From positions 1 to 64,000 of the forward strand of contig NZ_SRIC01000006.1 of NCBI RefSeq assembly GCF_004684775.1: a stretch of 64,000 bases of DNA, written 5' to 3'. Position numbers and translations under genes: made by a program. Within the stretch, counting starts at the first letter, position 1. Every line of letters begins with the position of its first letter. The DNA is from Streptomyces sp. MZ04. GTDB lineage: Bacteria > Actinomycetota > Actinomycetes > Streptomycetales > Streptomycetaceae. The notes beneath the pieces were generated by a model. The model was given only the letters and a program-made list of their open reading frames with translations, had not been told where the DNA came from and did not search any database. Of the stretch, positions 1 through 64,000 are shown one piece after another.

Positions 1-21
1 ACTGGGGACCGGGGGGGTTCT

Positions 22-1500
22 GTGCGGCAGGGGGGATTAGTCGGCCCTTTTTCGTCGGCGCGGGGGAGCCTGACGAATGGGGCGATCAGCAGGCCCGCGA
101 CCGACTGGGAGCAGCGGTACCGCCGTACCGTGATCACGAGCGACACCGTGGCCACCGCCTTGGTGGTGGCGGCGATCGGCAACTTCTTCGGGGTCCGGGA
201 CGCGGCCAACTGGCACGAGAAGTGGGGAATCCTCGCCTTCGGCACCGAACTGCTCGTGCTGGGAGCGCTTGCGGTGAGCCGGTCGTGGACTCCGGTCGTC
301 CTCGGCCAGGGAGCCGAGGAATTCCGCCGGCTCGGACGCTCACTGTTCACGGCGACCGTCGTCCTCGCGCTCGGCGGAATCGCCCTCACCTCACGCAACA
401 TCAAGCTCTGGATCTTCGTCGCGATCCCCGCGATCGCACTCGTCACCATGACCGCGCGGTATCTGCTCCGCCTCTGGCTGCACAAGCAGCGGAAGGAAGG
501 GCGGTGCCTGAGACCGGTGCTCGCCGCCGGGAGCCCGGCCACCGTGCGCGACCTGATCTCCCGGACCCGTAAGTTGCCGCACCTCGGCTGGCGGGTGGAC
601 GGGGTGTGCACGACGGACGGTCTCGGGCTCGAGGGTGACCAACTGGACGGAGTGCCGGTCGTCGGCCGCCTTGCGGACGTGGCCACTCACGTCCGCCGCG
701 ACGGCTACCGCGTCGTCGCCGTCACACCGGACCCGCACTGGTCACCGGACCGGCTGCAGCGCCTTGCCTGGAACCTCGAAGGCAGCGATGCCGAGATGGT
801 CGTGGCCCCCGTCCTCATGGAAGTGGCGGGACCGCGGCTGCACGTCGACGCCGTCCTCGGGATCCCGCTGCTGCGGGTCAGCATGCCGACCTTCACCGGG
901 GGACGCCGGGCGGTCAAAGGGGTCGTCGACCGGATGGGCGCGGCGATCCTGCTGATGCTGTTCACGCCGCTGATGGTGCTCGTCGGCCTGCTCGTCCTCG
1001 TGGACAGCAGGGGCGGGGTGTTCTACCGCCAGCGCAGGGTCGGCAAGGACGGCCGCGAGTTCACCATTCTCAAGTTCCGCACCATGGTCGCCGGGGCTCA
1101 CCGGTCACGCGCCGAGCTGGCGGACCGCAACGAGGGCGCGGGGCTGCTGTTCAAGCTCCGCCGGGATCCGCGGGTGACCCGGCTGGGAGCAGTGCTGCGC
1201 CGGTACTCGATCGACGAGCTCCCGCAGCTGTTCAACGTACTCACCGGATCGATGTCGCTCGTCGGTCCGCGGCCACCGCTGCCGGAGGAGTCCGCGGCGT
1301 ACGGCCCGGACATCCGGCGCCGTCTCCTGGTCAAGCCAGGGCTCACCGGCCTGTGGCAGATCAGCGGACGCAGCGACCTGCCGTGGGAGGAGGCGGTCCG
1401 TCTCGACCTGCGGTACGTGGAGGACTGGTCGCTCGCCCTGGACTCAGTGATCTTGTGGAAGACGCTGCGTGCGGTGCTCCATGGCCAGGGGGCGTACTGA
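22..1500 (+). CDS. Exopolysaccharide polyprenyl glycosylphosphotransferase (initiating sugar transferase)
   Basis: Predicted inner-membrane enzyme that loads the first sugar-1-phosphate onto undecaprenyl phosphate. The N-terminal half has about four hydrophobic helices (residues ~37-150), then a nucleotide-binding-like region. A fifth membrane segment (~303-325) leads into the C-terminal bacterial sugar transferase domain, with KFRTM, SIDELPQLFNVL and LVGPRPPLP motifs. Its 492 aa fit the WbaP/CpsE family. It is the first visible gene of a same-strand series running to 27659. The GTG at 22 lies behind a G-rich stretch; the true start could lie upstream of the window. With this start, codon 6 is TTA (37-39), implying bldA dependence. 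Function is secure; the sugar is unknown. Confidence 0.9.
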   Translation: MRQGGLVGPFSSARGSLTNGAISRPATDWEQRYRRTVITSDTVATALVVAAIGNFFGVRDAANWHEKWGILAFGTELLVLGALAVSRSWTPVVLGQGAEEFRRLGRSLFTATVVLALGGIALTSRNIKLWIFVAIPAIALVTMTARYLLRLWLHKQRKEGRCLRPVLAAGSPATVRDLISRTRKLPHLGWRVDGVCTTDGLGLEGDQLDGVPVVGRLADVATHVRRDGYRVVAVTPDPHWSPDRLQRLAWNLEGSDAEMVVAPVLMEVAGPRLHVDAVLGIPLLRVSMPTFTGGRRAVKGVVDRMGAAILLMLFTPLMVLVGLLVLVDSRGGVFYRQRRVGKDGREFTILKFRTMVAGAHRSRAELADRNEGAGLLFKLRRDPRVTRLGAVLRRYSIDELPQLFNVLTGSMSLVGPRPPLPEESAAYGPDIRRRLLVKPGLTGLWQISGRSDLPWEEAVRLDLRYVEDWSLALDSVILWKTLRAVLHGQGAY

Positions 1501-1573
1501 TGCGCGGGGACCGTCGTCCGGTCGGTGCGCGGACCGCAGGCCGAAAGGGCCTGCCTTGGGGGAGGAACGCGTC

Positions 1574-2899
1574 ATGAGAGTCAGCGTTTTCGGGCTCGGC
1601 TACGTGGGCTGCGTGTCGGCCGCGTGCCTGGCCAGCATGGGGCACGAGGTCATCGGGGTGGATGTGAACCAGGTGAAGGTCGACCTGGTCAACGCCGGCA
1701 AGGCCCCGGTGGTCGAGGAGCGGATCGGCGAACTCACCGCGGAAGTCGTGCGGACCGGAGCGTTACGCGCCACCCGTGACGTCCGCGAGGCGATCATGGG
1801 CAGCGAGGTGTCGCTGATCTGCGTGGGTACGCCTTCGGAGCCCAACGGCAGCCTGTGCACCACCTACTTGGAGCGGGTCACCGAGGAGATCGGCTCCGCG
1901 CTGGCCGAGCGGGGCGGGCGGCACACCGTCGTGTTCCGCAGCACCATGCTCCCGGGCACCTGCCTGAACCTGCTTGTGCCGATCCTGGAGAAGTACGTCG
2001 GCGGCACGGCCGGGGTGGGCTGGGCTGACGTGGGGGTCGCGGTCAACCCGGAGTTCCTGCGCGAGGGCACGAGCGTGCGGGACTTCTTCGACCCGCCCAA
2101 GACCGTCATCGGCGAGCTCGACCCGGCGAGCGGCGACGCGGTGACGGCGCTGTACGACGGTTTGCCCGGCGAGGTGTTCCGGGTGCCGGTCCCGACGGCC
2201 GAGGCGATCAAGTACGCGGACAACGCGTTCCACGGCCTCAAGATCGGCTTCGCGAACGAGCTGGGCGCGGTGTGCCAGGCGCTCGGCGTCGACTCGCACC
2301 AGGTGATGGACGTGTTCCTGGCCGACCGCAAGCTGAACGTCAGCCCCGCCTACCTGCGGCCCGGCTTCGCCTTCGGCGGCTCCTGCCTGCCCAAGGACCT
2401 GCGCAGCCTGGTCCACGCGGCGCAGCGGGCCGACGTCTCGGTGCCCATCCTCGCCCATGTGCTGCCCTCCAACTCCGCGCACCTGCAACGCGCTGTGGAG
2501 CTGGTCGAGCGCACCGGAAAGCGCCGGGTGGGAATGTTCGGCCTGTCCTTCAAACCCGGCACCGACGACCTCCGCGAGAGCCCGCTCGTCGAGCTGGCGG
2601 AGAGACTCTTCGGCAAGGGGTACGACCTCAAGATCTACGACGCCAACGTGAGCCTCTCCCGGCTGATCGGCGCGAACCGCGAGTACATCGAGACCCGCCT
2701 TCCGCACCTCGCGCACCTGCTGGCGGACTCCGTCGACGAGGTGCTCGAGCACGCCGAGGTGTGCCTGGTCGGGACCAGGGATCCCGCCGTGCTTGCGGCG
2801 CTGCCTCATGGGGACGGCCCGGTGATCGTCGACCTCATCCACCTTCCCGACGCCGATGCGCGTCGGGCCGAACCGGGGTACGTGGGCCTTGCTTGGTGA
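1574..2899 (+). CDS. UDP-glucose/GDP-mannose-type nucleotide-sugar 6-dehydrogenase
   Basis: Oxidises the C6 hydroxyl of an NDP-hexose to a uronic acid using NAD+. The 441-aa protein begins with a Rossmann GLGYVG motif (residues 7-12) and has the three-domain UDPG_MGDP layout. The catalytic Cys is in GGSCLPKD (Cys ~271), with SFKPGTDDLRESP near residue 340. The frame is open further upstream, but ATG 1574 has GGAGGAA at 1561 and removes a non-homologous N-terminus. Codon 1763-1765 is TTA, rare in Streptomyces and read by the bldA tRNA. Its presence points to a uronic acid in the polymer. UDP-glucose versus GDP-mannose is not decided by the sequence. Confidence 0.92.
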   Translation: MRVSVFGLGYVGCVSAACLASMGHEVIGVDVNQVKVDLVNAGKAPVVEERIGELTAEVVRTGALRATRDVREAIMGSEVSLICVGTPSEPNGSLCTTYLERVTEEIGSALAERGGRHTVVFRSTMLPGTCLNLLVPILEKYVGGTAGVGWADVGVAVNPEFLREGTSVRDFFDPPKTVIGELDPASGDAVTALYDGLPGEVFRVPVPTAEAIKYADNAFHGLKIGFANELGAVCQALGVDSHQVMDVFLADRKLNVSPAYLRPGFAFGGSCLPKDLRSLVHAAQRADVSVPILAHVLPSNSAHLQRAVELVERTGKRRVGMFGLSFKPGTDDLRESPLVELAERLFGKGYDLKIYDANVSLSRLIGANREYIETRLPHLAHLLADSVDEVLEHAEVCLVGTRDPAVLAALPHGDGPVIVDLIHLPDADARRAEPGYVGLAW

Positions 2900-4157
2900 C
2901 ACATCGTTCGATGACACGGCCGGCGGCGACCGGCGAGGCCGGCGCGCGCTGATCCTGGTGGAGAACCTGTCGGTGCCCTTCGACCGGCGGGTGTGGCAGG
3001 AGTGCACGACACTGCGCGACGCCGGGTGGGAGGTGCACGTCATCTGCCCCCGGGGGGAGAAGAGGGACACCGAGCCGGAGGCGGAGATCGACGGGGTGCG
3101 GATCCACCGCTACCCGTTGCGCGCGGCCACCGGAGGGCCGGCCGGCTATCTGCGCGAGTACGGATCGGCGTTGTGGCACACGGCCCGCCTGGCCCGCAAG
3201 GTCGGCTCGGTCGATGTGGTCCACGCCTGCAACCCGCCCGACCTGCTGTTCCTTCCGGCGCTGTGGCTGAAGCGGCGCGGCGCGCGGTTCGTCTTCGACC
3301 AGCATGACCTGGTGCCCGAGCTGTACCTCTCCCGGTTCGACCGCGGCGAGGATCTGCTCTACCGCGCCGTGTGCGCGCTGGAACGGCGGACCTACCGGGC
3401 CGCGGACGTCGTCCTCGCCACGAACGAGAGCTACCGCGACGTCGCGATACGCCGTGGCGGGCAGTGGCCGGAGGACGTCTTCGTGGTGCGCAGCGCACCG
3501 CAGATCGAGCGGTTCCAACCGGTGCCGCCCGAGCCGGAGTTGAAGCGCGGGAAGCCTCATCTGCTGTGCTATCTCGGCGTCATGGGCCCTCAGGACGGCG
3601 TCGACTACGCCTTGCGGGCCCTCGCGAAGCTGCGCGACGAGTTCGGACGGACCGACTGGCACGCGGTGTTCGTCGGCTCCGGCGACGCCTTCGACGCGAT
3701 GGTGGAGCTGTCCCGGCGGCTCGGGCTCGGCGACCAGGTGCAGTTCACCGGGCGCATCCCGGACGCCGACCTGGTGCGCTACCTCTCCACCGCGGACGTG
3801 TGCTTGTCCCCCGACCCGCGCAATCCGCTCAACGACGTGTCGACCATGAACAAGGTCCTCGAATACATGGCGATGGGCCGTCCGATCGTCTCGTTCGACC
3901 TCCGGGAGGCGCGCGTCTCCGCCGGTGACGCCGCCCTCTACGCGCCCGCCAACGACGAGGCCGCATTCGCCGAGCTCATCGCGGTGCTCCTCGACGATCC
4001 GGAGCAGCGGGCCCGGATGGGCAAGATCGGCCAGGAGCGGATCGGCGGGCCGCTCTCGTGGCGGAACTCGCAGGCGTCGCTGCTCGCCGCGTACGCCGCT
4101 GCCTGCGGTGGGCCGGTAGGCAGGACGGTCCGAACAGGGAAGAGGCAGCGGCGTTGA
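2856..4157 (+). CDS. Glycosyltransferase family 4 (GT-B)
   Basis: Cytoplasmic GT-B retaining glycosyltransferase, probably adding one sugar to the lipid-linked repeat unit. After a variable head, the N-terminal domain opens with LILVENLSVPFDRRVWQE and continues with an FDQHDLVPELY motif (~150). The C-terminal nucleotide-sugar domain contains VKSAP-like, GSGDAFDAM and the NDVSTMNKVLEYMAMG donor-binding segment. At 433 aa it is normal for the family. ATG 2856 would overlap the preceding gene by 44 nt; TTG 2889 is an alternative with a shorter overlap. Donor and acceptor cannot be read from sequence. Confidence 0.88.
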   Translation: MRVGPNRGTWALLGDTSFDDTAGGDRRGRRALILVENLSVPFDRRVWQECTTLRDAGWEVHVICPRGEKRDTEPEAEIDGVRIHRYPLRAATGGPAGYLREYGSALWHTARLARKVGSVDVVHACNPPDLLFLPALWLKRRGARFVFDQHDLVPELYLSRFDRGEDLLYRAVCALERRTYRAADVVLATNESYRDVAIRRGGQWPEDVFVVRSAPQIERFQPVPPEPELKRGKPHLLCYLGVMGPQDGVDYALRALAKLRDEFGRTDWHAVFVGSGDAFDAMVELSRRLGLGDQVQFTGRIPDADLVRYLSTADVCLSPDPRNPLNDVSTMNKVLEYMAMGRPIVSFDLREARVSAGDAALYAPANDEAAFAELIAVLLDDPEQRARMGKIGQERIGGPLSWRNSQASLLAAYAAACGGPVGRTVRTGKRQRR

Positions 4158-5554
4158 ACGATGACACGATCCGCCTGGTCACCATCGGGCGGATTCTCCG
4201 CCGGCGCTGGCGGCTTCTCGCCGTCCTCACCGTGGTCGGCGCGCTCGTCGGACAGGGCGCCTCGGTGCTGCTGTTCCCGCCGCGCTACACGGCGTCGGCA
4301 TCCGTACTGCTGCCGGGACAGTGGGAAGAGCGCGAGCTGCTGACCCAGGTGGACATCGCGACCAGTTCGTCGGTGGCCGACCGCACGGCCGCCAAGCTCC
4401 GCTGGAGCGGCCTCAGCGGCGGCGAGCTGCGGGGCAGAGTGACCGCCAAGGCCGCCGACGGGAACATCATCAAGATCTCGGGTACGGCCGAAACCCCGGA
4501 GCGCGCGCAGCGGCTCTCCGACCAAGTGGCCAAGGAATTCGTCACGTTCGCCGCGCGGCTCACCGGCGGCGGCACCGACCCCGGAGCCGCCACGGGGCCC
4601 GAGGCGCTGCGGAAGAAGGTCCAGGAGACCAACCGCCGCATCACCGACCTGGCCGAAGCGGCCGATCCGGGACAGACCGTGGAGGGCGTGCAGGCCCGCA
4701 CCGCGCTCGAGAAGCTGCGCACCTCGCTGGAGGAGGCCATGACGAAGCTGGAACAGGCCGACCCGGCGAACGACAAGGCCGGCATGGTCGTCATGGGACC
4801 GGCGGCCCGGCCGTCCGGCGAGGCGCCGCCGACGCGGATGCAGCTCATGGTCGGCGGGGCGCTGCTGTTCTTCCTGGTCGCGGTCATCGGCCATCTCACC
4901 GCCGCACGGACGAATCGCCGGCTGCGCACCGAGCCGGAGATCGCCGCGGCGCTGGGTTCGGCGTTCCTGGGCACCGTCGACGTACCTGATGAACCGTCCG
5001 TGCGCCGGCCGGAGGACCGTGGCCCACGGGCCCGGATCCGCCGACTCCTCGGCCTCGACACCCGGTGGGACCTGCCGACCCCGCAGAGGTCCGGCGACGA
5101 GGCCGGCAGACGGATCCGCTACCGGCGGGTGTGCGCCCGCCTCCGGAACCAACTGCCGGGTTCCCGGCGGCTGTTGGTCGTCGTACCGAACGGCGACGCG
5201 ATCGCCCTGCGGGCCGCCGGGCAACTCGTCGCCGAGGCCGGGAGCGATCCTGCCGCAAGCTCTTCGAGCAGGGGTTACCCCATGCTGCGGGTGGTGGAGG
5301 TCTCGGTCGACCGGCCGACGGTGCCGGACCGCGGCACGGAGTCCGGTGCCCTGGTCGTCCTCAGCGCGGGCCGCTGGACCACGGAGGAGGTCGCCGGCAT
5401 CGCCGAGGCGTGTGCGGACGGCAGGCATGAGGTCGTCGGTGTCGTCGTCGCCGACCCGGTGCGGGCGCGTCCGACCCGGTCGGCCGGCCATCCTGCGGAC
5501 CACGCCACTCCGGCGCTCGCGGGGCGCGGCAACGCGACGGGAGGTCCGGCGTGA
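4154..5554 (+). CDS. Wzz-like polysaccharide co-polymerase with degenerate kinase domain (first copy)
   Basis: Chain-length determinant-like membrane protein, 466 aa. It has a basic N-terminus, a first membrane helix (~17-38), a periplasmic coiled-coil-rich domain, and a second helix (~235-255, MVGGALLFFLVAVIGHL). A cytoplasmic tail follows that looks like a bacterial tyrosine-kinase domain but lacks Walker A: LLVVVPNGDAIALR stands where a GK[ST] loop would be. TTG 4154 overlaps the upstream stop (TTGA) behind GGGAAGAGG, and it removes about 32 non-homologous residues of the open frame. Inferred role: controls length or export of the polymer without its own ATPase activity. It is followed by a second similar gene. 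Confidence 0.75.
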   Translation: MNDDTIRLVTIGRILRRRWRLLAVLTVVGALVGQGASVLLFPPRYTASASVLLPGQWEERELLTQVDIATSSSVADRTAAKLRWSGLSGGELRGRVTAKAADGNIIKISGTAETPERAQRLSDQVAKEFVTFAARLTGGGTDPGAATGPEALRKKVQETNRRITDLAEAADPGQTVEGVQARTALEKLRTSLEEAMTKLEQADPANDKAGMVVMGPAARPSGEAPPTRMQLMVGGALLFFLVAVIGHLTAARTNRRLRTEPEIAAALGSAFLGTVDVPDEPSVRRPEDRGPRARIRRLLGLDTRWDLPTPQRSGDEAGRRIRYRRVCARLRNQLPGSRRLLVVVPNGDAIALRAAGQLVAEAGSDPAASSSSRGYPMLRVVEVSVDRPTVPDRGTESGALVVLSAGRWTTEEVAGIAEACADGRHEVVGVVVADPVRARPTRSAGHPADHATPALAGRGNATGGPA

Positions 5555-7077
5555 CGAGTACGACTTCTGAGCAGTCGGCGGCCACTCCGCTCTTCGACCT
5601 GCAGGCGCTGGTGGTGTCGGTGCGCCGGCGCCGTCGCCTCTGGAGCTCCCTGGCGCTCCTGGGCCTGCTGGTCGGCGCGGCGGTGGCGGTCCTGCTGCCG
5701 CCACCGCCGAGCGCGACGACCAAGGTCCTTGTCGCGCATGCCGAGGACCAGCCGAACGACATGGGAACGCTGATCCGCACCGACGTCGCCGTACTGGAGA
5801 CCACGCGGATCGCCGACAAGGCCCTGCGGTCGCTCAAGTCCTCGGAGGCCCCGGAGGACTTCATGCAGGAGTACCGGGGCACCGGCCTGACCAACAACCT
5901 GCTGCAGATCGATGTGACAGGTGACAGCGAGGCGGACGCCGTGGCCCGGGCCGAGGCGCTGGCCGACGCGTTCGTCGCGAACCATGTGCGGCGGATGCGG
6001 GAAACCGCGAAGGCCGAGGCCAAGGCGCTCCTCGACCAGCGTGACCGCATGCGGGGCGAACTCGCCGAGGTCAACAAGGAGATCGGCGACCGGTCGCCGG
6101 AGACGGAGAGCGACCCGAAGGAGTCGGCGAGCGTCGAGTCGCTCTTCGCCCGCCGGGCGGAACTCAACTCGCGGATCGCCGACTTCGACCAGCGCGCCGC
6201 GGAGGCGCGCACCGGCACACCCAAGGTCATCGCCGGCACGCAGATCGTGGACGCCGCGCGCCCGGTGCGGAACTCGCTGCCCAAGGCCGCGGCCACCAAC
6301 GCGGCGATCGGCCTCGTCCTCGGGCTCGTCCTCGGGCTCGCGATCGCCGCGGTCCGCACGGTGGTGGCGGACCGCCCCGTGCTGCGCCGGGACATCGCGG
6401 CGAACCTGGGCGCCTCGGTCATCGCGGAACTGCCCCACCGGTCGGGCAAGTTGTGGCAGCGCCGACGGACCCGGGTGGCACGCGAACGACTCACCGGGAC
6501 CCTCGTCCGTGCCGTGCTCGGCTCCGCGGAAGCGGAACCGCTCTCGCTGCTCGAACTGGGCTGCGCGCGCAGGACGAGCGTGCTCGCTCTGGACGTCGCG
6601 GCGGCGCTGGCGGCGGACGGTCCGGTGACCGTCATCGACGGTCTGCCCGGCCCCCAACTCGCCAACCGGCAGCGGCCGGGAGGCCCGGCCGTGATCGGCG
6701 GCGAGCGTGCCGGGACCGTGTCGCGTCAGGAGGGCAGGATCGGCGTCGGCTCGGTGGCGCCCGGTACGGCGTGGACCGACCTCCAGTACCTCGGCACCCG
6801 GACCGTGCTCGTCGTGCGCGCCGGGCACGGCAGCGCCGCATGGCTGCACACCGTGGCGCGGCAGCTCGCGGACCAGCGCATCGAGGTGATCGGTGTGGTG
6901 CTTGTCGACCCCGATCCGCGGGACAGGACCGACGGCACGCTGTGGGACGGGCTGCACACCGCGCTGCGCGGCCGGAGCGAGATACCGGCCCGGCAGAACG
7001 GGACGGGCCAACGGCGGACGGAGCGGCTGCCGGTATGGGCCGCACCGGGCCCGGACAACGACCAGGAGGCGCGGTAG
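5551..7077 (+). CDS. Wzz-like polysaccharide co-polymerase with degenerate kinase domain (second copy)
   Basis: A 508-aa protein with the same plan as the preceding gene. It has an N-terminal helix (~29-50), an extracellular coiled-coil domain containing an ARPVRNSLPKAA pre-membrane motif, and a second helix (~245-265, IGLVLGLVLGLAIAAV). The C-terminal domain contains LLELGCARRTSVLALDVAAA and VTVIDG. These segments correspond to the P-loop helix and Walker A' strand of BY-kinases, but the GKT loop is replaced. GTG 5551 overlaps the upstream stop as GTGA. The proline-rich pre-membrane motif is a family hallmark. Likely partners with its neighbour in one complex. Confidence 0.78.
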   Translation: MTSTTSEQSAATPLFDLQALVVSVRRRRRLWSSLALLGLLVGAAVAVLLPPPPSATTKVLVAHAEDQPNDMGTLIRTDVAVLETTRIADKALRSLKSSEAPEDFMQEYRGTGLTNNLLQIDVTGDSEADAVARAEALADAFVANHVRRMRETAKAEAKALLDQRDRMRGELAEVNKEIGDRSPETESDPKESASVESLFARRAELNSRIADFDQRAAEARTGTPKVIAGTQIVDAARPVRNSLPKAAATNAAIGLVLGLVLGLAIAAVRTVVADRPVLRRDIAANLGASVIAELPHRSGKLWQRRRTRVARERLTGTLVRAVLGSAEAEPLSLLELGCARRTSVLALDVAAALAADGPVTVIDGLPGPQLANRQRPGGPAVIGGERAGTVSRQEGRIGVGSVAPGTAWTDLQYLGTRTVLVVRAGHGSAAWLHTVARQLADQRIEVIGVVLVDPDPRDRTDGTLWDGLHTALRGRSEIPARQNGTGQRRTERLPVWAAPGPDNDQEAR

Positions 7078-7080
7078 GAC

Positions 7081-9015
7081 ATGTGTGGCATCGCGGGTAC
7101 TTACCGATGGCCGGACGGGAAGGCCGTGACCGACCGGCTCACCGACACCCTCGCCCACCGCGGCCCGGACGGGGCGGGCCGGTACGGCCACCTCGTCGGT
7201 GACGGCGAAGTGCAGCTCGGGCACCGCCGGTTGGCGATCATCGACCTGTCCGAGACCGGCGCCCAGCCGATGGTCTCGGACGGCCTCGCCCTGACGTACA
7301 ACGGCGAGCTGTACAACGCGCCCGAGCTGCGGGCCGAGCTGGCAGCCGCCGGGGTGCGCTTCCGTGGCACCTCCGACACCGAGGTGCTGCTCGAGGCCTG
7401 GCGGCGCTGGGGCACGGACTGCCTGCCCCGGCTGCGCGGCATGTTCGCGTTCGGCATCTTCGACGAGCGCACCGGTGAACTGGTCCTTGTCCGCGACCAG
7501 TTGGGCATCAAGCCGCTGTTCCTGCTCCGGCGCGGCGGCGGCCTGGTGTTCGCCTCCGAACTCAAGGCGCTCGCCACCGCGACCGGCGGGACGCTGGAGG
7601 TGGACCACGCGGCGCTGGTGGCGTCACTGCTCTACTACTGGGTGCCGGACTCACGGTGCGCGTTCCGTGAGGCGGAGAAGCTGCCGCCGGGGAGCTGGAT
7701 GAAGTTCCGGCCCGACGGCCGGGTGGAGCGCGGCCGGTTCTGGAACCTCCGCGACATTGCGGCCGAGGGCCGGGAGCGGGCCGAAAGCGGCGAGCTGCCG
7801 GACCTGGCCGCCATCGTCGAGGAGTCGACCCGCCAGCACCTGCTCTCCGACGTACCCGTGGCGACCTTCCTCTCCGGCGGTCTCGACTCCAGCTACCTGA
7901 CCGCCCTCTCGGCCCGCGACCGGCCCGGGATCTCCGCGTACACGATCGGATTCCGCGCCGAGGACGCCAGGTTCGAGGCGATGCCGGACGACCTGCGCTA
8001 TGCCCGGCAGGTGGCCGAGCGGTTCGGCGTCGACCTGCACGAGATCGAGATCGCTCCGGACGTACTCGACCTGCTGCCGCAGATGACGTACCACCTGGAC
8101 GAGCCGATCGGCGACCCCGCAGCGATCAACACGTACCTGATCTGCCAGGCCGCACGGGAGGCCGGGGTCAAGGTGATGCTCTCGGGGATGGGCGCCGACG
8201 AGCTGTTCGCCGGGTACCGCAAGCACCTGGCCAACCTGCTCGCGCTGCGCTACCAGCGCGTCCCGCGGCCCCTGCGGCGCGGACTGTCAGCGGCAGTTGA
8301 CCGGCTGCCGGTCGCCACGGCCCGCCGCGGCTACCGGTCGGTGCGCTTCGCGAAGCGGTTCCTCTCCTTCGCCGATCTGCCGGAGGAGACCGCGTTCCGG
8401 CGCAGCTACACCATGTACGACGAGGGGGAGCTGCTCGCCCTGGTCAATCCGGACTTGGCCGGGACGGTCGACGACGTGCTGACCGAGCACGCGGACGTCT
8501 ACCAGGACAACGACCTCGACGACTTCGTCAACCGTATGTGCCTGGGCGACGCCCGGATGTTCCTGCCGGGCCTGAACCTCGCGTACACGGACCGCTCCAG
8601 CATGGCCGCGTCGACCGAGGTGCGGGTGCCGTACGTGGACGTCGAGGTGGTCAAGGCGGCGTTCGCCGTGCCCGGCGACCGCAAGATCGTCGGACGGCAG
8701 GGCAAGGCCGTCCTCAAGGAGGCGGCCTCCTCGATCCTGCCCCGGGAGATCGTCTACCGGCCCAAGGGCCTGTTCAGCGCCCCACTGCGCGCCTGGATGA
8801 GCCGGGATCTGGCACCGCTGGTGCGCGAGGTGGTCAACGACGGCGTACTCGTCAACTCCGGTTTCCTGCGCCGCGACGCGCTGGCCCGGATGGTCGCCGA
8901 GGACGCCGCCGGACAGCGGGACTTCTCCAAGCATCTGTGGCATGTGCTGACCCTCGAGTACTGGTATCGCGACGCGACCTCTGGGTCCGGGCAGAGCACT
9001 CGGTTAACGGCTTAA
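7081..9015 (+). CDS. asnB: Asparagine synthase, glutamine-hydrolysing
   Basis: Starts MCGIAG, so Cys2 is the N-terminal nucleophile of a class II glutamine amidotransferase domain. The synthetase domain has the ATP-pyrophosphatase SGGLDSS motif (265-271) and a GMGADELFAGY segment. At 644 aa it is the usual length of the long AsnB type found in polysaccharide loci. There it is suspected of amidating a uronic acid or making another amide, rather than housekeeping asparagine. That role is inferred from position next to a nucleotide-sugar dehydrogenase. The antepenultimate codon is TTA (9004-9006). Only 3 nt separate it from the upstream stop. Confidence 0.9.
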   Translation: MCGIAGTYRWPDGKAVTDRLTDTLAHRGPDGAGRYGHLVGDGEVQLGHRRLAIIDLSETGAQPMVSDGLALTYNGELYNAPELRAELAAAGVRFRGTSDTEVLLEAWRRWGTDCLPRLRGMFAFGIFDERTGELVLVRDQLGIKPLFLLRRGGGLVFASELKALATATGGTLEVDHAALVASLLYYWVPDSRCAFREAEKLPPGSWMKFRPDGRVERGRFWNLRDIAAEGRERAESGELPDLAAIVEESTRQHLLSDVPVATFLSGGLDSSYLTALSARDRPGISAYTIGFRAEDARFEAMPDDLRYARQVAERFGVDLHEIEIAPDVLDLLPQMTYHLDEPIGDPAAINTYLICQAAREAGVKVMLSGMGADELFAGYRKHLANLLALRYQRVPRPLRRGLSAAVDRLPVATARRGYRSVRFAKRFLSFADLPEETAFRRSYTMYDEGELLALVNPDLAGTVDDVLTEHADVYQDNDLDDFVNRMCLGDARMFLPGLNLAYTDRSSMAASTEVRVPYVDVEVVKAAFAVPGDRKIVGRQGKAVLKEAASSILPREIVYRPKGLFSAPLRAWMSRDLAPLVREVVNDGVLVNSGFLRRDALARMVAEDAAGQRDFSKHLWHVLTLEYWYRDATSGSGQSTRLTA

Positions 9016-9033
9016 GGAATCAGAGGAGTTCGG

Positions 9034-11220
9034 GTGAAGCAGGTTGTACAGAACTACAAGAGCGGCGAGTTGGCGGTGCTCGACGTGCCGGTGCCGGGGT
9101 GCAAGCCGGGCGGGGTCCTTGTCCGCAGCGCCTACTCGCTGATCTCGACCGGGACCGAGCTCATGAAGGTGTCCGAGGCCGGCATGTCGATGCTCGGCAA
9201 GGCCCGCTCCCGTCCCGACCAGGTCGCCAAGGTCGTGCAGAGCATGGCCACCAACGGGGTTCCGGCCACCTATCGCAAGGTGATGGGCAAGCTGGACTCC
9301 TACACGCCGCTCGGCTACTCGCTGTGCGGGGTGGTCGAGCAGGTCGGCGCCGGGATCGACGACGTGAAGGTCGGCGACCTCGTGGCCTGCGCCGGCAATG
9401 AGCACGCGCTGCACGCCGAGCTGAACTGGGTGCCGAAGAATCTCTACACCCCGGTGCCGGACGGCCTCGCGCCGCGGCACGCCGCCTTCGGCACCGTCGG
9501 GTCGATCGCGCTGCAGGGCGTCCGCCAAGGCGAGTCACGGCTCGGCGAAGTGGCGCTGGTCATCGGCCTCGGCCTGATCGGGCAGTTGGTGGTGCAGCTC
9601 CTCACCGCCTCGGGAGTCCGCGTCGTCGGGGCCGACCCCGACCCGGCGCGCTGCGAGCTCGCCGAGCGCCTGGGCGCCGCGGCCTGCGGCGATCCCGCGT
9701 CCGCGGCCGTGGAAGCCGCCGTCGCCGAACTCACCGGCGGTCACGGCGTGGACCAGGTGTATCTGGCCGCCGGCGGCGGCACCAACCAGCCCGTCGAGCT
9801 GGCCGCCCGGCTGTGCCGGGACCGCGGCCGGGTCGTCGACATCGGCAAGTGCCGCCTTGACCTGCCGTGGAACGCGTACTACGAGAAGGAGCTCGACGTC
9901 CGGTTCTCGCGCAGTTACGGCCCCGGACGCTATGACCCGGAGTACGAGCTGGAGGGGCGCGACTACCCGATCGGCTACGTGCGCTGGACCGAGCGCCGCA
10001 ACCTGGCGTGCTTCCTCGACCTCGTCGCCCGTGGCCGCGTCGACGTGGCGCCCCTGGTCTCCCACGTCGCCGACTTCGACGACGCCGTCGAGACGTACCA
10101 GAGCCTGAAGGACGGCGAGTTGAAGGCCGTGGCCGTGCTGTTCCGGTACCGCGAACAGGCCGTGGAGGCCGAGGCTCCGGCGGTGGACGTGCCCGCGGTG
10201 AAGGTGAAGCCGCATCCGGTACGGGCCGCGAAGACGCCGGTGCGCCTCGCGTTCGTCGGAGCGGGAAACTACGCGACGTCGATGCTGCTGCCGCACCTGG
10301 CCGGGCGCGACGGCGTCGATCTTTCGACCGTCGTCACCACGACGGCGCTGTCCGCGGCCAACGCGAAACGGAAGTTCGGCTTCGCCGATGCGACCACCGA
10401 CCTCGACGCCGTGCTCGGCGACAAGTCCATCGACGCGGTGTTCGTGGTCACCCGGCACAGCTCACACGCCGAACTGACCCGCAGAGCACTCCTCGCGGGC
10501 AAGGCGGTGTTCGTGGAGAAACCCCTGGCCCTCACCGAGGACGAGCTGGCGGGCGTGCTCGCGGCGGTGGAGGAGTCCGGCAACGACCGGCTGCAGGTGG
10601 GATTCAACCGCCGGTTCGCACCACTCCTTCAGGAGGCCAGGCAGCGGTTCGGCGCCCGGACCGGTCCTGCGAACCTGCGCTACCTGGTCAACGCGGGCCG
10701 GCTGCAGCAGGGCAGCTGGTACCTCCAACAGGGCACCGAGGGCTCGCGGTTCGCCGGTGAGGGCGGGCACTTCATCGACACGGCGAGCTGGCTGCTCGAC
10801 GCCGATCCGGTCTCGGTGTACGCGGTCGCCACGTCCGGCAACGAGGATGTGCAGGTCGTGCTGCGCTACCCGGACGGGTCCACCGCCAGCATCAGCTACG
10901 TCACCACCGGAGCGCCCGGTTTCCCCAAGGAGACGCTCGACCTTGTAGCGGACGGCAAGGTGCTGCGGTTCGACGACTTCGTGCGCGCATCGCTGTATTT
11001 CGACGGCACGGTCGGCCGTAAGAAGTGGGTCAGTTCGCGGCTGCCCAAGGCCCGGGACAAGGGCCAGAACGCCGAGCTGGCCGCGTTCGTCAAGGCCGTA
11101 CGGACCGGCGGGCCGATGCCGGTGCCGCTGGAGTCCCTTGTCGCCACCACGGCGGCCACCCTCGCCGTGCGGGCCGGCCTGGCGGGCAGTGCGCCGGTGA
11201 CGTTGGCGAGGGCGCGATGA
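9034..11220 (+). CDS. Bi-domain oxidoreductase: zinc-type alcohol dehydrogenase + Gfo/Idh/MocA
   Basis: 728-aa fusion. The first ~365 residues are an MDR-type dehydrogenase with a nucleotide-binding VIGLGLIGQLVVQLL segment (~175). After a Pro/Val-rich linker, the second half is a Gfo/Idh/MocA NAD-dependent oxidoreductase (LAFVGAGNYATSM, FVEKPLAL and an ERF-like GFNRRF motif). Such fusions recur in O-antigen and capsule clusters next to heparinase-like genes, as here. The exact sugar reaction is unknown. The GTG start at 9034 follows GAGGAG with good spacing. The next gene overlaps by ATGA. Confidence 0.85.
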   Translation: MKQVVQNYKSGELAVLDVPVPGCKPGGVLVRSAYSLISTGTELMKVSEAGMSMLGKARSRPDQVAKVVQSMATNGVPATYRKVMGKLDSYTPLGYSLCGVVEQVGAGIDDVKVGDLVACAGNEHALHAELNWVPKNLYTPVPDGLAPRHAAFGTVGSIALQGVRQGESRLGEVALVIGLGLIGQLVVQLLTASGVRVVGADPDPARCELAERLGAAACGDPASAAVEAAVAELTGGHGVDQVYLAAGGGTNQPVELAARLCRDRGRVVDIGKCRLDLPWNAYYEKELDVRFSRSYGPGRYDPEYELEGRDYPIGYVRWTERRNLACFLDLVARGRVDVAPLVSHVADFDDAVETYQSLKDGELKAVAVLFRYREQAVEAEAPAVDVPAVKVKPHPVRAAKTPVRLAFVGAGNYATSMLLPHLAGRDGVDLSTVVTTTALSAANAKRKFGFADATTDLDAVLGDKSIDAVFVVTRHSSHAELTRRALLAGKAVFVEKPLALTEDELAGVLAAVEESGNDRLQVGFNRRFAPLLQEARQRFGARTGPANLRYLVNAGRLQQGSWYLQQGTEGSRFAGEGGHFIDTASWLLDADPVSVYAVATSGNEDVQVVLRYPDGSTASISYVTTGAPGFPKETLDLVADGKVLRFDDFVRASLYFDGTVGRKKWVSSRLPKARDKGQNAELAAFVKAVRTGGPMPVPLESLVATTAATLAVRAGLAGSAPVTLARAR

Positions 11221-13193
11221 CCATGAGCGTGGACTGGTACCTGCGACGCCTTTCCCGGATGGGGCCGCGGGAGGTCGGCGGCCGGGTGGGCGACGCGGTA
11301 CGCAGACGGCGGTGGCGGTCGGCGCGGCCGCACTGCCCGAGCGTGACCGGCGCCCGGTTCACCGCGGTCCTGCCCGCCGGGACGATCGCCGCCATAGCTC
11401 CGGACGCCGCGAAACGTCTCATCGCCGAGGCGGACCGGCTGATGTACGGGCACGCCGAGTATTTCGGGGTGGTCCGCGACGACCTGGTCCGCCCGGACTG
11501 GTGGTACGACCCGAAGACCGGGCGCCGGGCTCCGTGGGGCTACGCCTTCGACGTGCCGTACCGGAACGAGGACGCGGTCGGGGACATCAAGCAGATCTGG
11601 GAGCTGTCCCGGCATCAGTACCTCACCGTGCTCGCCGCCGCCTACGCGATCACCGGGAACGAGCGGTACGCCGAGCGCGTGGCCGAGCATCTGCGGTCGT
11701 GGTGGGCGGCCAACGCGCCGCTGCGCGGAGTGCACTGGATCAGCGGCATCGAGCTGGGCATCCGACTCCTTTCCTGGGTGTGGATCCGACGGCTGCTCGA
11801 CGGCTGGCCGGGCGCGGCCGGTCTCTTCGAGGGCAACCCGGTGGCGCTGAACCAGATCTGGCACCACCAGCGCTGGCTTGCCGCCTTTCCCAGCCGGGGC
11901 TCCTCGGCGAACAACCACGTCATCGCCGAGGCGGCCGGGCACTTCGCGGCGGCCTGCGCGTTCGCGTGGTTCCCCTCATCGGCACGCTGGCGGGCCGGCG
12001 CGCTCCGGTCCCTCGAGCGGCACCTGCGCGGCAATACCTTCGACTCCGGCCTCAACCGCGAGCTGGCCACCGAGTACCACGGCCTTGTCCTCGAGCTCGG
12101 CCTGGCCGCGGTGGCCGAGGCGGATGCCGCAGGCGTGCCGGTCCCCGCGTCGATCCGCCCCGTGCTGCTGCGGATGACCGACGCGCTCGCGGCCGTCGTG
12201 GACAACCGGTTACGGCCGCCGCGCCAGGGGGACGCGGACGACGGGCACGGCCTGGTCGTGGACGGCACGGGCACCGACCGCTGGGCCTCGCTCCTCGCCA
12301 CCGGGGACGCCGTGTTCGGCCGGCTCGCCTGGTGGCCGGCAGTGACCGGCACCGATGTGCGCACCCCGCTCCTCGCCGCGCTCATCAAGCCGTACTCGAA
12401 AAATGGCACGGCACCGGCCGTGCCCCGCCCGGCGAGCCGACCGGCCCACTTCGCCGACGCGGGGCTCACCATCCTGCGCGGCCCGGCGGAGATCTGGTGC
12501 CGCTGCGACGGTGGTCCGCACGGCTTCCTGTCCATCGCCGCGCACGCCCACGCGGACGCGCTGTCCGTGGAGGTGCGGCACGACGGGGTCGACGTACTCG
12601 CCGACCCGGGAACGTACTGCTACCACGGGCAGCCCCTGTGGCGGCAGTACTTCCGGTCGACCCTCGGCCACAACACCCTGCAATTGGACGGCGGCGACCA
12701 GTCCGTCTCGGGCGGCCCGTTCCTGTGGACCCGGCAGGCCCGCACCCGCGTCCTGGCCGTGGACACATCCGACGCCTCCGACGGCGGGACGGCCCGCTGG
12801 TGTGCCGAACACGACGGCTACCAGCCCTCCGTGCACCGCCGCCGGGTGGAACTGACGGCCGCCAAACAGGAGTTGCGGGTGGTCGACGAGGTGCGCGGCC
12901 CGCGCCGGGACGTACGCCTGGCGTTCCACCTCGGCCCGGCGATCGCCGCGGACCTGGTGGGGAACCGGGCCGCGCTCACCTGGATGCGGGACGGCGAGGG
13001 CCGCTCCGCGGTGCTCGACCTGCCCAGGCAGCTGAACTGGCAGGCGCATCGCGGCGAGACCGACCCGCCGCTGGGCTGGTACTCCGCCGGCTTCGGGCGC
13101 AAGGAGCCCGCCACCACGCTGGTCGGTACGGGATGCGCCGACGGCGCTGCGTTGTCGGGGGAGTTCACCACCGTGCTCAGGTTCCGCGGCTAG
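11217..13193 (+). CDS. Heparinase II/III-like (alginate lyase family) protein
   Basis: 658-aa protein with an alpha/alpha-toroid N-terminal domain (conserved GIELGIRLLSWVW, SSANNHVIAEAAG) and a beta-sandwich C-terminal heparinase II/III domain with HAHADALSVEV and TYCYHGQ. It is thought to cleave or edit uronate-containing polymer by beta-elimination. No signal peptide is visible, so action inside the cell or an accessory biosynthetic role is possible. ATG 11217 overlaps the upstream stop (ATGA); ATG 11223 is a second option. Codon 12210-12212 is TTA. Pairing with the bi-domain oxidoreductase just upstream is a recurrent arrangement. Confidence 0.82.
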   Translation: MTMSVDWYLRRLSRMGPREVGGRVGDAVRRRRWRSARPHCPSVTGARFTAVLPAGTIAAIAPDAAKRLIAEADRLMYGHAEYFGVVRDDLVRPDWWYDPKTGRRAPWGYAFDVPYRNEDAVGDIKQIWELSRHQYLTVLAAAYAITGNERYAERVAEHLRSWWAANAPLRGVHWISGIELGIRLLSWVWIRRLLDGWPGAAGLFEGNPVALNQIWHHQRWLAAFPSRGSSANNHVIAEAAGHFAAACAFAWFPSSARWRAGALRSLERHLRGNTFDSGLNRELATEYHGLVLELGLAAVAEADAAGVPVPASIRPVLLRMTDALAAVVDNRLRPPRQGDADDGHGLVVDGTGTDRWASLLATGDAVFGRLAWWPAVTGTDVRTPLLAALIKPYSKNGTAPAVPRPASRPAHFADAGLTILRGPAEIWCRCDGGPHGFLSIAAHAHADALSVEVRHDGVDVLADPGTYCYHGQPLWRQYFRSTLGHNTLQLDGGDQSVSGGPFLWTRQARTRVLAVDTSDASDGGTARWCAEHDGYQPSVHRRRVELTAAKQELRVVDEVRGPRRDVRLAFHLGPAIAADLVGNRAALTWMRDGEGRSAVLDLPRQLNWQAHRGETDPPLGWYSAGFGRKEPATTLVGTGCADGAALSGEFTTVLRFRG

Positions 13194-13202
13194 GGAGGAC
13201 GT

Positions 13203-14741
13203 GTGGGGATGAAGTGGCGGAACTTGGCGTTGCCCGCGGCACCGCTGGCGCTGGTCCTGCTGGCGGCGACCGGCTGTACGAGCACGCCGGACGACGCGCG
13301 GGCGGAGCCGACCGACGCGTCTTCCGCGTCCAAGGCGCCCACCACGTCCGTGGCGCGGGTGTGCGACAAGCCCGCGGCCGGTCCCGCGAAGGCACCGAAG
13401 GGCGCGGTGACGGTCGACCCCGGGGTGGTCGGTGACCTGGCCGAGAAGACCAAGAGCAGCCCTCCGGGCACCACGTTCTGGCTTCGGCCGGGCAAGCACC
13501 GGCTCGAGCCGGACCGCTACGCCCAGGTCATCGCCAAGAAGGGGAACCGCTACATCGGCGCGCCGGGCGCGGTGCTCGACGGCGGGAAGAAGAACAACTA
13601 CGCGTTCAGCGGCACCGCCCGCGACGTCACCATCCGCCACCTGACCGTGCAGCGTTTCGTCGCGCCGCCCGACGAGGGCGTGGTCAACCACGACATGGCC
13701 GACGGATGGGTGATCGAGCACGCGAAGATCCAGTACAACTCCGGTGCCGGGCTGATGGCCGGTGCCCGCCAGAAGGTCCGCGCCAGCTGTCTGCGCGACA
13801 ACGGGCAGTACGGAATGAACGCGTACAAGACCGGCGACTCGATCCGCGGCCTGGTGGTCGAGGGCAACGAGATCGTGGGCAACAACACCGGCGACTGGGA
13901 GCGGAAGCGGCCGGGCTGCGGCTGCACCGGAGGCATCAAGTTCTGGGCCGTCAACGGCGCCGAGATACGCGGCAATTGGGTGCACGACAACCGCGGCGCC
14001 GGGCTGTGGGCGGACAACAACAACAACGACTTCCGGATCGAGGGCAACCTGCTCGAGGCCAACGACGGTGCCGCGCTGATGTACGAGACCAGCTACAACG
14101 CGGTCATCCGCGACAACACGATCCGGCGGAACAACTGGGTCGAGGGCCGCAGGTCCGAACGCGGCGACCCCTTCCCGTACGCGACCGTCTATGTGTCCGA
14201 GTCCGGCGGCGAACCACGGATCAAGGCCCGCACGGACAAGATCGAGATCTACCGGAACGTGCTGGAGGACAACTGGAACGGCATCACCCTGTGGGAGAAC
14301 GCCGACCGGTTCTGCAACAGCCCGGCCAACACCTCGACCGGATACTGCACGTTGCTGGTGAAGGACACCAAGCGCTGTGCGAAACCGGCGATCACCAAGG
14401 CCCCGCTCTACGCCGACTGCCGGTGGAAGACCCAGCGGGTGGACATCCACGACAACCGCTTCCTCCTCGACCCGTCGGTCGTCAAGTGCAAGACCGAGTG
14501 CGGCCGCATGGCGGTCCTCTCCAACTACGGCACCTATCCGAAGTGGTCGCCGTACAAGGGCAAGCGGGTGTCCGACGCGATCACCCACAAGCAGCACAAC
14601 CGCTGGCACGACAACACCTACCGCGGCCCGTGGAGCTTCGTCGCGGAGAACACGGACCAGAAGCTCGACTCCGGGCAGTGGCAGGACACGCCGTACCGGC
14701 AGGACACCGGCAGCACTTACGCGCCACGGTCCGGTGGTTGA
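13203..14741 (+). CDS. Right-handed parallel beta-helix lipoprotein
   Basis: 512-aa exported protein. Its signal peptide ends in a lipobox, LLAATGC, predicting lipidation at Cys25, and a Ser/Thr/Ala-rich linker follows. The body is a parallel beta-helix with repeated N-x-I/V turns and Asn ladders (for example ADNNNNDFRIEGN). Many polysaccharide lyases and epimerases have this fold. Several Cys pairs in the second half suggest disulfides. It likely binds, cuts or epimerises the exported polymer at the membrane surface; the catalytic class is not assignable. GTG 13203 sits behind GGGAGGAC; ATG 13209 is possible. Confidence 0.75.
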   Translation: MGMKWRNLALPAAPLALVLLAATGCTSTPDDARAEPTDASSASKAPTTSVARVCDKPAAGPAKAPKGAVTVDPGVVGDLAEKTKSSPPGTTFWLRPGKHRLEPDRYAQVIAKKGNRYIGAPGAVLDGGKKNNYAFSGTARDVTIRHLTVQRFVAPPDEGVVNHDMADGWVIEHAKIQYNSGAGLMAGARQKVRASCLRDNGQYGMNAYKTGDSIRGLVVEGNEIVGNNTGDWERKRPGCGCTGGIKFWAVNGAEIRGNWVHDNRGAGLWADNNNNDFRIEGNLLEANDGAALMYETSYNAVIRDNTIRRNNWVEGRRSERGDPFPYATVYVSESGGEPRIKARTDKIEIYRNVLEDNWNGITLWENADRFCNSPANTSTGYCTLLVKDTKRCAKPAITKAPLYADCRWKTQRVDIHDNRFLLDPSVVKCKTECGRMAVLSNYGTYPKWSPYKGKRVSDAITHKQHNRWHDNTYRGPWSFVAENTDQKLDSGQWQDTPYRQDTGSTYAPRSGG

Positions 14742-14742
14742 G

Positions 14743-16002
14743 ATGGACGGGGATCTGAAGGGGGGCACGCCCAAGGCCGTCGGGATCGTCTGGGCGCTGC
14801 TCGCCCTCAACACGCTCGGCTCCGCCGGGGCGAAGACCATCCTCCCGCTGCCCCGCTCCGTCATCCAGATGGTCACCATGGGCGCGCTGGTCGCCGCGTT
14901 CGCGCTGGCGCTCGCGCTCAATCTCCGGCTGCGCATCCGGGCGAGCGCCTTCTTGTTCCTGCTCACCCTGCTGCTTGTGCCGAGCGTGATCTCCAGCGCG
15001 AACCTGGAGGTCGGGTTCGGCGCGCTGTTCCGCTGCGCCCGCCTCGCTCTCTTCGTCGGCACGCTGTGGCTGCTCAGCCGATGGTGGGACGGCAGCCTGA
15101 CGTTCGTCCGGCACCACATCCGGATGTACTTCGTGGCGCTCGGGACGGCGGCAGCCGGCCTGGTCATCTCACCGGGCGCGGCCATGCCCGAGACCTACGG
15201 CGGTCGCCTTGTCGGCGCGTTGTGGCCGCTCACCCCGCCGCAGATCGGACAGTACGCCGCAGTGATCATCGGGCTCACCGTGCTGCTCGTACTGGGTCAC
15301 CGGACCACCAGGGGCAGCGCGGCCCTGGTCATCGTGCCGTCACTCGCCCTGCTCGCGTTGACCCATACCCGGACGGCCACGGTCGGCCTGCTCATCGGGC
15401 TTGTGCTTGCCATCGGCTCGCTCGTCCTGACCAGCGCGGCCGCCCGCCGGTTGTTCGTCTGGGCGGTGGTGGTGTCCGTGGTGGCCGCGGTGGGGTTCGC
15501 CTCCGCGCTGGAGGCGTGGTTCCTGCGCGGTCAGAGCAAGGAGTACTTCACCAGCCTCACCGGTCGGGCCAAGGTCTGGGACGCCCTGCTCACAGCGCCC
15601 CGGACCACCGCGGAGCAGGTGTTCGGCATGGGCCTTGGCGACAAGTCGTTCGGCGGCCTGCCGATCGACAACAGCTGGCTGGCCGTCTACAGCGAGCAGG
15701 GTCTGATCGGCGTCATCCTTGTCGCGGCGATCATCGTCGTCCTCGCCGGTGTCGCGCTGCTGCGACCGCCGTCACTGCAGAGGGCCTGCGCGGTCTTCCT
15801 GATCAGCTACGTCGCGATCTCGTCGTACACCGAGGCAGGACTCGGCGACGCCTCGCCGTATCTGCTGCATCTGGCCCTGGCCGCCTCGCTCCTCGCGACA
15901 CCTGCCGCGGCCACGCCCCTCGCGACGGCGACGCCCCTCACGAGGCGCGCGGTCACTCAACGACGTGTCCCGCGATGGGCCCGCAGATCGGAGATGACCT
16001 GA
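14743..16002 (+). CDS. O-antigen ligase/polymerase-like membrane protein
   Basis: 419-aa integral membrane protein with ten or more hydrophobic segments and a larger extracytoplasmic loop holding a GRAKVWDALLTAP motif. The late GLGDKSFGG...DNSWLAVYSEQGLIG region is typical of Wzy/WaaL-type O-antigen ligase superfamily members. Candidate polymerase joining repeat units after flipping. The frame is open upstream, but the ATG at 14743 is one base after the previous stop and removes a low-complexity shadow N-terminus. The C-terminal tail is Ala/Thr-rich and poorly conserved-looking. Confidence 0.78.
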   Translation: MDGDLKGGTPKAVGIVWALLALNTLGSAGAKTILPLPRSVIQMVTMGALVAAFALALALNLRLRIRASAFLFLLTLLLVPSVISSANLEVGFGALFRCARLALFVGTLWLLSRWWDGSLTFVRHHIRMYFVALGTAAAGLVISPGAAMPETYGGRLVGALWPLTPPQIGQYAAVIIGLTVLLVLGHRTTRGSAALVIVPSLALLALTHTRTATVGLLIGLVLAIGSLVLTSAAARRLFVWAVVVSVVAAVGFASALEAWFLRGQSKEYFTSLTGRAKVWDALLTAPRTTAEQVFGMGLGDKSFGGLPIDNSWLAVYSEQGLIGVILVAAIIVVLAGVALLRPPSLQRACAVFLISYVAISSYTEAGLGDASPYLLHLALAASLLATPAAATPLATATPLTRRAVTQRRVPRWARRSEMT

Positions 16003-16004
16003 GC

Positions 16005-17228
16005 ATGCACGTTCTCGTGGTGCACAACCGCTACTCCTCGGCTCAGCCGAGCGGGGAGAACGTCGTCGTCGACCAGGAAGTGGGGCTGCTGCGCGCGGCC
16101 GGCCACCGGGTCGGGCTGTTCGAGCGCCGCAGCGACGACATCGCGGGACGGTCACTCGCCGCCAAGGCCGCGGTGCCGCTCCTTGTGCCGTGGAACCCGG
16201 CGGTCCGCAAGGAGCTCGCCGCCCGACTGCGCGCCGAGCGGCCGGACGTGGTGCACATCCACAACGTCTTCCCGCTCCTGTCGCCCGCGGTCCTCGCCGC
16301 CTGCGCCGACGCCGGAGTACCCGCCGTCGCCACGCTGCACAACTACACCCAGGTCTGCCCGCCCGGCACCCTGCACAGGGACGGCAGGGCGTGCACCGAG
16401 TGCGTCGGGTCGAAGGCGTCGCTGCCCGCGGTCCGGCACGGCTGCTACCGCGACTCCCGCCTCGCGACGGTACCGCTCGCGGTCAGCCTGACGCTCAACC
16501 GGCGGCGGTGGTGGTCCGGCGTGGAGCGGTTCTTCTGCATCTCCGCGGCGCAGCGCGACGTCCTGGTGCGGTCCGGCATGCCGGCCGAACTCCTCGCGGT
16601 GAAGCACAACTTCGTACCCGATCCGGGCGCCCGCCGAACGGGCGTCGGCGAGCATGTGCTCTTCCTCGGTCGGCTCGCGGAGGCCAAAGGCGTGCGGCTG
16701 CTCATGGCCGCGTGGGACGAGATCGCCGCGGCCGGCGGTGTGGGCGTACCGCTCGTGCTCGCCGGGGCGGGGCCACTGGAACGAGAGGTGACCGCCTGGG
16801 CGGCGGACCGGGACGACGTGCGCTACGTCGGTCTGCTCGACCCGGATCAGTGCCGGCGGGCCGTCGCGCGATCGGTCGCCGTGGTGGCTCCCTCGATGGC
16901 CCTGGAGACGTTCGGCCTGGTGGTCGCGGAGGCGATGGCGGCGGGGGTACCGGCCGTCGCCGCCGGTCACGGCGCGTTCGTCGAACTCGTCGAGGACGGG
17001 GTGACCGGTCTCCTGCACCGGCCGGGCGAGTCCTCCTCGCTCACGTCCTGCCTGCGCCGGATCACGGCCGAGCAGGACCGCAACCGGGAGATGGGCGAGG
17101 CGGCCCGGCGCCGTTACGAGCTGCGTTTCAGCCCGGCCGTCGGGCTCGAGCGCCTGGAGGAGGAGTACCGCACCGTGATCGCGGGTCGGACGGAATCAAT
17201 GGGGGACGGAATCAATGGGGGGCACTAG
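16005..17228 (+). CDS. Glycosyltransferase family 4 (GT-B)
   Basis: 407-aa GT-B enzyme. The N-terminal domain begins MHVLVVHNRY and contains HIHNVFPLLSPAVLAA and LHNYTQVCPPGTLHRDG. The C-terminal domain contains LFLGRLAEAKGVRLL and the donor-site stretch ETFGLVVAEAMAAGVP. A small Cys cluster (CPPGT, CTECVG, HGCYR) matches GT4 enzymes of this subgroup and may bind zinc. ATG 16005 is 2 nt after the previous stop, with GGAG upstream. Its 3' end carries a 16-bp tandem duplication (17190-17221) that changes frame between copies, so the last ~12 residues look recently formed. Confidence 0.87.
   Translation: MHVLVVHNRYSSAQPSGENVVVDQEVGLLRAAGHRVGLFERRSDDIAGRSLAAKAAVPLLVPWNPAVRKELAARLRAERPDVVHIHNVFPLLSPAVLAACADAGVPAVATLHNYTQVCPPGTLHRDGRACTECVGSKASLPAVRHGCYRDSRLATVPLAVSLTLNRRRWWSGVERFFCISAAQRDVLVRSGMPAELLAVKHNFVPDPGARRTGVGEHVLFLGRLAEAKGVRLLMAAWDEIAAAGGVGVPLVLAGAGPLEREVTAWAADRDDVRYVGLLDPDQCRRAVARSVAVVAPSMALETFGLVVAEAMAAGVPAVAAGHGAFVELVEDGVTGLLHRPGESSSLTSCLRRITAEQDRNREMGEAARRRYELRFSPAVGLERLEEEYRTVIAGRTESMGDGINGGH
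17190..17221 (+). repeat. 16-bp tandem duplication at the end of a glycosyltransferase gene
   Basis: ACGGAATCAATGGGGG occurs twice head to tail. The length is not a multiple of three, so copy 1 and copy 2 are read in different frames. Confidence 0.85.
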
Positions 17229-18485
17229 ATGACACGATGCCGACTCTGCGGCTCGGCGACGCTGGCGAGCGTGGTCGATCTCGGGGCGACGCCGCCGTGC
17301 GAGAGCTTTCTCGCCGCGGACCAACTGGACCTGCCGGAGCCCGCGTTCCCGCTGCACCTGCGGGTCTGCACCGACTGCTGGCTCGCGCAGATCCCGCCGC
17401 TGATCACGCCGGAGGAGACGTTCAAGGAGTACGCGTACTTCTCGTCGTACTCGACCTCCTGGGTGGAGCACGCGCGCACGTTCGTCGCCGACGCCGTACA
17501 GCGGGTGGGACTCGACACCCGACTCGACACCGACGGCTCCGACGCCTTCGTGGTCGAGGTGGCGAGCAACGACGGGTACTTGCTGAAGCACGTGGTGGAC
17601 CGGGGGATCCGCTGCCTCGGCATCGAGCCGTCGGTGAACGTCGGCGCCGCGGCGCGCGACGCGGGTGTGCCCACGCTCACGGAGTTCCTGGACCCGGCCA
17701 TCGGCTCGGCCGTCCGAGCCCAGCACGGCCCGGCGGACCTGGTCGTGGCCAACAACGTGTACGCGCACATCCCCGACGTCGTCGGGTTCACCCAGGGGCT
17801 GCGCGCCCTGGTCGCCGACGACGGCTGGGTCTCCATCGAGGTGCAGCACCTGCTGACCCTGATCGAGGAGAACCAGTACGACACGATCTACCACGAGCAC
17901 TTCCAGTACTACACGGTCGCGTCCGCGACCCGGGCTCTCGCGAGTGGCGGACTCGCCCTCGTGGACGTCGAGTTGCTGCCCACGCACGGCGGCTCCATCC
18001 GGCTGTGGGCCCGGCCGGTCGAGATGGCCGGCGAGCCGACGCAACAGGTGGCTGACGTGCTGGCCCGCGAAAAGGCCGCCGGGCTACAGGAGTTGACCGG
18101 GTACGCCGAGTTCTCCGCCCGCGTCGCCAAGGTGCGCAGGGACCTCCTGCGGTTCCTCGTCGAGGCGGCCGAGCGCGGCGAGACGGTCGTCGGCTACGGC
18201 GCCCCGGGCAAGGGCAACACCCTGCTCAACCACTGCGGCATCCGGCCCGACCTGCTCCCGTACACGGTCGACCGCAACCCCTACAAGCACGGCAGGTTCA
18301 CCCCGGGCACCCGCATCCCGATCCTGCCGCCCGAGCAGATAGCCACCGACCGACCGGACTACGTCCTCGTCCTGCCGTGGAACCTGCGGGCCGAGCTGGT
18401 CGAGCAGCTGTCCTTCGTGCACGACTGGGGCGGCCGTCTGGTCTTTCCCATCCCGGAACTGAGCATTGTCGAGGTCAAGGCATGA
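17229..18485 (+). CDS. SAM-dependent sugar C-methyltransferase
   Basis: 418 aa with the three-part plan of NDP-sugar C-methyltransferases (TylC3/NovU-like). The N-terminal zinc domain has CRLCGS and CTDCW cysteine pairs. The central SAM domain has VVEVASNDGYLLKH (~100) and IEPSVNVG. The C-terminal domain has GYGAPGKGNTLLNHCGI (~320). These enzymes add a methyl branch to a keto-sugar carbon, often C3. ATG 17229 directly abuts the upstream TAG. The downstream cytidylyltransferase overlaps by ATGA, which suggests a CDP-linked branched sugar. Confidence 0.87.
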   Translation: MTRCRLCGSATLASVVDLGATPPCESFLAADQLDLPEPAFPLHLRVCTDCWLAQIPPLITPEETFKEYAYFSSYSTSWVEHARTFVADAVQRVGLDTRLDTDGSDAFVVEVASNDGYLLKHVVDRGIRCLGIEPSVNVGAAARDAGVPTLTEFLDPAIGSAVRAQHGPADLVVANNVYAHIPDVVGFTQGLRALVADDGWVSIEVQHLLTLIEENQYDTIYHEHFQYYTVASATRALASGGLALVDVELLPTHGGSIRLWARPVEMAGEPTQQVADVLAREKAAGLQELTGYAEFSARVAKVRRDLLRFLVEAAERGETVVGYGAPGKGNTLLNHCGIRPDLLPYTVDRNPYKHGRFTPGTRIPILPPEQIATDRPDYVLVLPWNLRAELVEQLSFVHDWGGRLVFPIPELSIVEVKA

Positions 18486-19276
18486 AGGTCGTTCTGTTCT
18501 GCGGCGGTTACGGGATGCGGATGCGCGACGGTGCCGCCGACGACATGCCCAAGCCGATGGCGATGGTCGGCCCGCGACCACTGATCTGGCATGTCATGCG
18601 CTACTACGCGTACTTCGGGCACAAGGAGTTCATCCTGTGCCTCGGATACGGGGCGCATCACATCAAGAACTTCTTCCTCAACTACGAGGAGACGGTGTCC
18701 AACGACTTCGTGCTGCGGGGCGGCCAGACCGAGCTGCTCTCCACCGACATCGCCGACTGGACCATCACGTTCGCGCAGACCGGCATCGAGTCACCGATCG
18801 GGGAACGCCTTCGCCGGGTGCGGCACCACCTGGACGGCGAGGAGATGTTCCTCGCCAACTACGCCGACGTGCTCACCGATGCCCCTCTCGACGAGATGAT
18901 CGAGAAGTTCGCGTTGCGCGACGCCGGTGCGTCGATGATGGTGGTGCCTCCGCAGTCCTCGTTCCACTGCGTGGACCTCGGCGAGGACGGTCTGGTGGGC
19001 GGCATCACCGCGGTGAGCGAACTGCCGCTGTGGGAGAACGGCGGCTACTTCGTGCTCCGCCAGGAGGTCTTCGAGCACATACCGGAGAACGGGGACCTGG
19101 TCGCCGACGGATGCGCCCAACTGGCCAAGCAGGGGCGGTTGGTGGCGCACCAGCACCGCGGCTTCTGGAAGCCGACCGACACAGTGAAGGAGCGGGCCGC
19201 GCTCGACGCCGCCTACACCCGGGGCGACCGCCCGTGGGCCGTGTGGGAACGGGACGGCGCGGGGGTGAGCGCGTGA
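18482..19276 (+). CDS. Glucose-1-phosphate cytidylyltransferase-like nucleotidyltransferase
   Basis: 264-aa RfbF-type nucleotidyltransferase. It would activate a hexose-1-phosphate with CTP to give a CDP-sugar. The signature loop near the start is modified (LFCGGYGMRMRD), followed by KPMAMVG, the YYAYFGHKEFILCLGY block typical of RfbF, and GFWKPTDTVKE near the C-terminus. ATG 18482 overlaps the previous stop. No CDP-glucose 4,6-dehydratase of the RfbG type is visible in the window, so either the epimerase at 19969 or a gene elsewhere must act next. Confidence 0.85.
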   Translation: MKVVLFCGGYGMRMRDGAADDMPKPMAMVGPRPLIWHVMRYYAYFGHKEFILCLGYGAHHIKNFFLNYEETVSNDFVLRGGQTELLSTDIADWTITFAQTGIESPIGERLRRVRHHLDGEEMFLANYADVLTDAPLDEMIEKFALRDAGASMMVVPPQSSFHCVDLGEDGLVGGITAVSELPLWENGGYFVLRQEVFEHIPENGDLVADGCAQLAKQGRLVAHQHRGFWKPTDTVKERAALDAAYTRGDRPWAVWERDGAGVSA

Positions 19277-19965
19277 TCCGGCTCGGTGCAGGGCGCCTGG
19301 ACCGGATCGTCGCGGTGGGCGCGCACTGCGACGACATCGCCATCGGCGCAGGCGGCACGCTCCTCAGCCTGTGCCTCGCGCGGCCGGGAATGCGCGTCGA
19401 CGCCCTGGTGCTCTCCGGCGGTGGCAGCGAGCGCGAGCAGGAGGAGCGGGCCGCGCTCGCCGCCTTCTGCCCGGGCGCCGATCTGCGCCTCACCGTGCTC
19501 AAGCTGCCGGACGGCCGGATGCCCGTCCACTGGGACGAGGCCAAGGCGGCGGTCGAGGAACTGCGCGGGCAGACCGACCCGGATCTGATCCTGGCCCCGC
19601 GTACCGACGACGCGCACCAGGACCACCGCGGCCTGGCGCGGCTGATACCCACCGCATTCCGCGACCACCTCGTTCTCGGCTACGAGATCGTCAAGTGGGA
19701 CGGCGATCTCGGCCGTCCGTCGGCGTACCAGCCGCTGTCCCTGGAGACCGCCGAAGAGAAGGTGCGGCTGCTGCAGGAGCACTACCCCTCGCAGCGGCAC
19801 CGCCCCTGGTACGACCGCGAGGCCTTCCTCGGCCTCGCACGGATCCGCGGCATCGAATGCCACGCGCGCTACGCCGAGGCGTTCGCCGTCACCAAACTCA
19901 CGCTCGACCTGGGCACTTCCCATCAGGGCACTTCCCATCCGGGCACTTCCCATCAGGGGGAATGA
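19273..19965 (+). CDS. PIG-L family (LmbE-like) deacetylase
   Basis: 230-aa metal-dependent N-deacetylase of the LmbE/PIG-L family. The zinc-binding motif AHCDDIAIGAGG is at ~15-26 and the second ligand region APRTDDAHQDHRG near ~120. It probably removes an acetyl group from an amino sugar or sugar nucleotide. GTG 19273 overlaps the upstream stop as GTGA. The last ~17 residues consist of three copies of a GTSH-type pentapeptide encoded by a 15-bp tandem repeat (19912-19956). They look like an added tail, not part of the enzyme fold. Confidence 0.85.
   Translation: MIRLGAGRLDRIVAVGAHCDDIAIGAGGTLLSLCLARPGMRVDALVLSGGGSEREQEERAALAAFCPGADLRLTVLKLPDGRMPVHWDEAKAAVEELRGQTDPDLILAPRTDDAHQDHRGLARLIPTAFRDHLVLGYEIVKWDGDLGRPSAYQPLSLETAEEKVRLLQEHYPSQRHRPWYDREAFLGLARIRGIECHARYAEAFAVTKLTLDLGTSHQGTSHPGTSHQGE
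19912..19956 (+). repeat. 15-bp tandem repeat, three copies, at the PIG-L gene end
   Basis: GGCACTTCCCATCAG, three units (unit 2 ends CCG), coding the terminal GTSHQ/P pentapeptides. Confidence 0.9.
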
Positions 19966-19968
19966 ACC

Positions 19969-20994
19969 TTGCGCGTACTGCTCACCGGACACCAGGGATA
20001 CCTGGGCACCGTGATGGCCCCGGTCCTCACGGCCGCCGGACATGAAGTCGTCGGTCTCGACGCCGGCCTGTTCGCCGACTGCGTCCTCGGCCCGCCGCCC
20101 GCCGACCCGCCGGGGCACCGGGTGGACCTGCGCGACGTCACGCCCGACCACATGGCGGGGGTGGACGCCGTGATCCACCTGGCCGCACTCTCCAACGACC
20201 CGCTGGGATCCCTCGCCCCGGAACTCACGTACGACATCAACCACCACGCGTCCGTACGCCTCGCCCGACTGGCCCGCGACGCGGGAGCACGGCGCTTCCT
20301 GTACGCGTCGACCTGCTCGGTCTACGGCGCCGCGGGCGGCGACGACCTGGTCGCCGAGGACGCCCCGCTGCGCCCGGTGACGCCGTACGCGGAGTCCAAG
20401 GTGCGGGTGGAGGACGACCTGCACGCCCTGGCCGACGGCGACTTCAGCCCGGTGTTCATGCGCAACGCCACCGCCTTCGGCTACTCGCCCCGGCTGCGCG
20501 CCGACATCGTCCTCAACAACCTGGTGGGCCACGCGCTCCTGTCCGGCGAGGTGTTGGTGCTCTCCGACGGCACCCCCTGGCGCCCGCTGGTGCACGCCGC
20601 CGACATCGCACGGGCCTTCGCGGCCGCGCTGACCGCGCCGCGCGAAGCGGTGCACGACCGGGCGTTCAACATCGGCAGTGAGGTCAACAACGTCACGGTC
20701 GCCGAGATCGCCGAGCAGGTCGCCGATGCGGTGTCCGGCTCGAAGGTGGTGATCACGGGGGAGACCGGTGCCGATCCGCGGTCCTACCGGGTGGACTTCT
20801 CCCGGTTCCGCGCCGCGATACCCGGCTTCGACTGCGAGTGGACCGTGCAGCGGGGCGCGCTCGAACTCACCGACGCCTACCGGAAGTTCGGACTGACCCG
20901 GGAGGACTTCGAGCGACGCTTCACCCGCCTCGCCGTGCTGCGTGCGGCGTCCGAAGCCGGTGCCGTCGACGACACCCTGCGGTGGCGCGGATGA
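19969..20994 (+). CDS. NAD-dependent epimerase/dehydratase (extended SDR)
   Basis: 341-aa extended short-chain dehydrogenase. It has an N-terminal glycine motif TGHQGYLG, a catalytic Ser/Thr region STCSVYG (~108) and a YAESK catalytic Tyr/Lys pair. It would epimerise, reduce or dehydrate an NDP-sugar keto intermediate. The TTG start at 19969 follows CAGGGGGAATG and is the first in-frame start giving the complete Rossmann strand. It lies inside a run of sugar-modifying genes starting at 17229. Confidence 0.87.
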   Translation: MRVLLTGHQGYLGTVMAPVLTAAGHEVVGLDAGLFADCVLGPPPADPPGHRVDLRDVTPDHMAGVDAVIHLAALSNDPLGSLAPELTYDINHHASVRLARLARDAGARRFLYASTCSVYGAAGGDDLVAEDAPLRPVTPYAESKVRVEDDLHALADGDFSPVFMRNATAFGYSPRLRADIVLNNLVGHALLSGEVLVLSDGTPWRPLVHAADIARAFAAALTAPREAVHDRAFNIGSEVNNVTVAEIAEQVADAVSGSKVVITGETGADPRSYRVDFSRFRAAIPGFDCEWTVQRGALELTDAYRKFGLTREDFERRFTRLAVLRAASEAGAVDDTLRWRG

Positions 20995-22265
20995 CAGCGG
21001 CCGGCGCGGAGATGTACGCACTGGTGGAGCGGCTGTACCCGCTCTGCCGGAGCATCACGGGGGACGGCGTGCGCGCCACCCTGGACATCGTCGGCGAGTA
21101 CATCCCGCTCCAGGTGCACGAGGTGCCGACCGGGACCCAGGTGCTCGACTGGACGGTGCCGCAGGAGTGGAACATCCGGGACGCGTACGTCGCCGACAGC
21201 ACCGGCAACCGGGTCGTCGACTTCGCCGAGTCCAGCCTGCACGTGCTCGGCTACAGCGTGCCGGTGTCGCAGACCATGCCGCTCGCCGAGCTGCGCGAAC
21301 ACCTGCACACCCTGCCGGATCACCCCAACTGGGTGCCGTACCGCACCAGTTACTACAAGCCGGAATGGGGATTCTGCCTGGCCCAGGAGACCTTGGACGC
21401 GCTGCCGGACGGCGAGTACGAGGTGCGCATCGACTCCACCCTCGCGGACGGCCACCTCACCTACGCCGAGCACGTGGTCCCCGGACAGGTCCCCGACGAG
21501 GTGATCGTCTCCTGCCACGTCTGCCACCCGTCGCTGGCCAACGACAACCTCGCGGGCATCGCGGTGGCGACGTTCCTGGCGCGGGCGCTGGCGGAGCAAA
21601 CGCCGTACTACACCTACCGGTTCATCTTCGCGCCCGGCACGATCGGGGCGATCACCTGGCTGGCCCGCAACGCCGAGCGGGTGGAGCGCGTCAAGCACGG
21701 CGTCGTGCTGGCCTGCGCGGGCGACTCCGGCTCACTGACGTACAAGCAGAGCAGACGCGGCGACGCGGAGATCGACCGGGTGATGCGGCACGTCCTTGCC
21801 GCCTCCGAACGCCCGCACCGCGTCACCGAGTTCACGCCGTACGGCTACGACGAGCGACAGTTCTGCTCGCCCGGGTTCAACCTGGGCGTGGGCTCGCTCA
21901 CCAGGACCCCGTACGCGGGCTACCCCGAGTACCACACCTCGGCGGACGACCTGGACTTCGTCTCCCCGGAGGCGATGGCCGACACCCTCTCCGTCTGCCG
22001 CGAGGCGTTCGCCGTCCTCGACCGCAACCGGCGGTACGTCAACCTCAGCCCTTACGGGGAACCGCAGTTGGGCCGCCGTGGGCTGTACGACGCGCTCGGC
22101 GGCCGCAGCGACACCAAGCAGGCGCAGATGGCCATGCTCTGGGTGCTCAACCTCTCCGACGGCGAGCACGGTCTGCTTGACGTCGCCGAGCGGTCCGGGC
22201 TGCCGTTCGACACCGTCGCCGACGCGGCCGGAGCGCTGGCCGCCGCCGGGCTGATCAAGGCCTGA
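20991..22265 (+). CDS. DUF4910 protein (M28-like zinc aminopeptidase fold)
   Basis: 424-aa protein of the DUF4910 family, related to M28 metallopeptidases. Visible elements are SCHVCHPSLANDNLAGI (metal-binding His/Asp region, ~170-190), a CAGDSG segment, and a C-terminal winged-helix-like piece. Members commonly sit in surface polysaccharide loci without an established substrate. It may hydrolyse an amide on a sugar rather than a peptide, which is inference. ATG 20991 overlaps the previous stop. Family placement is good; function is open. Confidence 0.75.
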   Translation: MTAAGAEMYALVERLYPLCRSITGDGVRATLDIVGEYIPLQVHEVPTGTQVLDWTVPQEWNIRDAYVADSTGNRVVDFAESSLHVLGYSVPVSQTMPLAELREHLHTLPDHPNWVPYRTSYYKPEWGFCLAQETLDALPDGEYEVRIDSTLADGHLTYAEHVVPGQVPDEVIVSCHVCHPSLANDNLAGIAVATFLARALAEQTPYYTYRFIFAPGTIGAITWLARNAERVERVKHGVVLACAGDSGSLTYKQSRRGDAEIDRVMRHVLAASERPHRVTEFTPYGYDERQFCSPGFNLGVGSLTRTPYAGYPEYHTSADDLDFVSPEAMADTLSVCREAFAVLDRNRRYVNLSPYGEPQLGRRGLYDALGGRSDTKQAQMAMLWVLNLSDGEHGLLDVAERSGLPFDTVADAAGALAAAGLIKA

Positions 22266-23578
22266 TGCGGATGGCCACCGAGAGGGAGAATCCCAGGACA
22301 ACGGCGGCAGCGGCCGGATCCGCCAAGCGGGCGCTCGTCGGCCGGCTGTCCTGGGGCCTCGCCGACCAGGCGGCCTCCAGCATGAGCAACTTCGTGGTGG
22401 GCATCTACGTGGCCCGCTCGCTGGGGGTGACAGCGTTCGGCGTGTTCAGCCTCGCCTGGGTGACCTACGGCGTGGTGCTCAACGTCTCCCGCGGCCTTGC
22501 CACCGACCCGCTCGTGGTGCGCTTCAGCGGCGTGCCGGACGCGTCCTGGCGCGCGGCGGTGGCCCGGTCGTCGGGTACCGCGCTCGGCGCCGGTACCGCC
22601 CTCGGCGCCGCGTCCCTGGTGGTCGGGCTTCTACTCGGCGGCAGTGTGGGGCCCGCGTTCGCCTGCCTCGGTGCCGTACTGCCGGGGCTGCTGCTTCAGG
22701 ACTCCTGGCGGTTCGCGTTCTTCGCCGCCGGTACCGGGCGGAAGGCGTTCGTCAACGACCTCGTGTGGGGCGTCGCGCTCGTCCCGGCCCTGGTGGTGGC
22801 GGCCCGCGTCGGCAGCGTGGAGGCCTTCGTGCTCGCCTGGGGCGCCTCCGCCGCCGTGGCCGCGGTGTACGGCTGCTTCCAGTCCGGCATCCGGCCGCAG
22901 TTGACCGGCGCGCGCGAGTGGCTTCGCGAGCACCGGGACCTCGGCTACCGGTACCTGGTCGAGAACGTCAGCAACAGCGGCGCGAGCCAGTTGCGGGCGT
23001 ACGGACTCGGCGCGATCGTCGGGCTCGGCGCGGTGGGTGTGATCCGGGGCGCCGAGCTCCTGCTCGGCCCGTTCATGGCGGTGCTGATGGGTCTTTCCCT
23101 GGTCACCGTCGCGGAGGCGGCACGGGTGCTGAGGCGGGCCCCGCACCGCCTCGGCGCGTTCTGCCTCCTCCTCGGCGGCGGGCAGGCCGTCGCCGCGCTG
23201 CTCTGGGGCGGGGCGCTGCTCCTTGTGCCGGACGCGGGCGGCGAGTTCGTGCTCGGCGGCGTCTGGAGCTCCGCATCGGAGCTCATCGTGCCGGTCACGC
23301 TCGGCGTCGCGGGCGCGGGACTCGGCACCGGAGCGGCGTCCGGCCTTCGCGCGCTCGGCGCGGCCCGGCGCAGCCTGCGCAGCCAACTGATCGCTTCCGT
23401 CTGCTACGTCACCGGCGGGCTCGGCGGGGCGGCCGTGGCCGGCACGGTCGGCTCGGCCTGGGGCGTCGCCGCCGCGACCGTCTGCGGCTCGGCCGTGTGG
23501 TGGCTGCAGCTGCGGACCGCCCTGCGCGAGCGCGGGTGCAGCCACCAGAACCCCATCCCCGAAGTGAGGACCTCATGA
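22265..23578 (+). CDS. Polysaccharide flippase-like membrane protein (MATE/MOP superfamily)
   Basis: 437-aa protein with about 12 hydrophobic segments spread over the whole length and a Ser/Gly-rich first helix (GLADQAASSMSNFVVGIYVAR), as in Wzx/MurJ-type exporters. It would move the lipid-linked repeat across the membrane. Its start ATG shares one base with the previous stop (TGATG). The Gly/Ala-rich loops and lack of other domains fit the family. The separate Wzz-, Wzy- and Wzx-like genes suggest a Wzy-type pathway. Confidence 0.72.
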   Translation: MRMATERENPRTTAAAAGSAKRALVGRLSWGLADQAASSMSNFVVGIYVARSLGVTAFGVFSLAWVTYGVVLNVSRGLATDPLVVRFSGVPDASWRAAVARSSGTALGAGTALGAASLVVGLLLGGSVGPAFACLGAVLPGLLLQDSWRFAFFAAGTGRKAFVNDLVWGVALVPALVVAARVGSVEAFVLAWGASAAVAAVYGCFQSGIRPQLTGAREWLREHRDLGYRYLVENVSNSGASQLRAYGLGAIVGLGAVGVIRGAELLLGPFMAVLMGLSLVTVAEAARVLRRAPHRLGAFCLLLGGGQAVAALLWGGALLLVPDAGGEFVLGGVWSSASELIVPVTLGVAGAGLGTGAASGLRALGAARRSLRSQLIASVCYVTGGLGGAAVAGTVGSAWGVAAATVCGSAVWWLQLRTALRERGCSHQNPIPEVRTS

Positions 23579-24567
23579 CCGCGCAACCCAGGCTGAGCAT
23601 CGGTCTGCCCGTGTACAACGGCGAGGAGTACCTCGCGGAGTCGCTCGACGCCCTGCTCGGCCAGACCTACGAGGACTTCGAGCTGGTCATCTCCGACAAC
23701 GCCTCGACCGACGGAACCCAGGACATCTGCCGCAAGTACGCCGAGCGGGACTCGCGTATCCGCTACATCCGGCTGACCCGGAACATCGGCGCCGCGCCGA
23801 ACCACAACTACGTGTTCACCGAGTGCCACGGCGAACTGTTCAAGTGGGCCTCGCACGACGACCTGTACGCCCGGGACCTGCTGCGGCGCTGCGTCGAGGC
23901 CCTGGACGAGCGGCCGGACGTGATCCTCGCGCACGCCGACCAGGCGGTCATCGACGAGGACGGGAAGGTGAAGGTTCCGTACGAGTACACGCTCGCCACC
24001 GACTCGCCGCGCGCGCCCGAGCGCTTCCGCAGCATGCTGTTCGAGCCCGGCGGCGACGACTTCTACGGGGTGATCCGGGCCGACGTGCTGCGCCGGGTGA
24101 AGCCGCACGACAGCTACCACCACGCGGACCGCACGTTCGTCGCCGAGATCGGCCTGCACGGACCCTTCCACCAGGTGCCGGAGCTGCTGTACTTCCGCCG
24201 CGACCACCCCACCCGCGCCGAGCGGGCGAACCCGTCGAAGCGATCCCGGTGCGTCAACCTCGACCCGCGCCGGGCGGGCCCGCTGCACCCGACGCCGCGG
24301 CTGCTCGCCGAGTACGTCTGGGGCTTCGTCGCGGCGATCCGGCGGGCGCCGTTGTCCGCGGCCGACCGGCGCGCGTGCTACCGCCACCTGGCCGCCTGGA
24401 TGACCAGCCGGGCCCGGCCGGGCGCCGGTGAGCGGGTCGAGGACCGTGCCCCGGTCAACCCGGCCAAGCTCACTGTCTCCGTCGACGCCCTCGTCGCAGG
24501 ACGTGAAGGTCGTGACGGACGTGAAGGTCGTGAAGGTCGTGAAGGTCGTGAAGGGCGGCAGGCATGA
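23575..24567 (+). CDS. Glycosyltransferase family 2 (GT-A)
   Basis: 330-aa inverting GT-A enzyme. It has LSIGLPVYNGEEYL at the start, SDNASTDGTQ (nucleotide binding), FKWASHDD (DxD-like metal site, ~93) and a C-terminal helix-rich part. ATG 23575 overlaps the flippase stop. The last ~20 residues are a Gly-Arg-Glu-rich tail encoded by six 9-bp repeats (24503-24556) that run up to the start of the next gene. The sugar specificity is unknown. Confidence 0.87.
   Translation: MTAQPRLSIGLPVYNGEEYLAESLDALLGQTYEDFELVISDNASTDGTQDICRKYAERDSRIRYIRLTRNIGAAPNHNYVFTECHGELFKWASHDDLYARDLLRRCVEALDERPDVILAHADQAVIDEDGKVKVPYEYTLATDSPRAPERFRSMLFEPGGDDFYGVIRADVLRRVKPHDSYHHADRTFVAEIGLHGPFHQVPELLYFRRDHPTRAERANPSKRSRCVNLDPRRAGPLHPTPRLLAEYVWGFVAAIRRAPLSAADRRACYRHLAAWMTSRARPGAGERVEDRAPVNPAKLTVSVDALVAGREGRDGREGREGREGREGRQA
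24503..24556 (+). repeat. 9-bp tandem repeat, six copies, at the GT2 gene end
   Basis: GTGAAGGTC and close variants, coding a Gly-Arg-Glu-rich tail that ends 8 bp before the next start codon. Confidence 0.9.
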
Positions 24568-25775
24568 AGTCCCCTACACGGGTGGGGGTGTTCGGCCTCC
24601 TCGGCTCCGGCAACCTCGGCAACGACGGATCGCTCGAGGCCGTGCTCGGGTACCTGCGCGCCGAGCATCCGGAGGCAGCCGTGGACGCGCTGTGCGGCGG
24701 GCCCGAGGTCGTCACGTCCCGGTACGGGATCCCCGCGACGCGGCTGCACTGGTACCGAGGGGAGTACCGGACCGCGTCACGCGTGGGCGCGATCGCGGGC
24801 AAGGGCCTGGGCAAACTCGTCGACGCCGTCCGCACCGCCGCCTGGGTGCGTCGGCACGACGTGGTGATCGTGCCGGGCATGGGCGTCCTGGAGGCCACGC
24901 TGCCGCTGCGGCCGTGGGGCTTCCCGTACTCGCTGTTCCTGCTCTGCGCGAGTGGCCGGCTGCTTCGCACCCGGGTCGCGCTGGTCGGCGTCGGCGCCGC
25001 CCCGATCGGCAACCGGCCGACCCGGGCCCTGGTGCGCTGGTCGGCGCGGCTTGCCGCGTACCGCTCGTACAGGGACGCCCTGTCCCGCGACGCGATGCGG
25101 GGGATGGGCGTGGACACCGCGCGCGACGAGGTCTACCCGGACCTCGCGTTCGCCCTGCCGACGCCCCCGACGAGCGTGCCCTCAGGCCCGCCGGGGGGCC
25201 CGGTCTGCGTCGGCGTCATGGACTTCCACGGCGGCAACGACGACCGCGCCCGGGCCGAGGAGATCCACCGGCGCTACCTCGACGGGACAACTCGCTTTGT
25301 GCGCGCCTTGGTTGAGGAAGGCAGGCCGGTCCGGCTGCTCACCGGCGACGCGTGCGACGCGCCGGTGGTCGCCGCGATCCTCGACGCGGTGGACTCGCCG
25401 CTGGTCACCGCCGCCGAGACGGCCTCGCTCGCCGGCCTGATGAAGGAGACGGCGGCGGCCGACACCGTCGTGGCGACCCGCTACCACAACCTGATCTGCG
25501 CGCTGAAGGTCGGCACACCGACGCTCGCCCTCAGCTATGCGGCGAAGAGCGACGCGCTCATGGACCGGATGGGCCTTGCCGCGTTCTGCCACCCGGCCCG
25601 CGAGGTCGACGCCGACCGGCTGCTCGAGCAGTTCCGGGCGCTGGAGAAGCGGTCGGCCGAGCTGCGGCAGACCCTTGCCGAACGCAACGCGGTCGCCGCC
25701 CGGCAACTCAAGGACCAGTTCGCCGAGTTGACCGCGGTCCTGTTCCCGGCCCACGCCCTACGGGAGGCCCCATGA
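24564..25775 (+). CDS. Polysaccharide pyruvyl transferase family protein
   Basis: 403-aa member of the PS_pyruv_trans family, which transfers pyruvate from phosphoenolpyruvate to sugars as a ketal. Seen: an N-terminal GLLGSGNLGNDGSL, a central VIVPGMGVLEATLP, GVGAAPIG, and a late TRYHNLICALKVGTPTLALSY motif characteristic of the family. ATG 24564 overlaps the upstream stop. It would give the polymer a negative charge, in addition to any uronic acid. Confidence 0.85.
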   Translation: MKSPTRVGVFGLLGSGNLGNDGSLEAVLGYLRAEHPEAAVDALCGGPEVVTSRYGIPATRLHWYRGEYRTASRVGAIAGKGLGKLVDAVRTAAWVRRHDVVIVPGMGVLEATLPLRPWGFPYSLFLLCASGRLLRTRVALVGVGAAPIGNRPTRALVRWSARLAAYRSYRDALSRDAMRGMGVDTARDEVYPDLAFALPTPPTSVPSGPPGGPVCVGVMDFHGGNDDRARAEEIHRRYLDGTTRFVRALVEEGRPVRLLTGDACDAPVVAAILDAVDSPLVTAAETASLAGLMKETAAADTVVATRYHNLICALKVGTPTLALSYAAKSDALMDRMGLAAFCHPAREVDADRLLEQFRALEKRSAELRQTLAERNAVAARQLKDQFAELTAVLFPAHALREAP

Positions 25776-26323
25776 AAGCGACCGAAGTCCCAGAGATCGC
25801 CGGCGCGTACCTCTTCGAGCCGACGCCGTACGCCGACGAACGCGGCTTCTTCTGCCGCACCTTCGACGCCGACGTGGTCCGCTCGGTGGGCCTCGACCCG
25901 GACGCCTTCATCCAGGACAGCGTGTCCCGCTCGGTCCGGGGCGTGCTGCGAGGCCTGCACCTGCGCTCCGGCGCCGGCGAGGCCAAGCTGGTGCGGTGCT
26001 CGTACGGGAGGATCTTCGACGTCGTCGTGGACCTGCGGAAGGACTCACCGACGTACCGCAACCGGGCCTTCTTCGAACTCTCCGACGAGACGCAGAAGAC
26101 CCTGTACATCCCGGCAGGCTGCGCGCACGGCTTCCAGGCGCTGACCGAGGCCTCCGACACCTCGTACCGGATCGACCGCCCGCACGATCCGGCCGAAGAC
26201 GTGACGATCGCCTTCGACGACCCGGAGCTCGCCATTGACTGGCCGCTGCCGGTCACCTCGATGTCCGAGCGGGACCGGAAGGCTCCGAGCCTGGCCGAGG
26301 TCCTGAAGCAGAAAGAGAGCTGA
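25772..26323 (+). CDS. dTDP-4-dehydrorhamnose 3,5-epimerase-like (RmlC family)
   Basis: 183-aa RmlC/RfbC-type cupin. Seen: DERGFFCRTFD, QDSVSRSVRGVLRGLHL (catalytic His in RGLH), the KLVRCSYGRIFDVVVDLRKDSPTY strand and YIPAGCAHGFQAL. It epimerises C3/C5 of a dTDP-4-keto-6-deoxyhexose. rmlA, rmlB and rmlD are not visible here and would have to be supplied elsewhere. The frame is open further upstream, but ATG 25772 overlaps the previous stop and begins the homologous region. Confidence 0.88.
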   Translation: MKATEVPEIAGAYLFEPTPYADERGFFCRTFDADVVRSVGLDPDAFIQDSVSRSVRGVLRGLHLRSGAGEAKLVRCSYGRIFDVVVDLRKDSPTYRNRAFFELSDETQKTLYIPAGCAHGFQALTEASDTSYRIDRPHDPAEDVTIAFDDPELAIDWPLPVTSMSERDRKAPSLAEVLKQKES

Positions 26324-26330
26324 AGTCAGC

Positions 26331-27659
26331 GTGGACACTGAGGAGTTCCGCCTGCCCCGGTCGCGGCAGGCGAACGAGCGGCTGCACGCCCTGATCCCCG
26401 GGGGCGCGCACACATACGCCAAGGGCGACGACCAGTACCCCGAGAACCTGGCACCGGTCATCAGCCACGGCCGCGGTGCCCATGTGTGGGACATCGACGG
26501 CAACCGCTACATCGAGTACGGGTCAGGGCTGCGGTCGGTCAGCCTCGGCCACGCCCACCCACGCGTGCTCGAAGCGGTGCGGCGGGAACTCGACCGCGGC
26601 AGCAACTTCGTCCGGCCGTCCATCGTGGAGGTCGAGGCCGCGGAACGCTTCCTGGCCACGGTGCCGACCGCCGAGATGGTGAAGTTCGCGAAGAACGGCT
26701 CCGACGTCACCACCGCCGCGGTGCGCCTCGCCCGCGCCGTCACCGGGCGCCCGCGGGTGGCCATCTGCGGCGACCATCCGTTCTTCTCCGTCGACGACTG
26801 GTTCATCGCTACAACGCCGATGTCCGCCGGCATTCCGGCGGCGACCACCGACCTGACCGTGTCCTTCCCTTACGGGGACTTGGCCGCGACGGAGGAGCTG
26901 CTGACCCGGTACCAGGACGAGGTGGCCTGCCTGATCCTCGAACCTGCCACGACCCACACCGAGCCGCCGCCCGGATATCTCGCAGGCCTGCGCGAGTTGG
27001 CCGACCGGCACGGCTGCGTACTGATCTTCGACGAGATGATCACCGGCTTCCGCTGGTCCGAGGCGGGCGCCCAGGGCCTGTACGGCGTCGTCCCCGACCT
27101 CTCCACGTTCGGGAAGGCGCTGGGCAACGGGTTCGCCGTCTCCGCGCTTGCCGGGCGCCGCGAGCTGATGGAGCGGGGCGGCCTTCGCCACTCCGGCGAG
27201 CGAGTGTTCCTTCTCTCCACCACGCACGGCGCGGAAACACACTCGCTGGCAGCCGCGATGGCCGTGCAGACCACCTACGTCGAGGAGGGCATCACCGCTC
27301 AACTGCACGCCATCGGCGAGCGGTTGGCCGCCGGGGTCCGCGACGCCGCGGCCGGCATGGGCGTCGGCGACCACATCGTCGTCCGGGGCCGGGCCGGCAA
27401 CCTGGTCTTCGCCACCCTCGACGAGAACGGGCAGCCGTCGCAGCAGTACCGCACCCTGTTCCTGCGCCGACTCCTCGCGGGCGGGGTGCTCGCCCCGTCG
27501 TTCGTGGTGAGCAGCGCGCTCGACGACGCCGATATCGACCACACCGTCGACGTGGTGGCCCAGGCATGTGCGGTGTACCGGAAGGCATTGGACGCCGCCG
27601 ACCCCACGCCCTGGCTGGCGGGACGACCGGTGAAGCCCGTATTCCGCCGCCTGGCATGA
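26331..27659 (+). CDS. Class III aminotransferase (glutamate-1-semialdehyde aminomutase-like)
   Basis: 442-aa PLP enzyme. Seen: IPGGAHTYAKGDDQYP, GSGLRSVSLGHAHP, FAKNGSDVTTAAVRLAR (PLP phosphate site), LIFDEMITGFRW, and the Schiff-base lysine in STFGKALGNG. It resembles HemL, but polysaccharide-cluster homologues usually transaminate or aminomutate a carbohydrate intermediate. That is the more likely role here, at the end of the operon. GTG 26331 follows the previous stop by 7 nt. Its stop lies inside a seven-copy RTGAC repeat. Confidence 0.8.
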   Translation: MDTEEFRLPRSRQANERLHALIPGGAHTYAKGDDQYPENLAPVISHGRGAHVWDIDGNRYIEYGSGLRSVSLGHAHPRVLEAVRRELDRGSNFVRPSIVEVEAAERFLATVPTAEMVKFAKNGSDVTTAAVRLARAVTGRPRVAICGDHPFFSVDDWFIATTPMSAGIPAATTDLTVSFPYGDLAATEELLTRYQDEVACLILEPATTHTEPPPGYLAGLRELADRHGCVLIFDEMITGFRWSEAGAQGLYGVVPDLSTFGKALGNGFAVSALAGRRELMERGGLRHSGERVFLLSTTHGAETHSLAAAMAVQTTYVEEGITAQLHAIGERLAAGVRDAAAGMGVGDHIVVRGRAGNLVFATLDENGQPSQQYRTLFLRRLLAGGVLAPSFVVSSALDDADIDHTVDVVAQACAVYRKALDAADPTPWLAGRPVKPVFRRLA

Positions 27660-27690
27660 CATGACATGACATGACATGACGTGACGTGAC
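27656..27690 (+). repeat. 5-bp tandem repeat, seven copies, across the aminotransferase stop
   Basis: ATGAC five times then GTGAC twice. The stop codon TGA at 27657-27659 is part of the first unit. Confidence 0.9.
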
Positions 27691-27691
27691 G

Positions 27692-28366
27692 TCAGTGCCG
27701 CTGCCACCGACTGTTGTCGGCGATCCGGTCGACCAGCCACGCGGCCGCCGGGACCACCGCGAGCGCGGTGCACCAGCCGCCGAGGACGTCGGTCGCGTAG
27801 TGCGCGCTCAGGGCGACCTGCGCCCAGCCCATGGCGGCGCCGGCAACCAGCGCCGCGGCGAGCACGAGCAACGTGCCGGCCGTCCTGCCGAGGCCGAGCT
27901 CACCGGCCGCGAGCAGCGCCACCACGAGGGCGAGCGCGGTGAAGAAGGCGGTGTGCCCGCTCGGATAGGACAGGTTGCCGTCGCCGTGGATGGTGCGTCC
28001 CACCAGGTGCTTGAGCAGCGTCGCCGTCGCCACGGTCAGGCCGGCACCGGCAACGACGAGCACCGCCGCCCGAGGACGCCGGAGCAGCAGGCAGCCCGCC
28101 ACGGCGGCGACGATCAGCGTCGCCGCTCCGGCGGGCTCTCCCAAGAAGTCCGTGGCCAGAGCGACGCGCCGCCACGGCGGCCGCACGCTGTCCGCCGTCG
28201 GCTCGATGATCCACCTGTCCACCCTGCCGGGCTCGCTGTGGCCGGCGTACAAGACCGCGAGCACGACGACCACCAGCGCGGCGAGGGCCGCGACCGGCCA
28301 GAGCCCCGCGTGTCGCGACGACGGCGGTCGGCCGACTTCCAGGTCCGCTCCGGCCAGGCGATCCAA
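27692..28366 (-). CDS. PAP2 family membrane phosphatase
   Basis: 224-aa protein with about six membrane helices and the three phosphatase motifs: KHLVGRTIHGDG (variant KX6RP region), YPSGHTAFF, and SAHYATDVLGG. It probably dephosphorylates a lipid phosphate such as undecaprenyl diphosphate. It is transcribed convergently to the polysaccharide operon and only ~30 bp away. TTG 28366 is preferred because GAGGGG lies 6 nt upstream. The frame stays open to ATG 28486, but that start has no ribosome site and would span an inverted repeat. Confidence 0.82.
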   Translation of the reverse strand: MDRLAGADLEVGRPPSSRHAGLWPVAALAALVVVVLAVLYAGHSEPGRVDRWIIEPTADSVRPPWRRVALATDFLGEPAGAATLIVAAVAGCLLLRRPRAAVLVVAGAGLTVATATLLKHLVGRTIHGDGNLSYPSGHTAFFTALALVVALLAAGELGLGRTAGTLLVLAAALVAGAAMGWAQVALSAHYATDVLGGWCTALAVVPAAAWLVDRIADNSRWQRH

Positions 28367-28414
28367 CGCGAGCCCCCTCGTCGTGTCCGACCCACCTCGT
28401 GCGACAACCCTAAG

Positions 28415-28449
28415 GGTGGCTGGAGGGGCAGAGCCCCCTTCAGGCCACC
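28415..28449. repeat. Imperfect inverted repeat between phosphatase and endoglycosidase genes
   Basis: GGTGGC (28415-28420) pairs with GCCACC (28444-28449), and the inner arms GGAGGGGC and GCCCCCTTC pair nearly fully around a 3-nt loop. It lies between two divergently transcribed genes, so it could be an operator, a leader hairpin or a fossil terminator. No T-run follows on either strand. Confidence 0.35.
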
Positions 28450-28587
28450 GACTTGAGGGCCTAGGAGTCGAAAAGAGTTTGCGCATGATTCTTGGGATTC
28501 GGTCACGGGAGAGGAAAACTCGGAGGGCTCACTCGGCGCTTTCGAACACGTCGGGCGCCGACCCATGCGATGGGAGACCGATCAACG

Positions 28588-29508
28588 ATGTTCACTCTGG
28601 TACGGAGCAGACTGCGGACGGCCGCGCTCGCGCTCTCGGCCGTCGCCGCCCTCACCTTCGGCACGACCGCCACGACCGGCGCGGCAGCGGCCCCTGCTCC
28701 CGCTCCCGCTCCCGCGAAACAGGGGCCGACCTCGGTGGCGTACGTCGAGGTGAACAACAACAGCATGCTGAACGTCGGCAAGTACACCCTCGCCGACGGC
28801 GGCGACAACGTCTTCGACGTCGCCGTGATCTTCGCGGCGAACATCAACTACGACACGGGCAAGAAGGAGGCGTATCTGCACTTCAACGAGAACGTACAGC
28901 GCGTCCTCGACAACGCCGCCACGGAGATCAGGCCGTTGCAGGACAAAGGCATCAAGGTCGTCCTCTCGGTGCTCGGCAACCACCAGGGTGCGGGCTTCGC
29001 CAACTTCCCGTCCCAGCAAGCTGCTTCGGCGTTCGCGAAGCAAATGTCGGACACCGTGACCAAGTACGGCCTCGACTTCGACGACGAGTACGCCGAGTAC
29101 GGCAACAACGGCACCGGCCAGCCCAACGACAGCTCGTTCGTGCACCTGGTGACGGCGCTGCGCGCGAACATGCCGGACAAGATCATCAGCCTCTACAACA
29201 TCGGCCCGGCCGCCTCGCGCCTCTCGTACGGCGGTGTCGACGTCTCGTCCAAGTTCGACTACGCCTGGAACCCGTACTACGGCACCTGGCAGGTCCCCGG
29301 CATCGCACTGCCCAAGTCGAAGCTGTCGCCGGCGGCCGTCGAGATCGGCGGGACCTCGCAGAGCACGGCCGCCGACCTCGCCCGCCGCACCGTCGGTGAG
29401 GGGTACGGCGTCTATCTGACGTACAACCTCGACGGCTCCGACCGCAGCGCCGATGTCTCCGCGTTCACCAGGGAGTTGTACGGCAGTGACGCCGTCTACA
29501 CGCCGTAA
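28588..29508 (+). CDS. Endo-beta-N-acetylglucosaminidase H-type (GH18) with active-site deletion
   Basis: 306-aa exported protein nearly collinear with Streptomyces plicatus Endo H, which cuts the chitobiose core of high-mannose N-glycans. Seen: a Sec-type signal peptide, an Ala/Pro repeat, then SVAYVEVNNNSMLNVGKY, LSVLGNHQGAGFANF, and NPYYGTWQVPGIALP near the end. The remembered Endo H sequence reads YGLDGVDFDDEYAEYG at the catalytic strand; here residues GVD are missing and the protein reads YGLDFDDEYAEYG (Glu167 remains). A 9-bp loss between GAC codons explains this. The protein may be inactive or altered. ATG 28588 is the Endo H-like start. Confidence 0.92.
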   Translation: MFTLVRSRLRTAALALSAVAALTFGTTATTGAAAAPAPAPAPAKQGPTSVAYVEVNNNSMLNVGKYTLADGGDNVFDVAVIFAANINYDTGKKEAYLHFNENVQRVLDNAATEIRPLQDKGIKVVLSVLGNHQGAGFANFPSQQAASAFAKQMSDTVTKYGLDFDDEYAEYGNNGTGQPNDSSFVHLVTALRANMPDKIISLYNIGPAASRLSYGGVDVSSKFDYAWNPYYGTWQVPGIALPKSKLSPAAVEIGGTSQSTAADLARRTVGEGYGVYLTYNLDGSDRSADVSAFTRELYGSDAVYTP

Positions 29509-29733
29509 GGCGACCGCACGCCCCAGTGCGCGGCGCTCCCTCGGAACGTGCCGCATCCCGTAGGACCGAGATCCGTGCGGGCCGCGCCTTCGACAACGAT
29601 GTCGGGGGCGCGGGACCCGCCGTGGGGAAGGGAACGGTGGTGGGGGAAACTGCCTGAGACGAGGGCGAGTTGAGAGCAGTCGAGGGCCCCTCGGGCAGAC
29701 CTGGGGGGAAGACTTACCACAGGAGGCACCGTT

Positions 29734-31047
29734 GTGCGCATCCCCGGACCCGAGCACCAGGAGGACGGCGGGCTGGGCGCCATCGCGGCCGCAGGCGGGC
29801 TGCACCGGCATCAGTTGAGCCTGCACGAGGCGTACGGGCCCGTCGTGCGCTTCCAACTGCCGGGCGCGGGCACGGCCGTGTCGGTCGCCGACCCCGTGCT
29901 TCTGGAGGCCACGGCACACATCGACAAGCGGCCCGAGGAGCTGTTCGCGTTCCTGGACCCGCTGTGCGAGGCGGGCAACCTGCAAGTGCTGACCGCCGAC
30001 GAGCACACACCCTGGCGCCGAGTACTGCTCTCGGTGCTCGCCGGACGGCCGGCTCACGAGCGGCACTTCGCGCGCTTCGACGAGCTGGCGCGGGAACTCG
30101 CGGACCGCTGGGCCGGGCAGGCAGACGGCGAACCCGTAGAGCTGCAAAAGGAGTTGACCGCGCTGTCGCTCCGTATGATCTGCGGGTTCGCGCTCGGCGG
30201 CGCGGAAACCGACACGGACCGTGTCGTCGCCGCGTTCGAGGAGGTGCTCACCGAACATCTCGGGCGGCTCTACCAGGTGCCGCGGGCCGACCCGCGCTCG
30301 GCGGAGCGGGCCGAGGAGGCCCTCGTGTATCTGCGCGCGACGGTCGACCGCGTGGTGGCGGCGCATCGTCCGGGCGGCCGCACCGACCGCAGCGACCTGA
30401 TCGGGGCGCTCGTCGAGGCCGGTCAGAGCCCGGCGCGGATCCGGGACACCGTGATGGTGACGCTGCTCGCCGCCCACCACACCACGGGCGTCGCCGTCTC
30501 GTGGACGCTGCACCTGCTGGGTCGCCATCCCGAGGCGGCCGATCGCGTCGCCGCCGAACTGGACCAGGTGTTGGGCGAGCGCGCCGCGCCCGACTACGGC
30601 GATCTGCGGAGGCTCACGTATCTGGACATGGTGCTCAAGGAGTCGATGCGGCTGTTCCCGCCCGGTCCGTACGGCGCACGCGAGACGACCGAGGACCTGA
30701 CTCTGGGGCCGTACGAGATCCCGTCCGGGACGACGGTGTTCTATCCGTTCTGGGCGGTGCACCTGAACCCTGAGCACTGGCCCGAGCCGGAGCGGTTCGA
30801 CCCCGAGCGCTTCACGCCGCAGGAGGTGGCCAAGCGGCCGCGGCTCGCGTACGTCCCCTTCGGGATCGGCCCACGCAGCTGCGAGGGCGCCGCTTTGGCC
30901 ACGGTCGAGGCCCAGCTTGTCCTGGCCGTCCTCCTCAAGCGCCTGCGCTTCCGGCCCGCGCCGGGGCACGAAGTGACGCCGGTGGAACGGTTCGTGCTGT
31001 GGGGACGGGACGGGATCTGGATGACGGTGCGGCCACGGGACCTCTAG
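29734..31047 (+). CDS. Cytochrome P450 (CYP51-like I-helix)
   Basis: 437-aa heme monooxygenase. The heme-binding loop FGIGPRSCEG has Cys383. The K-helix ExxR is KESMR, followed by an FDPERF meander. The I-helix reads AAHHTTG, with His in the acid position, as in CYP51 enzymes (AGHHTS). The domain order and the WAVHLNPEHWPEPERF block match long-chain or steroid-type bacterial P450s rather than typical secondary-metabolism ones. No ferredoxin gene is adjacent. GTG 29734 has GGAGG about 8 nt upstream. Substrate unknown. Confidence 0.85.
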   Translation: MRIPGPEHQEDGGLGAIAAAGGLHRHQLSLHEAYGPVVRFQLPGAGTAVSVADPVLLEATAHIDKRPEELFAFLDPLCEAGNLQVLTADEHTPWRRVLLSVLAGRPAHERHFARFDELARELADRWAGQADGEPVELQKELTALSLRMICGFALGGAETDTDRVVAAFEEVLTEHLGRLYQVPRADPRSAERAEEALVYLRATVDRVVAAHRPGGRTDRSDLIGALVEAGQSPARIRDTVMVTLLAAHHTTGVAVSWTLHLLGRHPEAADRVAAELDQVLGERAAPDYGDLRRLTYLDMVLKESMRLFPPGPYGARETTEDLTLGPYEIPSGTTVFYPFWAVHLNPEHWPEPERFDPERFTPQEVAKRPRLAYVPFGIGPRSCEGAALATVEAQLVLAVLLKRLRFRPAPGHEVTPVERFVLWGRDGIWMTVRPRDL

Positions 31048-31135
31048 GCGTCGTCGCGGCGCGTTCCGCTTTCACGACAGATGTCCGGGAACCACCGGCA
31101 ACTGCCGGCCAGGGCCCGGCATCGGCGTACCGATA

Positions 31136-31148
31136 TGACGATCCGTCA
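31136..31148. promoter_or_regulatory. Small palindrome upstream of the conservon
   Basis: TGACG-ATC-CGTCA is a perfect 5-bp-arm inverted repeat within an A+T-richer stretch about 160 bp before cvnA. A second near-palindrome, CCAGTAACTGG, lies at about 31270, just upstream of the start codon. Either could be a regulator site. No firm -35/-10 pair is recognised. Confidence 0.3.
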
Positions 31149-31305
31149 ATATGCCTGAGTGCTATGATCATGGCGCTTGCCGAGCGGATGTTCCCCCCCC
31201 ATGAAATGCCCGCGGCAAGGGCGACCCGGGCGGCGCATGCACCGCTGTCGAGGGTCTCACGGGCAGGTTCCAGTAACTGGACTCCAGTCAGTTGAAGAGA
31301 GTCAT

Positions 31306-32499
31306 ATGACGAACTACTTGCAGGATCCGGCGGTCTGGGCGTTGACTGCCGGCGTCCCTGCTGCGGCCACTCTCGTGGTGCGCCAGCGTAGGGCGATCAG
31401 AGCTTTACGCCAGGAGAGACAGAGGTCCGAGGCGTCCAACGCCGACCTGCGAAGCCAGTACGCCGCCCTTGAAGCCCATCTCGTCGAACTGCGCAGCAGT
31501 TACGACGAGGTTGTCCGGCAGGCCAAGGAGGAGGCGGAGAACGCGACGAAGACCGTACTGAAGTCCGCGATGCGGACACTCCAGGGTCTCGCCGCGGAGC
31601 AGCAGAAGGCCATCTCCCAGTTGCAGCAGAAGTACGGCGACTCGGCCGTTCTGCGGGACATGCTGGACATCGACCACATGAACAGCCAATTCGGCAGACG
31701 CGCACAGTCCATCGCCGTGCTGTGCCAGGGTTGGCTCGGCAGACAGCGGGATCCGGCGTCGGTCTACGACGTGATCCGCAGCGCTCAGGGAAGGATCCGA
31801 CACTTCCCGCGGGTCGAGATTCTTTCGCAGATCAATTTCGCCGTGACCAGCAGGGCGGTCGAGCCGGTCGCGCTCGCGGTCGCCGAACTGCTCGACAATG
31901 CCACGAGCTATTCGGCACCCGAAACCGTGGTCGAGATCAACGTGCGGACGGTGCCGAGCGGCATCTGCATCGTGATCGACGACGCGGGTGTCGGGATGAA
32001 CGAGGAGGAGAAGACCCACGCCTCGTCGCTCCTGTCGGGTGCACGTGCGGCCAGCGTCAGCGATCTCGGCAACCCGCCGCAGTTCGGCTTCGCGGTCATC
32101 GGCGCCTTGTGCGCTCGCTACGACTTCAACGTGACGGTCGACACCGCCTCTCCCTACGGTGGCGTCCGCGCGGTGCTTCTCCTCCCGAAGGACCTGCTCA
32201 CCAGCATGCCGGAGCCGAAGCCCACCACTGCCCTGCCGGACCCGGTCTCGAGCGGGAGCGAGCCGGAGGCGCCCGCGACCACCACGGCCGACGGGCTGCC
32301 CAAACGCAGGCGCAAGCGGACCATGAGTGTGGTGCCGAGCGGCGAGCCCCCCGCCCGCCAGCCCGCTCGTTCGAGCAGAGAGACGGCATCGATCCTCGGT
32401 GCCTTCCAGCGCGGCACCGAGCACGGCAGGACCACGCTGCCGGACCTCGAGGACCAGCCGGGCCACGCCGACGCACGCAAAGGACCTGACGCCCCGTGA
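31306..32499 (+). CDS. cvnA: Conservon sensor-like ATPase CvnA
   Basis: 397-aa histidine-kinase-like protein. It has one short N-terminal membrane helix (~10-25), a long coiled coil (~30-115), then an HATPase domain with AELLDNATSYSAPETVV (N box), IDDAGVGMNEEE (G1) and FGFAVIGALCARY. The C-terminus is a Pro/Ser-rich disordered tail. It heads the cvnABCD(E) order, a G-protein-coupled-like signalling complex of actinomycetes. ATG 31306 is chosen; an open frame from 31177 begins in a C8 run and is not credible. Codon 31405-31407 is TTA. Confidence 0.9.
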   Translation: MTNYLQDPAVWALTAGVPAAATLVVRQRRAIRALRQERQRSEASNADLRSQYAALEAHLVELRSSYDEVVRQAKEEAENATKTVLKSAMRTLQGLAAEQQKAISQLQQKYGDSAVLRDMLDIDHMNSQFGRRAQSIAVLCQGWLGRQRDPASVYDVIRSAQGRIRHFPRVEILSQINFAVTSRAVEPVALAVAELLDNATSYSAPETVVEINVRTVPSGICIVIDDAGVGMNEEEKTHASSLLSGARAASVSDLGNPPQFGFAVIGALCARYDFNVTVDTASPYGGVRAVLLLPKDLLTSMPEPKPTTALPDPVSSGSEPEAPATTTADGLPKRRRKRTMSVVPSGEPPARQPARSSRETASILGAFQRGTEHGRTTLPDLEDQPGHADARKGPDAP

Positions 32500-32897
32500 G
32501 TACTGATCTGTCCTGGATGCTCGAGAGCGCCCTGGAGATTCCCGGGGCCCTGCATGCGGTTCTGGTCTCCGCCGACGGGCTGCCGATGTCCCGTACTTCG
32601 GGGCTCGGTCGCGACTCGGCCGACAAAGTCGCCGCCGCGATGAGCGGAGTGCATTCTCTCAGCCGCTCCCTCGGGTTCTTCTGTGACGACGACAGCCTGC
32701 AGTGGCGTCAGACCCTGGTCGAGTTCGACGGCGGCTGGGTCTTCCTCGTCTCCGCGGGGACGGGCGCCTACCTCGCGGTCGCGGCGAACCTCGAGGTCGA
32801 CATGGCCGACATCACCTTCCGCATGCAGCAGCTCGTCGGCCAGCTGGGCAAGGAACTGTCGACACCACCCCGCGAAGACATCGGTCATCGCCCATGA
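32496..32897 (+). CDS. cvnB: Conservon roadblock/LC7 protein CvnB
   Basis: 133-aa single-domain roadblock/LC7 protein (MLESALEIPGALHAVLVSADGLPMS start, ADKVAAAMSGVHSL helix, YLAVAANLEVDMADITFRMQQLV end). In conservons this partner binds the CvnD GTPase and probably acts as its regulator. GTG 32496 overlaps cvnA by GTGA. Confidence 0.92.
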   Translation: MSTDLSWMLESALEIPGALHAVLVSADGLPMSRTSGLGRDSADKVAAAMSGVHSLSRSLGFFCDDDSLQWRQTLVEFDGGWVFLVSAGTGAYLAVAANLEVDMADITFRMQQLVGQLGKELSTPPREDIGHRP

Positions 32898-33277
32898 CCG
32901 ACCAAGACCTCCCCGAGCCCGAACTCGAATCGGGCCATTTAGTCCGGCCCTATGTCATCACCGGCGGGCGGGATCTTCCCGGCGAGAACCAGTTCGCGCT
33001 CATCACTCTCGTCACGACGGCCGTCGACCAGCGGCAGCGTCCCGCTCGGCTCTCTCCCGAAGAGCAGCAACTCCTGGAGATGTGCGCGGGCGGTTACCTG
33101 TCCGTCGCCGAGATCGCCGGGCACACCCACCTCCCCTTGGGCGTGCTCAAGGTCCTTCTCAGCTCCCTCGCAGAGGGCGGCTACCTGCTCACCCGCGCGC
33201 CGGTGCCGCAGGCTCGCCTGGTCGACAAAGAACTCTTGCAGGAGGTGCTGGATGGTCTCAAGGCCCGTCTTGGATGA
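32894..33277 (+). CDS. cvnC: Conservon DUF742 protein CvnC
   Basis: 127-aa DUF742 protein. Its C-terminal two-thirds look like a winged-helix (LSPEEQQLLEMCAGGYLSVAEIAGHTHLPLGVLKVLLSSLAEGGYL), and LVRPYVITGG near the start is the family signature. It is thought to link the sensor and GTPase parts. ATG 32894 overlaps cvnB by ATGA, and the 3' end overlaps cvnD by 26 nt. Confidence 0.92.
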   Translation: MTDQDLPEPELESGHLVRPYVITGGRDLPGENQFALITLVTTAVDQRQRPARLSPEEQQLLEMCAGGYLSVAEIAGHTHLPLGVLKVLLSSLAEGGYLLTRAPVPQARLVDKELLQEVLDGLKARLG

Positions 33278-33857
33278 TGACGCCTACGTACGGCGCGGCG
33301 CGGAGCAGACCGCTGTGAAGATCCTGGTCGTCGGACACTTCGCCGTCGGCAAGACCACACTCATCAGCACGCTCTCCGAGATCACCCCGCTGTCCACCGA
33401 GGAGAGCATGACGCGCGTCTCCGAGACCGTGGACGATCTCAAGGGGGTGCGGGGCAAGACCACCACCACGGTCGCCCTGGACTTCGGACGGCTGACGCTC
33501 AGCGACCGCGTGGTGCTCTATCTGTTCGGAACCCCGGGACAACAGCGGTTCGTCAACCTCTGGGAAGACATGGCCCGCGGCGCTCTGGGAGCCCTGGTCC
33601 TGGTCGACCCCGAGCGGCTGTCGGACTCGTTCGCCGTCATGGACCTGATCGAGGAACACGGCCTCGACTACGCCATCGCCATCAACCATTTCGACGGTTC
33701 TCCGGCGCGTACGGAGGCGGCAGTGCGCGAAGCGCTCGACCTGCTCCCCGACACCCCGGTCGTCGTCATGGACGCGCGGGACCAGAGATCGTCGACAGAC
33801 GCACTGATCACGCTAGTTCGCCACCTACAGCAACGCGCCGCCCTGGAGCACGCATGA
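33252..33857 (+). CDS. cvnD: Conservon small GTPase CvnD
   Basis: 201-aa Ras/MglA-like GTPase of the conservon type. It has the P-loop GHFAVGKTT (28-36), a switch I threonine region TTTTVALDFGR, and FGTPGQQRFVNLWEDMARGA, in which the usual DxxG is replaced by GTPGQ, a typical CvnD feature. The NKxD region reads NHFD. ATG 33252 starts inside the end of cvnC. It is the signalling switch of the complex and probably membrane-associated with CvnA. Confidence 0.92.
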   Translation: MVSRPVLDDDAYVRRGAEQTAVKILVVGHFAVGKTTLISTLSEITPLSTEESMTRVSETVDDLKGVRGKTTTTVALDFGRLTLSDRVVLYLFGTPGQQRFVNLWEDMARGALGALVLVDPERLSDSFAVMDLIEEHGLDYAIAINHFDGSPARTEAAVREALDLLPDTPVVVMDARDQRSSTDALITLVRHLQQRAALEHA

Positions 33858-35200
33858 CCACCGCCCCCGTCCCGCCACCCGGCTGCCCCGCGCACGACAG
33901 CGGTCGGCCGATCCCCCTCCACACGGCACAGTTCGCCGCCGACCCGCATGCCTTCTACGCGTACATGCGCCATCACGGACCCGCTACGCCCGTCGAGCTC
34001 GCTCCCGGAGTGGAAGCGACCCTGGTGACGGACTACGGCGCGGCGCTCGATCTGCTGCAGAATCCGGCGGTCTTCCGCAAGGACCCCTACCGATGGCAAG
34101 CCCTCAGCGAAGGACGGATACCCGCCGACAGCCCGGTCCTTCCGCTGCTCGCCCCGCGGCCCAACTGCATGTTCACCGACGGCGCCCCGCACTTGCGGCT
34201 GCGCCAGGCCGTCACCGACAGTCTGGCCCGGATCAGCGACATTCAGCTGAGCCGGAACGTCGAGCGGGTCGCCGAGTATCTCATCGCCCAGTTCAGCGCC
34301 CGCGGTTCGGCCGACCTGCTCAACGACTACGCCAAGCCGTTGCCTCTGTTCGTGTTCAACGAACTCTTCGGCTGCCCGCCGGAGATCGGTGACCGGGTCA
34401 TGTTCGGCATCGCCGGCATGTTCGACGGCGTCAACGCGGAACAGGCCAACCAGGTGCTCGTCCAGGCCGTCGGCGAACTGGTCGCCCTGAAGCGGGAGCA
34501 GCCGGGCGAGGACGTCACCTCCTGGCTGATGGAGCATCCCGCGCAGCTGAACGACATGGAAATGGTTCACCAGCTGGTGCTGCTTCTCGGCGCCGGTGCC
34601 GAGCCGCTGCGCGGCCTCCTCGGCAACACCCTGCACCAGGTGTTCACCAACGAACGTTTCGCGCGCAGCGGACTGCTGGACGAAGCTCTCGACGACACCC
34701 TGTGGCGCAATCCGCCCATGGCCAACTACGCGCCCCACTATCCGGCCGTGGACACGGATGTGGCCGGTCACAAGGTCCGCGCCGGAGAGCTGGTGATGGT
34801 GAGCTTCGCAGCCGCCAACGCCTCTCTGGCGGACCAGGCCGGCAGCAATCGTGCTCACCTCGCCTGGAGTGCCGGCCCTCACGCGTGCCCCTCCAAGGAG
34901 CCCGCCCGGCTCATCACCCTGACGGCCATCGAGTATCTGCTCAACGAGCTGCCCGACGTCGAACTCGCGGTTCCGGAGGAAAGCCTGGCCTGGCGGCCCG
35001 GCCCGTTCAACCGGGCATTGGCGCAGCTTCCCGTCCGGTTCGGCCCCGTTAAACCACACGCTTCCGCACAGCCACAGACACAGCAGCCGGAGACACCCCA
35101 ACGGCCCCAGGCGCCCCAGCACTCGGTGCCGAGCACCGAACAGGGCAACGCCAAGCGCCCCGGGCGGTGGAGCGCCTTCCTCACCTGGCTGCAGGGGTGA
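33854..35200 (+). CDS. cvnE: Conservon P450, CYP157-like, without canonical ExxR
   Basis: 448-aa P450-fold protein. The proximal-loop cysteine is in SAGPHACPSKEPARL (Cys345), lacking the FxxGxR frame. The K-helix motif ExxR is replaced by DDTLW (280-284). The I-helix LLLGAGAEPLRGLLG lacks the acid-Thr pair. Loss of ExxR is an established property of the CYP157 family, which is linked to conservons. The last ~55 residues are a Gln/Pro-rich tail. ATG 33854 overlaps cvnD by ATGA. Catalysis is uncertain; a signalling or binding role is possible. Confidence 0.88.
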   Translation: MTTAPVPPPGCPAHDSGRPIPLHTAQFAADPHAFYAYMRHHGPATPVELAPGVEATLVTDYGAALDLLQNPAVFRKDPYRWQALSEGRIPADSPVLPLLAPRPNCMFTDGAPHLRLRQAVTDSLARISDIQLSRNVERVAEYLIAQFSARGSADLLNDYAKPLPLFVFNELFGCPPEIGDRVMFGIAGMFDGVNAEQANQVLVQAVGELVALKREQPGEDVTSWLMEHPAQLNDMEMVHQLVLLLGAGAEPLRGLLGNTLHQVFTNERFARSGLLDEALDDTLWRNPPMANYAPHYPAVDTDVAGHKVRAGELVMVSFAAANASLADQAGSNRAHLAWSAGPHACPSKEPARLITLTAIEYLLNELPDVELAVPEESLAWRPGPFNRALAQLPVRFGPVKPHASAQPQTQQPETPQRPQAPQHSVPSTEQGNAKRPGRWSAFLTWLQG

Positions 35201-35248
35201 AGCCTGGCAACGTGATGTGACACAGGAGACACATGAGGTAATTGCTAG

Positions 35249-35279
35249 TTGCATGAAGGCTGAATCGCCGGGGTAGGAC
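35249..35279 (+). promoter_or_regulatory. Possible promoter for the prenyltransferase-tryptophanase unit
   Basis: TTGCAT (35249-35254) and TAGGAC (35274-35279) resemble a vegetative -35/-10 pair with a long 19-nt spacer. It lies 42 nt before the leader ORF start. This is the only such pair seen between the P450 stop and the leader, so it is offered with low confidence. Confidence 0.3.
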
Positions 35280-35320
35280 CACGCGGACTGTCTGGGTTGT
35301 CACACGATGAAGGAGAGACA

Positions 35321-35554
35321 GTGGAGCCCCACGGCATAACCGCTCATCCATCTGCGGCTCGACCACCCCGGAGGCATTCGCCCTTCAGACGAAAAGCCGC
35401 GCCCATGGGCGCTGAGCTCGATGGAGAACACGGTCGGATACCCGCCTCTCCGGGCGGGTATCTTTTTGCCTCCTCGCGCACCGGCGGGCGGCCTGCGGGG
35501 GTGATGCCGACGTGCGACGGATCCCGGCGCCGAGCGCTGCTGGGGGCACGGTGA
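35321..35554 (+). CDS. Putative leader ORF coupled to the prenyltransferase gene
   Basis: A 77-codon ORF (starting VEPHGITAHPS) begins at GTG 35321 with a strong AAGGAGAG ribosome site. It runs through the intrinsic terminator at 35437-35467 and stops at 35552-35554, giving a GTGA overlap with the next gene. No protein family is recognised; the product is Arg/Pro-rich and probably unstructured. Its ribosome site and first codons closely resemble those of tnaA (36776). In another frame, ATG 35307 gives a ten-residue peptide with one Trp codon. Read as a regulatory leader rather than an enzyme. Translation is inferred only from the ribosome site and the overlap. Confidence 0.45.
   Translation: MEPHGITAHPSAARPPRRHSPFRRKAAPMGAELDGEHGRIPASPGGYLFASSRTGGRPAGVMPTCDGSRRRALLGAR
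35399..35412 (+). repeat. Perfect 14-bp palindrome in the leader
   Basis: GCGCCCATGGGCGC is self-complementary and lies 25 nt before the terminator stem. It could form a pause hairpin or the alternative structure of an attenuator. Confidence 0.45.
35437..35467 (+). terminator. Intrinsic terminator/attenuator before the prenyltransferase
   Basis: GATACCCGCC (35437-35446) pairs perfectly with GGCGGGTATC (35453-35462) around a 6-nt loop, followed by TTTTT. This is a textbook rho-independent terminator on the + strand, unusual for such GC-rich DNA. It lies between the putative promoter and the prenyltransferase start, not after a gene, so attenuation is the natural reading. It is also 240 bp beyond the P450 stop and could simply end conservon transcription. 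Confidence 0.8.
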
Positions 35555-36714
35555 GTGCGCTCGTGATGCCCGACGCCGCGTCGGCACCCGCCGCCGGATC
35601 CAACAGAACAACGCTCGGCGAACACGTCCTGGGCCAACTGCTGCGCCTGGCCCCCATCGCCGGGCTGGCGGACGCGGACACGCGCACGTACGGCCAGGTC
35701 CTCATGGACTCCCTGACGGACACCGCGCACCGGCCGTTGACTCTGCCGCCGGCCTCGCTCAGCTACATCTCCGATGACCACACCCCGGTCGAGTTCTCCC
35801 TCGCCTTAACCCCGGATGCCGCTCCGACTCTGCGCATGCTGGTGGAACCCGGTTGCGCTTCCGGTGACATGGCCGAGAGCGGTCGTGCCGGCCTGAAGGT
35901 CATCCGTGAGATGGCCGACCGGTGGAATTTCTCCACCGCTCAACTCGACGCCGTGGAAGACCTTTTCTTCCCGGACGCCGCGGAGGGGCCGATGGCTCTC
36001 TGGTACGCGCTGGATCTGCGTCCCGGAGGAGTACCCGGGGTCAAGGTCTATCTGAACCCCTCTGCCGACGGCCCCGAGAACGCCGCCCGTACAGTGCGGG
36101 AAGCGCTGCAGCGACTCGGCCACCCCGACGCGTTCGCAGCGCTTCCCGACGCGGCGGGCTACCCCTTCATCGCCCTCGATCTGGGCAGTTGGGCGACGCC
36201 TCGCGCCAGGGTGTACGTCAAGCATCCCCGCATGTCCGCAGACGATGCCGTCACGGTGAGCCGTACCGCGCCCGGCCTGGCGGAAGACCAGGTCAGATCC
36301 TTCTTCCGGCTGGCCACGGGATCGGCCCCGCTGCCCGGCCGGAAGGCCGGAGAGAGCCCGCGGCTACTGCGGCGGCCCGCGCTCACCTGCCATGCCTTCA
36401 CGGACAGAGAGACCGCCTCACCGAGCGGCTTCACGCTGCACATCCCCGTCCGGGACTACGTCCGCGACGACGAGGAGGCCCTCACCCGGGCTACGGCCCT
36501 GCTGAGCCACTTCGGCATGGACGCATCGGCCCTCCGTCGAGCCCTGGCCGCCCTCACCCCCCGGGAACTCACCGACGGCGTCGGGCTGATCGCCTACCTG
36601 GCCCTCGCGCATCAGCAGCACCAGCAGCCCCGCGTCACCGTCTACCTCTCCTCCGAGGCGTACGCGGTCCGCCCGCCGCCGTCCCTGCCTCAGCGGGAAA
36701 CAAGCGCCCCCTGA
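35551..36714 (+). CDS. Aromatic (indole/tryptophan) prenyltransferase, ABBA/DMATS fold
   Basis: 387-aa soluble prenyltransferase of the DMATS superfamily, which attaches a dimethylallyl group to an indole ring. Seen: PVEFSLAL strand, LWYALDLRPGGVPGVKVYLNPSADG, ARVYVKHPR, and LHIPVRDYVRDDEEA, corresponding to successive ABBA barrel strands with the basic diphosphate-binding residues. Family knowledge: bacterial relatives include IptA of Streptomyces SN-593 (6-dimethylallyltryptophan) and SCO7467. GTG 35551 is chosen because it forms a GTGA overlap; the frame is open to 35512. TTA codon at 35806-35808 suggests bldA control. The regiochemistry cannot be told. Confidence 0.85.
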   Translation: MSALVMPDAASAPAAGSNRTTLGEHVLGQLLRLAPIAGLADADTRTYGQVLMDSLTDTAHRPLTLPPASLSYISDDHTPVEFSLALTPDAAPTLRMLVEPGCASGDMAESGRAGLKVIREMADRWNFSTAQLDAVEDLFFPDAAEGPMALWYALDLRPGGVPGVKVYLNPSADGPENAARTVREALQRLGHPDAFAALPDAAGYPFIALDLGSWATPRARVYVKHPRMSADDAVTVSRTAPGLAEDQVRSFFRLATGSAPLPGRKAGESPRLLRRPALTCHAFTDRETASPSGFTLHIPVRDYVRDDEEALTRATALLSHFGMDASALRRALAALTPRELTDGVGLIAYLALAHQQHQQPRVTVYLSSEAYAVRPPPSLPQRETSAP

Positions 36715-36775
36715 GCAGGGGCGCGGCATCACAAGCCACGTACCAAGCACACGTAGAGCAAAAGGAAGAACGCCA

Positions 36776-38149
36776 GTGGAGCCCTACCGCATCAAGGTTG
36801 TCGAGCCCCTCGCCATCACGACTCGCGCGCAGCGCGAGGAGGCCCTCAAGCGGGTCGCCTACAACCCCTTCGACCTGCGTGCCGACGAGGTCACCATCGA
36901 TCTGCTGAGTGACTCGGGAACAGGCGCGCTCTCCGCAGCCCAACTGGCCGCCGGTATGAACGCTGACGAGTCCTACGCCGGATCCCGCTCGTTCTACCGC
37001 TGGCACGCCGTCGTCAGCGAACTCACCGGATATCCGCACATCCTGCCGACCCATCAAGGAAGGGCGGCGGAACGCATTCTGTTCGCCGCGCTCCTCGAAC
37101 CCGGCAGCACCGTCCTGTCGAACACTCACTTCGACACCACTCGCGCCAACGTGGAACTGACCGGCTGCCAGGCACGTGACCTGCCCTGCGCCGAGGCCGC
37201 GGACCTCGACAGCGATTATCCCTTCAAGGGCAACATCGACCTGTCCGCTCTTCAGCAGGCGCTCGAGAGCGCACAGGAGTCCCCCGTCTCGGCCGTGGTG
37301 ATGACCATCACCAACAACGGTGGTGGCGGGCAGCCGGTCTCCATGGAGAACCTGCGCCAAACGGCAGAACTGTGCCGCCGCCACAACGTCCCCATGATTC
37401 TGGACGCCGCGCGCTTCGCGGAGAACGCCTGGCTGGTGACCCGCCGCGAACCCGGATACCAGGACCGCACCCCCCGCCAGGTCTCCGAAGAGGCCTTCGG
37501 GCTGGCGGACGGATGCATCATGAGCGCCAAAAAGGACGGCATCGTCCACATCGGCGGCTTCATCGGTCTCAAGGACCCCGAACTCGCCGAGAAGTGCAAT
37601 GGGCTGCTCATCGCCACCGAAGGCTTCTCCACCTACGGCGGTCTGGCCGGCCGTGACCTCGACATGATGGCCCAGGGCCTCCTCGAGGTCACCGAGCCGA
37701 CCTATCTGGCGGAGCGCGCCGAGGCAGCCAACTACCTCGCCGAGCGCATCCGCGCCGTCGGCGTCGACATCGTCGAACCCGCGGGCCTGCATGCCCTCTA
37801 CCTCAACGCCGGGCGCCTCCTGCCCCACATACCGCCTCATCAGTACCCCGGCACCGCACTGGTCTGCGAGCTCTATCTGCGTGGGGGCATCCGCTCCGCA
37901 GAGCTGGGATCCCTCTACCTCGGCGAGGAGGACGACCAGGGAAACCCCGTCAAGAGCGCGCCTTACGAACTGGTGAGGCTGGCACTCCCGCGCCGCGTCT
38001 ACACCCGCAGCCACTACGACCACGTCGCCCAGACCCTGGCAGACATAGCCAAGGATCCCAGCTCGGTACACGGCTATCGCATCGTGGGGCAGTCACCGAT
38101 CCTGCGCCATTTCAGCATTCAGCTGGAACCGGTGAAATCCGCGGGCTGA
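36776..38149 (+). CDS. tnaA: Tryptophanase
   Basis: 457-aa PLP beta-eliminating lyase converting tryptophan, or here prenyltryptophan, to the indole, pyruvate and ammonia. Seen: DESYAGSRSFY, PTHQGRAAER, DAARFAENAW and the PLP lysine in MSAKKD (Lys253). Residues separating tryptophanase from tyrosine phenol-lyase favour tryptophanase: Asp in HFDTTR and His in LRHF. GTG 36776 follows AAAGGAAGAAC, 61 nt after the prenyltransferase. The pairing implies release of a prenylated indole. E. coli tnaA is controlled by a tryptophan-sensing leader, which makes the upstream leader and terminator notable. Confidence 0.93.
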   Translation: MEPYRIKVVEPLAITTRAQREEALKRVAYNPFDLRADEVTIDLLSDSGTGALSAAQLAAGMNADESYAGSRSFYRWHAVVSELTGYPHILPTHQGRAAERILFAALLEPGSTVLSNTHFDTTRANVELTGCQARDLPCAEAADLDSDYPFKGNIDLSALQQALESAQESPVSAVVMTITNNGGGGQPVSMENLRQTAELCRRHNVPMILDAARFAENAWLVTRREPGYQDRTPRQVSEEAFGLADGCIMSAKKDGIVHIGGFIGLKDPELAEKCNGLLIATEGFSTYGGLAGRDLDMMAQGLLEVTEPTYLAERAEAANYLAERIRAVGVDIVEPAGLHALYLNAGRLLPHIPPHQYPGTALVCELYLRGGIRSAELGSLYLGEEDDQGNPVKSAPYELVRLALPRRVYTRSHYDHVAQTLADIAKDPSSVHGYRIVGQSPILRHFSIQLEPVKSAG

Positions 38150-38167
38150 CCTCCCCCTCCAGGACAC

Positions 38168-38335
38168 CGTTTGGTACGCGGCTGGTCCGAGAAGGCCAGG
38201 GAGGGGCGGCACCGACCGTTGGACGACGCCCCGTACTGGGCCGGTGAGTCGTTCACCGACTCCGCCGCGGGCGTCCGGATCGAGGTGCTGAGCGCCGACG
38301 GGTACGGCGAGACCGTGCGGATCACCAAGTCGTGA
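38168..38335 (+). pseudogene. C-terminal remnant of an exported protein (protease-like tail)
   Basis: After the tnaA stop, the same frame reads a stretch ending SFTDSAAGVRIEVLSADG then YGETVRITKS and TGA. It resembles the beta-sandwich tail of secreted Streptomyces metalloproteases, from memory only. No start, ribosome site or catalytic part precedes it, so it is a gene end left by a deletion. A 14-bp tandem duplication spans its stop codon (38320-38347). Confidence 0.4.
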
Positions 38336-38347
38336 TCGCCAAGTCGT
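38320..38347 (+). repeat. 14-bp tandem duplication across the stop of the protease-like remnant
   Basis: GATCACCAAGTCGT then GATCGCCAAGTCGT; the TGA stop at 38333-38335 straddles the junction. Confidence 0.8.
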
Positions 38348-38364
38348 AGCGTCCCGGACGCAGT

Positions 38365-38408
38365 TGTGCCCCGGCTCCTGGAATCCGCCGCCGAGGAGCC
38401 GGGGCACA
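38365..38408. terminator. Strong bidirectional hairpin terminator
   Basis: TGTGCCCCGGCTCC (38365-38378) and GGAGCCGGGGCACA (38395-38408) form a perfect 14-bp stem with a 16-nt loop. It lies between convergent transcription units (tnaA side and the ABC importer). No T-run follows, as is common in Streptomyces. Confidence 0.8.
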
Positions 38409-38431
38409 GCCGTGTTCAGCCGCTGCCGTGT

Positions 38432-39415
38432 TCAGGCCGCCTCGGGAAAGTGGCACGCCACCTGCCGCGCCGTGCCCGGTGCCGTGGTCCGCAGTGTCGG
38501 CGCCTCGGTGCGGCAGATCTCCTGCGCCTTGGCGCACCGTGGGTGGAAGGTGCAGCCGGGCGGGGGAGCGGCCGGGCTCGGGGGATCACCGAGCAGGGTG
38601 ATCCGCTCGCGGGCCCGCTCGGCCGCCGGGTCCGGCAGCGGGACGGCGGACAGCAGGGCCCGGGTGTACGGGTGGGCGGGAGCCGCGTACACCCGTTCCT
38701 TCTCGCCGATCTCGACGATGCGGCCCAGGTACATCACGGCGACCCGGTCGCAGACCCGCTTGACCACGGACAGGTCGTGGGCGATGAAGAGATAGGCGAG
38801 GCCGAGTTCGCGCTGCAGCCGTTCCATCAGGTTGACGATCTGGGCCTGGACGGAGACGTCGAGGGCGGAGACCGGCTCGTCGGCGATGACGAGCCGGGGC
38901 CCGGTGGCCAGGGCGCGGGCGATGCCGATGCGCTGGGCCTGGCCACCGGAGAATTCGTGCGGATAGCGGTCGATGTGCTCGGGGATGAGCCCCACCAACT
39001 CCATCAACTCCACTGCGCGCCTGCGGGCGTCCGCCGCCGAACTGCCCTGAACGAGCAGCGGATCGGAGATGATCCGGGCCACCGTCTGGCGGGGGTTGAG
39101 GGAGGAGTGCGGGTCCTGGAAGACCATCTGGAGGTCTGTGCGGAGCGGCTTCAGCTCGCGCTGTGACAGGTGGCTGATGTCGCGCCCGTCGTACGTGAGG
39201 GAGCCCGCGGTGGGTTCCAGGAGCCGGACGATCATACGGCCGGTGGTGGACTTGCCACAGCCGGACTCTCCGACGAGGCCCAGCGTCTCGCCTGCCGCCA
39301 CATCGAAGGTGATGCCGTCGACGGCCCGGACCGGGGCGGAGCGCCGCCTCCCGGGGAACGTCATCGTCAAGTCCCGTACGGAAAGGAGAGGTTCGGTGGA
39401 TTCCATGAGGCTCAT
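38432..39415 (-). CDS. Oligopeptide ABC transporter ATPase (DppF/OppF-type)
   Basis: 327-aa ABC ATPase. Seen: Walker A GESGCGKST, Q-loop VFQDPHSSLNPR, signature EFSGGQAQRIGIARAL, Walker B RLVIADEP followed by SALDVSVQAQI, switch AHDLSVV. The C-terminal oligopeptide extension has the Cys motif GCTFHPRCAKAQEIC. It energises peptide import together with the next four genes. ATG 39415 overlaps the neighbour stop as ATGA; the longer open frame is a shadow. The 3' end carries a GCCGTGTTCAG duplication. Confidence 0.9.
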   Translation of the reverse strand: MSLMESTEPLLSVRDLTMTFPGRRRSAPVRAVDGITFDVAAGETLGLVGESGCGKSTTGRMIVRLLEPTAGSLTYDGRDISHLSQRELKPLRTDLQMVFQDPHSSLNPRQTVARIISDPLLVQGSSAADARRRAVELMELVGLIPEHIDRYPHEFSGGQAQRIGIARALATGPRLVIADEPVSALDVSVQAQIVNLMERLQRELGLAYLFIAHDLSVVKRVCDRVAVMYLGRIVEIGEKERVYAAPAHPYTRALLSAVPLPDPAAERARERITLLGDPPSPAAPPPGCTFHPRCAKAQEICRTEAPTLRTTAPGTARQVACHFPEAA

Positions 39416-40440
39416 GAGGCGACGCCTTCGTCCGCGGGGAAATGGCAGGCGGCCGGATGTCCGGCCGGTCCTTCGAGGAGCGGGAGTTGCGTCTCGCAGC
39501 GGGAGCGCGCCCCGGCGGGGACGCCGACGAGCTGGGGGCAGCGGGGCGCGAACGCGCATCCGACGGCCGGGGTGAGCAGGGACGGCGGGCTGCCGGGAAT
39601 CGTCCGCAGCGGCGCTTCGTCGCTGTCGTCGAGGCGGGGCAGGGAGTCGAGCAGTCCGCGGGTGTAGGGGTGGGCCGGTGTCGCGAACAGGGTGTCCGCG
39701 TCGGCCTGTTCGACGGCCCGGCCGCCATACATCACCAGGACCTCGTGGGCGACCCGGGCCACCACGCCGAGATCGTGCGTGATCAAGACGACCGCGAGCC
39801 CCCGTTCCTGCTGCAGCCGGGCGATCAGCTCCAGGATCTGGGCCTGGACCGTGACGTCGAGGGCTGTGGTCGGCTCGTCGGCGATGAGCAGCTCCGGCTC
39901 GCAGACCAGCGCCATGGCGATCATCACGCGCTGCCGCATGCCGCCGGAGAACTGGTGCGGGTACTCGCCCGCGCGGCGGCGCGGCTCGGGGATGCCGACC
40001 TCGGCCAGGGCGTCAACGGCCCGCTCCCGTGCGGTCTTTCGCCGACTGCCGAAGTGCACCCGGTGGTGTTCGGCGATCTGCTCGCCCACCGTGTAGAAGG
40101 GGTGCAGGCTGGAGAGCGGGTCCTGGAAGACCATGGCCATCCGCCGGCCGCGCAGCCGGTTCAGTTCGCGCTCGGACCGGCCGACCAGCTCCTGGCCGTC
40201 GAGTGCGACCGAGCCGGTGACTTCGGCGCCGGTGTGCAGGCCCATCACCGCCATGGAAGTGACGGACTTGCCCGATCCCGACTCGCCGACGATGCCGAGG
40301 GTCTCGCCTCGCCGCACCTCGAAACCGAGGCTGTCCACGGCCCGAACCACACCGCGCGGGGTGCGGAAGGTGACCGTCAAGTCCCGTACGGAGAGCATGG
40401 GTTGGTCCGACGCGGAAGGCGCGGCTCGGGAAGCGCTCAT
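39412..40440 (-). CDS. Oligopeptide ABC transporter ATPase (DppD/OppD-type)
   Basis: 342-aa ABC ATPase paired with the DppF-type subunit. Seen: GESGSGKSVTSMAVMGL (Walker A), FQDPLSSLHPF, QFSGGMRQRVMIAMAL signature, LIADEPTTALDVTVQAQIL (Walker B), ITHDLGVV. The C-terminal oligo-HPY extension has GCAFAPRCPQLVG. ATG 40440 is the homologous start and shares a base with the downstream-permease stop. Cytoplasmic face of the importer. Confidence 0.9.
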   Translation of the reverse strand: MSASRAAPSASDQPMLSVRDLTVTFRTPRGVVRAVDSLGFEVRRGETLGIVGESGSGKSVTSMAVMGLHTGAEVTGSVALDGQELVGRSERELNRLRGRRMAMVFQDPLSSLHPFYTVGEQIAEHHRVHFGSRRKTARERAVDALAEVGIPEPRRRAGEYPHQFSGGMRQRVMIAMALVCEPELLIADEPTTALDVTVQAQILELIARLQQERGLAVVLITHDLGVVARVAHEVLVMYGGRAVEQADADTLFATPAHPYTRGLLDSLPRLDDSDEAPLRTIPGSPPSLLTPAVGCAFAPRCPQLVGVPAGARSRCETQLPLLEGPAGHPAACHFPADEGVAS

Positions 40441-41426
40441 CAGTACCTCACTCGCGGATCGACGACGGCGTACAGCAGATCGACCGCCAGGTTGGCGACG
40501 ACGATGAAGGTGGCGGCGAGCAGGGTGACGCCGAGGATGACCGGCTGGTCGCCGCTGGACAGCGCACCGTAGAAGAGCCGCCCGATGCCGGGAAGCCCGA
40601 AGATGGACTCGGTGATCACCGCGCCCGCGAGTAGCCCGCCCAGGTCCATCCCGAAGAGGGTGAGGATGGGCGTCATCCCGGCCCTCAGCCCGTGCTTGAC
40701 CACGACCTTGCGGCGCGGAAGACCCTTGGCGCGGGCGGTGCGGATGTACGGCTCCGCCATCGTCTCGATCATCGAACTGCGGCTCTGGCGCGCGTACATG
40801 GCCGCGTACAGGATGGCCAGGGCCAGCCAGGGGAGCAGTAGGTTCGAGGCCCAGTGGAGCGGGTCGGAGGTCAGCTCCACGTACTTCGGGTAGGGCAGGA
40901 GCCCGGCCGTGCGGATCAGCCCGTAGATGAGCATCATCGAGGTGAAGTAGACGGGCAGGGACGCGGCGGCGACCGCGCCGACCATCAGGGCGCGGTCGGT
41001 GAGGGTGTCCTTGTGCAGGGCGGCGGTGACGCCCGCGGTCAGCCCGATGCACAGCCACAGCACTGCGGCGCCGAGCGCGAGTGATGCGGAGACCGGAAGC
41101 CGGTCCATCAGCAGGTCCCACACACCTTCGCTGTTCTCGTACGAGTAGCCCAGGCACGGGAAGTCGCAGTGCAGTGCGTACTGTCCTGTGCCCATGGTGC
41201 GGCCCGTGAAGATGCCGGTGACGAAGTCCGCGAACTGCCGCCACAGGGGCTGGTCAAGGCCCATGTGCTCGCGGATCGCCGCCAGGCGTTCGGTGCTGCA
41301 CGACTTGCCGCAGGCGGCGGCCGCCGGGTCGGACGGCAGGACGTAGAAGATCGTGAAGGTGACGGCGGCGACGGCGATCAGCACACCGATCACCGCGAGC
41401 AGTCGTCGCCCGATGTAGACGGTCAT
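40440..41426 (-). CDS. Oligopeptide ABC transporter permease (DppB-type)
   Basis: 328-aa permease. First helix at ~9-30 (VIGVLIAVAAVTFTIFYVL), then a large external loop with three cysteines (CGKSCS, CDFPCLG), then five helices. The EAA-like loop ARAKGLPRRKVVVKHGLRAG contacts the ATPase. The extra-long loop after helix 1 is typical of DppB. ATG 41426 overlaps the permease gene transcribed ahead of it. Confidence 0.88.
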   Translation of the reverse strand: MTVYIGRRLLAVIGVLIAVAAVTFTIFYVLPSDPAAAACGKSCSTERLAAIREHMGLDQPLWRQFADFVTGIFTGRTMGTGQYALHCDFPCLGYSYENSEGVWDLLMDRLPVSASLALGAAVLWLCIGLTAGVTAALHKDTLTDRALMVGAVAAASLPVYFTSMMLIYGLIRTAGLLPYPKYVELTSDPLHWASNLLLPWLALAILYAAMYARQSRSSMIETMAEPYIRTARAKGLPRRKVVVKHGLRAGMTPILTLFGMDLGGLLAGAVITESIFGLPGIGRLFYGALSSGDQPVILGVTLLAATFIVVANLAVDLLYAVVDPRVRY

Positions 41427-42376
41427 GTGCGGCTCCCCCTCGGGTCGAGCACGTCCCGCAGCGCGTCGCCGAGCAGCGTGAAGGCGAGCACGGTGAGGAA
41501 GAGACAGATGCTGGGGATGACGAAGTACATGGGGTCGGTGTCGTAGAAGGCGACGCTCTCGGCGATCATCTGGCCCCAGGAGGGGGTGGGCGGGCGGACG
41601 CCGACGCCCAGATAGCTCAGGGCCGCCTCGGTGGCGATCATGCCGGGGATGATGAGGGTGGTGTACGCGATGACCGGCCCGGCGACGCCCGGGAGGATGT
41701 CACGGGTGAGGATGCGCCAGGATCCTGAACCGCCGACGCGGGCGGCGTCGACGTACTCGCGGTGCTTGAGCGAGAGCGTCTGACCGCGCACCACACGGGC
41801 GATGCCGGGCCAGCCGAAGACCCCGATGACGGTGATCATCAGCACGACCCGGTTCACATCCCGGGCCACGGACATCATCGCGATCATGAAGATGAGGGAG
41901 GGGAAGGACATCGTCAGGTCCATCAGGCGGGAGAGCACCGTGTCGGTGCGCCCGCCGAAGTAGCCGGCGGCGATCCCGGCCGCCGTGCCGGCGACCACGA
42001 CGATGGCGGTGGCAGTGACGGCGATGAGCAGGGACACCTGGCCGCCGTGCACGACCCGGGCGAACAGGTCGCGCCCTGTGACGGGTTCGACGCCGAGCCA
42101 GTGCTCGGCGGAGATGCCGCCGAGCGAGCCGATCGGCTGCCCGCCGAGATAGGGGTCGACGGCGTCCTTGTCGAACTCCTCGGGGGACCAGCCGGCCAGC
42201 TCGCTGAGCAGTGGTGCGGCCACCGCCATGATCGCGAAGAGCGCAATCACGACGAGGGAGACGCGCACGGAGACACGGCGGCCGAGCTCCCGGCGGGCGA
42301 TCCGCCAGGGGCCGCTGCCCGCCGAAGCGGCCTCGGCGGCCGGTGCGGATGCGGCGGATGCGGAGGTAGTGGTCAT
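41423..42376 (-). CDS. Oligopeptide ABC transporter permease (DppC-type)
   Basis: 317-aa DppC permease. It has a cytosolic Ala/Ser-rich head, a helix (~38-60), the LGVEPVTGRDLFARVVHGGQVSL loop typical of DppC, and the EAA-like DAARVGGSGSWRILTRDILPG, with about six helices in all. ATG 42376 is chosen over a longer shadow frame. It is 14 nt from the binding-protein gene. Confidence 0.88.
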   Translation of the reverse strand: MTTTSASAASAPAAEAASAGSGPWRIARRELGRRVSVRVSLVVIALFAIMAVAAPLLSELAGWSPEEFDKDAVDPYLGGQPIGSLGGISAEHWLGVEPVTGRDLFARVVHGGQVSLLIAVTATAIVVVAGTAAGIAAGYFGGRTDTVLSRLMDLTMSFPSLIFMIAMMSVARDVNRVVLMITVIGVFGWPGIARVVRGQTLSLKHREYVDAARVGGSGSWRILTRDILPGVAGPVIAYTTLIIPGMIATEAALSYLGVGVRPPTPSWGQMIAESVAFYDTDPMYFVIPSICLFLTVLAFTLLGDALRDVLDPRGSRT

Positions 42377-42390
42377 GGGGGCGGCGTTCC

Positions 42391-44133
42391 TCAACCTTCG
42401 CTCTTGGCGGGGTCCTTGAGACCGACCGAGGCGTAGTCGAGCTGACCGCCGAAGGAGGTCTGCCCGTACGCGCCCGCGATGTTGGTCCCCACCACCAGCG
42501 GCCAGCGCCGGACCAGTACGGGCACGGTCGGAGCCTTGGCGAGGATCTCGCCGTCCAGCGCCTGCCAGGCCTTGACGGTCTTCCTGGAATCGGTCATGGC
42601 GGCGATCTCGTCCATCCGCTTCATGGTCGCCTTGTCGCGGAAGAGGGAGTGGTTGCCGGTGTTCCCCTTCTCCTTGATGAAGCGGCCGTCGAAGACGAAG
42701 GGCAGGAAGGTGGAGCCGGACGGGTAGTCGGGGCACCAGCCGGTGTAGACGAGGTCCGTGCGGTTCTTGGTGTCGCCGATGGTGGCGTAGAACGCGGACG
42801 GGTCGACCGTCTCGATGGTGACCTTGATGCCGGCCTTGGCGAGCGACTGCTGGATCGCCTCCGCCCGTCCCTTGTCGCCGTTGGAGACCGTCATCTTGGT
42901 GCTGAAGCCATCAGGCTTTCCGGCCTCCTTGAGCAGCTGCTTCGCCTTGTCCACATTGCCGCTGACGGGGATCTTCAGGGTGTCGGGCTGCTTGCCGTCG
43001 AAGAGGGCGGCGGGCATGTAGGCGGTGGAGGGGGCATTGAAGGCGGGGCCGCCGGATGAGGTGGTCACGGCGTCCCTGTCGAGGGCGTACTGAACGGCCT
43101 GACGGACCTTCACGTCGGTGAACGGTGCCCGTCCGGTGTGCATCTGCACCATGTCGGTGCAGTTGGTCGACTCGGCGAGCAGCCGCTTGCGGACATCGGC
43201 CTTGGGCAGCACCTTCACCCCGCTCTCCGGCCGCAGCGCGTACCACGGGACGGTGGAGGCGTCCGCGCCCTGGCTGGCGATCATCCGGTCGTCGATCTGA
43301 TTGGGACGCAGCCCCATCACCATGACCAGCTTGTCCGGGTACGCCTTGCGTATCGGGTCGGTCTTGGGGTCCCAGTGCGGGTTGCGGACCAGGACGATCT
43401 TCTTGTTGCGCTGATACGTCTGGATCTTGTACGGGCCCGAGGAGAAAGGGCGGTTGTCGTAGCGAGGCCCGTTGTCCTTCGCCTTCGGTACCGGAGCGAA
43501 GGTGGGCATCACCGTCACGTTGGGGAACTCGGCGAAGGGCTTGCGCAGTTCGAAGACGATCGTCCTGTCGTCCGGCGTCCTGATGGAGTCCAGGTGCTTG
43601 CCGTCGGCGGGGCCCTGGTAGCCCTTGGCGCCCTTGAGGTAGCGGGCGGCGTAGTCGGCGCCGCCGGGCAGGTCGGGGGAGAAGGACCGCTCGACGTTGT
43701 ACTTGACGTCCTGCGCGGTGATCGGCGTTCCGTCCTCGTACTTGACCCCTGCCTTGAGGTGGAAGGTCCAGGTCTTGGCGCCGTTGGAGGAGGTGCCGAG
43801 GTCGGTCGCGAGGTCGGGGGTGAGCTCGCCGCCCGCGGTTCCGGGGGCTGCCTTGTACGACACCAGGGTGCGGTAGAGCAGCCGGGTCCCGAAGTTCATG
43901 TCGCTCATGACCCAGTTGCGGGCCGGGTCGAGGTGCGTGAAGTCCGTGTTCGACAGGACGGTGAGGGTGCCGCCCTTCTGCGGAGTCCCCCCGATCACCT
44001 TGCCGTTGTTGGCCGTTGCGAGGTTCTTGCCGCGGGCGCCGCCCGTCTTCTCTCCGCCGGAGCAGCCGGCCGTGCCGAGGATGAGGGCCGCCGCCAGTGT
44101 GACGGCGAGGGCGGTACAGGTGCGCTTGTCCAT
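42391..44133 (-). CDS. Oligopeptide ABC transporter substrate-binding lipoprotein (family 5)
   Basis: 580-aa extracytoplasmic binding protein, first gene of the importer operon. The lipoprotein signal peptide ends GTAGC (Cys24). The body shows SBP_bac_5 features: LSNTDFTHLDPARNWVMSD, LKAGVKYEDGTPITAQDVKYNVERSF, and VRQAVQYALDRDAV. The likely ligand is a hydroxyproline-containing peptide. This is inferred because its promoter shares an operator with the divergent hydroxyproline genes. ATG 44133 is the family-typical start. Confidence 0.9.
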   Translation of the reverse strand: MDKRTCTALAVTLAAALILGTAGCSGGEKTGGARGKNLATANNGKVIGGTPQKGGTLTVLSNTDFTHLDPARNWVMSDMNFGTRLLYRTLVSYKAAPGTAGGELTPDLATDLGTSSNGAKTWTFHLKAGVKYEDGTPITAQDVKYNVERSFSPDLPGGADYAARYLKGAKGYQGPADGKHLDSIRTPDDRTIVFELRKPFAEFPNVTVMPTFAPVPKAKDNGPRYDNRPFSSGPYKIQTYQRNKKIVLVRNPHWDPKTDPIRKAYPDKLVMVMGLRPNQIDDRMIASQGADASTVPWYALRPESGVKVLPKADVRKRLLAESTNCTDMVQMHTGRAPFTDVKVRQAVQYALDRDAVTTSSGGPAFNAPSTAYMPAALFDGKQPDTLKIPVSGNVDKAKQLLKEAGKPDGFSTKMTVSNGDKGRAEAIQQSLAKAGIKVTIETVDPSAFYATIGDTKNRTDLVYTGWCPDYPSGSTFLPFVFDGRFIKEKGNTGNHSLFRDKATMKRMDEIAAMTDSRKTVKAWQALDGEILAKAPTVPVLVRRWPLVVGTNIAGAYGQTSFGGQLDYASVGLKDPAKSEG

Positions 44134-44195
44134 GAGTGGTCACTCCGGAGGAGTCGAGCAGCCAGAGTTGGAGAGCTGGCTGGAATGTGACCCGT

Positions 44196-44224
44196 AACAT
44201 AGTAATGTGAAATTGCACTGACAA
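44196..44224 (-). promoter_or_regulatory. Promoter of the peptide importer with operator in the spacer
   Basis: On the minus strand, TTGTCA (44224-44219) and TATGTT (44201-44196) are separated by exactly 17 nt. The spacer holds the operator GTGCAATTTCAC, so a bound repressor would block RNA polymerase directly. A further GTGA-N4-TAAC sequence (44187-44198) overlaps the -10 and extends toward the start. Confidence 0.7.
44207..44218 (+). promoter_or_regulatory. Operator site A (GntR/FCD regulon motif)
   Basis: GTGAAATTGCAC, one of five related 12-mers in this island matching GTGA[AC]AT[TG][GT][CT]A[CT]. It is placed between the -35 and -10 of the importer promoter. Confidence 0.6.
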
Positions 44225-44337
44225 GGTGTGAGCTACTTCGTTACCCACCCGTTCCCAAGTGGGCTGCTGCGTTTGATCCTTCAACTGCGGGATCGATGGG
44301 GCTCGTTGATCGCCACCCTTGGCAGATACAGTGCAAT

Positions 44338-44349
44338 GTGAAATATTAC
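44338..44349 (+). promoter_or_regulatory. Operator site B over the hydroxyproline operon promoter
   Basis: GTGAAATATTAC overlaps the probable -10 (AATATT, 44342-44347; TTGGCA at 44319-44324 is the -35 with 17-nt spacing). The adjoining GTGCAATG gives a second overlapping half-site on the other strand. It is the most divergent of the five sites. Confidence 0.5.
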
Positions 44350-44353
44350 TGAC

Positions 44354-45508
44354 GTGCTGACAAGGAACACCGCAGACGTCATCGTCGTCGGGGCGGGCGT
44401 GATGGGCGCGGCCTGCGCCTATTACGCCGCCCGGTCCGGCCTCCGCGTCACCGTGCTCGACCGCGGCCCCGTGGCGGGCGGTACGACGGGGGCCGGCGAG
44501 GGCAACCTCCTGCTCTCCGACAAGGAGCCGGGACCCGAGCTCGAACTGGCCTTGCTCTCCGCCCAGTTGTGGCGGGAGCTCGCCGACGAGCTCCCGCCGG
44601 AGATCGAGTACGAGTCCAAGGGCGGCCTTGTCGTCGCCTCCGACGAGGTGGGGATGGGCGCGCTGCGGGACTTCGCGGCCCGGCAGCGGAAGGCGGGCGT
44701 GACGGCGGACGAGGTCGGGGCCGACCACCTGCACGACCTGGAGCCTCACCTCGCCGACGGCCTGGCGGGCGGCTTCCACTACCCCCAGGACGCGCAGGTC
44801 ATGCCCGCGCTCGCCGCCGCGCATCTGCTGCGCGCGGGTGGCGACCGGATCCGTCTGCGCCTGGGCGAGGAGGTCACCGGCCTGCTCACGGGGGCGGCCG
44901 GTGAGATCAGGGGAGTGCGGACGGCGGCCGCGGAACACCACGCTCCGTACGTGGTCAACGCCGCCGGGACCTGGGGCGGCGAGGTCGCCCGCCTTGCGGG
45001 GGTGGAACTGCCGGTGCGGCCACGGCGGGGCTTTGTCCTGGTCACCGAGCCGCTGCCGCGCGTGGTGCGCCGCAAGGTGTACGCGGCCGACTACGTCGCC
45101 GATGTGGCCAGCGGCTCCGCCGCGCTGCAGAGTTCGGCCGTGGTGGAGGGCACTGGGGCGGGTCCCGTCCTCATCGGCGCCAGCCGGGAACGGGTCGGCT
45201 TCGACCGGACGCTCTCGGTCGAGGTGCTGCGTCGTCTGGCGGCCCAGGCCACCACCCTGTTCCCGGTCCTTTCCGGGGTGCGGGCGATGCGCACGTACGC
45301 AGGCTTCCGTCCGTACCTGCCGGACCACCTGCCCGCCATCGGCCCCGACCCGCGCGTCCCCGGCCTGCTGCACGCCTGCGGCCACGAGGGCGCGGGGATC
45401 GGGCTCGCTCCTGCCACCGGCCTTGCCGTCGCACGGTCCCTGGCCGGCGGCGAACCGCCGCTCGACATCACCCCGTTCAGGCCGGAACGCTTCGCGTCGA
45501 CCGCCTGA
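44354..45508 (+). CDS. D-hydroxyproline dehydrogenase, FAD (DAO-type) subunit
   Basis: 384-aa DAO-family flavoprotein that would oxidise cis-4-hydroxy-D-proline to 1-pyrroline-4-hydroxy-2-carboxylate. Seen: FAD motif VIVVGAGVMGAACAYYAA (~9-26), LDRGPVAGGTTGAGEG, late GHEGAGIGLAPATGLAVA. It is followed by a 2Fe-2S subunit and a second flavoprotein, the layout of heteromeric D-Hyp dehydrogenases. GTG 44354 falls almost exactly where transcription should start, with no ribosome site, so the mRNA may be leaderless. The stop codon begins four 17-bp tandem repeats. Confidence 0.82.
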   Translation: MLTRNTADVIVVGAGVMGAACAYYAARSGLRVTVLDRGPVAGGTTGAGEGNLLLSDKEPGPELELALLSAQLWRELADELPPEIEYESKGGLVVASDEVGMGALRDFAARQRKAGVTADEVGADHLHDLEPHLADGLAGGFHYPQDAQVMPALAAAHLLRAGGDRIRLRLGEEVTGLLTGAAGEIRGVRTAAAEHHAPYVVNAAGTWGGEVARLAGVELPVRPRRGFVLVTEPLPRVVRRKVYAADYVADVASGSAALQSSAVVEGTGAGPVLIGASRERVGFDRTLSVEVLRRLAAQATTLFPVLSGVRAMRTYAGFRPYLPDHLPAIGPDPRVPGLLHACGHEGAGIGLAPATGLAVARSLAGGEPPLDITPFRPERFASTA

Positions 45509-45570
45509 GTCCACCCGCGACGACAGTCCACCGGCGACGACAGTCCACCCGCGACGAGAGTCCACCCGCC
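45508..45570 (+). repeat. 17-bp tandem repeat, nearly four copies, after the FAD subunit stop
   Basis: AGTCCACCCGCGACGAC units begin on the last base of the TGA stop and fill the whole spacer to the next gene. Confidence 0.9.
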
Positions 45571-45588
45571 ATGAGAGGAGAGGGGCCC

Positions 45589-45903
45589 ATGGCCCGTACC
45601 CCCGCCGACCTGGTCGGCGCATCGCCCGAACCACCGCTCCCCATCACCTTCGACGGCCGTGCCGTGACCGCCCTGCCTGGTCAGTCCGTCGCCGCCGCGT
45701 TGTGGGGGGCCGGAATCCTGGCCTGGCGCACCACGCGGAACGGCGGGCGCCCGCGGGGCGCGTTCTGCGGGATCGGGCAGTGCTACGACTGCCTCGCCAC
45801 CATCAATGGAGAGCCCAACCGGCGGGCCTGCCTCGTTCCGGCCCGGCCGGGGGACGCCATCACCACTCAGGAAGGACACGGCCGTGCCGGTAACGCCGTC
45901 TGA
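45589..45903 (+). CDS. (2Fe-2S)-binding subunit of D-hydroxyproline dehydrogenase
   Basis: 104-aa plant-ferredoxin-type protein. The Cys ligands are in CGIGQCYDCLATI, then a later Cys in RRACLV. This is the small-subunit pattern found next to SoxB/HcnC-like oxidases. It passes electrons between the two flavin subunits or to the respiratory chain. ATG 45589 follows GAGAGGAGAGGGG; ATG 45571 lies within that ribosome site. It overlaps the next gene by 20 nt. Confidence 0.82.
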   Translation: MARTPADLVGASPEPPLPITFDGRAVTALPGQSVAAALWGAGILAWRTTRNGGRPRGAFCGIGQCYDCLATINGEPNRRACLVPARPGDAITTQEGHGRAGNAV

Positions 45904-47374
45904 ATCGTACGAGTCGTACGAGTCGTACGAAGCGTTTGAACCGTACGACCTCGCGGTGATCGGCGCGGGCTCTGCCGGTCTCGCCGGAGCCGTTGCTGCC
46001 GCTGAACTCGGCCTGTCGGTATCTCTGTTGGACACCTCCACGCACACCGGCGGGCAGTTCTACCGGCATCCGGCACCGACGGTGGGTGCCGTCCGCCCCG
46101 AGGCCCTGCACCACGACTGGTCCGCCTACACCGATCTGCGCCGACGGCTTGCGGAGAGCGAGGTGAGGCACCTTCCCGGACATCACGTGTGGGGCGTGAC
46201 CAAGGACGAAGGGGCGGGCGGTGTCTGGGCGGCGCATGCTGTCACCGGGGCTGACGGCGACGGCGAGCGTCCCGTACGTGTACGGGCCCGAGCCGTCCTC
46301 CTGGCGACCGGCGCTTATGAGCGTCAACTCCCCTTCCCAGGGTGGACGTTGCCCGGCGTCGTCGGTGCCGGGGGAGCGCAGGCCATGCTCAAGTCCGGCC
46401 TGGTGCTGCCCGGACGGCAGGTCGTCGTGGCGGGCAGCGGCCCCCTGCTGCTCGCGGTCGCCTCCTCGCTGGCCGCGGGCGCGAAGGTGCCCGCCGTCGT
46501 CGAGGCGTCTGGCTATCTGCGGTACGCCAGGCACCCCCGGGCGCTGTTCACCAACCCGCACAAGGCAGTTGAGGCCCTGACCCACGGCGCCGCGCTGCTG
46601 CGGCGCCGGGTTCCGGTGAGGCTGCGCAGTGCCGTCACCGAGGTGCACGGCACCGACCGCGTGGAGGCCGTCACCGTCACCCGCCTCGACCGCGACTGGC
46701 GCCCCGTACGGGGGACGGGGCGCCGGATCGAGTGCGACGCGCTGGCCGTCGGACACGGCCTCGTCCCCCAGATCGAACTGGCGACGACGCTCGGCTGCGC
46801 CACCCGCCCCCTGCCCGACGGCACCAGAACCCTGGCTCTCGACGGCCTTCAGGGGACTTCGGTGCCCGGTCTGTGGGCGGCGGGCGAGACCGGGGGAGTG
46901 GGGGGAGCTCAACTAGCCCGTACGGAAGGTGAGTTGGCTGGCATCGCAATCGCCGCCCAGGTCCTCGGCCGCCCCGTCCACGGCGGCCGGGTGCGGGAAC
47001 TGAAGCGCCGCAGGGGGCGGATGCGCGCCTTCGCCGACGCGATGGCCACCGTTCACGCGCCCGGTTCCGGCTGGCCACAGTGGCTCACGGACGACACCGA
47101 CGTGTGCCGCTGCGAGGAGGTCACCGCCGGCCGGATCCACGAAGCGGTCGAGGACCTCGGGGCTCGGGACGCCCGCACCGTCAAACTGCTCACCCGCGCC
47201 GGTATGGGCTGGTGCCAGGGGAGGATGTGCGGTGCGGCAGTGGCGTGCCTGGCGTCCCGCGGCGGGACCGCCGAACCCCCGCTGGAGCGCCGCCCGTTCG
47301 CCACGCCTGTCCCGCTGGCGGCACTCGCCGCGCTCGACGCCCCTGTCGTGGACGAGCCACGGGACCTTTCTTAG
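45884..47374 (+). CDS. D-hydroxyproline dehydrogenase, NAD(P)/FAD large subunit with BFD-like 2Fe-2S domain
   Basis: 496-aa flavoprotein of the HcnB/SoxA type. It has an FAD site DLAVIGAGSAGLAGAVAA, a second nucleotide site RQVVVAGSGPLLLAVASSLA, and a C-terminal BFD-like iron-sulfur domain (VCRCEEVT ... GMGWCQGRMC). GTG 45884 has AGGAAGG upstream. The first residues are a Ser-Glu-Tyr repeat coded by five 9-bp units (45902-45946), absent from typical homologues as remembered. The stop lies in a TTAGGTCGC repeat. Third component of the heteromeric dehydrogenase. Confidence 0.82.
   Translation: MPVTPSESYESYESYEAFEPYDLAVIGAGSAGLAGAVAAAELGLSVSLLDTSTHTGGQFYRHPAPTVGAVRPEALHHDWSAYTDLRRRLAESEVRHLPGHHVWGVTKDEGAGGVWAAHAVTGADGDGERPVRVRARAVLLATGAYERQLPFPGWTLPGVVGAGGAQAMLKSGLVLPGRQVVVAGSGPLLLAVASSLAAGAKVPAVVEASGYLRYARHPRALFTNPHKAVEALTHGAALLRRRVPVRLRSAVTEVHGTDRVEAVTVTRLDRDWRPVRGTGRRIECDALAVGHGLVPQIELATTLGCATRPLPDGTRTLALDGLQGTSVPGLWAAGETGGVGGAQLARTEGELAGIAIAAQVLGRPVHGGRVRELKRRRGRMRAFADAMATVHAPGSGWPQWLTDDTDVCRCEEVTAGRIHEAVEDLGARDARTVKLLTRAGMGWCQGRMCGAAVACLASRGGTAEPPLERRPFATPVPLAALAALDAPVVDEPRDLS
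45902..45946 (+). repeat. 9-bp tandem repeat, five copies, at the large-subunit N-terminus
   Basis: GAGTCGTAC and variants (GAATCGTAC, GAAGCGTTT, GAACCGTAC), coding an ESY-type repeat. The first copy overlaps the upstream stop codon TGA (45901-45903). Confidence 0.9.
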
Positions 47375-47406
47375 GTCGCTTAGGTCGCTTAGGTCGCCTA
47401 GGTCTC
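47371..47406 (+). repeat. 9-bp tandem repeat, four copies, across the large-subunit stop
   Basis: TTAGGTCGC three times then CTAGGTCTC. The TAG stop lies in the first unit. A C9 run follows downstream. Confidence 0.9.
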
Positions 47407-47447
47407 GTCTAAGTCGGCTAGGTCCCCGGCCCCCCCCCACAACGTAA

Positions 47448-47459
47448 GTGAAATGTCAC
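47448..47459. promoter_or_regulatory. Operator site C before the deaminase gene
   Basis: GTGA-AATG-TCAC, the most symmetric member of the motif set (perfect 4-bp arms). It lies 25 nt before the deaminase start, implying an additional regulated promoter within the catabolic gene run. Confidence 0.6.
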
Positions 47460-47483
47460 ATTCTCAAGAGAGGTCTCTCTGAC

Positions 47484-48392
47484 ATGACCACCAACACCTG
47501 GAACAGCACCCGTCCTTGGCGCGGCATCATGGTCGCCACCACGCTGCCCCTGCGCGACGACCTGTCCGTCGACCACGACGCCTATGCCGAGCACGTCCGC
47601 TGGCTGCTCGACAACGGCTGCGACGGTGTCGTGCCGAACGGCTCGCTCGGCGAGTATCAGACCCTCACCGACGAGGAACGGGCCCGCGTGGTGCGGACCG
47701 CCGTCGAGGCCGCGGGCGACGGGGCGCGGGTCATGCCCGGCGTCGCCGCCTACGGCAGCGGCGAGGCCCGGCGCTGGGCGGAACACGCGGGCGAGGCGGG
47801 CTGCGGCTCGGTGCTCCTGTTGCCCCCGAACGCCTACCGCGCCGACGAGCCGGCCGTACGCGCCCACTACGCCGAGGTCGCCCGCGCCGGGGTGCCGGTC
47901 GTCGCGTACAACAACCCCATTGACACCAAGGTGGACCTCACGCCGGACCTCCTTGCCCGGCTGCACCAGGACGGCAGCGTCGTGGCGGTGAAGGAGTTCA
48001 CCGGTGACGTCCGCAGGGCGTACGAGCTCGCCGAACTCGCCCCGGAGCTCGACCTGTTGATCGGCGCCGACGATGTCCTGCTCGAACTGGCCGTCGCCGG
48101 TGCAGTCGGCTGGATCGCCGGCTACCCCAACGCGTTCCCCGCCAGCTGCGCGGAGCTGTACCACTGCGCCGTCTCCGGAGACCTGGCCACGGCCGTCCCG
48201 CTCTACAAGTCCCTGCACTCCTTGCTGCGCTGGGACTCCAAGACGGAGTTCGTGCAGTCGATCAAGCTGTCCATGGACATCGTCGGGCGGCGGGGCGGCC
48301 CCACACGGCCGCCGCGCTTCCCGCTCACCGGGGAGATCGAAGAGGGGGTGCGCGCCGCCACCGAGAAGGCCGTCGCCGACGGCCACCGCTGA
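47484..48392 (+). CDS. 1-Pyrroline-4-hydroxy-2-carboxylate deaminase (DapA/NAL family)
   Basis: 302-aa class I aldolase-fold enzyme. Seen: DGVVPNGSLGEY (dihydroxy/GTxGE-like motif), VVAYNNP with the conserved Tyr, and Schiff-base Lys170 in VVAVKEFTGD. In this context it most likely converts pyrroline-hydroxy-carboxylate to 2-oxoglutarate semialdehyde plus ammonia, rather than making dihydrodipicolinate. ATG 47484 follows GAGAGG; the frame extends to 47448 without homology. The stop is embedded in four 15-bp repeats. Confidence 0.85.
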   Translation: MTTNTWNSTRPWRGIMVATTLPLRDDLSVDHDAYAEHVRWLLDNGCDGVVPNGSLGEYQTLTDEERARVVRTAVEAAGDGARVMPGVAAYGSGEARRWAEHAGEAGCGSVLLLPPNAYRADEPAVRAHYAEVARAGVPVVAYNNPIDTKVDLTPDLLARLHQDGSVVAVKEFTGDVRRAYELAELAPELDLLIGADDVLLELAVAGAVGWIAGYPNAFPASCAELYHCAVSGDLATAVPLYKSLHSLLRWDSKTEFVQSIKLSMDIVGRRGGPTRPPRFPLTGEIEEGVRAATEKAVADGHR

Positions 48393-48445
48393 CCACACGC
48401 CCACTGACCACACGCCCGCTGACCACACGCCCACCGACCACACCA
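48389..48445 (+). repeat. 15-bp tandem repeat, nearly four copies, across the deaminase stop
   Basis: CTGACCACACGCCCA and close variants. The TGA stop at 48390-48392 is inside the first copy and is repeated in frame in copies 2 and 3. Confidence 0.9.
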
Positions 48446-48467
48446 CCCACTGACCGAAAGGAAGCCC

Positions 48468-49475
48468 GTGCGTACCCGCCACGTCTTCCACGCAGTCGAC
48501 TCGCACACCGAGGGCATGCCCACGCGCGTGATCACCGGTGGTGTCGGGGTCATCCCCGGTGCCACCATGGCCGAGCGGCGGCTGCACTTCATCGAGCACA
48601 TGGACGGCCTCCGGACGCTCCTGATGTACGAGCCGCGCGGCCACGCCGCGATGAGCGGCGCGATCCTCCAACCGCCCACTCGTCCCGACGCCGACTACGG
48701 AGTCCTCTACATCGAGGTCTCCGGACTGCTCCCGATGTGCGGGCACGGCACCATCGGGGTCGCCACCGTCCTGGTCGAGACGGGCATGGTGCCTGTCACG
48801 GAACCGGTCACCACGGTCCGGCTCGACACCCCGGCCGGACTCGTGACCGTCGAGGTCCAGGTGTCGGACGGCGCGGCCACGGCGGTCACGTTCACCAACG
48901 TACCGGCGTTCTGTGCCGCCCTGGACAGCAAGATCGCGGTGCCCGGGTACGGCACGGTCACCTACGACCTCGCGTTCGGCGGGAACTTCATCGCCTTCGT
49001 CGAACTCGACGCCCTGGGGCTGCCGTTCGACCGCGAGCGCAAGGACGACCTGCGGGCCGCCGGGCTTGCCGTCATGGACGCGATCAACGCCTCGACGCAG
49101 CGGCCCGTACACCCCGAGCGTTCTGAGATCGCCGGAGTCAAGCACGTCTACCTGGCCGCCCCCGGCTCCGACGCGAACCGCTCACGCCACGCGATGGTGG
49201 TCCACCCCGGCTGGTTCGACCGCTCCCCGTGCGGCACGGGCACCTCGGCCCGGATGGCGCAGCTGCACGCCCGCGGCCAACTGCCCCTGAACCAGGACTT
49301 CGTCAACGAGTCCTTCATCGGCACCCGCTTCATCGGCCGGCTGACCGACGAGACCACCGTGGACCGCGGCGTGCCCGCCGTCGTGCCGACCGTCACCGGA
49401 CGTGCCTGGATCACCGGCACCGCCCAGTACTTCCTGGACCCGGACGACCCCTTCCCCGGAGGATTTCTCCTGTGA
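48468..49475 (+). CDS. 4-Hydroxyproline 2-epimerase (proline racemase family)
   Basis: 335-aa cofactor-independent epimerase converting trans-4-hydroxy-L-proline to cis-4-hydroxy-D-proline. Both catalytic cysteines are present: PMCGHGTIG (Cys91) and DRSPCGTGTSA (Cys255). A Thr at the second position would instead indicate a 3-hydroxyproline dehydratase. It is the first enzyme of the pathway though not the first gene. GTG 48468 follows AAAGGAAG. Downstream overlap GTGA. Confidence 0.9.
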   Translation: MRTRHVFHAVDSHTEGMPTRVITGGVGVIPGATMAERRLHFIEHMDGLRTLLMYEPRGHAAMSGAILQPPTRPDADYGVLYIEVSGLLPMCGHGTIGVATVLVETGMVPVTEPVTTVRLDTPAGLVTVEVQVSDGAATAVTFTNVPAFCAALDSKIAVPGYGTVTYDLAFGGNFIAFVELDALGLPFDRERKDDLRAAGLAVMDAINASTQRPVHPERSEIAGVKHVYLAAPGSDANRSRHAMVVHPGWFDRSPCGTGTSARMAQLHARGQLPLNQDFVNESFIGTRFIGRLTDETTVDRGVPAVVPTVTGRAWITGTAQYFLDPDDPFPGGFLL

Positions 49476-50854
49476 CCGCCGTCGGACCTGTCATCACCTC
49501 ACACAACCCGGCCGATCCGTCCGACGTACTTCTGCGGATCCCGGCGCCCGGCGCCTTCGAGACGGTCGACACCGTGGAGCGGGCCCGCGCCGCTCAGCCG
49601 GGCTGGCTGCTCGGCGGGGCCGCAGCCCGCTCGGCCGCTCTCGGCGCGGTCGCCGATGGCATCGACGCCGCACGCACCGAGCTGGCCGCTCTCGCCGTCC
49701 GCGAGGTGGGCAAGCCGCTCACCGAAGCCCGCGCCGAAGTCGCGCGCACCGCCGCGATCTGGCGGTACTACGCCCAGGCCCCGTACGAACCCGTCGGTGC
49801 GGTCCACGAGACCGCCGCGGGACCCGGACTGCTGTTCTCCCGCCGCCGCCCGCACGGCGTGGCCGGTCTGATCACGCCCTGGAACTTCCCCTTCGCCATT
49901 CCGAGCTGGAAGGCCGCCCCGGCGCTCGCGGCGGGCAACACGGTCGTCCTCAAGCCCGCACCCGAGGCCACGGCGTGTGCGCAGCGCCTGGCCGAGATCG
50001 TCCAACAGGCCATCCCCGCAGGGGTGTTCACCGTCCTGCCGGGCGGGGCGACGGAGGGCAACGCGCTCGTCTCCGCCGCCGACGTGGTCTCCTTCACGGG
50101 CTCGACCACCGTCGGCCAGGCCGTCGCCCGCGCCGCAACGGCCCGCGGCGTGCCGGTCCAGGCCGAGATGGGCGGCCTGAACGCGGCGATCGTCCTCGCG
50201 GACGCCGACATCGGGCAGGCCGCGGCCCACATCGCCGCCTCCATCGCCGGGTACGCGGGCCAGAAGTGCACCGCCACCAGCCGCGTCATCGCGGTCGGCG
50301 CGGCCCTTGAGCCGCTGCGTGAAGCACTCGCCGAAGCGCTGCGGGCCGTTACGGTGGGCGACCCGACCGACGCGGCGACCGTGTGCGGGCCGCTCATCAA
50401 CGAGCACGCCCGAGGCCAGGTGGGCGACGCCGGGCACGGCCTGTGCGCGCTGGCGGGCGGCACCGTGCCCGACAGACCCGGCTGGTACGCGGCCCCGACC
50501 CTGGTCGAGAAGGTCCCGGCGGGCCACCGGCTGCTGCGCGAAGAGGTCTTCGGCCCCATCGCGGCCCTGCTGCCCGCCGACGACCTGGCCCACGCGGTGC
50601 GGATCACCAACTTCGTGCCGTACGGACTGGTCACCTCTGTCCACACCGCCGACCTGAACACGGCACTGAGCGGACTCGATCGGCTCGACACCGGAATGAT
50701 CCGGGTCAACGCCCCATCCACCGGTGTCGACTTCCACTTGCCGTTCGGCGGAGCCAAGGCGTCCAGCCACGGGCCGCGCGAACAGGGCCGGGCCGCGCTG
50801 GAGTTCTACACCTCGAGCCGGACCTACACCCTGTCGCCGGCGGGAGCAACGTGA
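49472..50854 (+). CDS. 2-Oxoglutarate semialdehyde dehydrogenase (ALDH superfamily)
   Basis: 460-aa aldehyde dehydrogenase. Seen: ITPWNFPFAIPSWKAAPALAAGNTVVLKPAP, FTGSTTVGQ, the catalytic Cys in YAGQKCTAT, and the Glu region EMGGLNA (the usual LGG is MGG). It ends the hydroxyproline route by oxidising the semialdehyde to 2-oxoglutarate for the TCA cycle. GTG 49472 overlaps the epimerase stop. Slightly shorter than the common ~480 aa. Confidence 0.86.
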   Translation: MTAVGPVITSHNPADPSDVLLRIPAPGAFETVDTVERARAAQPGWLLGGAAARSAALGAVADGIDAARTELAALAVREVGKPLTEARAEVARTAAIWRYYAQAPYEPVGAVHETAAGPGLLFSRRRPHGVAGLITPWNFPFAIPSWKAAPALAAGNTVVLKPAPEATACAQRLAEIVQQAIPAGVFTVLPGGATEGNALVSAADVVSFTGSTTVGQAVARAATARGVPVQAEMGGLNAAIVLADADIGQAAAHIAASIAGYAGQKCTATSRVIAVGAALEPLREALAEALRAVTVGDPTDAATVCGPLINEHARGQVGDAGHGLCALAGGTVPDRPGWYAAPTLVEKVPAGHRLLREEVFGPIAALLPADDLAHAVRITNFVPYGLVTSVHTADLNTALSGLDRLDTGMIRVNAPSTGVDFHLPFGGAKASSHGPREQGRAALEFYTSSRTYTLSPAGAT

Positions 50855-50862
50855 CATTGTAT
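50851..50862 (+). promoter_or_regulatory. Operator site D (autoregulation of the GntR gene)
   Basis: GTGACATTGTAT lies 39 nt before the GntR start and overlaps a possible -35 (GTGACA, with TGTACC 16 nt further on). Confidence 0.55.
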
Positions 50863-50900
50863 GGTGGTGGTCTGTACCAGATCGAAGGGACCGTCGCCGC

Positions 50901-51623
50901 ATGAGGCACCTGAAGCACCACGACCTCAACGCCACCCGGGAGCGGCTGCGTGACCAGGTGGCCCACGCGCTGCGGGCCGCTCTGATCTCCGGTGAGCTGC
51001 GTCCGGGCGTGGTGTACTCGGCGCCCACGCTCGCAGAGGACTTCGGCATCTCGGCGACGCCCGTACGCGAGGCGATGCTCGACCTGGCCCGCGAGGGACT
51101 GGTCGAGCCCGTCCGCAACAAGGGATTTCGGGTCACCGAGGTCAATGAGCGTGACCTCGACCAGTACACGGAGATCCGTGCCTTGATCGAGGTCCCCATG
51201 ATCGGCCGGATCACCCGCAGTGCCGCGCGCGAGGAGCTGGAGGCGCTGCGCCCGGTCGCCGAGGAAATCGTCCGGGCGGCGCGGGACCACGACCTCATCG
51301 GTTACCTGGACGCCGACCGGCAGTTCCACCTCTCGCTCCTCGCCCTCTCGGGCAACGACCGCCTGGTCGAGACGGTCGGCGACCTGCGCAAGCGCTCCCG
51401 CCTGTACGGGCTCTCCACCCTGGACGAGAGCGGCGAGCTGATCCCCTCGGCCGAGGAGCACCTGGAGCTCCTCGACCTGATGCTCGCGGGCGACGCGAAG
51501 GCGGCGGAGAAGTGCATGTCCAAGCACCTGGGCCATGTCCGCTCCCTGTGGGCCAGCAGCGCCAGTTCCTCCTCGGCTGAGGCCAACTCGGCGGCGGGGC
51601 GCACCCGGAAGCGTTCCGCCTGA
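50901..51623 (+). CDS. GntR family regulator, FCD domain (hydroxyproline regulon)
   Basis: 240-aa FadR-subfamily repressor. The N-terminal winged helix has LAEDFGISATPVREAMLDLAREGLVE. The FCD domain has the metal-ligand pattern (DADRQFHLSLLALSGN and a later EEHLELLDLMLAGD ... KHLGH). It probably senses a hydroxyproline-pathway metabolite and binds the five GTGA[AC]AT motifs around it. ATG 50901 is chosen; the longer frame is a shadow. Two 8-bp TGAGGCCC repeats start at its stop codon. Confidence 0.85.
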   Translation: MRHLKHHDLNATRERLRDQVAHALRAALISGELRPGVVYSAPTLAEDFGISATPVREAMLDLAREGLVEPVRNKGFRVTEVNERDLDQYTEIRALIEVPMIGRITRSAAREELEALRPVAEEIVRAARDHDLIGYLDADRQFHLSLLALSGNDRLVETVGDLRKRSRLYGLSTLDESGELIPSAEEHLELLDLMLAGDAKAAEKCMSKHLGHVRSLWASSASSSSAEANSAAGRTRKRSA

Positions 51624-51640
51624 GGCCCTGAGGCCCTGAA
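51621..51640 (+). repeat. 8-bp tandem repeat across the GntR stop
   Basis: TGAGGCCC twice plus a partial third; the first three bases are the stop codon. Confidence 0.75.
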
Positions 51641-51719
51641 GGGGGACGGACCCCCCATTACTTGGTGCTATGCCCAGGTGGGGGCTCCCCGGAAGAGGGT
51701 GGCCCAGCCACGCTGGCGT

Positions 51720-51731
51720 ATGCAATGTCAC
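51720..51731 (-). promoter_or_regulatory. Operator site E before the iminopeptidase gene
   Basis: On the minus strand GTGACATTGCAT, differing from site D at one base in twelve. It is 33 nt before the iminopeptidase start and places that gene in the same regulon. Confidence 0.55.
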
Positions 51732-51764
51732 ACACCATTACGTGCCCCGCTGTGAAAGGGACCG

Positions 51765-52757
51765 ATGAACCCGGCGTACGCCACCACCGACCACCGCTTC
51801 ACCGTCCCACTGGACCACTCGGTCCCGCACGGCCCGACCATCGAGGTGTTTGCGCGCGAGGTCGTCGACCCGGCCCGCGGCGGTGAACAACTGCCCTGGC
51901 TGCTCTATCTGCAGGGCGGTCCCGGCGGCAAGGCGCCACGCCCTTCGGCCGGTTCACCGGGCTGGCTGCCCCAGGCGCTCAAGACACACCGGGTGTTGCT
52001 CCTCGACCAGCGCGGCACCGGCCGCTCCACGCCGGTCACCGCGCGCACGGCCGCCCGGTTCGCCTCCGCCGCCCAACTGGCCGAGCATCTCACCCACTTC
52101 CGCGCCGACGCGATCGTGGCCGACGCGGAACTGATACGCCGTCAACTGTGCGGCGGGGAACCCTGGGAGACGCTCGGCCAGAGCTATGGCGGCTTCATCA
52201 CCCTGACCTACCTCTCGCACGCCCCGGAGGGCCTGCGGGCCTGCTACGTCACCGGCGGCCTGCCCGGTCTCACCGCGACCGCCGACGACTTGTACGCCCG
52301 CACCTACCCGCGGGTGCGGGAGCGGGTCCTCGACTTCTACGCCCGCTACCCGCACGACGCCCCACGCCTCCGCGAGATCGCCGACCTCCTCGCGGCCGAC
52401 GACATCCGGCTGCCCGGCGGGGACCGCCTCACGATCGGCCGTCTGCGTGCCCTCGGCCTCGCGCTCGGCATGGGCGACGGGTTCGAGCGGATCCACTGGC
52501 TGCTCGACGAATCCCTGGACGCGGACGGCGAGTTGACGGACACCTTCCTCCACCAGGTCGAGGCCCTGACCGGCTTCGCCGACAACCCGCTGTTCGCCGT
52601 CATGCAGGAGTCGCTGTACGGGCAAGGGGCCTCCCCGAGCGCCTGGGCGGCGTCCCGCTCGCTCGCCGGCTTTCCCGAGTTCGCCGAGGACGCGGACCCT
52701 CTCCTCCTCACCGGCGAAATGATCTACCCCTGGATGTTCCAGGAGATCAGGGGTCTG
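51765..52757 (+). pseudogene. Prolyl iminopeptidase, 3'-truncated
   Basis: The first ~331 residues are a typical S33 prolyl aminopeptidase: LYLQGGPGGKAP (oxyanion HGGPG-like), LLLDQRGTGRS, and nucleophile GQSYGGF. The match stops at EMIYPWMFQEIRG. After that the frame reads unrelated low-complexity sequence to 53261. The family normally runs ~410-430 residues and carries the catalytic Asp and His in the missing part. The gene would release N-terminal Pro/Hyp from imported peptides. The cut coincides with the recombinase remnant, so activity is probably lost. Confidence 0.8.
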
Positions 52758-53049
52758 GTTCCTCGACCCGGGCAAGGCCCTGTGTCTCACCCTCGCCCGC
52801 GGCGCCGAGCGAGACCGGCCGCTGGCCGGGATGTGCGACTCGGCCCGCTGCCCGCAGGCCACCCATCACTCCTGCCACCGCGAGGTATGGGCGAGCTCGG
52901 CAGCCACCAGCCGGGCCTTCATCAGCAAGATCGGACGCGGCCAGAAGACCGAGCGAGGCCGGCTGGTCGTCGAGGCCGAGCGCGCCGAACGCATCGTCGC
53001 CGGGATCGACGCCGCGGACCACGGAGAGATGCAGGGGACAGATCAGTAG
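52753..53049 (+). mobile_element. C-terminal remnant of a recombinase/integrase (Tn554-like)
   Basis: Frame +1 relative to the iminopeptidase reads WFLDPGKALCLTLARG, then MCDSARCPQATHHSCHREVW and a helical end with stop at 53047. The Cys/His cluster and DPxKALC stretch recall the C-terminal end of Tn554 TnpB-type tyrosine recombinases, usually followed by a small DUF6262/TnpC-like gene, as here. The catalytic domain is absent. Family assignment is from memory and moderate. Confidence 0.5.
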
Positions 53050-53089
53050 CAGCGAACGCCGGCGCAACGAGGAAGCGATCCGGGCCGCC

Positions 53090-53467
53090 ATGGACCGCCT
53101 CCTGCGCGGCGCGCTTCCGCCCGGCGGACGCTGCGACCTCAAGACGCTGGCCGCGGAGGCCGGGATCAACCGCACCGGGTTCTACTCGAAGAAGAACCCC
53201 AACGGCACTGTGCGGGAGGGCCCGTACCGGCATCTTGCCGAGGACTTCGTACGCCGCCTGACGGCACTGCACGAGGCGGGCATCATCCCGGACCCCCGGG
53301 ATGCCCAGATCGCCCGTCTGAAAGCCGAGATCGACGCCCTGCGGGAACGTGCGGCTCGTCAGAGCGAGGCGATCGAGAAACTGAGCGAGTTCGAGATCCT
53401 CGCGCTGTCCCGCATCGCCGTCCCAGCACGAAGAGATCATCCGGCAGCGCAGTCCTCAGGCCGCTAG
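53090..53467 (+). CDS. DUF6262-like (TnpC-type) transposon accessory protein
   Basis: About 125 aa from ATG 53090. Sequence: MDRLLRGALPPGGRCDLKTLAAEAGINRTGFYSKK, a helix-turn-helix-like start, then a coiled coil (DAQIARLKAEIDALRERAARQ). Homologous-looking residues (RRRNEEAIRAA) continue upstream in frame to about 53045 but have no start codon, so the 5' end may be damaged. Such proteins accompany Tn554-type recombinases. Together with the preceding remnant it marks a dead transposon end. Confidence 0.55.
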   Translation: MDRLLRGALPPGGRCDLKTLAAEAGINRTGFYSKKNPNGTVREGPYRHLAEDFVRRLTALHEAGIIPDPRDAQIARLKAEIDALRERAARQSEAIEKLSEFEILALSRIAVPARRDHPAAQSSGR

Positions 53468-53552
53468 CGGCACGCCAACTGGGGCCCGCCTCGCTGCTGT
53501 TCCCCGCGGCGGCCAGAGCATCGGCTCCTGCAGCTGACGTACCGGCGAGGCG

Positions 53553-53972
53553 TCACTGCACGGGAAGGAGATCGGCGAGCAGAGTGCGGACGCGCGCCTC
53601 GATCTCGTCCCGGATCGAGCGGACCGCCTGGACGCCCTGACCAGCCGGGTCGTCGAGCTTCCAGTCCCGATACTGCTTGCCCGGGAAGACCGGGCAGGCA
53701 TCCCCGCACCCCATCGTGATCACCACGTCGGACGCCTGGACCGCCTCGATGGTCAGCACCTTGGGCACCTCGGCGGACAGATCGATCCCGGCCTCGGCCA
53801 TCGCCTTGATGACCGCCGGGTTCACGGTCTCGGCCGGGGCGGACCCGGCCGAACGGACCTCCACCCGGCCGGCGGACAGGTGCGTGAGGAAGGCGGCGGC
53901 CATCTGGGAGCGTCCGGCGTTGTGCACGCACACGAACAGCACGGACGGCTTGCCGGAGACGGTTTCACACAC
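53553..53972 (-). CDS. arsC: Arsenate reductase, thioredoxin-type (low-molecular-weight phosphatase fold)
   Basis: 139-aa enzyme reducing arsenate to arsenite. P-loop CVHNAGRSQ (Cys15, Arg21), redox cysteines in MGCGDACPVFPG, and WKLDDPAGQGV are hallmarks of the LMW-PTP-like ArsC. The GTG start overlaps the end of an acr3 remnant by 8 nt, so it was the second gene of an ars operon. Its own promoter is not evident after the loss of upstream DNA. Confidence 0.9.
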   Translation of the reverse strand: MCETVSGKPSVLFVCVHNAGRSQMAAAFLTHLSAGRVEVRSAGSAPAETVNPAVIKAMAEAGIDLSAEVPKVLTIEAVQASDVVITMGCGDACPVFPGKQYRDWKLDDPAGQGVQAVRSIRDEIEARVRTLLADLLPVQ

Positions 53973-54100
53973 GAGCGGTTCCTTCTTCGAGGGCAGCCGA
54001 CTGGCCGGTCACCGGGGCGGTTTGAGAGAAGAAGCGGCGTGCGGCAAGGGCGACATGGACGAGCCCGATCAGCACCGGCACCTCGATGCCCGGACCGAGG
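53965..54100 (-). pseudogene. Remnant of ACR3-type arsenite efflux gene (3' end)
   Basis: The minus strand reads IEVPVLIGLVHVALAARRFF followed by a short tail and stop at 53965. This is the last transmembrane helix of ACR3 arsenite carriers. Everything upstream is replaced at about 54095-54105 by an oppositely oriented IS5-type transposase end. Without the pump, the remaining arsC would only partly protect the cell. Confidence 0.65.
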
Positions 54101-54445
54101 CCCGGGCGCACCCACGACATCACAGCCGCCCGCCACGACCACATCGTCGAGCACCTGAAAGCCGCCGGCCTCGGCGCCCTGGCCGACCTGGGCTTCCTCG
54201 GCCTCGACAAGGACTGCGACAACCAAGTCGTCGCCACCGGCTACAAGGCCACCCGCGCCCGCAAGCTCACCACCGGCCAGAAGACCGCCACCCGGATCAT
54301 CGCCGCCGGCCGCGCCCCCGTCGAGCACGGCTTCGCGCACCTGAAGACCTGGCGCATCCTCACCAAACTCCGCACGAGCCCCGCCCGCGCCACCGACCTG
54401 CTCCGCACCCTGCTCGTCCTGACGAACCTCGAACTCGACCGCTGA
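54086..54445 (+). mobile_element. IS5-family transposase, C-terminal fragment
   Basis: About 115 codons reading THDITAARHDHIVEHLKAAG, LADLGFLGLDKDCDN, and GRAPVEHGFAHLKTWRILTKL, the C-terminal DDE (DDE_Tnp_4) region with the final Glu-containing helix. The N-terminal HTH and first catalytic Asp are missing. No complete terminal inverted repeat is recognised. Its left edge cuts acr3. Confidence 0.75.
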
Positions 54446-54540
54446 CAGACGATCAAGACCGAAGACAGCCGCCCACGACCAGCACGCGCACCCACGAACC
54501 CCGCCACACCAGCAGCCGCACCAGCGAAAACCAAGCTGGT

Positions 54541-54559
54541 GGATCTTCGGTGAAGATCC
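54541..54559. terminator. Perfect 8-bp hairpin after the MFS-DUF1330 gene
   Basis: GGATCTTC-GGT-GAAGATCC. It lies just beyond the minus-strand stop at 54573 and could end that transcript or be the tip of the IS remnant. Confidence 0.45.
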
Positions 54560-54572
54560 GACTGGACCTCGG

Positions 54573-56333
54573 TCAGTCGATGCCTTCGACGATGCGGAAG
54601 TCGCGCTCGACGCCGTCGGAGAGGGCGACCAGCGCCTCCTGGTAGGCCGCACTCTCGTGCGCCGCGACGGCCTGCTCGAAGCTGTCGAACTCGACCAGGA
54701 CGGTGCGCTCGGCGATTCCGGCGTCATGCGCCACGACCCGACCGCCACGGACGAAGGTTCGACCGCCCCCGGCCTGGACGGCCGGAGCGGCCAGCTTGTT
54801 GTAAGCAGCCAGCTTCTCGGGGTCTGAAATGGTGCGGTAGACGCTGACCCAGTAGCCCTTGGGCATGGAATCTCCAGTGTTGGGATGAGTGCATCTGACG
54901 TACGGGTTGGTCTCGGACGAGCGTCGGCGGGCGAGAGCGAGGCTCGTCAGCGTCGTGATCGCCATGGCGCCGATGCCGACCAGCGCCGCGGTGGTGTAGG
55001 CGCTGTCGTCGGGGAAGAGGTGGCCGGGGCCGGTGCCCGCGGCGAGGATCAGGCCGCCGATGGCGCTGCCCAGGGAGTATCCGACGCTGCGGACGACGTA
55101 GTTGAAGCTCATGGCGCTCGACGTCTCGCTCTTGGGGGTGACGGCCAGGATGACGCCGGGCATCGCGGCCGAGAAGCCGCCGACGCCGAAGCCGAGCACG
55201 CCCATCGCCGCGAACAGTTCGGCCAGGTCCGACCGGGCCGCCGCGAACAGGGCGAACCCGCCGCCGACCACGACGGCGCTGCCGGCCAGGAGCAGGGGGT
55301 CGGCGATCCGCGTCCGGACCCGCGGCGTGAGCTTGCCGGCGACGAACCCCAGCACCGAGAACGGGATGAGGACCAGCCCGGCGACGAAGGTCGTCAGCCC
55401 GAAGCCGTAGCCGGCGCCGTGCGGCGTCTGCGCGTACCGGGTGATGAGCGTGAGCAGGAGGTACATGCCGATCCCGCCGACGAACATGGCGAGGTTCGCC
55501 CCGGCGACCGCCGGGTGCCGCACCGCCCGCACATCGACCAGGGGCGTCGTGCCGCGCAGCTCGATGACGGCCCAGACGCAGAGCAGCACCACCGCGACGA
55601 CGGCGAGGCCCGCCGCCACGGCGAGGTGCCGGCTCCACAGATTCCGTTCGCCGGCGAGGAACAGCACCAGGAGCAGCGCAGCGGCCAGGACGACCGCGCC
55701 TGCCACGTCCACGTGGGCGGAGCGGCCTTCGGGGGCTTCGGGCATGGAGCGCCACGCGGTCAGGAGGGCGGCGGCGGTGACGACCAGGCCGAGGCCGTAG
55801 GCGGCCCGTACCCCGCCGAGCTCGGCGAGCAGTGCGGCCAGCGGGTAGCCGACGCCGGCCCCGATGATCGAGACCACCGAGATCAGGGCGATCACGGCCG
55901 CGCCGCGCTCCTCGGGGAGGTGGTCCCGGGCCACGCCCATCATCAGCGCCGTCAGCCCGAGCCCGACGCCCTGGGCCGCCCTGCCGGCCAGCAGCCACGC
56001 GAACGGCAGCGGCAGCACGGTGAGCGCGCTGCCGGCGACGACGACCGCCAGCGTGGCGAGGATCGTGGCCCGCCGGTGCGGGCCGGCTCCGAGCCGGCCC
56101 AGGACCGGCGTGGCGACGGCGCCGCTGAGCAGCGCGACGGTCAGCGTCCACTGCGCGCTGCCGAGCGAGACGTGGAACGAGGTCGCCACGCTGGTGATGA
56201 GCGGCGTCCCGAGGCTGGCGACCGCCGCCACGACCAGAGCGATGAACATCAGGGCGGGGACCAGCAGCCGCGCCTCGGGACGCGCCACCGGGAACGCCTT
56301 CACCGCGACCCCGCCGACCGGCTGCCCGGTCAC
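54573..56333 (-). CDS. MFS transporter fused in frame to a DUF1330 domain
   Basis: 586-aa reading frame. Residues ~1-470 are a DHA-type major facilitator with about 12 helices (AQWTLTVALLSGAVATPVLGRLG, GRAAQGVGLGLTALMMGVARDHLPEERG). After a linker (SSETNPYVRCTHPNTGDS) comes a complete 97-aa DUF1330 domain (MPKGYWVSVYRTISDPEKL). No stop separates them. DUF1330 has its own GGAGA-ATG (ATG at 54866) and may also be made alone. GTG 56333 overlaps the marR remnant stop as GTGA. Probable drug or toxicant exporter; the fusion may be accidental. Confidence 0.72.
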   Translation of the reverse strand: MTGQPVGGVAVKAFPVARPEARLLVPALMFIALVVAAVASLGTPLITSVATSFHVSLGSAQWTLTVALLSGAVATPVLGRLGAGPHRRATILATLAVVVAGSALTVLPLPFAWLLAGRAAQGVGLGLTALMMGVARDHLPEERGAAVIALISVVSIIGAGVGYPLAALLAELGGVRAAYGLGLVVTAAALLTAWRSMPEAPEGRSAHVDVAGAVVLAAALLLVLFLAGERNLWSRHLAVAAGLAVVAVVLLCVWAVIELRGTTPLVDVRAVRHPAVAGANLAMFVGGIGMYLLLTLITRYAQTPHGAGYGFGLTTFVAGLVLIPFSVLGFVAGKLTPRVRTRIADPLLLAGSAVVVGGGFALFAAARSDLAELFAAMGVLGFGVGGFSAAMPGVILAVTPKSETSSAMSFNYVVRSVGYSLGSAIGGLILAAGTGPGHLFPDDSAYTTAALVGIGAMAITTLTSLALARRRSSETNPYVRCTHPNTGDSMPKGYWVSVYRTISDPEKLAAYNKLAAPAVQAGGGRTFVRGGRVVAHDAGIAERTVLVEFDSFEQAVAAHESAAYQEALVALSDGVERDFRIVEGID

Positions 56334-56462
56334 TGCTTCGGCCCTTCGCGGTCCTGGCTTTCGATCTCTGCCAGATGCTTCAGCGCCGGAAGGGCCGCCA
56401 CCAGCGCCTCGACCTCGTCGCCGGTGAGCTCGCCGATCAACCGCTCGAACGCGTGGACGCCC
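56330..56462 (-). pseudogene. MarR-family regulator, C-terminal remnant
   Basis: The minus strand gives VHAFERLIGELTGDEVEALV followed by AALPALKHLAEIESQDREGP and stop: the last two helices of a MarR repressor. The DNA-binding part is lost at about 56462-56475. The overlap with the MFS start shows it once regulated that operon; control is presumably gone. Confidence 0.6.
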
Positions 56463-56475
56463 GCCTGCCGCCGCG

Positions 56476-56601
56476 TCCATCGAGATCGACGACAACTTCG
56501 GCTCCACCCTGTACGCCGAAGACGAGCGCGACACCCGGCCCGCTGAGGCCCTCGCTGAATACCCGCGCCCGCAAAGCGATGGCGTGATCGCCCGCGGGTG
56601 A
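56476..56601 (+). pseudogene. Unrecognised plus-strand gene end
   Basis: A short plus-strand frame reads SIEIDDNFGSTLYAEDERD and continues to a stop at 56599 inside a terminator-like hairpin. It has no start and meets the marR remnant head-on. The family is not recognised. The phase and the following terminator suggest the tail of a lost gene. Confidence 0.3.
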
Positions 56602-56611
56602 TCACGCCATC
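56578..56611. terminator. Perfect 12-bp stem hairpin, bidirectional terminator
   Basis: GATGGCGTGATC (56578-56589) pairs fully with GATCACGCCATC (56600-56611) around a 10-nt loop. It lies between the decayed genes and the end of the deacetylase gene at 56642 and would stop transcription from both sides. Confidence 0.75.
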
Positions 56612-56641
56612 TCCTTCATGCGGCGCGCCGGCCGGCCTGGG

Positions 56642-57547
56642 TCACCGCATATCGGCAGGGCGCTCGGGGCCATCGAAGGGGAAGCGTCGACGGAAGTCGT
56701 CGGCCGCGTCCTCCAGGGTTACGAACGATACGCCCTCGTGCCCGGAGACGTACTCGATGAAGCGCTCCAGCATCAGCAGCACCTGGGGGCGCCCCGACAC
56801 GTCCGGGTGCAGCGTCACCGGGATGACGGCGTAGTCCAACTCCCTGTGCACCCAGTCGAATTGGTCCTTCCAGTCCTGTTCGAGGGCGCGCGGCGAGACA
56901 TAGCCGTGGCTGTTGTGGCTGTGCTTGTTGAACATCATGGGCGGCAGGTCGTCGACGTACCAGTTGCCGCAGAACTCCACCAGGTCCACTTCGTTGCCGT
57001 GGATCAGCGGCTTCATCCAGTCCTTGGCTTCGGCCGAGTAGTCGATCTTTGTCCAGGAGTCGCCGACGCGGGCGTAGAACGGGGTGAAGTCCCGGTAGTT
57101 CTGCGAGTGGTCGTAGGAGAAGCCGTACTTGTGCAGCAGTGCCGCCGTCGACTCCGACATCTCCCACCACGGGGCGACGTACCCCTTGGGCTTGCGGCCG
57201 GTGAACTCCTCGATCAGCTCTACCGACTTGGCGAGTACGTCCTCCTCCTGCTGCGGCGTCATCGCGATCGGGTTCTCGTGCGAGTAGCCGTGCGCGCCGA
57301 CCTCGTGGCCCGCCTCGACGACCATGCTGGTCTGCTCGGGGAACGTCTCGATGGAGTGGCCGGGAATGAACCAGCTCGTACGGATCCCGTACCGCTCGAA
57401 CAGCTTGAGCAGGCGCGGGGTGCCGATCTCGCCCGCGAAGACACCGCGCTGGATGTCGTTGGGGGAGTCCTCTCCGCCGTAACTGCCGAGCCAGCCGGCG
57501 ACCGCGTCCACATCGACACCGAGTGCTATCTGAATGTCTTTGGGCAT
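56642..57547 (-). CDS. Polysaccharide deacetylase-fold hydrolase (PuuE allantoinase/imidase-like)
   Basis: 301-aa NodB-fold protein. Seen: [16 protein letters not shown] (metal Asp region), [28 protein letters not shown] (HxxxH-like), [11 protein letters not shown], and a C-terminal [15 protein letters not shown]. No signal peptide, and the length and motifs match the cytosolic branch containing PuuE allantoinase and cyclic-imide hydrolases rather than cell-wall deacetylases. It is the last gene of a unit with a decarboxylase/isomerase-like enzyme and an organic-anion MFS importer. Opening of a ring amide is a reasonable guess. Confidence 0.75.
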
Positions 57548-57628
57548 GAGTGAAGTGCTCCTTGAAGAAAGAAGAGGAGGGACGGGAGTTGAAAGGGGGG
57601 CTCGAGAGGGCTCTAGGGGGATCTAGGT

Positions 57629-58813
57629 CTAGGGCCGCGAGATGCGGGCCGTGAGGTCTGCCGTCGCGACGGACAGCGCCCACTGGTCCGCGGCCGTCCA
57701 CTCGCGCTCCCGCATGCTGTGCACCGAGATCCACCCCGTGAGCGCGCCGCCTGTCACCACGGGCGACAGCATCTGGGCCTGCACGCCGTACACGTCCATC
57801 AGCGCCTGCGGCGGGTGCGGGGCGGCGTGGAAGTGGGGCTGGACCAGGGGCCGGCGCTCTGCCTCCAGCCACTCGACGGTGTTCAGGCGGCGCTGGTCGA
57901 GCGAGGCGTCCCTGCGGATCGACCGCACGCCCTCGCGCAGCGCCTCGCCCGCGGTCAGATCGACGTGCAGGCCGTGCGCGGGCAGGTCGACGCGGAACGT
58001 CGTACGGTCCGCGCCGGTCGCCTCGAGCACATCGGCGAGCACGGACTGGATGTGCGCGCGCAGGCTGCCGTCACGCAACAGCGTGCCGTACCTGTCCCGC
58101 GAGGGAGCGGCACCCGACAGATCGAGCGCCCGCCACAGCGTGGCCGTCACGGAGTCGAACACCGGGATGTCCAGGGCCTGTTCGAGCCGCTCGGCCTCGA
58201 ACGCACCGTACACATTGGTGCATACGACGGCGACGGCCTGTGCCCCGTCCGTCGCGGCAGCCTCGATCTGGCGGGCCACGTCCGCGGCCGGGATCCGCGC
58301 GAACGCCTCGTTGTCGTCCTCGCCGAACGGCTCGGCGAGCACACACTCCAGACCTTCCTTCGCGTACGTCGCCACGATCGCCTCGCCGACATCGCGGGTG
58401 TACGGCAGCGCGAGCCCGAGCCGTCGCACCCCGTACGCGGCGCAGGCGTCGAGCAGCGCGAGCGTGGACGTCGTCGCCGGGATGCCGGTCGCCTCGGTCA
58501 GCGCCGCGGCCAGCTCCCGGTCACGCTCCACGCCGAGCCAGGAGCCCGAGGTGCCGTTCCAGACGAGTACGTCGACCTTGGCGTCGGCGAGCTGCCGGGC
58601 CGCCGCCAGCATCGGCTCCCGGTCGAACTGGGCGTCGCTGCCCGCGTCCAGGCCGATCCGGGTGACCGGCACCCGAGCGAAATGCGCGGTGACCGATCCG
58701 GCCGCGCCCCGGAGCAACCCGTACGTGACGGGCTCCAGACAGGTGTTGGACGACGGCGTGAGCATCCCCACGCGCAGCGGTCGGTGATCGCTCAGCGGAC
58801 GGTGATCGCTCAT
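57629..58813 (-). CDS. Asp/Glu racemase-superfamily enzyme (arylmalonate decarboxylase-like) fused to GAF domain
   Basis: 394 aa. Residues ~14-235 form the two-lobed racemase/decarboxylase fold: GMLTPSSNTCLEP at the start, VWNGTSGSW in lobe 1, and AVAVVCTNVYG in lobe 2. Racemases and maleate isomerases use two cysteines. Here lobe 1 has Gly87 and only lobe 2 has Cys198, the arrangement of arylmalonate decarboxylase. Residues ~250-394 are a GAF-type sensory domain. ATG 58813 overlaps the MFS stop. The N-terminus includes a duplicated SDHRPL from an 18-bp tandem repeat. Substrate unknown. Confidence 0.72.
   Translation of the reverse strand: MSDHRPLSDHRPLRVGMLTPSSNTCLEPVTYGLLRGAAGSVTAHFARVPVTRIGLDAGSDAQFDREPMLAAARQLADAKVDVLVWNGTSGSWLGVERDRELAAALTEATGIPATTSTLALLDACAAYGVRRLGLALPYTRDVGEAIVATYAKEGLECVLAEPFGEDDNEAFARIPAADVARQIEAAATDGAQAVAVVCTNVYGAFEAERLEQALDIPVFDSVTATLWRALDLSGAAPSRDRYGTLLRDGSLRAHIQSVLADVLEATGADRTTFRVDLPAHGLHVDLTAGEALREGVRSIRRDASLDQRRLNTVEWLEAERRPLVQPHFHAAPHPPQALMDVYGVQAQMLSPVVTGGALTGWISVHSMREREWTAADQWALSVATADLTARISRP
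58776..58811 (-). repeat. 18-bp tandem duplication at the start of the decarboxylase-like gene
   Basis: AGCGGWCGGTGATCGCTC twice, coding MSDHRPLSDHRPL; it also abuts the stop of the overlapping MFS gene. Confidence 0.85.
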
Positions 58814-60144
58814 CGGACGACGAGCCTCCTCGAATAGTCGATGACCAGGGACGAAACGGTGAACAGGGCACCCGCGCCGACGAAGTAGAGCAGCGCCCAG
58901 GTGTACGAACCGGTGCCGCCGACGATGAATCCGACCGCGATGGGCGTGACGATCCCGGCGATGTTCCCGGACAGGTTCATGGCGGCGCCGACGACGCCGG
59001 CGTTGGCCCGGCCGCCGAGCGTGGACGGCAACGCCCAGAACAGGCCCGCCCACCGCAGGAAGAACAGGACGCCGGAGAGCAGGGCGACCGCGGTCATCGC
59101 GTCCGGCACCAGGACCACACCCAGCAGACCCGCCATCACGGCCGCACCCGCGATCCCCATCATGGTTCGCAGCACCTTGTTGGCACCGGCGCCCCGGGCC
59201 CGCCAGTGGTCGGCGAGCCAGCCGCCGATCAGCTCACCGACGAACCCGGCACCGAAGATGACGAGCGTGGACCAGCCGATCGACTTGATGTCGAAGCCCT
59301 TGGTCTCCGAGAGGTACAACGGGCCCCAGGTGAGCAGGCCGTAGAAGACACCGTTGAAGCCCATCCAGCCCAGGCACATGCCCCAGAACGAGCGGTACCG
59401 GAGGTACGAGCGGAGCTTGGCGGGCCGGTCCCCGCCGGGCACCTCGGCATCCTCGGCCGCGTGCGCCTGCTCGATGTGCGTGGCCTCCGCGTCATTGACA
59501 CCCGGGTGCTCGCGCGGTGTGTCACGCAGGAACCGCAGGGCGAAGACGCCGACGGCAACGGTCACCGCACCGGCCACGATGAAGCTGATCCGCCAGCTCC
59601 CGGTCCAGGCGATGAGCCCGGAGATGGCGACGCCGCCGAGCGCCGAGCCGAGCGGGGCACCGCCGTCCATCAGGACCGCGCCGCGCCCCCGTTCCTTCGC
59701 CGGCAGCCAGTTCGCGTTGAGCTTGCCACCGGCCGGCATCACCGGCGCCTCGACCGTGCCGAGCGCGAGCCGCGCCGCGAGCAGCGAACCGACACCCGTG
59801 GCTCCCGCGGTGAGTCCGGTCGCGACGCCCCAGCCGATACAGGCGCCGCCGGCCATCCGGCGCGGCCCGAACCGGTCGATGAGCCACCCGCTGGGGATCT
59901 GCATCAGCGCGTACGTCCAGAAGAACGCGCTGAGGACAAAGCCGGTGACCTCCTTGGACAGGTTCAGATCCTCGGTGATCAGCGGCAGCGCGACGGAGAC
60001 GGAGCCGCGGTCGATGTAGTTGAGCGCGACCACGCCGAGCAGGAGCAGGAACACCTTCCAGCGGGTGCGGGTGGGAGCGGCCTCGGTGGTTCTGGGGGGA
60101 TCGGTGGCCGCGTCGGAGACGCTGGCCGGGTTGGTCGGCGACAT
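58810..60144 (-). CDS. MFS transporter, anion:cation symporter (ACS) family
   Basis: 444-aa permease with ~12 helices. Seen: NYIDRGSVSVALPLI in helix 1, FFWTYALMQIPSGWLIDRFGPRR (ACS signature between helices 2 and 3), and GLFWALPSTLGG. ACS members import organic anions such as glucarate, phthalate or malonate-like acids. ATG 60144 is the homologous start. First gene of the minus-strand unit and divergent from its probable regulator. Confidence 0.85.
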   Translation of the reverse strand: MSPTNPASVSDAATDPPRTTEAAPTRTRWKVFLLLLGVVALNYIDRGSVSVALPLITEDLNLSKEVTGFVLSAFFWTYALMQIPSGWLIDRFGPRRMAGGACIGWGVATGLTAGATGVGSLLAARLALGTVEAPVMPAGGKLNANWLPAKERGRGAVLMDGGAPLGSALGGVAISGLIAWTGSWRISFIVAGAVTVAVGVFALRFLRDTPREHPGVNDAEATHIEQAHAAEDAEVPGGDRPAKLRSYLRYRSFWGMCLGWMGFNGVFYGLLTWGPLYLSETKGFDIKSIGWSTLVIFGAGFVGELIGGWLADHWRARGAGANKVLRTMMGIAGAAVMAGLLGVVLVPDAMTAVALLSGVLFFLRWAGLFWALPSTLGGRANAGVVGAAMNLSGNIAGIVTPIAVGFIVGGTGSYTWALLYFVGAGALFTVSSLVIDYSRRLVVR

Positions 60145-60257
60145 GTCAGACCCTTTGTTCGGCAGGGGGACGAGCTGCGGAAGGGCATGCTGCGCAAGGC
60201 CGCGGTGGCGGCCCGGCGGACAGATGGACAAGCGAGTGGCCTGCGCGTTCGGCGCTA

Positions 60258-60267
60258 TGGCATACCA
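60258..60267. promoter_or_regulatory. GntR operator half of a pair (TGGCATACCA)
   Basis: TGGCATACCA is a near-perfect inverted repeat, 114 nt before the MFS start and 36 nt from a second copy. FadR-type GntR proteins bind TGGTATACCA-like sites. Confidence 0.5.
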
Positions 60268-60302
60268 AAGAATGCGGATGCGGCTGCCTCGCGTCAAGGC
60301 GT

Positions 60303-60312
60303 TGGTATACCG
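60303..60312. promoter_or_regulatory. GntR operator half of a pair (TGGTATACCG)
   Basis: TGGTATACCG contains the palindrome GGTATACC, 26 nt before the GntR start. With the copy at 60258 it suggests joint control of both divergent units. Confidence 0.55.
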
Positions 60313-60337
60313 TAAGTGGAATTGACGGGGAGGGAAC

Positions 60338-61018
60338 ATGGCACAGACAGGCTCCGGAGAGACGGGCGGCTGGCTCCGTGACCAGGTCTGCGAGGGCATC
60401 CGCGACCGGATCATCTCCGGGCAACTACGCCCGGGTGACCGGCTGTTGGAACGGGATGTCGCCGAGGAGTTCAACGTCTCGCGCATCCCGGTCCGCGAGG
60501 CGATCCGCGTCCTGCTCAGCGAGGGCTTCCTGGAGGCCGCCTCGCCCCGCAAGATCGTGGTCAAGCAGCTCTCGTTCCAGGACGTACTGGACCTCTTCGA
60601 CCTCCGCGAAGCGCTGGAGGTGCTGGCCGTGCGCCGGGCCACGGAACGCGCGGAGAAGCCCCAACTCGATGCCCTGCGGCGCTTGTTGGACAGTGCCGAG
60701 AAGGCGACCCGGACCGGCAGGCCCGATCGCATCTCCCGCGCCAACACGTCCTTCCACCACCACATCGTGGAGATCGCCGGCAACGCCATCCTCGCCGACA
60801 CCCTGCAACCCCTGGAAGGCCGGATGCGCTGGCTCTTCCAGCAGGTCGACGACCCGGCCACGGTGTGGGAGGAACACCAGGCCCTCTACGAAGCCATCGC
60901 GGCCCGGGACATCGACCTGGCCGCCGACCGTGCCCTGCGACACGTACGCCACTACCGCGAGGTCGCGGTGCGGGTCCTGTTCGACGAGCGGACGGCGGTG
61001 GCGGGGGATGGGGCTTGA
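60338..61018 (+). CDS. GntR family regulator, FCD domain
   Basis: 226-aa FadR-subfamily regulator. Winged helix with VAEEFNVSRIPVREAIRVLLSEGFLE; FCD domain with DLFDLREALEVLAVRRATE, NTSFHHHIVEIAGN and a C-terminal HVRHYREVAVRVLF supplying metal-binding His residues. It lies divergent to the MFS-decarboxylase-deacetylase unit, with TGGTATACC-type sites between them. Likely a local repressor relieved by the imported compound. ATG 60338 follows GGGGAGGGAAC. Confidence 0.88.
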   Translation: MAQTGSGETGGWLRDQVCEGIRDRIISGQLRPGDRLLERDVAEEFNVSRIPVREAIRVLLSEGFLEAASPRKIVVKQLSFQDVLDLFDLREALEVLAVRRATERAEKPQLDALRRLLDSAEKATRTGRPDRISRANTSFHHHIVEIAGNAILADTLQPLEGRMRWLFQQVDDPATVWEEHQALYEAIAARDIDLAADRALRHVRHYREVAVRVLFDERTAVAGDGA

Positions 61019-61539
61019 GGTGTCAGGGGTTTGGGGTCTCGGGGGTTTGAGGCGTACGGGCGCTGGTGGTCGCCGCGCCATCTTCGCGCCGGGCGCGCGG
61101 GCTGGTTCCTCGGACCCGTTTGAAGGCGACGCGGGCGGTTGAGGCGGGGGAGCTCGGCGGGGTCAGTCTGATCGAGGCGGACTACCTGCACGGCATGTCA
61201 CCGGGCGAGGTCGCCGCGCCGAGGCGCACATGGCAATGGGCGAGTTGGCCGGACCTTTCCGAGGCCCCGCCCCGATGCGGCACCGGTCGGGCTCTTTACT
61301 CGGACCGGGGTGAGATCGTCCATTTCCACCCAAGGCGAGCCTGGCGCCAGCCGGACCGCAGTCGAGACCTTCAACTGGTCTGCTCATGACCTTGGTGAGT
61401 ATGGCCCTCCTGGCTCACCACGCGTGGCCAGTTCCGGCCGACGGGCTGCCGGTGGGGTGCAACGAGCATCGCGGCGCGGTGCTTCCGCGCGAGAATGCAC
61501 ACCAAGGATGAAGCAACTTCACCCAGGGCAGGGGGAATT
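61019..61539. other. 521-bp stretch without an intact gene
   Basis: No complete CDS is supported. The start has GGGGTTTGGGGTCTCGGGG-like repeats. Around 61115-61200 the plus strand reads VEAGELGGVSLIEADYLHG, reminiscent of a Gfo/Idh/MocA oxidoreductase segment, but it is short and breaks off. The rest looks like decayed sequence. Confidence 0.4.
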
Positions 61540-61728
61540 GTGGCGATCGACACGCGGGAGGAAGAGGCCATCCAGGGGGTCGTCGAACGCCTCGCGCACA
61601 CCTATGGCACGTCGCGTACGTCTGAAGAGATCGAAGCCGCTGTAGCCGCGGCTCATGCCGGTTTCAGTAACCGGCCCGTCCGCGATTTCGTTCCTGTGCT
61701 CGTCGAACGCAAGGGTGCTGCGAGCTCA
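61540..61728 (+). pseudogene. Three-helix-bundle dimerisation-domain protein, stop lost
   Basis: From GTG 61540, behind GGGGGA, the frame reads IDTREEEAIQGVVERLAHTY and ends with RPVRDFVPVLVERK. It matches the small (~65-70 aa) actinobacterial three-helix-bundle proteins. Just where the normal stop is expected (~61715-61730), the sequence runs into the tail of an oppositely oriented reductase fragment, and the frame continues to 62295. The protein core may still be made with a foreign extension. Confidence 0.55.
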
Positions 61729-62620
61729 CGCCATTGCTCTGTGGGCGGGGTGTGGGGTGTGGTCGTGAGGAGGTGGAGGCTGACGTGGTCGGCCCCGGCG
61801 TCAAGCTGCTCATGGACGCGGTGGGCGATGTCCTCGGCGGTGCCGTGGGCCACGATCGCGTCGACGATCTGGGCGCCGAGCGAGTCCACGTCCTCGTACC
61901 CCAGGTCGCGCAGCAGAGCGCGGCGGTTGGGCAGGGCAGCCGCTGCTGTGGTGCGAGCCGGCGCGGCGGTGTGCGAGCGGTCCGGACCCAGCACGCACAG
62001 CTGGGTGACGGCCAGCAGCGCGGTGGGTCCGAGCTGCTCTGGCGTTGCGGGTGTGTTCGACCGGCATGCCCAACAGGTTTGCGCCCCAGGTCCGTTCGGC
62101 GGCGAGTGCGAGCATGTGGCCCCGGTACGGCGCGCGAGCTGGACGGCGAGCGAGCCGACGCCCCCCGCGGCTCCGGAGATGACGACGGTCTCGCCCTCCT
62201 CGGGCTGGACGGCGTGTACCGCCCCCATGCGGTTGCTCCGACGACGTACAGGCTGCCGGCCACCTCCCATGAGACCTTCTCCAGCTTGCGTGTGAGGTCA
62301 CCGGCCTCGACCAGGACCAGTTCGGCCTGGGAGGCCCGCTTCTGGGTGAATCCGATCACCTCGGCGCCGGGCGAGAACCCGGCAAGCCCGGTGCCGACCT
62401 CCTCGATGACCCCGGCGAGGTCGCTGCCCTGCCCGGACGGGAACGTCGACGGGAACATATCCGCCAACGCCCCCGTGCGGATGACCGCCTCACTGGGGTT
62501 GATGCCGGCCGCTTTCACGCGTACGAGGACCTGTCCGTCCCCGGGCACCGGGCGTTCCACCTCGTCGACCCGCAACAGGTCGATCCCGCCGAACTCGGCG
62601 TACCTGACCGCCTGGGCATG
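61690..62620 (-). pseudogene. Chimeric pseudogene: quinone oxidoreductase 5' part joined to F420 LLM-reductase 3' part
   Basis: Minus strand, 62620-62150: an MDR quinone oxidoreductase (VDEVERPVPGDGQVLVRVK, QGSDLAGVIEEVGTG, then VISGAAGGVGSLAVQLARR in another frame). A single base seems lost in a G-run near 62230, and no in-frame ATG precedes the first homologous residues. From ~62130 to 61735 the sequence becomes a luciferase-like F420 oxidoreductase end (LALAAERTWGANLL, LGPTALLAVTQLCVL, DAGADHVSLHLLT, QWRELAAPLR), again with a frame change near 62045. Two broken genes are spliced together. Confidence 0.7.
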
Positions 62621-62661
62621 ATGTCTCTCCTTCGACTCGCTGAAGCTGACAGGGGTGTGGG

Positions 62662-63090
62662 CTACGCCCGCCGGAGTTCGAGCACGGGAATGATGCGGAT
62701 CCCGGCAGTCTTGCGCTCGTACTCGGCGAAGCCGGGGTAACGCCGCGCTTGCTCGGCGTAGATGCGGTCGCGTTCGGCGCCGGTCAGTTCGCGGACGGTC
62801 ACCTGGTAGGTCGCGGTGCCGCGTTCGATGGTGCCCTCACCGGCGGCGGTCAGGTTGCGGTACCAATCCGGGTTGGTGGGTGCTCCGCCCTTGGTTGCGA
62901 AGACGTAGACGATGTCCGGCGCGGTGTCGTGCGGGAGGTACATCATCGGGCTGACGTGCTCCTGCCCGCTCTTGCGGCCGCGGTGATGGACGAGGACCAG
63001 CGGAGCGCCCTCGAAGACCCCGCCGACCCTGCCCTCGTTCGCTCGGAACTCTGCGATGGTCTTCGCGTTCCGGTCCACTGCTTCGCTCAT
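62662..63090 (-). CDS. Deazaflavin (F420)-dependent nitroreductase family protein
   Basis: 142-aa Ddn-like split-barrel protein. Seen: NAKTIAEFRANEGRVGGVFEG, LVLVHHRGRKSGQEHVSPMMYL (F420-binding strand pair), and FATKGGAPTNPDWYRNL. It reduces quinones or other small molecules with F420H2. ATG 63090 begins the homology; the frame is open to 63150. Intact although its neighbours are decayed. Cytosolic or membrane-associated. Confidence 0.87.
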   Translation of the reverse strand: MSEAVDRNAKTIAEFRANEGRVGGVFEGAPLVLVHHRGRKSGQEHVSPMMYLPHDTAPDIVYVFATKGGAPTNPDWYRNLTAAGEGTIERGTATYQVTVRELTGAERDRIYAEQARRYPGFAEYERKTAGIRIIPVLELRRA

Positions 63091-63451
63091 GTCGAACTCC
63101 TGTCGTTCACGATCCGGGTCATGCGCTGGGAGGACGAGCTGTAGGGACAAGAGCGGGCTCTGCCTTGCGCCAGGCGGTGACGCGAACGCCGCTGCTCATC
63201 GACGCCGCTGGCGGCGGGGAAGGCCGACTGCCGCACGATTGCCTCGAGGCTCTCTCGCTGTTCGGTGCTGACGGAGGATCTCGCTTCGGCCGGCGACTTC
63301 CTGCCGGGAGGCGGGCCACTGTGATCCCTTCCCCACTGTGATCCCTTCCACGGACAGGTGCCTTCTCGGTGCCATGGGGCGTCTCGGCTCAGTAGGACAT
63401 GGCGGGACTTCTCGTACGTCGCACAGGGGTGAACAGAGCCCGGCGGGCGGC
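63091..63451. other. 361-bp stretch with a possible hydrolase remnant and a 17-bp duplication
   Basis: The minus strand at 63272-63190 reads STEQRESLEAIVRQSAFPAA, like the N-terminus of small alpha/beta hydrolases, then loses similarity. A perfect 17-bp tandem duplication (CCACTGTGATCCCTTCC twice) lies at 63316-63349. No intact gene is seen. Confidence 0.35.
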
Positions 63452-64000
63452 TCAGGCTGCGGCGGCCGAGGCCATGCGCAGCGGTGCGAGCGCGGCGCTC
63501 CAGGCGATGACTTGGTCGAGCATCGTGTCCAGGGCGGGCAGGTTGTACTCGCCGGGCTTGAAGACGCTGAAGTTCTCGAATTCGGTGATCATCGACAGTG
63601 CGACCTGCTGGCGTACGTCGGCCATCTGGAGCTCGGCGGCGACGGCGCGTAGGTGCTCGACGGCCCGGACGCCGCCGACCCCGCCGTAGGACACGAAGCC
63701 GACCGCCTTGTTGTTCCATTCGGCGTAGAGGAAGTCGAGGGCGTTCTTCAGCACGCCCGGGATGCCGTGGTTGTACTCGGGTGTCACGATGACGAACCCG
63801 TCGAACGATGCGATCTTGTCCGCCCACTGCCGGGTGTGCTCGTTCTGGTACTGGCCGAGCGACGGCGGCATGGGCTCGTCGAGGTGCGGCAGCGGGTGGT
63901 CGCGGAGGTCGAGGAGTTCGAACTCGGCGTCGGTGCGGCGTGATGCGATGTCGAGCACCCAGCGGGCGACCTGTTCGCCGTTGCGGTTGGGGCGGGTGCT
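63452..64000 (-). CDS. NADPH-dependent FMN reductase family protein (partial, runs off the window)
   Basis: The minus-strand frame is open to the window edge, so the N-terminus (FMN phosphate loop, seen partly as STRPNRNGEQVARWV) is incomplete. Further motifs: HLDEPMPPSLGQY, FVIVTPEYNHGIPGVLKNAL (flavodoxin-like P-E-Y-N motif), and FVSYGGVGGVRAVEHLR. A soluble quinone/azo/chromate-type reductase using FMN. At least 182 residues visible, near the usual ~190. Confidence 0.85.
   Translation of the reverse strand, partial: STRPNRNGEQVARWVLDIASRRTDAEFELLDLRDHPLPHLDEPMPPSLGQYQNEHTRQWADKIASFDGFVIVTPEYNHGIPGVLKNALDFLYAEWNNKAVGFVSYGGVGGVRAVEHLRAVAAELQMADVRQQVALSMITEFENFSVFKPGEYNLPALDTMLDQVIAWSAALAPLRMASAAAA

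Follow-up and report, generated by a model that had tools for sequence, protein, structure and literature searches.

A leader ORF spanning a terminator-like hairpin upstream of iptA in Streptomyces, a candidate attenuator from a replaced P450 gene

The E. coli pyrBI operon has its intrinsic terminator within the leader ORF pyrL, where tight coupling of ribosome and polymerase keeps it from acting (PMC4824070, PMC5021804), and in the tna operon a stalled ribosome masks Rho sites (PMC5021804). Leader genes of the reinitiation type described in Actinobacteria adjoin the structural gene, to which the ribosome is passed along (PMC4833913). Among attenuators exapted from insertion sequences, a pseudogene may supply the terminator that attenuates the adjacent gene (PMC2965389). 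Fast sequence turnover makes it difficult to reconstruct how leader ORFs and attenuators originate. We analysed the leader of the indole prenyltransferase gene iptA, which is hosted by the type A and type B clusters, with conservon, described in PMC3617294, which assigns a type B cluster to S. coelicolor; the main text of that source on these clusters does not contain the words "leader" or "terminator".

The window (the whole 64,000-nt stretch of Streptomyces sp. MZ04 DNA that was analysed) carries the genes and elements listed in Table 1. The layout given in an earlier note made from the letters alone is confirmed in its main parts: the upstream conservon encodes HATPase, Roadblock, DUF742 and GTP/ATP-binding proteins and is followed by a divergent P450, the 77-codon ORF has a strong ribosome site, its stop overlaps the iptA start as GTGA, and a terminator-like hairpin lies inside it (35437-35467), as in 72 of the 72 loci that bear the hairpin. 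No Pfam match at E 0.001 was found for the first conservon P450, and the iptA product scored 134 bits against TIGR03429, under the cut-off of 164. Between 35000 and 36900 no Rfam family exceeded its gathering score, the only match being SgrS (18.6 vs 37 bits) inside iptA.

Table 1. Features around the iptA leader (window positions)
Feature	Position	Strand	Remarks
Conservon cvnA-D	31297..33857	+	Pfam HATPase_c, Robl_LC7, DUF742, ATP_bind_1; cvnA start not fixed
First conservon P450, divergent	33854..35200	+	NCBIfam P450 models match below their cut-offs
Leader promoter, sigma-B-homologue type (predicted)	35251..35276	+	GCATGA-N14-GGGTAG
Ribosome binding site of leader ORF	35310..35315	+	AAGGAG; sequence and comparison of loci
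Leader ORF, 77 codons	35321..35554	+	GTG 35321, TGA 35552-35554; putative 5' remnant of second conservon-linked P450 gene
Hairpin	35437..35462	+	GATACCCGCC-N6-GGCGGGTATC; over codons for IPAxxGGY; 72/83 leader loci
U-rich tail	35463..35468	+	TTTTTG; G at tail position 6 invariant among 72 hairpin loci
Overlap of leader stop and iptA start	35551..35554	+	GTGA; 71/71 unfused loci overlap by 4 nt
iptA, DMATS-family indole prenyltransferase	35551..36714	+	PF11991, E 2.1e-8
Tryptophanase gene (tnaA-like)	36776..38149	+	NF009709 tryptophanase, 620.6 bits, cut-off 285

Counting loci with an identical 250-nt upstream stretch once gave 96 distinct iptA loci, a set assembled without matches of 28-33% identity, without the 44-residue piece in G073, and without G512 and G524. 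The leader is present in 83 of them, so that the lack of conservation in relatives named by the earlier note as evidence against its proposal was not observed. It is absent in a deep clade of 10 loci (42-47% identity by tblastn, including L070, which our script flagged wrongly), and L046, L058 and L124 were excluded from the 83 because our script gave no leader ORF or a wrong start. By eye, L046 and L124 do carry a leader-like stretch. The openness of the ORF is unremarkable in the window alone, where 23% of shuffled bodies remain open; it is striking because of its conservation across loci. The 71 unfused ORFs have 20 different lengths (35-83 codons), and every one is open and overlaps iptA by 4 nt (43 GTGA, 24 ATGA, 4 TTGA, all in the IptA frame); in the remaining 12 the leader is fused in frame to iptA. 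The comparison also revealed a conserved promoter-like block upstream of the ORF. Its first G and T of GCAT occur in 83/83 loci, a count anchored on GGGTA, which the script required and which is not independent evidence. A TTCAAC-like stretch between the boxes is conserved in most relatives, and S. coelicolor SCO0566p reads GCATAA-N14-GGGTAT (PMC8346170). Transcription would start at about 35284, some 8 nt past GGGTAG, and a consensus scan found no sigma-70-like site downstream of 35467, where by the earlier note a start would speak against its proposal. In six small sets of related sequences, our own Nei-Gojobori script gave dN/dS of about 0.5-2.6 for the peptide outside the hairpin, and shifted-frame controls in three sets gave 0.35-2.2. 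The leader peptide as a product was rejected for want of clear purifying selection in the six sets, although values of 0.51-0.67 3' of the hairpin in 4/6 sets may reflect weak selection.

The hairpin of the window reads GATACCCGCC-TCTCCG-GGCGGGTATC, followed by TTTTTG, and has 12 pairs as scored. Its 46-nt stretch has a z of -4.2 and the whole leader -1.6, a perfect 10-bp stem arises in 3 of 1440 dinucleotide-shuffled leaders, and 0.01 occurrences of this palindrome with at most 3 mismatches are expected in the window. The stem has 10/10 pairs in 64 of the 72 hairpin loci, and it lies in reading frame 0 in 61 and frame 1 in 11, which requires at least two frame changes on the IptA tree. Occurrence in 72 of 83 leaders and persistence in a second frame indicate that the hairpin is selected as a nucleic acid, and mere codon conservation was rejected on the latter ground. 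As far as comparative sequence evidence goes, the conserved leader, its coupling architecture and the maintenance of the hairpin as nucleic acid are established. In predicted nascent leaders the core pair probability averages 0.99 and is above 0.5 in 72/72. In 43 of the 72 hairpins the fraction of cells that pair is 98.4% and falls to 39-47% when slid, and two-sided changes occur in 3 cells, against 0.1 in shuffles; the covariation score counts against this, partners slid by +2 or +3 columns scoring above the true register. The tail has G at position 6 in 72/72, T or C before it in 71, and at least 3 T in 8 nt in 66; TTTTT is found in only 10 and some tails read GCTTTG or CTCCCG, which is weak for an intrinsic terminator. 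The hairpin is lost and the ORF retained in one clade of 8 loci plus L056, L121 and L129. In short leaders it starts 44 nt after the start; in E. coli, ribosomes suppress terminators less when these fall within the first 100 bp of a coding region, except where pausing provides the coupling (PMC4824070). Among the 72 hairpin leaders no conserved competing antiterminator was found: an upstream complement of at least 7 nt to the 5' arm occurs in 3 and an upstream copy of that arm in 7, and upstream 5'-arm copies are slightly longer than in shuffles (5.21 vs 4.90).

Six genomes without an IptA match revealed what may be the source of this leader, since in them the same promoter and start precede a second conservon-linked P450, here P450(2). 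A profile of the six P450(2) N-termini matched six of the 83 leader ORFs with E between 1.7e-9 and 1.2e-14, and L135 with 2.7e-3, the best of 1660 shuffles reaching 0.22; these 7 are the ones that exceed the best shuffle, and the six strong ones form one clade. With E up to 10, the profile found 41/83 real and 18/1660 shuffled ORFs. Pairwise, the L014 leader is 45% identical to a P450(2) N-terminus over 56 aa (E 2e-13) and that of L135 39% over 51 aa. For these six plus L135, the comparison shows homology and colinearity with P450(2), and hence a P450 relationship. The window's own ORF scores E 5.5, which alone is not significant; it is linked to P450(2) only via the shared promoter, position, hairpin and IptA tree, and would be of the same ancestry. 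Because R1 derives from 48 of the 83 leaders, its matches at iptA loci partly reflect how it was made; the six P450(2) places were not among its sources. Of the weak R1 matches (E 4e-4 to 0.01), L148, L149 and L150 were followed, and L149 is unrelated. The P450(2) copies pair at 5-8 of the 10 stem positions, their 8-nt tails hold 1-3 T, and all six carry A at position 6 of the tail; for this reason the hairpin and tail look derived. The reverse course, P450(2) gaining its leader from iptA loci, appears disfavoured, since in several best matches the alignment of P450(2) with ordinary P450 chains begins at residues 16-29.

We propose that a second P450 gene once followed the conservon P450 and that its promoter, ribosome site and first codons live on as the leader, iptA having taken the place of its remainder. 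The stub would have remained open because its translation is needed, its 4-nt overlap with iptA would provide translational coupling, and the perfect hairpin with its U-rich tail would have been acquired over the IPAPxGGYL codons. A sigma-B-type RNA polymerase would initiate at about 35284, and a ribosome starting at 35321, close behind the polymerase, would cover the hairpin, which would otherwise terminate transcription, so that read-through into iptA and tnaA follows and the ribosome reinitiates at 35551 for iptA. When leader initiation or elongation lags, the hairpin would form and transcription would end at about 35467. We lean towards the view that what was once the 5' end of a P450 gene, since lost, now serves as a leader that is translated, coupled to iptA and equipped with a terminator which ribosomes can suppress, as in pyrBI, the prenyltransferase probably being made only while ribosomes keep pace. 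That an attenuator was born from a replaced gene, the promoter, start and first codons of the P450 having been reshaped into a terminator gated by translation that controls iptA, and the stub having later been fused to the new enzyme in some lineages, has in our judgement slightly better than an even chance.

The earlier note had instead proposed a functional parallel to TnaC, with tryptophan as the signal. The operon does use tryptophan, and the tiny overlapping frame at ATG 35307 exists and holds one TGG; its codons make up the 77-codon ORF's ribosome site, and it is not conserved (in L008 a stop replaces the Trp codon, and by eye it has no counterpart in loci without tnaA). The parallel fails because Trp codons are unconserved, occurring in 11/71 unfused leader ORFs and absent from the other 60, the window's among them, and because leaders with no tryptophanase gene behind them are no different: the hairpin is present in 49/50 leader loci whose fetched stretch has no TnaA match and in 23/33 that have one. 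The Trp codons form neither the regulatory codon run of a trp/his-type attenuator, whose antiterminator was likewise not found here, nor the conserved Trp codon of a TnaC-type leader, and peptide conservation is scant. Sensing through Trp codons was rejected as the mechanism and is unlikely as the leader signal, and a TnaC-like leader as a whole is very improbable. The 14-bp palindrome GCGCCCATGGGCGC (35399-35412) of the same note is present in the window and broken in L004, the closest relative (IptA 93% identical), and was rejected as an element.

Two other readings concern what the hairpin does. The stub could be purely translational, ribosomes loading at its strong site and being handed to iptA by the overlap, with the hairpin tuning ribosome traffic, mRNA stability or polymerase pausing without terminating. 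The overlap (71/71 unfused) is indeed better conserved than the hairpin (72/83) and survives in the clade without it, and T-tracts are weak in many loci. A G following a pyrimidine fits a polymerase pause, and the invariant G of the tail suits a pause as well as a terminator. The derived look of the U-rich tail and lower stem relative to P450(2), and the intrinsic-terminator geometry of hairpin plus tail, argue against this reading, which we regard as unlikely but worth keeping in sight. The near-invariance of the core stem, in turn, goes beyond a terminator's need and counts against the attenuator. Nearly invariant arms and a loop of 6 nt in 71/72 would suit a dimer site, and the palindrome of the hairpin could be a DNA operator that lies downstream of the promoter and forms a roadblock, most plausibly for the linked CvnC (DUF742, HTH superfamily); S. 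coelicolor CvnC8, together with CvnD, has been put forward as a hypothetical DNA-binding repressor (PMC8510531). The exact 24-nt palindrome, however, occurs in 39/392 genomes of the genus sample, at one site per genome and always just upstream of iptA, and the site is unique in its own genome save one 3-mismatch match, which led us to reject an operator of a regulon. CvnC is about equally kept in the palindrome-less clade (identity 72-76% in L034, L036-L038 and L040-L042 vs 82% and 76% in L033 and L039), one locus has a 5-nt loop and four a G-T wobble as second pair, and an operator has no use for a U-rich tail. A local operator thus seems less probable still.

If the attenuator reading is true, these loci would document, by comparison, the stepwise origin of a ribosome-controlled leader ORF out of protein-coding sequence, several of its stages seemingly coexisting: a P450 that is still intact, a stub recognisable as such, a decayed stub bearing the perfect hairpin, a fused stub and a hairpin-less stub. 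It would also offer a point at which control of a widespread prenyl-indole pathway can be tested, and would connect that pathway with a conservon and a stress-type promoter.

Compared with the described systems, the iptA leader resembles pyrBI in that the leader ORF spans an intrinsic-terminator-like hairpin, in all 72 hairpin loci and with variable T content in the tail. It differs in its unrelated sequence and genes, the 4-nt overlap with the structural gene, the absence of evidence for UTP sensing, and its putative nature as a P450 gene remnant. Like TnaC, it precedes a tryptophan-degrading operon, but it has an intrinsic-type hairpin, no conserved Trp and no clearly conserved peptide. As in the reinitiation leaders of Actinobacteria, it adjoins the structural gene and the ribosome would be passed along; the leaders predicted in PMC4833913, as presented there, do not overlap the structural gene, and no terminator within them is described in that part of the source. 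Finally, as in the attenuators derived from insertion sequences (PMC2965389), a dead gene would contribute a terminator to its neighbour; those terminators pre-exist at the ends of the element, whereas the iptA hairpin appears to have arisen inside coding sequence, in a P450 stub whose promoter and start codon would also have been retained.

The 77-codon ORF with its ribosome site, GTGA overlap and internal terminator-like hairpin, described in the earlier note ahead of iptA (a DMATS-family indole prenyltransferase gene), are all present in the sequence, and the hairpin lies beyond chance expectation. The operon order, conservon cvnA-D, divergent P450, iptA and tryptophanase gene (tnaA), is that of the type A cluster described in PMC3617294, where a flavin monooxygenase replaces tryptophanase in type B; the words leader and terminator are absent from the main text of that paper. 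No description of this leader was found among the titles and abstract beginnings searched, most subscription papers lying outside the search. The conservon P450 gave no P450 match in the Pfam search; CYP157 proteins are described in PMC3599690 as odd P450s linked to conservons. Positions 35515-35537 are identical over 23 bases to another contig of the same genome (G000:C622:15212-15234). TTA codons, which may mean bldA control, occur in iptA, cvnA and cvnC; 17 of the 83 leader-bearing iptA genes carry one in their aligned part.

Features of the leader and its surroundings in the window
Feature	Position	Strand	Remark
Leader ORF, GTG start, 77 codons	35321-35554	+	preceded by AAGGAG ribosome site
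iptA start	35551	+	GTGA overlap with leader ORF end
Hairpin in leader ORF			GATACCCGCC-TCTCCG-GGCGGGTATC-TTTTTG
Conservon P450	33854-35200		unusual heme motif WSAGPHACPS
TTA codon, iptA	35806
TTA codon, cvnA	31405
TTA codon, cvnC	32939

Within the genus, 84 out of 392 genomes gave an IptA match at E 1e-3; at E 1e-60 the order gave 46 among 293 genomes and the class 9 among 394. Matches in 11 named Streptomyces loci were added, and the whole yielded the 96 distinct iptA loci compared here. A fixed definition of the leader was applied, consisting of a promoter-like GGGTA, a ribosome site and a start, overlap with iptA being no part of it. The comparison across iptA loci proposed in the earlier note revealed a conserved leader, present in 83 of the 96. 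All 71 unfused leader ORFs overlap iptA by 4 nt in the IptA frame (43 GTGA, 24 ATGA, 4 TTGA), an overlap that stays constant over 20 different ORF lengths. The other 12 (L044, L048, L052, L060, L118, L121, L126, L130, L132, L137, L139 and L141) are fused in frame to iptA, so that the enzyme gains a stub-derived N-terminal extension; the hairpin is retained in 11 of them and degraded in L060. The ten deepest IptA relatives showed neither a leader nor a P450 match within the fetched stretch.

Upstream, the first G and T of a GCAT element are present in 83/83 loci, and letters and spacing agree with sigma-B-homologue promoters such as SCO0566p (GCATAA-N14-GGGTAT; PMC8346170). Since the alignment was anchored on GGGTA, which belonged to the search, independent evidence comes from the -35 part only. 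Many loci without tnaA show by eye an operator-like inverted repeat, GTGAGCAAC-N11-GTTGCTTAC, that covers the -10 region together with the probable start point; its counterpart in the window (35277-35305) is indistinct.

The hairpin is found in 72 of the 83 leaders, with 10/10 pairs in 64, a loop of 6 nt in 71 and 5 nt in one, and G at tail position 6 in all 72. The exact 24-nt core occurs in 39/392 genomes, one copy each, 27-144 nt from the aligned IptA start. In a subset of 43 hairpin leaders most core pairs are invariant, paired cells reach 98.4% in the true register vs 39-47% when slid, and two pairs changed on both sides (3 cells vs 0.1 in shuffles), the covariation score of two slid registers exceeding that of the true one. 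A decayed leader before one genome's second iptA copy (L046) has T-A for C-G in the core, a two-sided change additional to the 72 counted. In 61 loci the reading frame across the arms gives IPAxxGGY, and in 11 a different frame is used; on the IptA tree, built by a quick method, at least two changes of frame, two of fusion state and four gains or losses of the hairpin are needed. Peptide constraint thus fails as the cause of hairpin conservation, given the second frame and these frame changes.

The origin of the leader was approached with R1, a sequence-only model built from 48 leaders, promoter to codon 10, and searched in 246 genomes. At E 1e-9 or better it gave 35 matches, whose coordinates place them all at iptA loci of the genus search. 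Seven weaker places were inspected (E 1.5e-7 to 1.05e-3): one (L149) is unrelated to the leader, and six precede a second P450, here P450(2), in genomes without an IptA match (genus search, E 1e-3). Five of the six stand downstream of cvnA-D and of a P450 related to the window's; the sixth (L144) has no conservon within the fetched stretch. A weak match to model positions 31-102, recurring in many genomes at an identical 19.9 bits (e.g. G007:C1:183248-183317, G009:C1:4976784-4976853), is some other conserved sequence.

The P450(2) start coincides with that of the leader ORF, and from there the P450(2) N-terminus runs colinear with the ORF. The leader of L014 and the P450 of L145 share 25/56 residues (E 2e-13, single comparison). 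The leader of L135, a locus in a different genus of the family, shares 20/51 with the P450 of L148 (E 9e-5). A profile of the six P450(2) N-termini detected six leader ORFs of a single clade (E 1.7e-9 to 1.2e-14) and L135 (E 2.7e-3), whereas none of 1660 shuffled sequences did better than 0.22; with the limit raised to E 10 the profile matched 41/83 real leaders vs 18/1660 shuffled. The window's own leader scored E 5.5, and the case for its descent is therefore built on the promoter, position and hairpin that it shares and on the IptA tree. The best-preserved leaders branch early on the midpoint-rooted IptA tree. Both P450(2) tested match Pfam p450, and in several of the best matches of the L145 protein to solved P450s the alignment begins at residues 16-29, which favours a P450 gene as the source and the leader ORF as its remnant. 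At the same codons the P450(2) copies form 5-8 of the 10 pairs and have 1-3 T in the 8-nt tail with A at position 6; the perfect hairpin, U-rich tail and tail G therefore look derived. The 20-nt starts of the leader ORF (35321-35340) and tnaA (36776-36795) are alike (GTGGAGCCC..., 16/20 letters by eye), and since 4/6 P450(2) copies also begin with MEP, the likeness may reflect no more than the former P450 start. The leader is real, conserved and unusual in origin.

As to its working, dN/dS outside the hairpin ranges from about 0.5 to 2.6 in six small sets, with lower values 3' of it (0.51-0.67 in four sets of the six), and shifted frames give a similar spread, which indicates that openness and coupling were kept and the peptide product hardly. 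A Trp codon occurs in 11/71 unfused leader ORFs and is absent from that of the window. The palindrome could instead be a DNA operator for CvnC (DUF742), which has been proposed to bind DNA (PMC8510531); this alternative is live but weaker, because CvnC is retained where the palindrome is lost.

A terminator controlled by the ribosome is the probable mechanism, although U-poor tails in many loci, a core conserved beyond a terminator's needs, the early hairpin of short leaders and one clade with a coupled ORF and no hairpin count against it. No conserved antiterminator was found in the 72 hairpin leaders and in 72/72 the predicted fold of the nascent RNA is dominated by the core, so the ribosome itself, translating the leader ORF, would have to prevent the hairpin. 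This would be the arrangement of pyrBI, where a leader gene of 135 bp contains the terminator (PMC4824070, PMC5021804).
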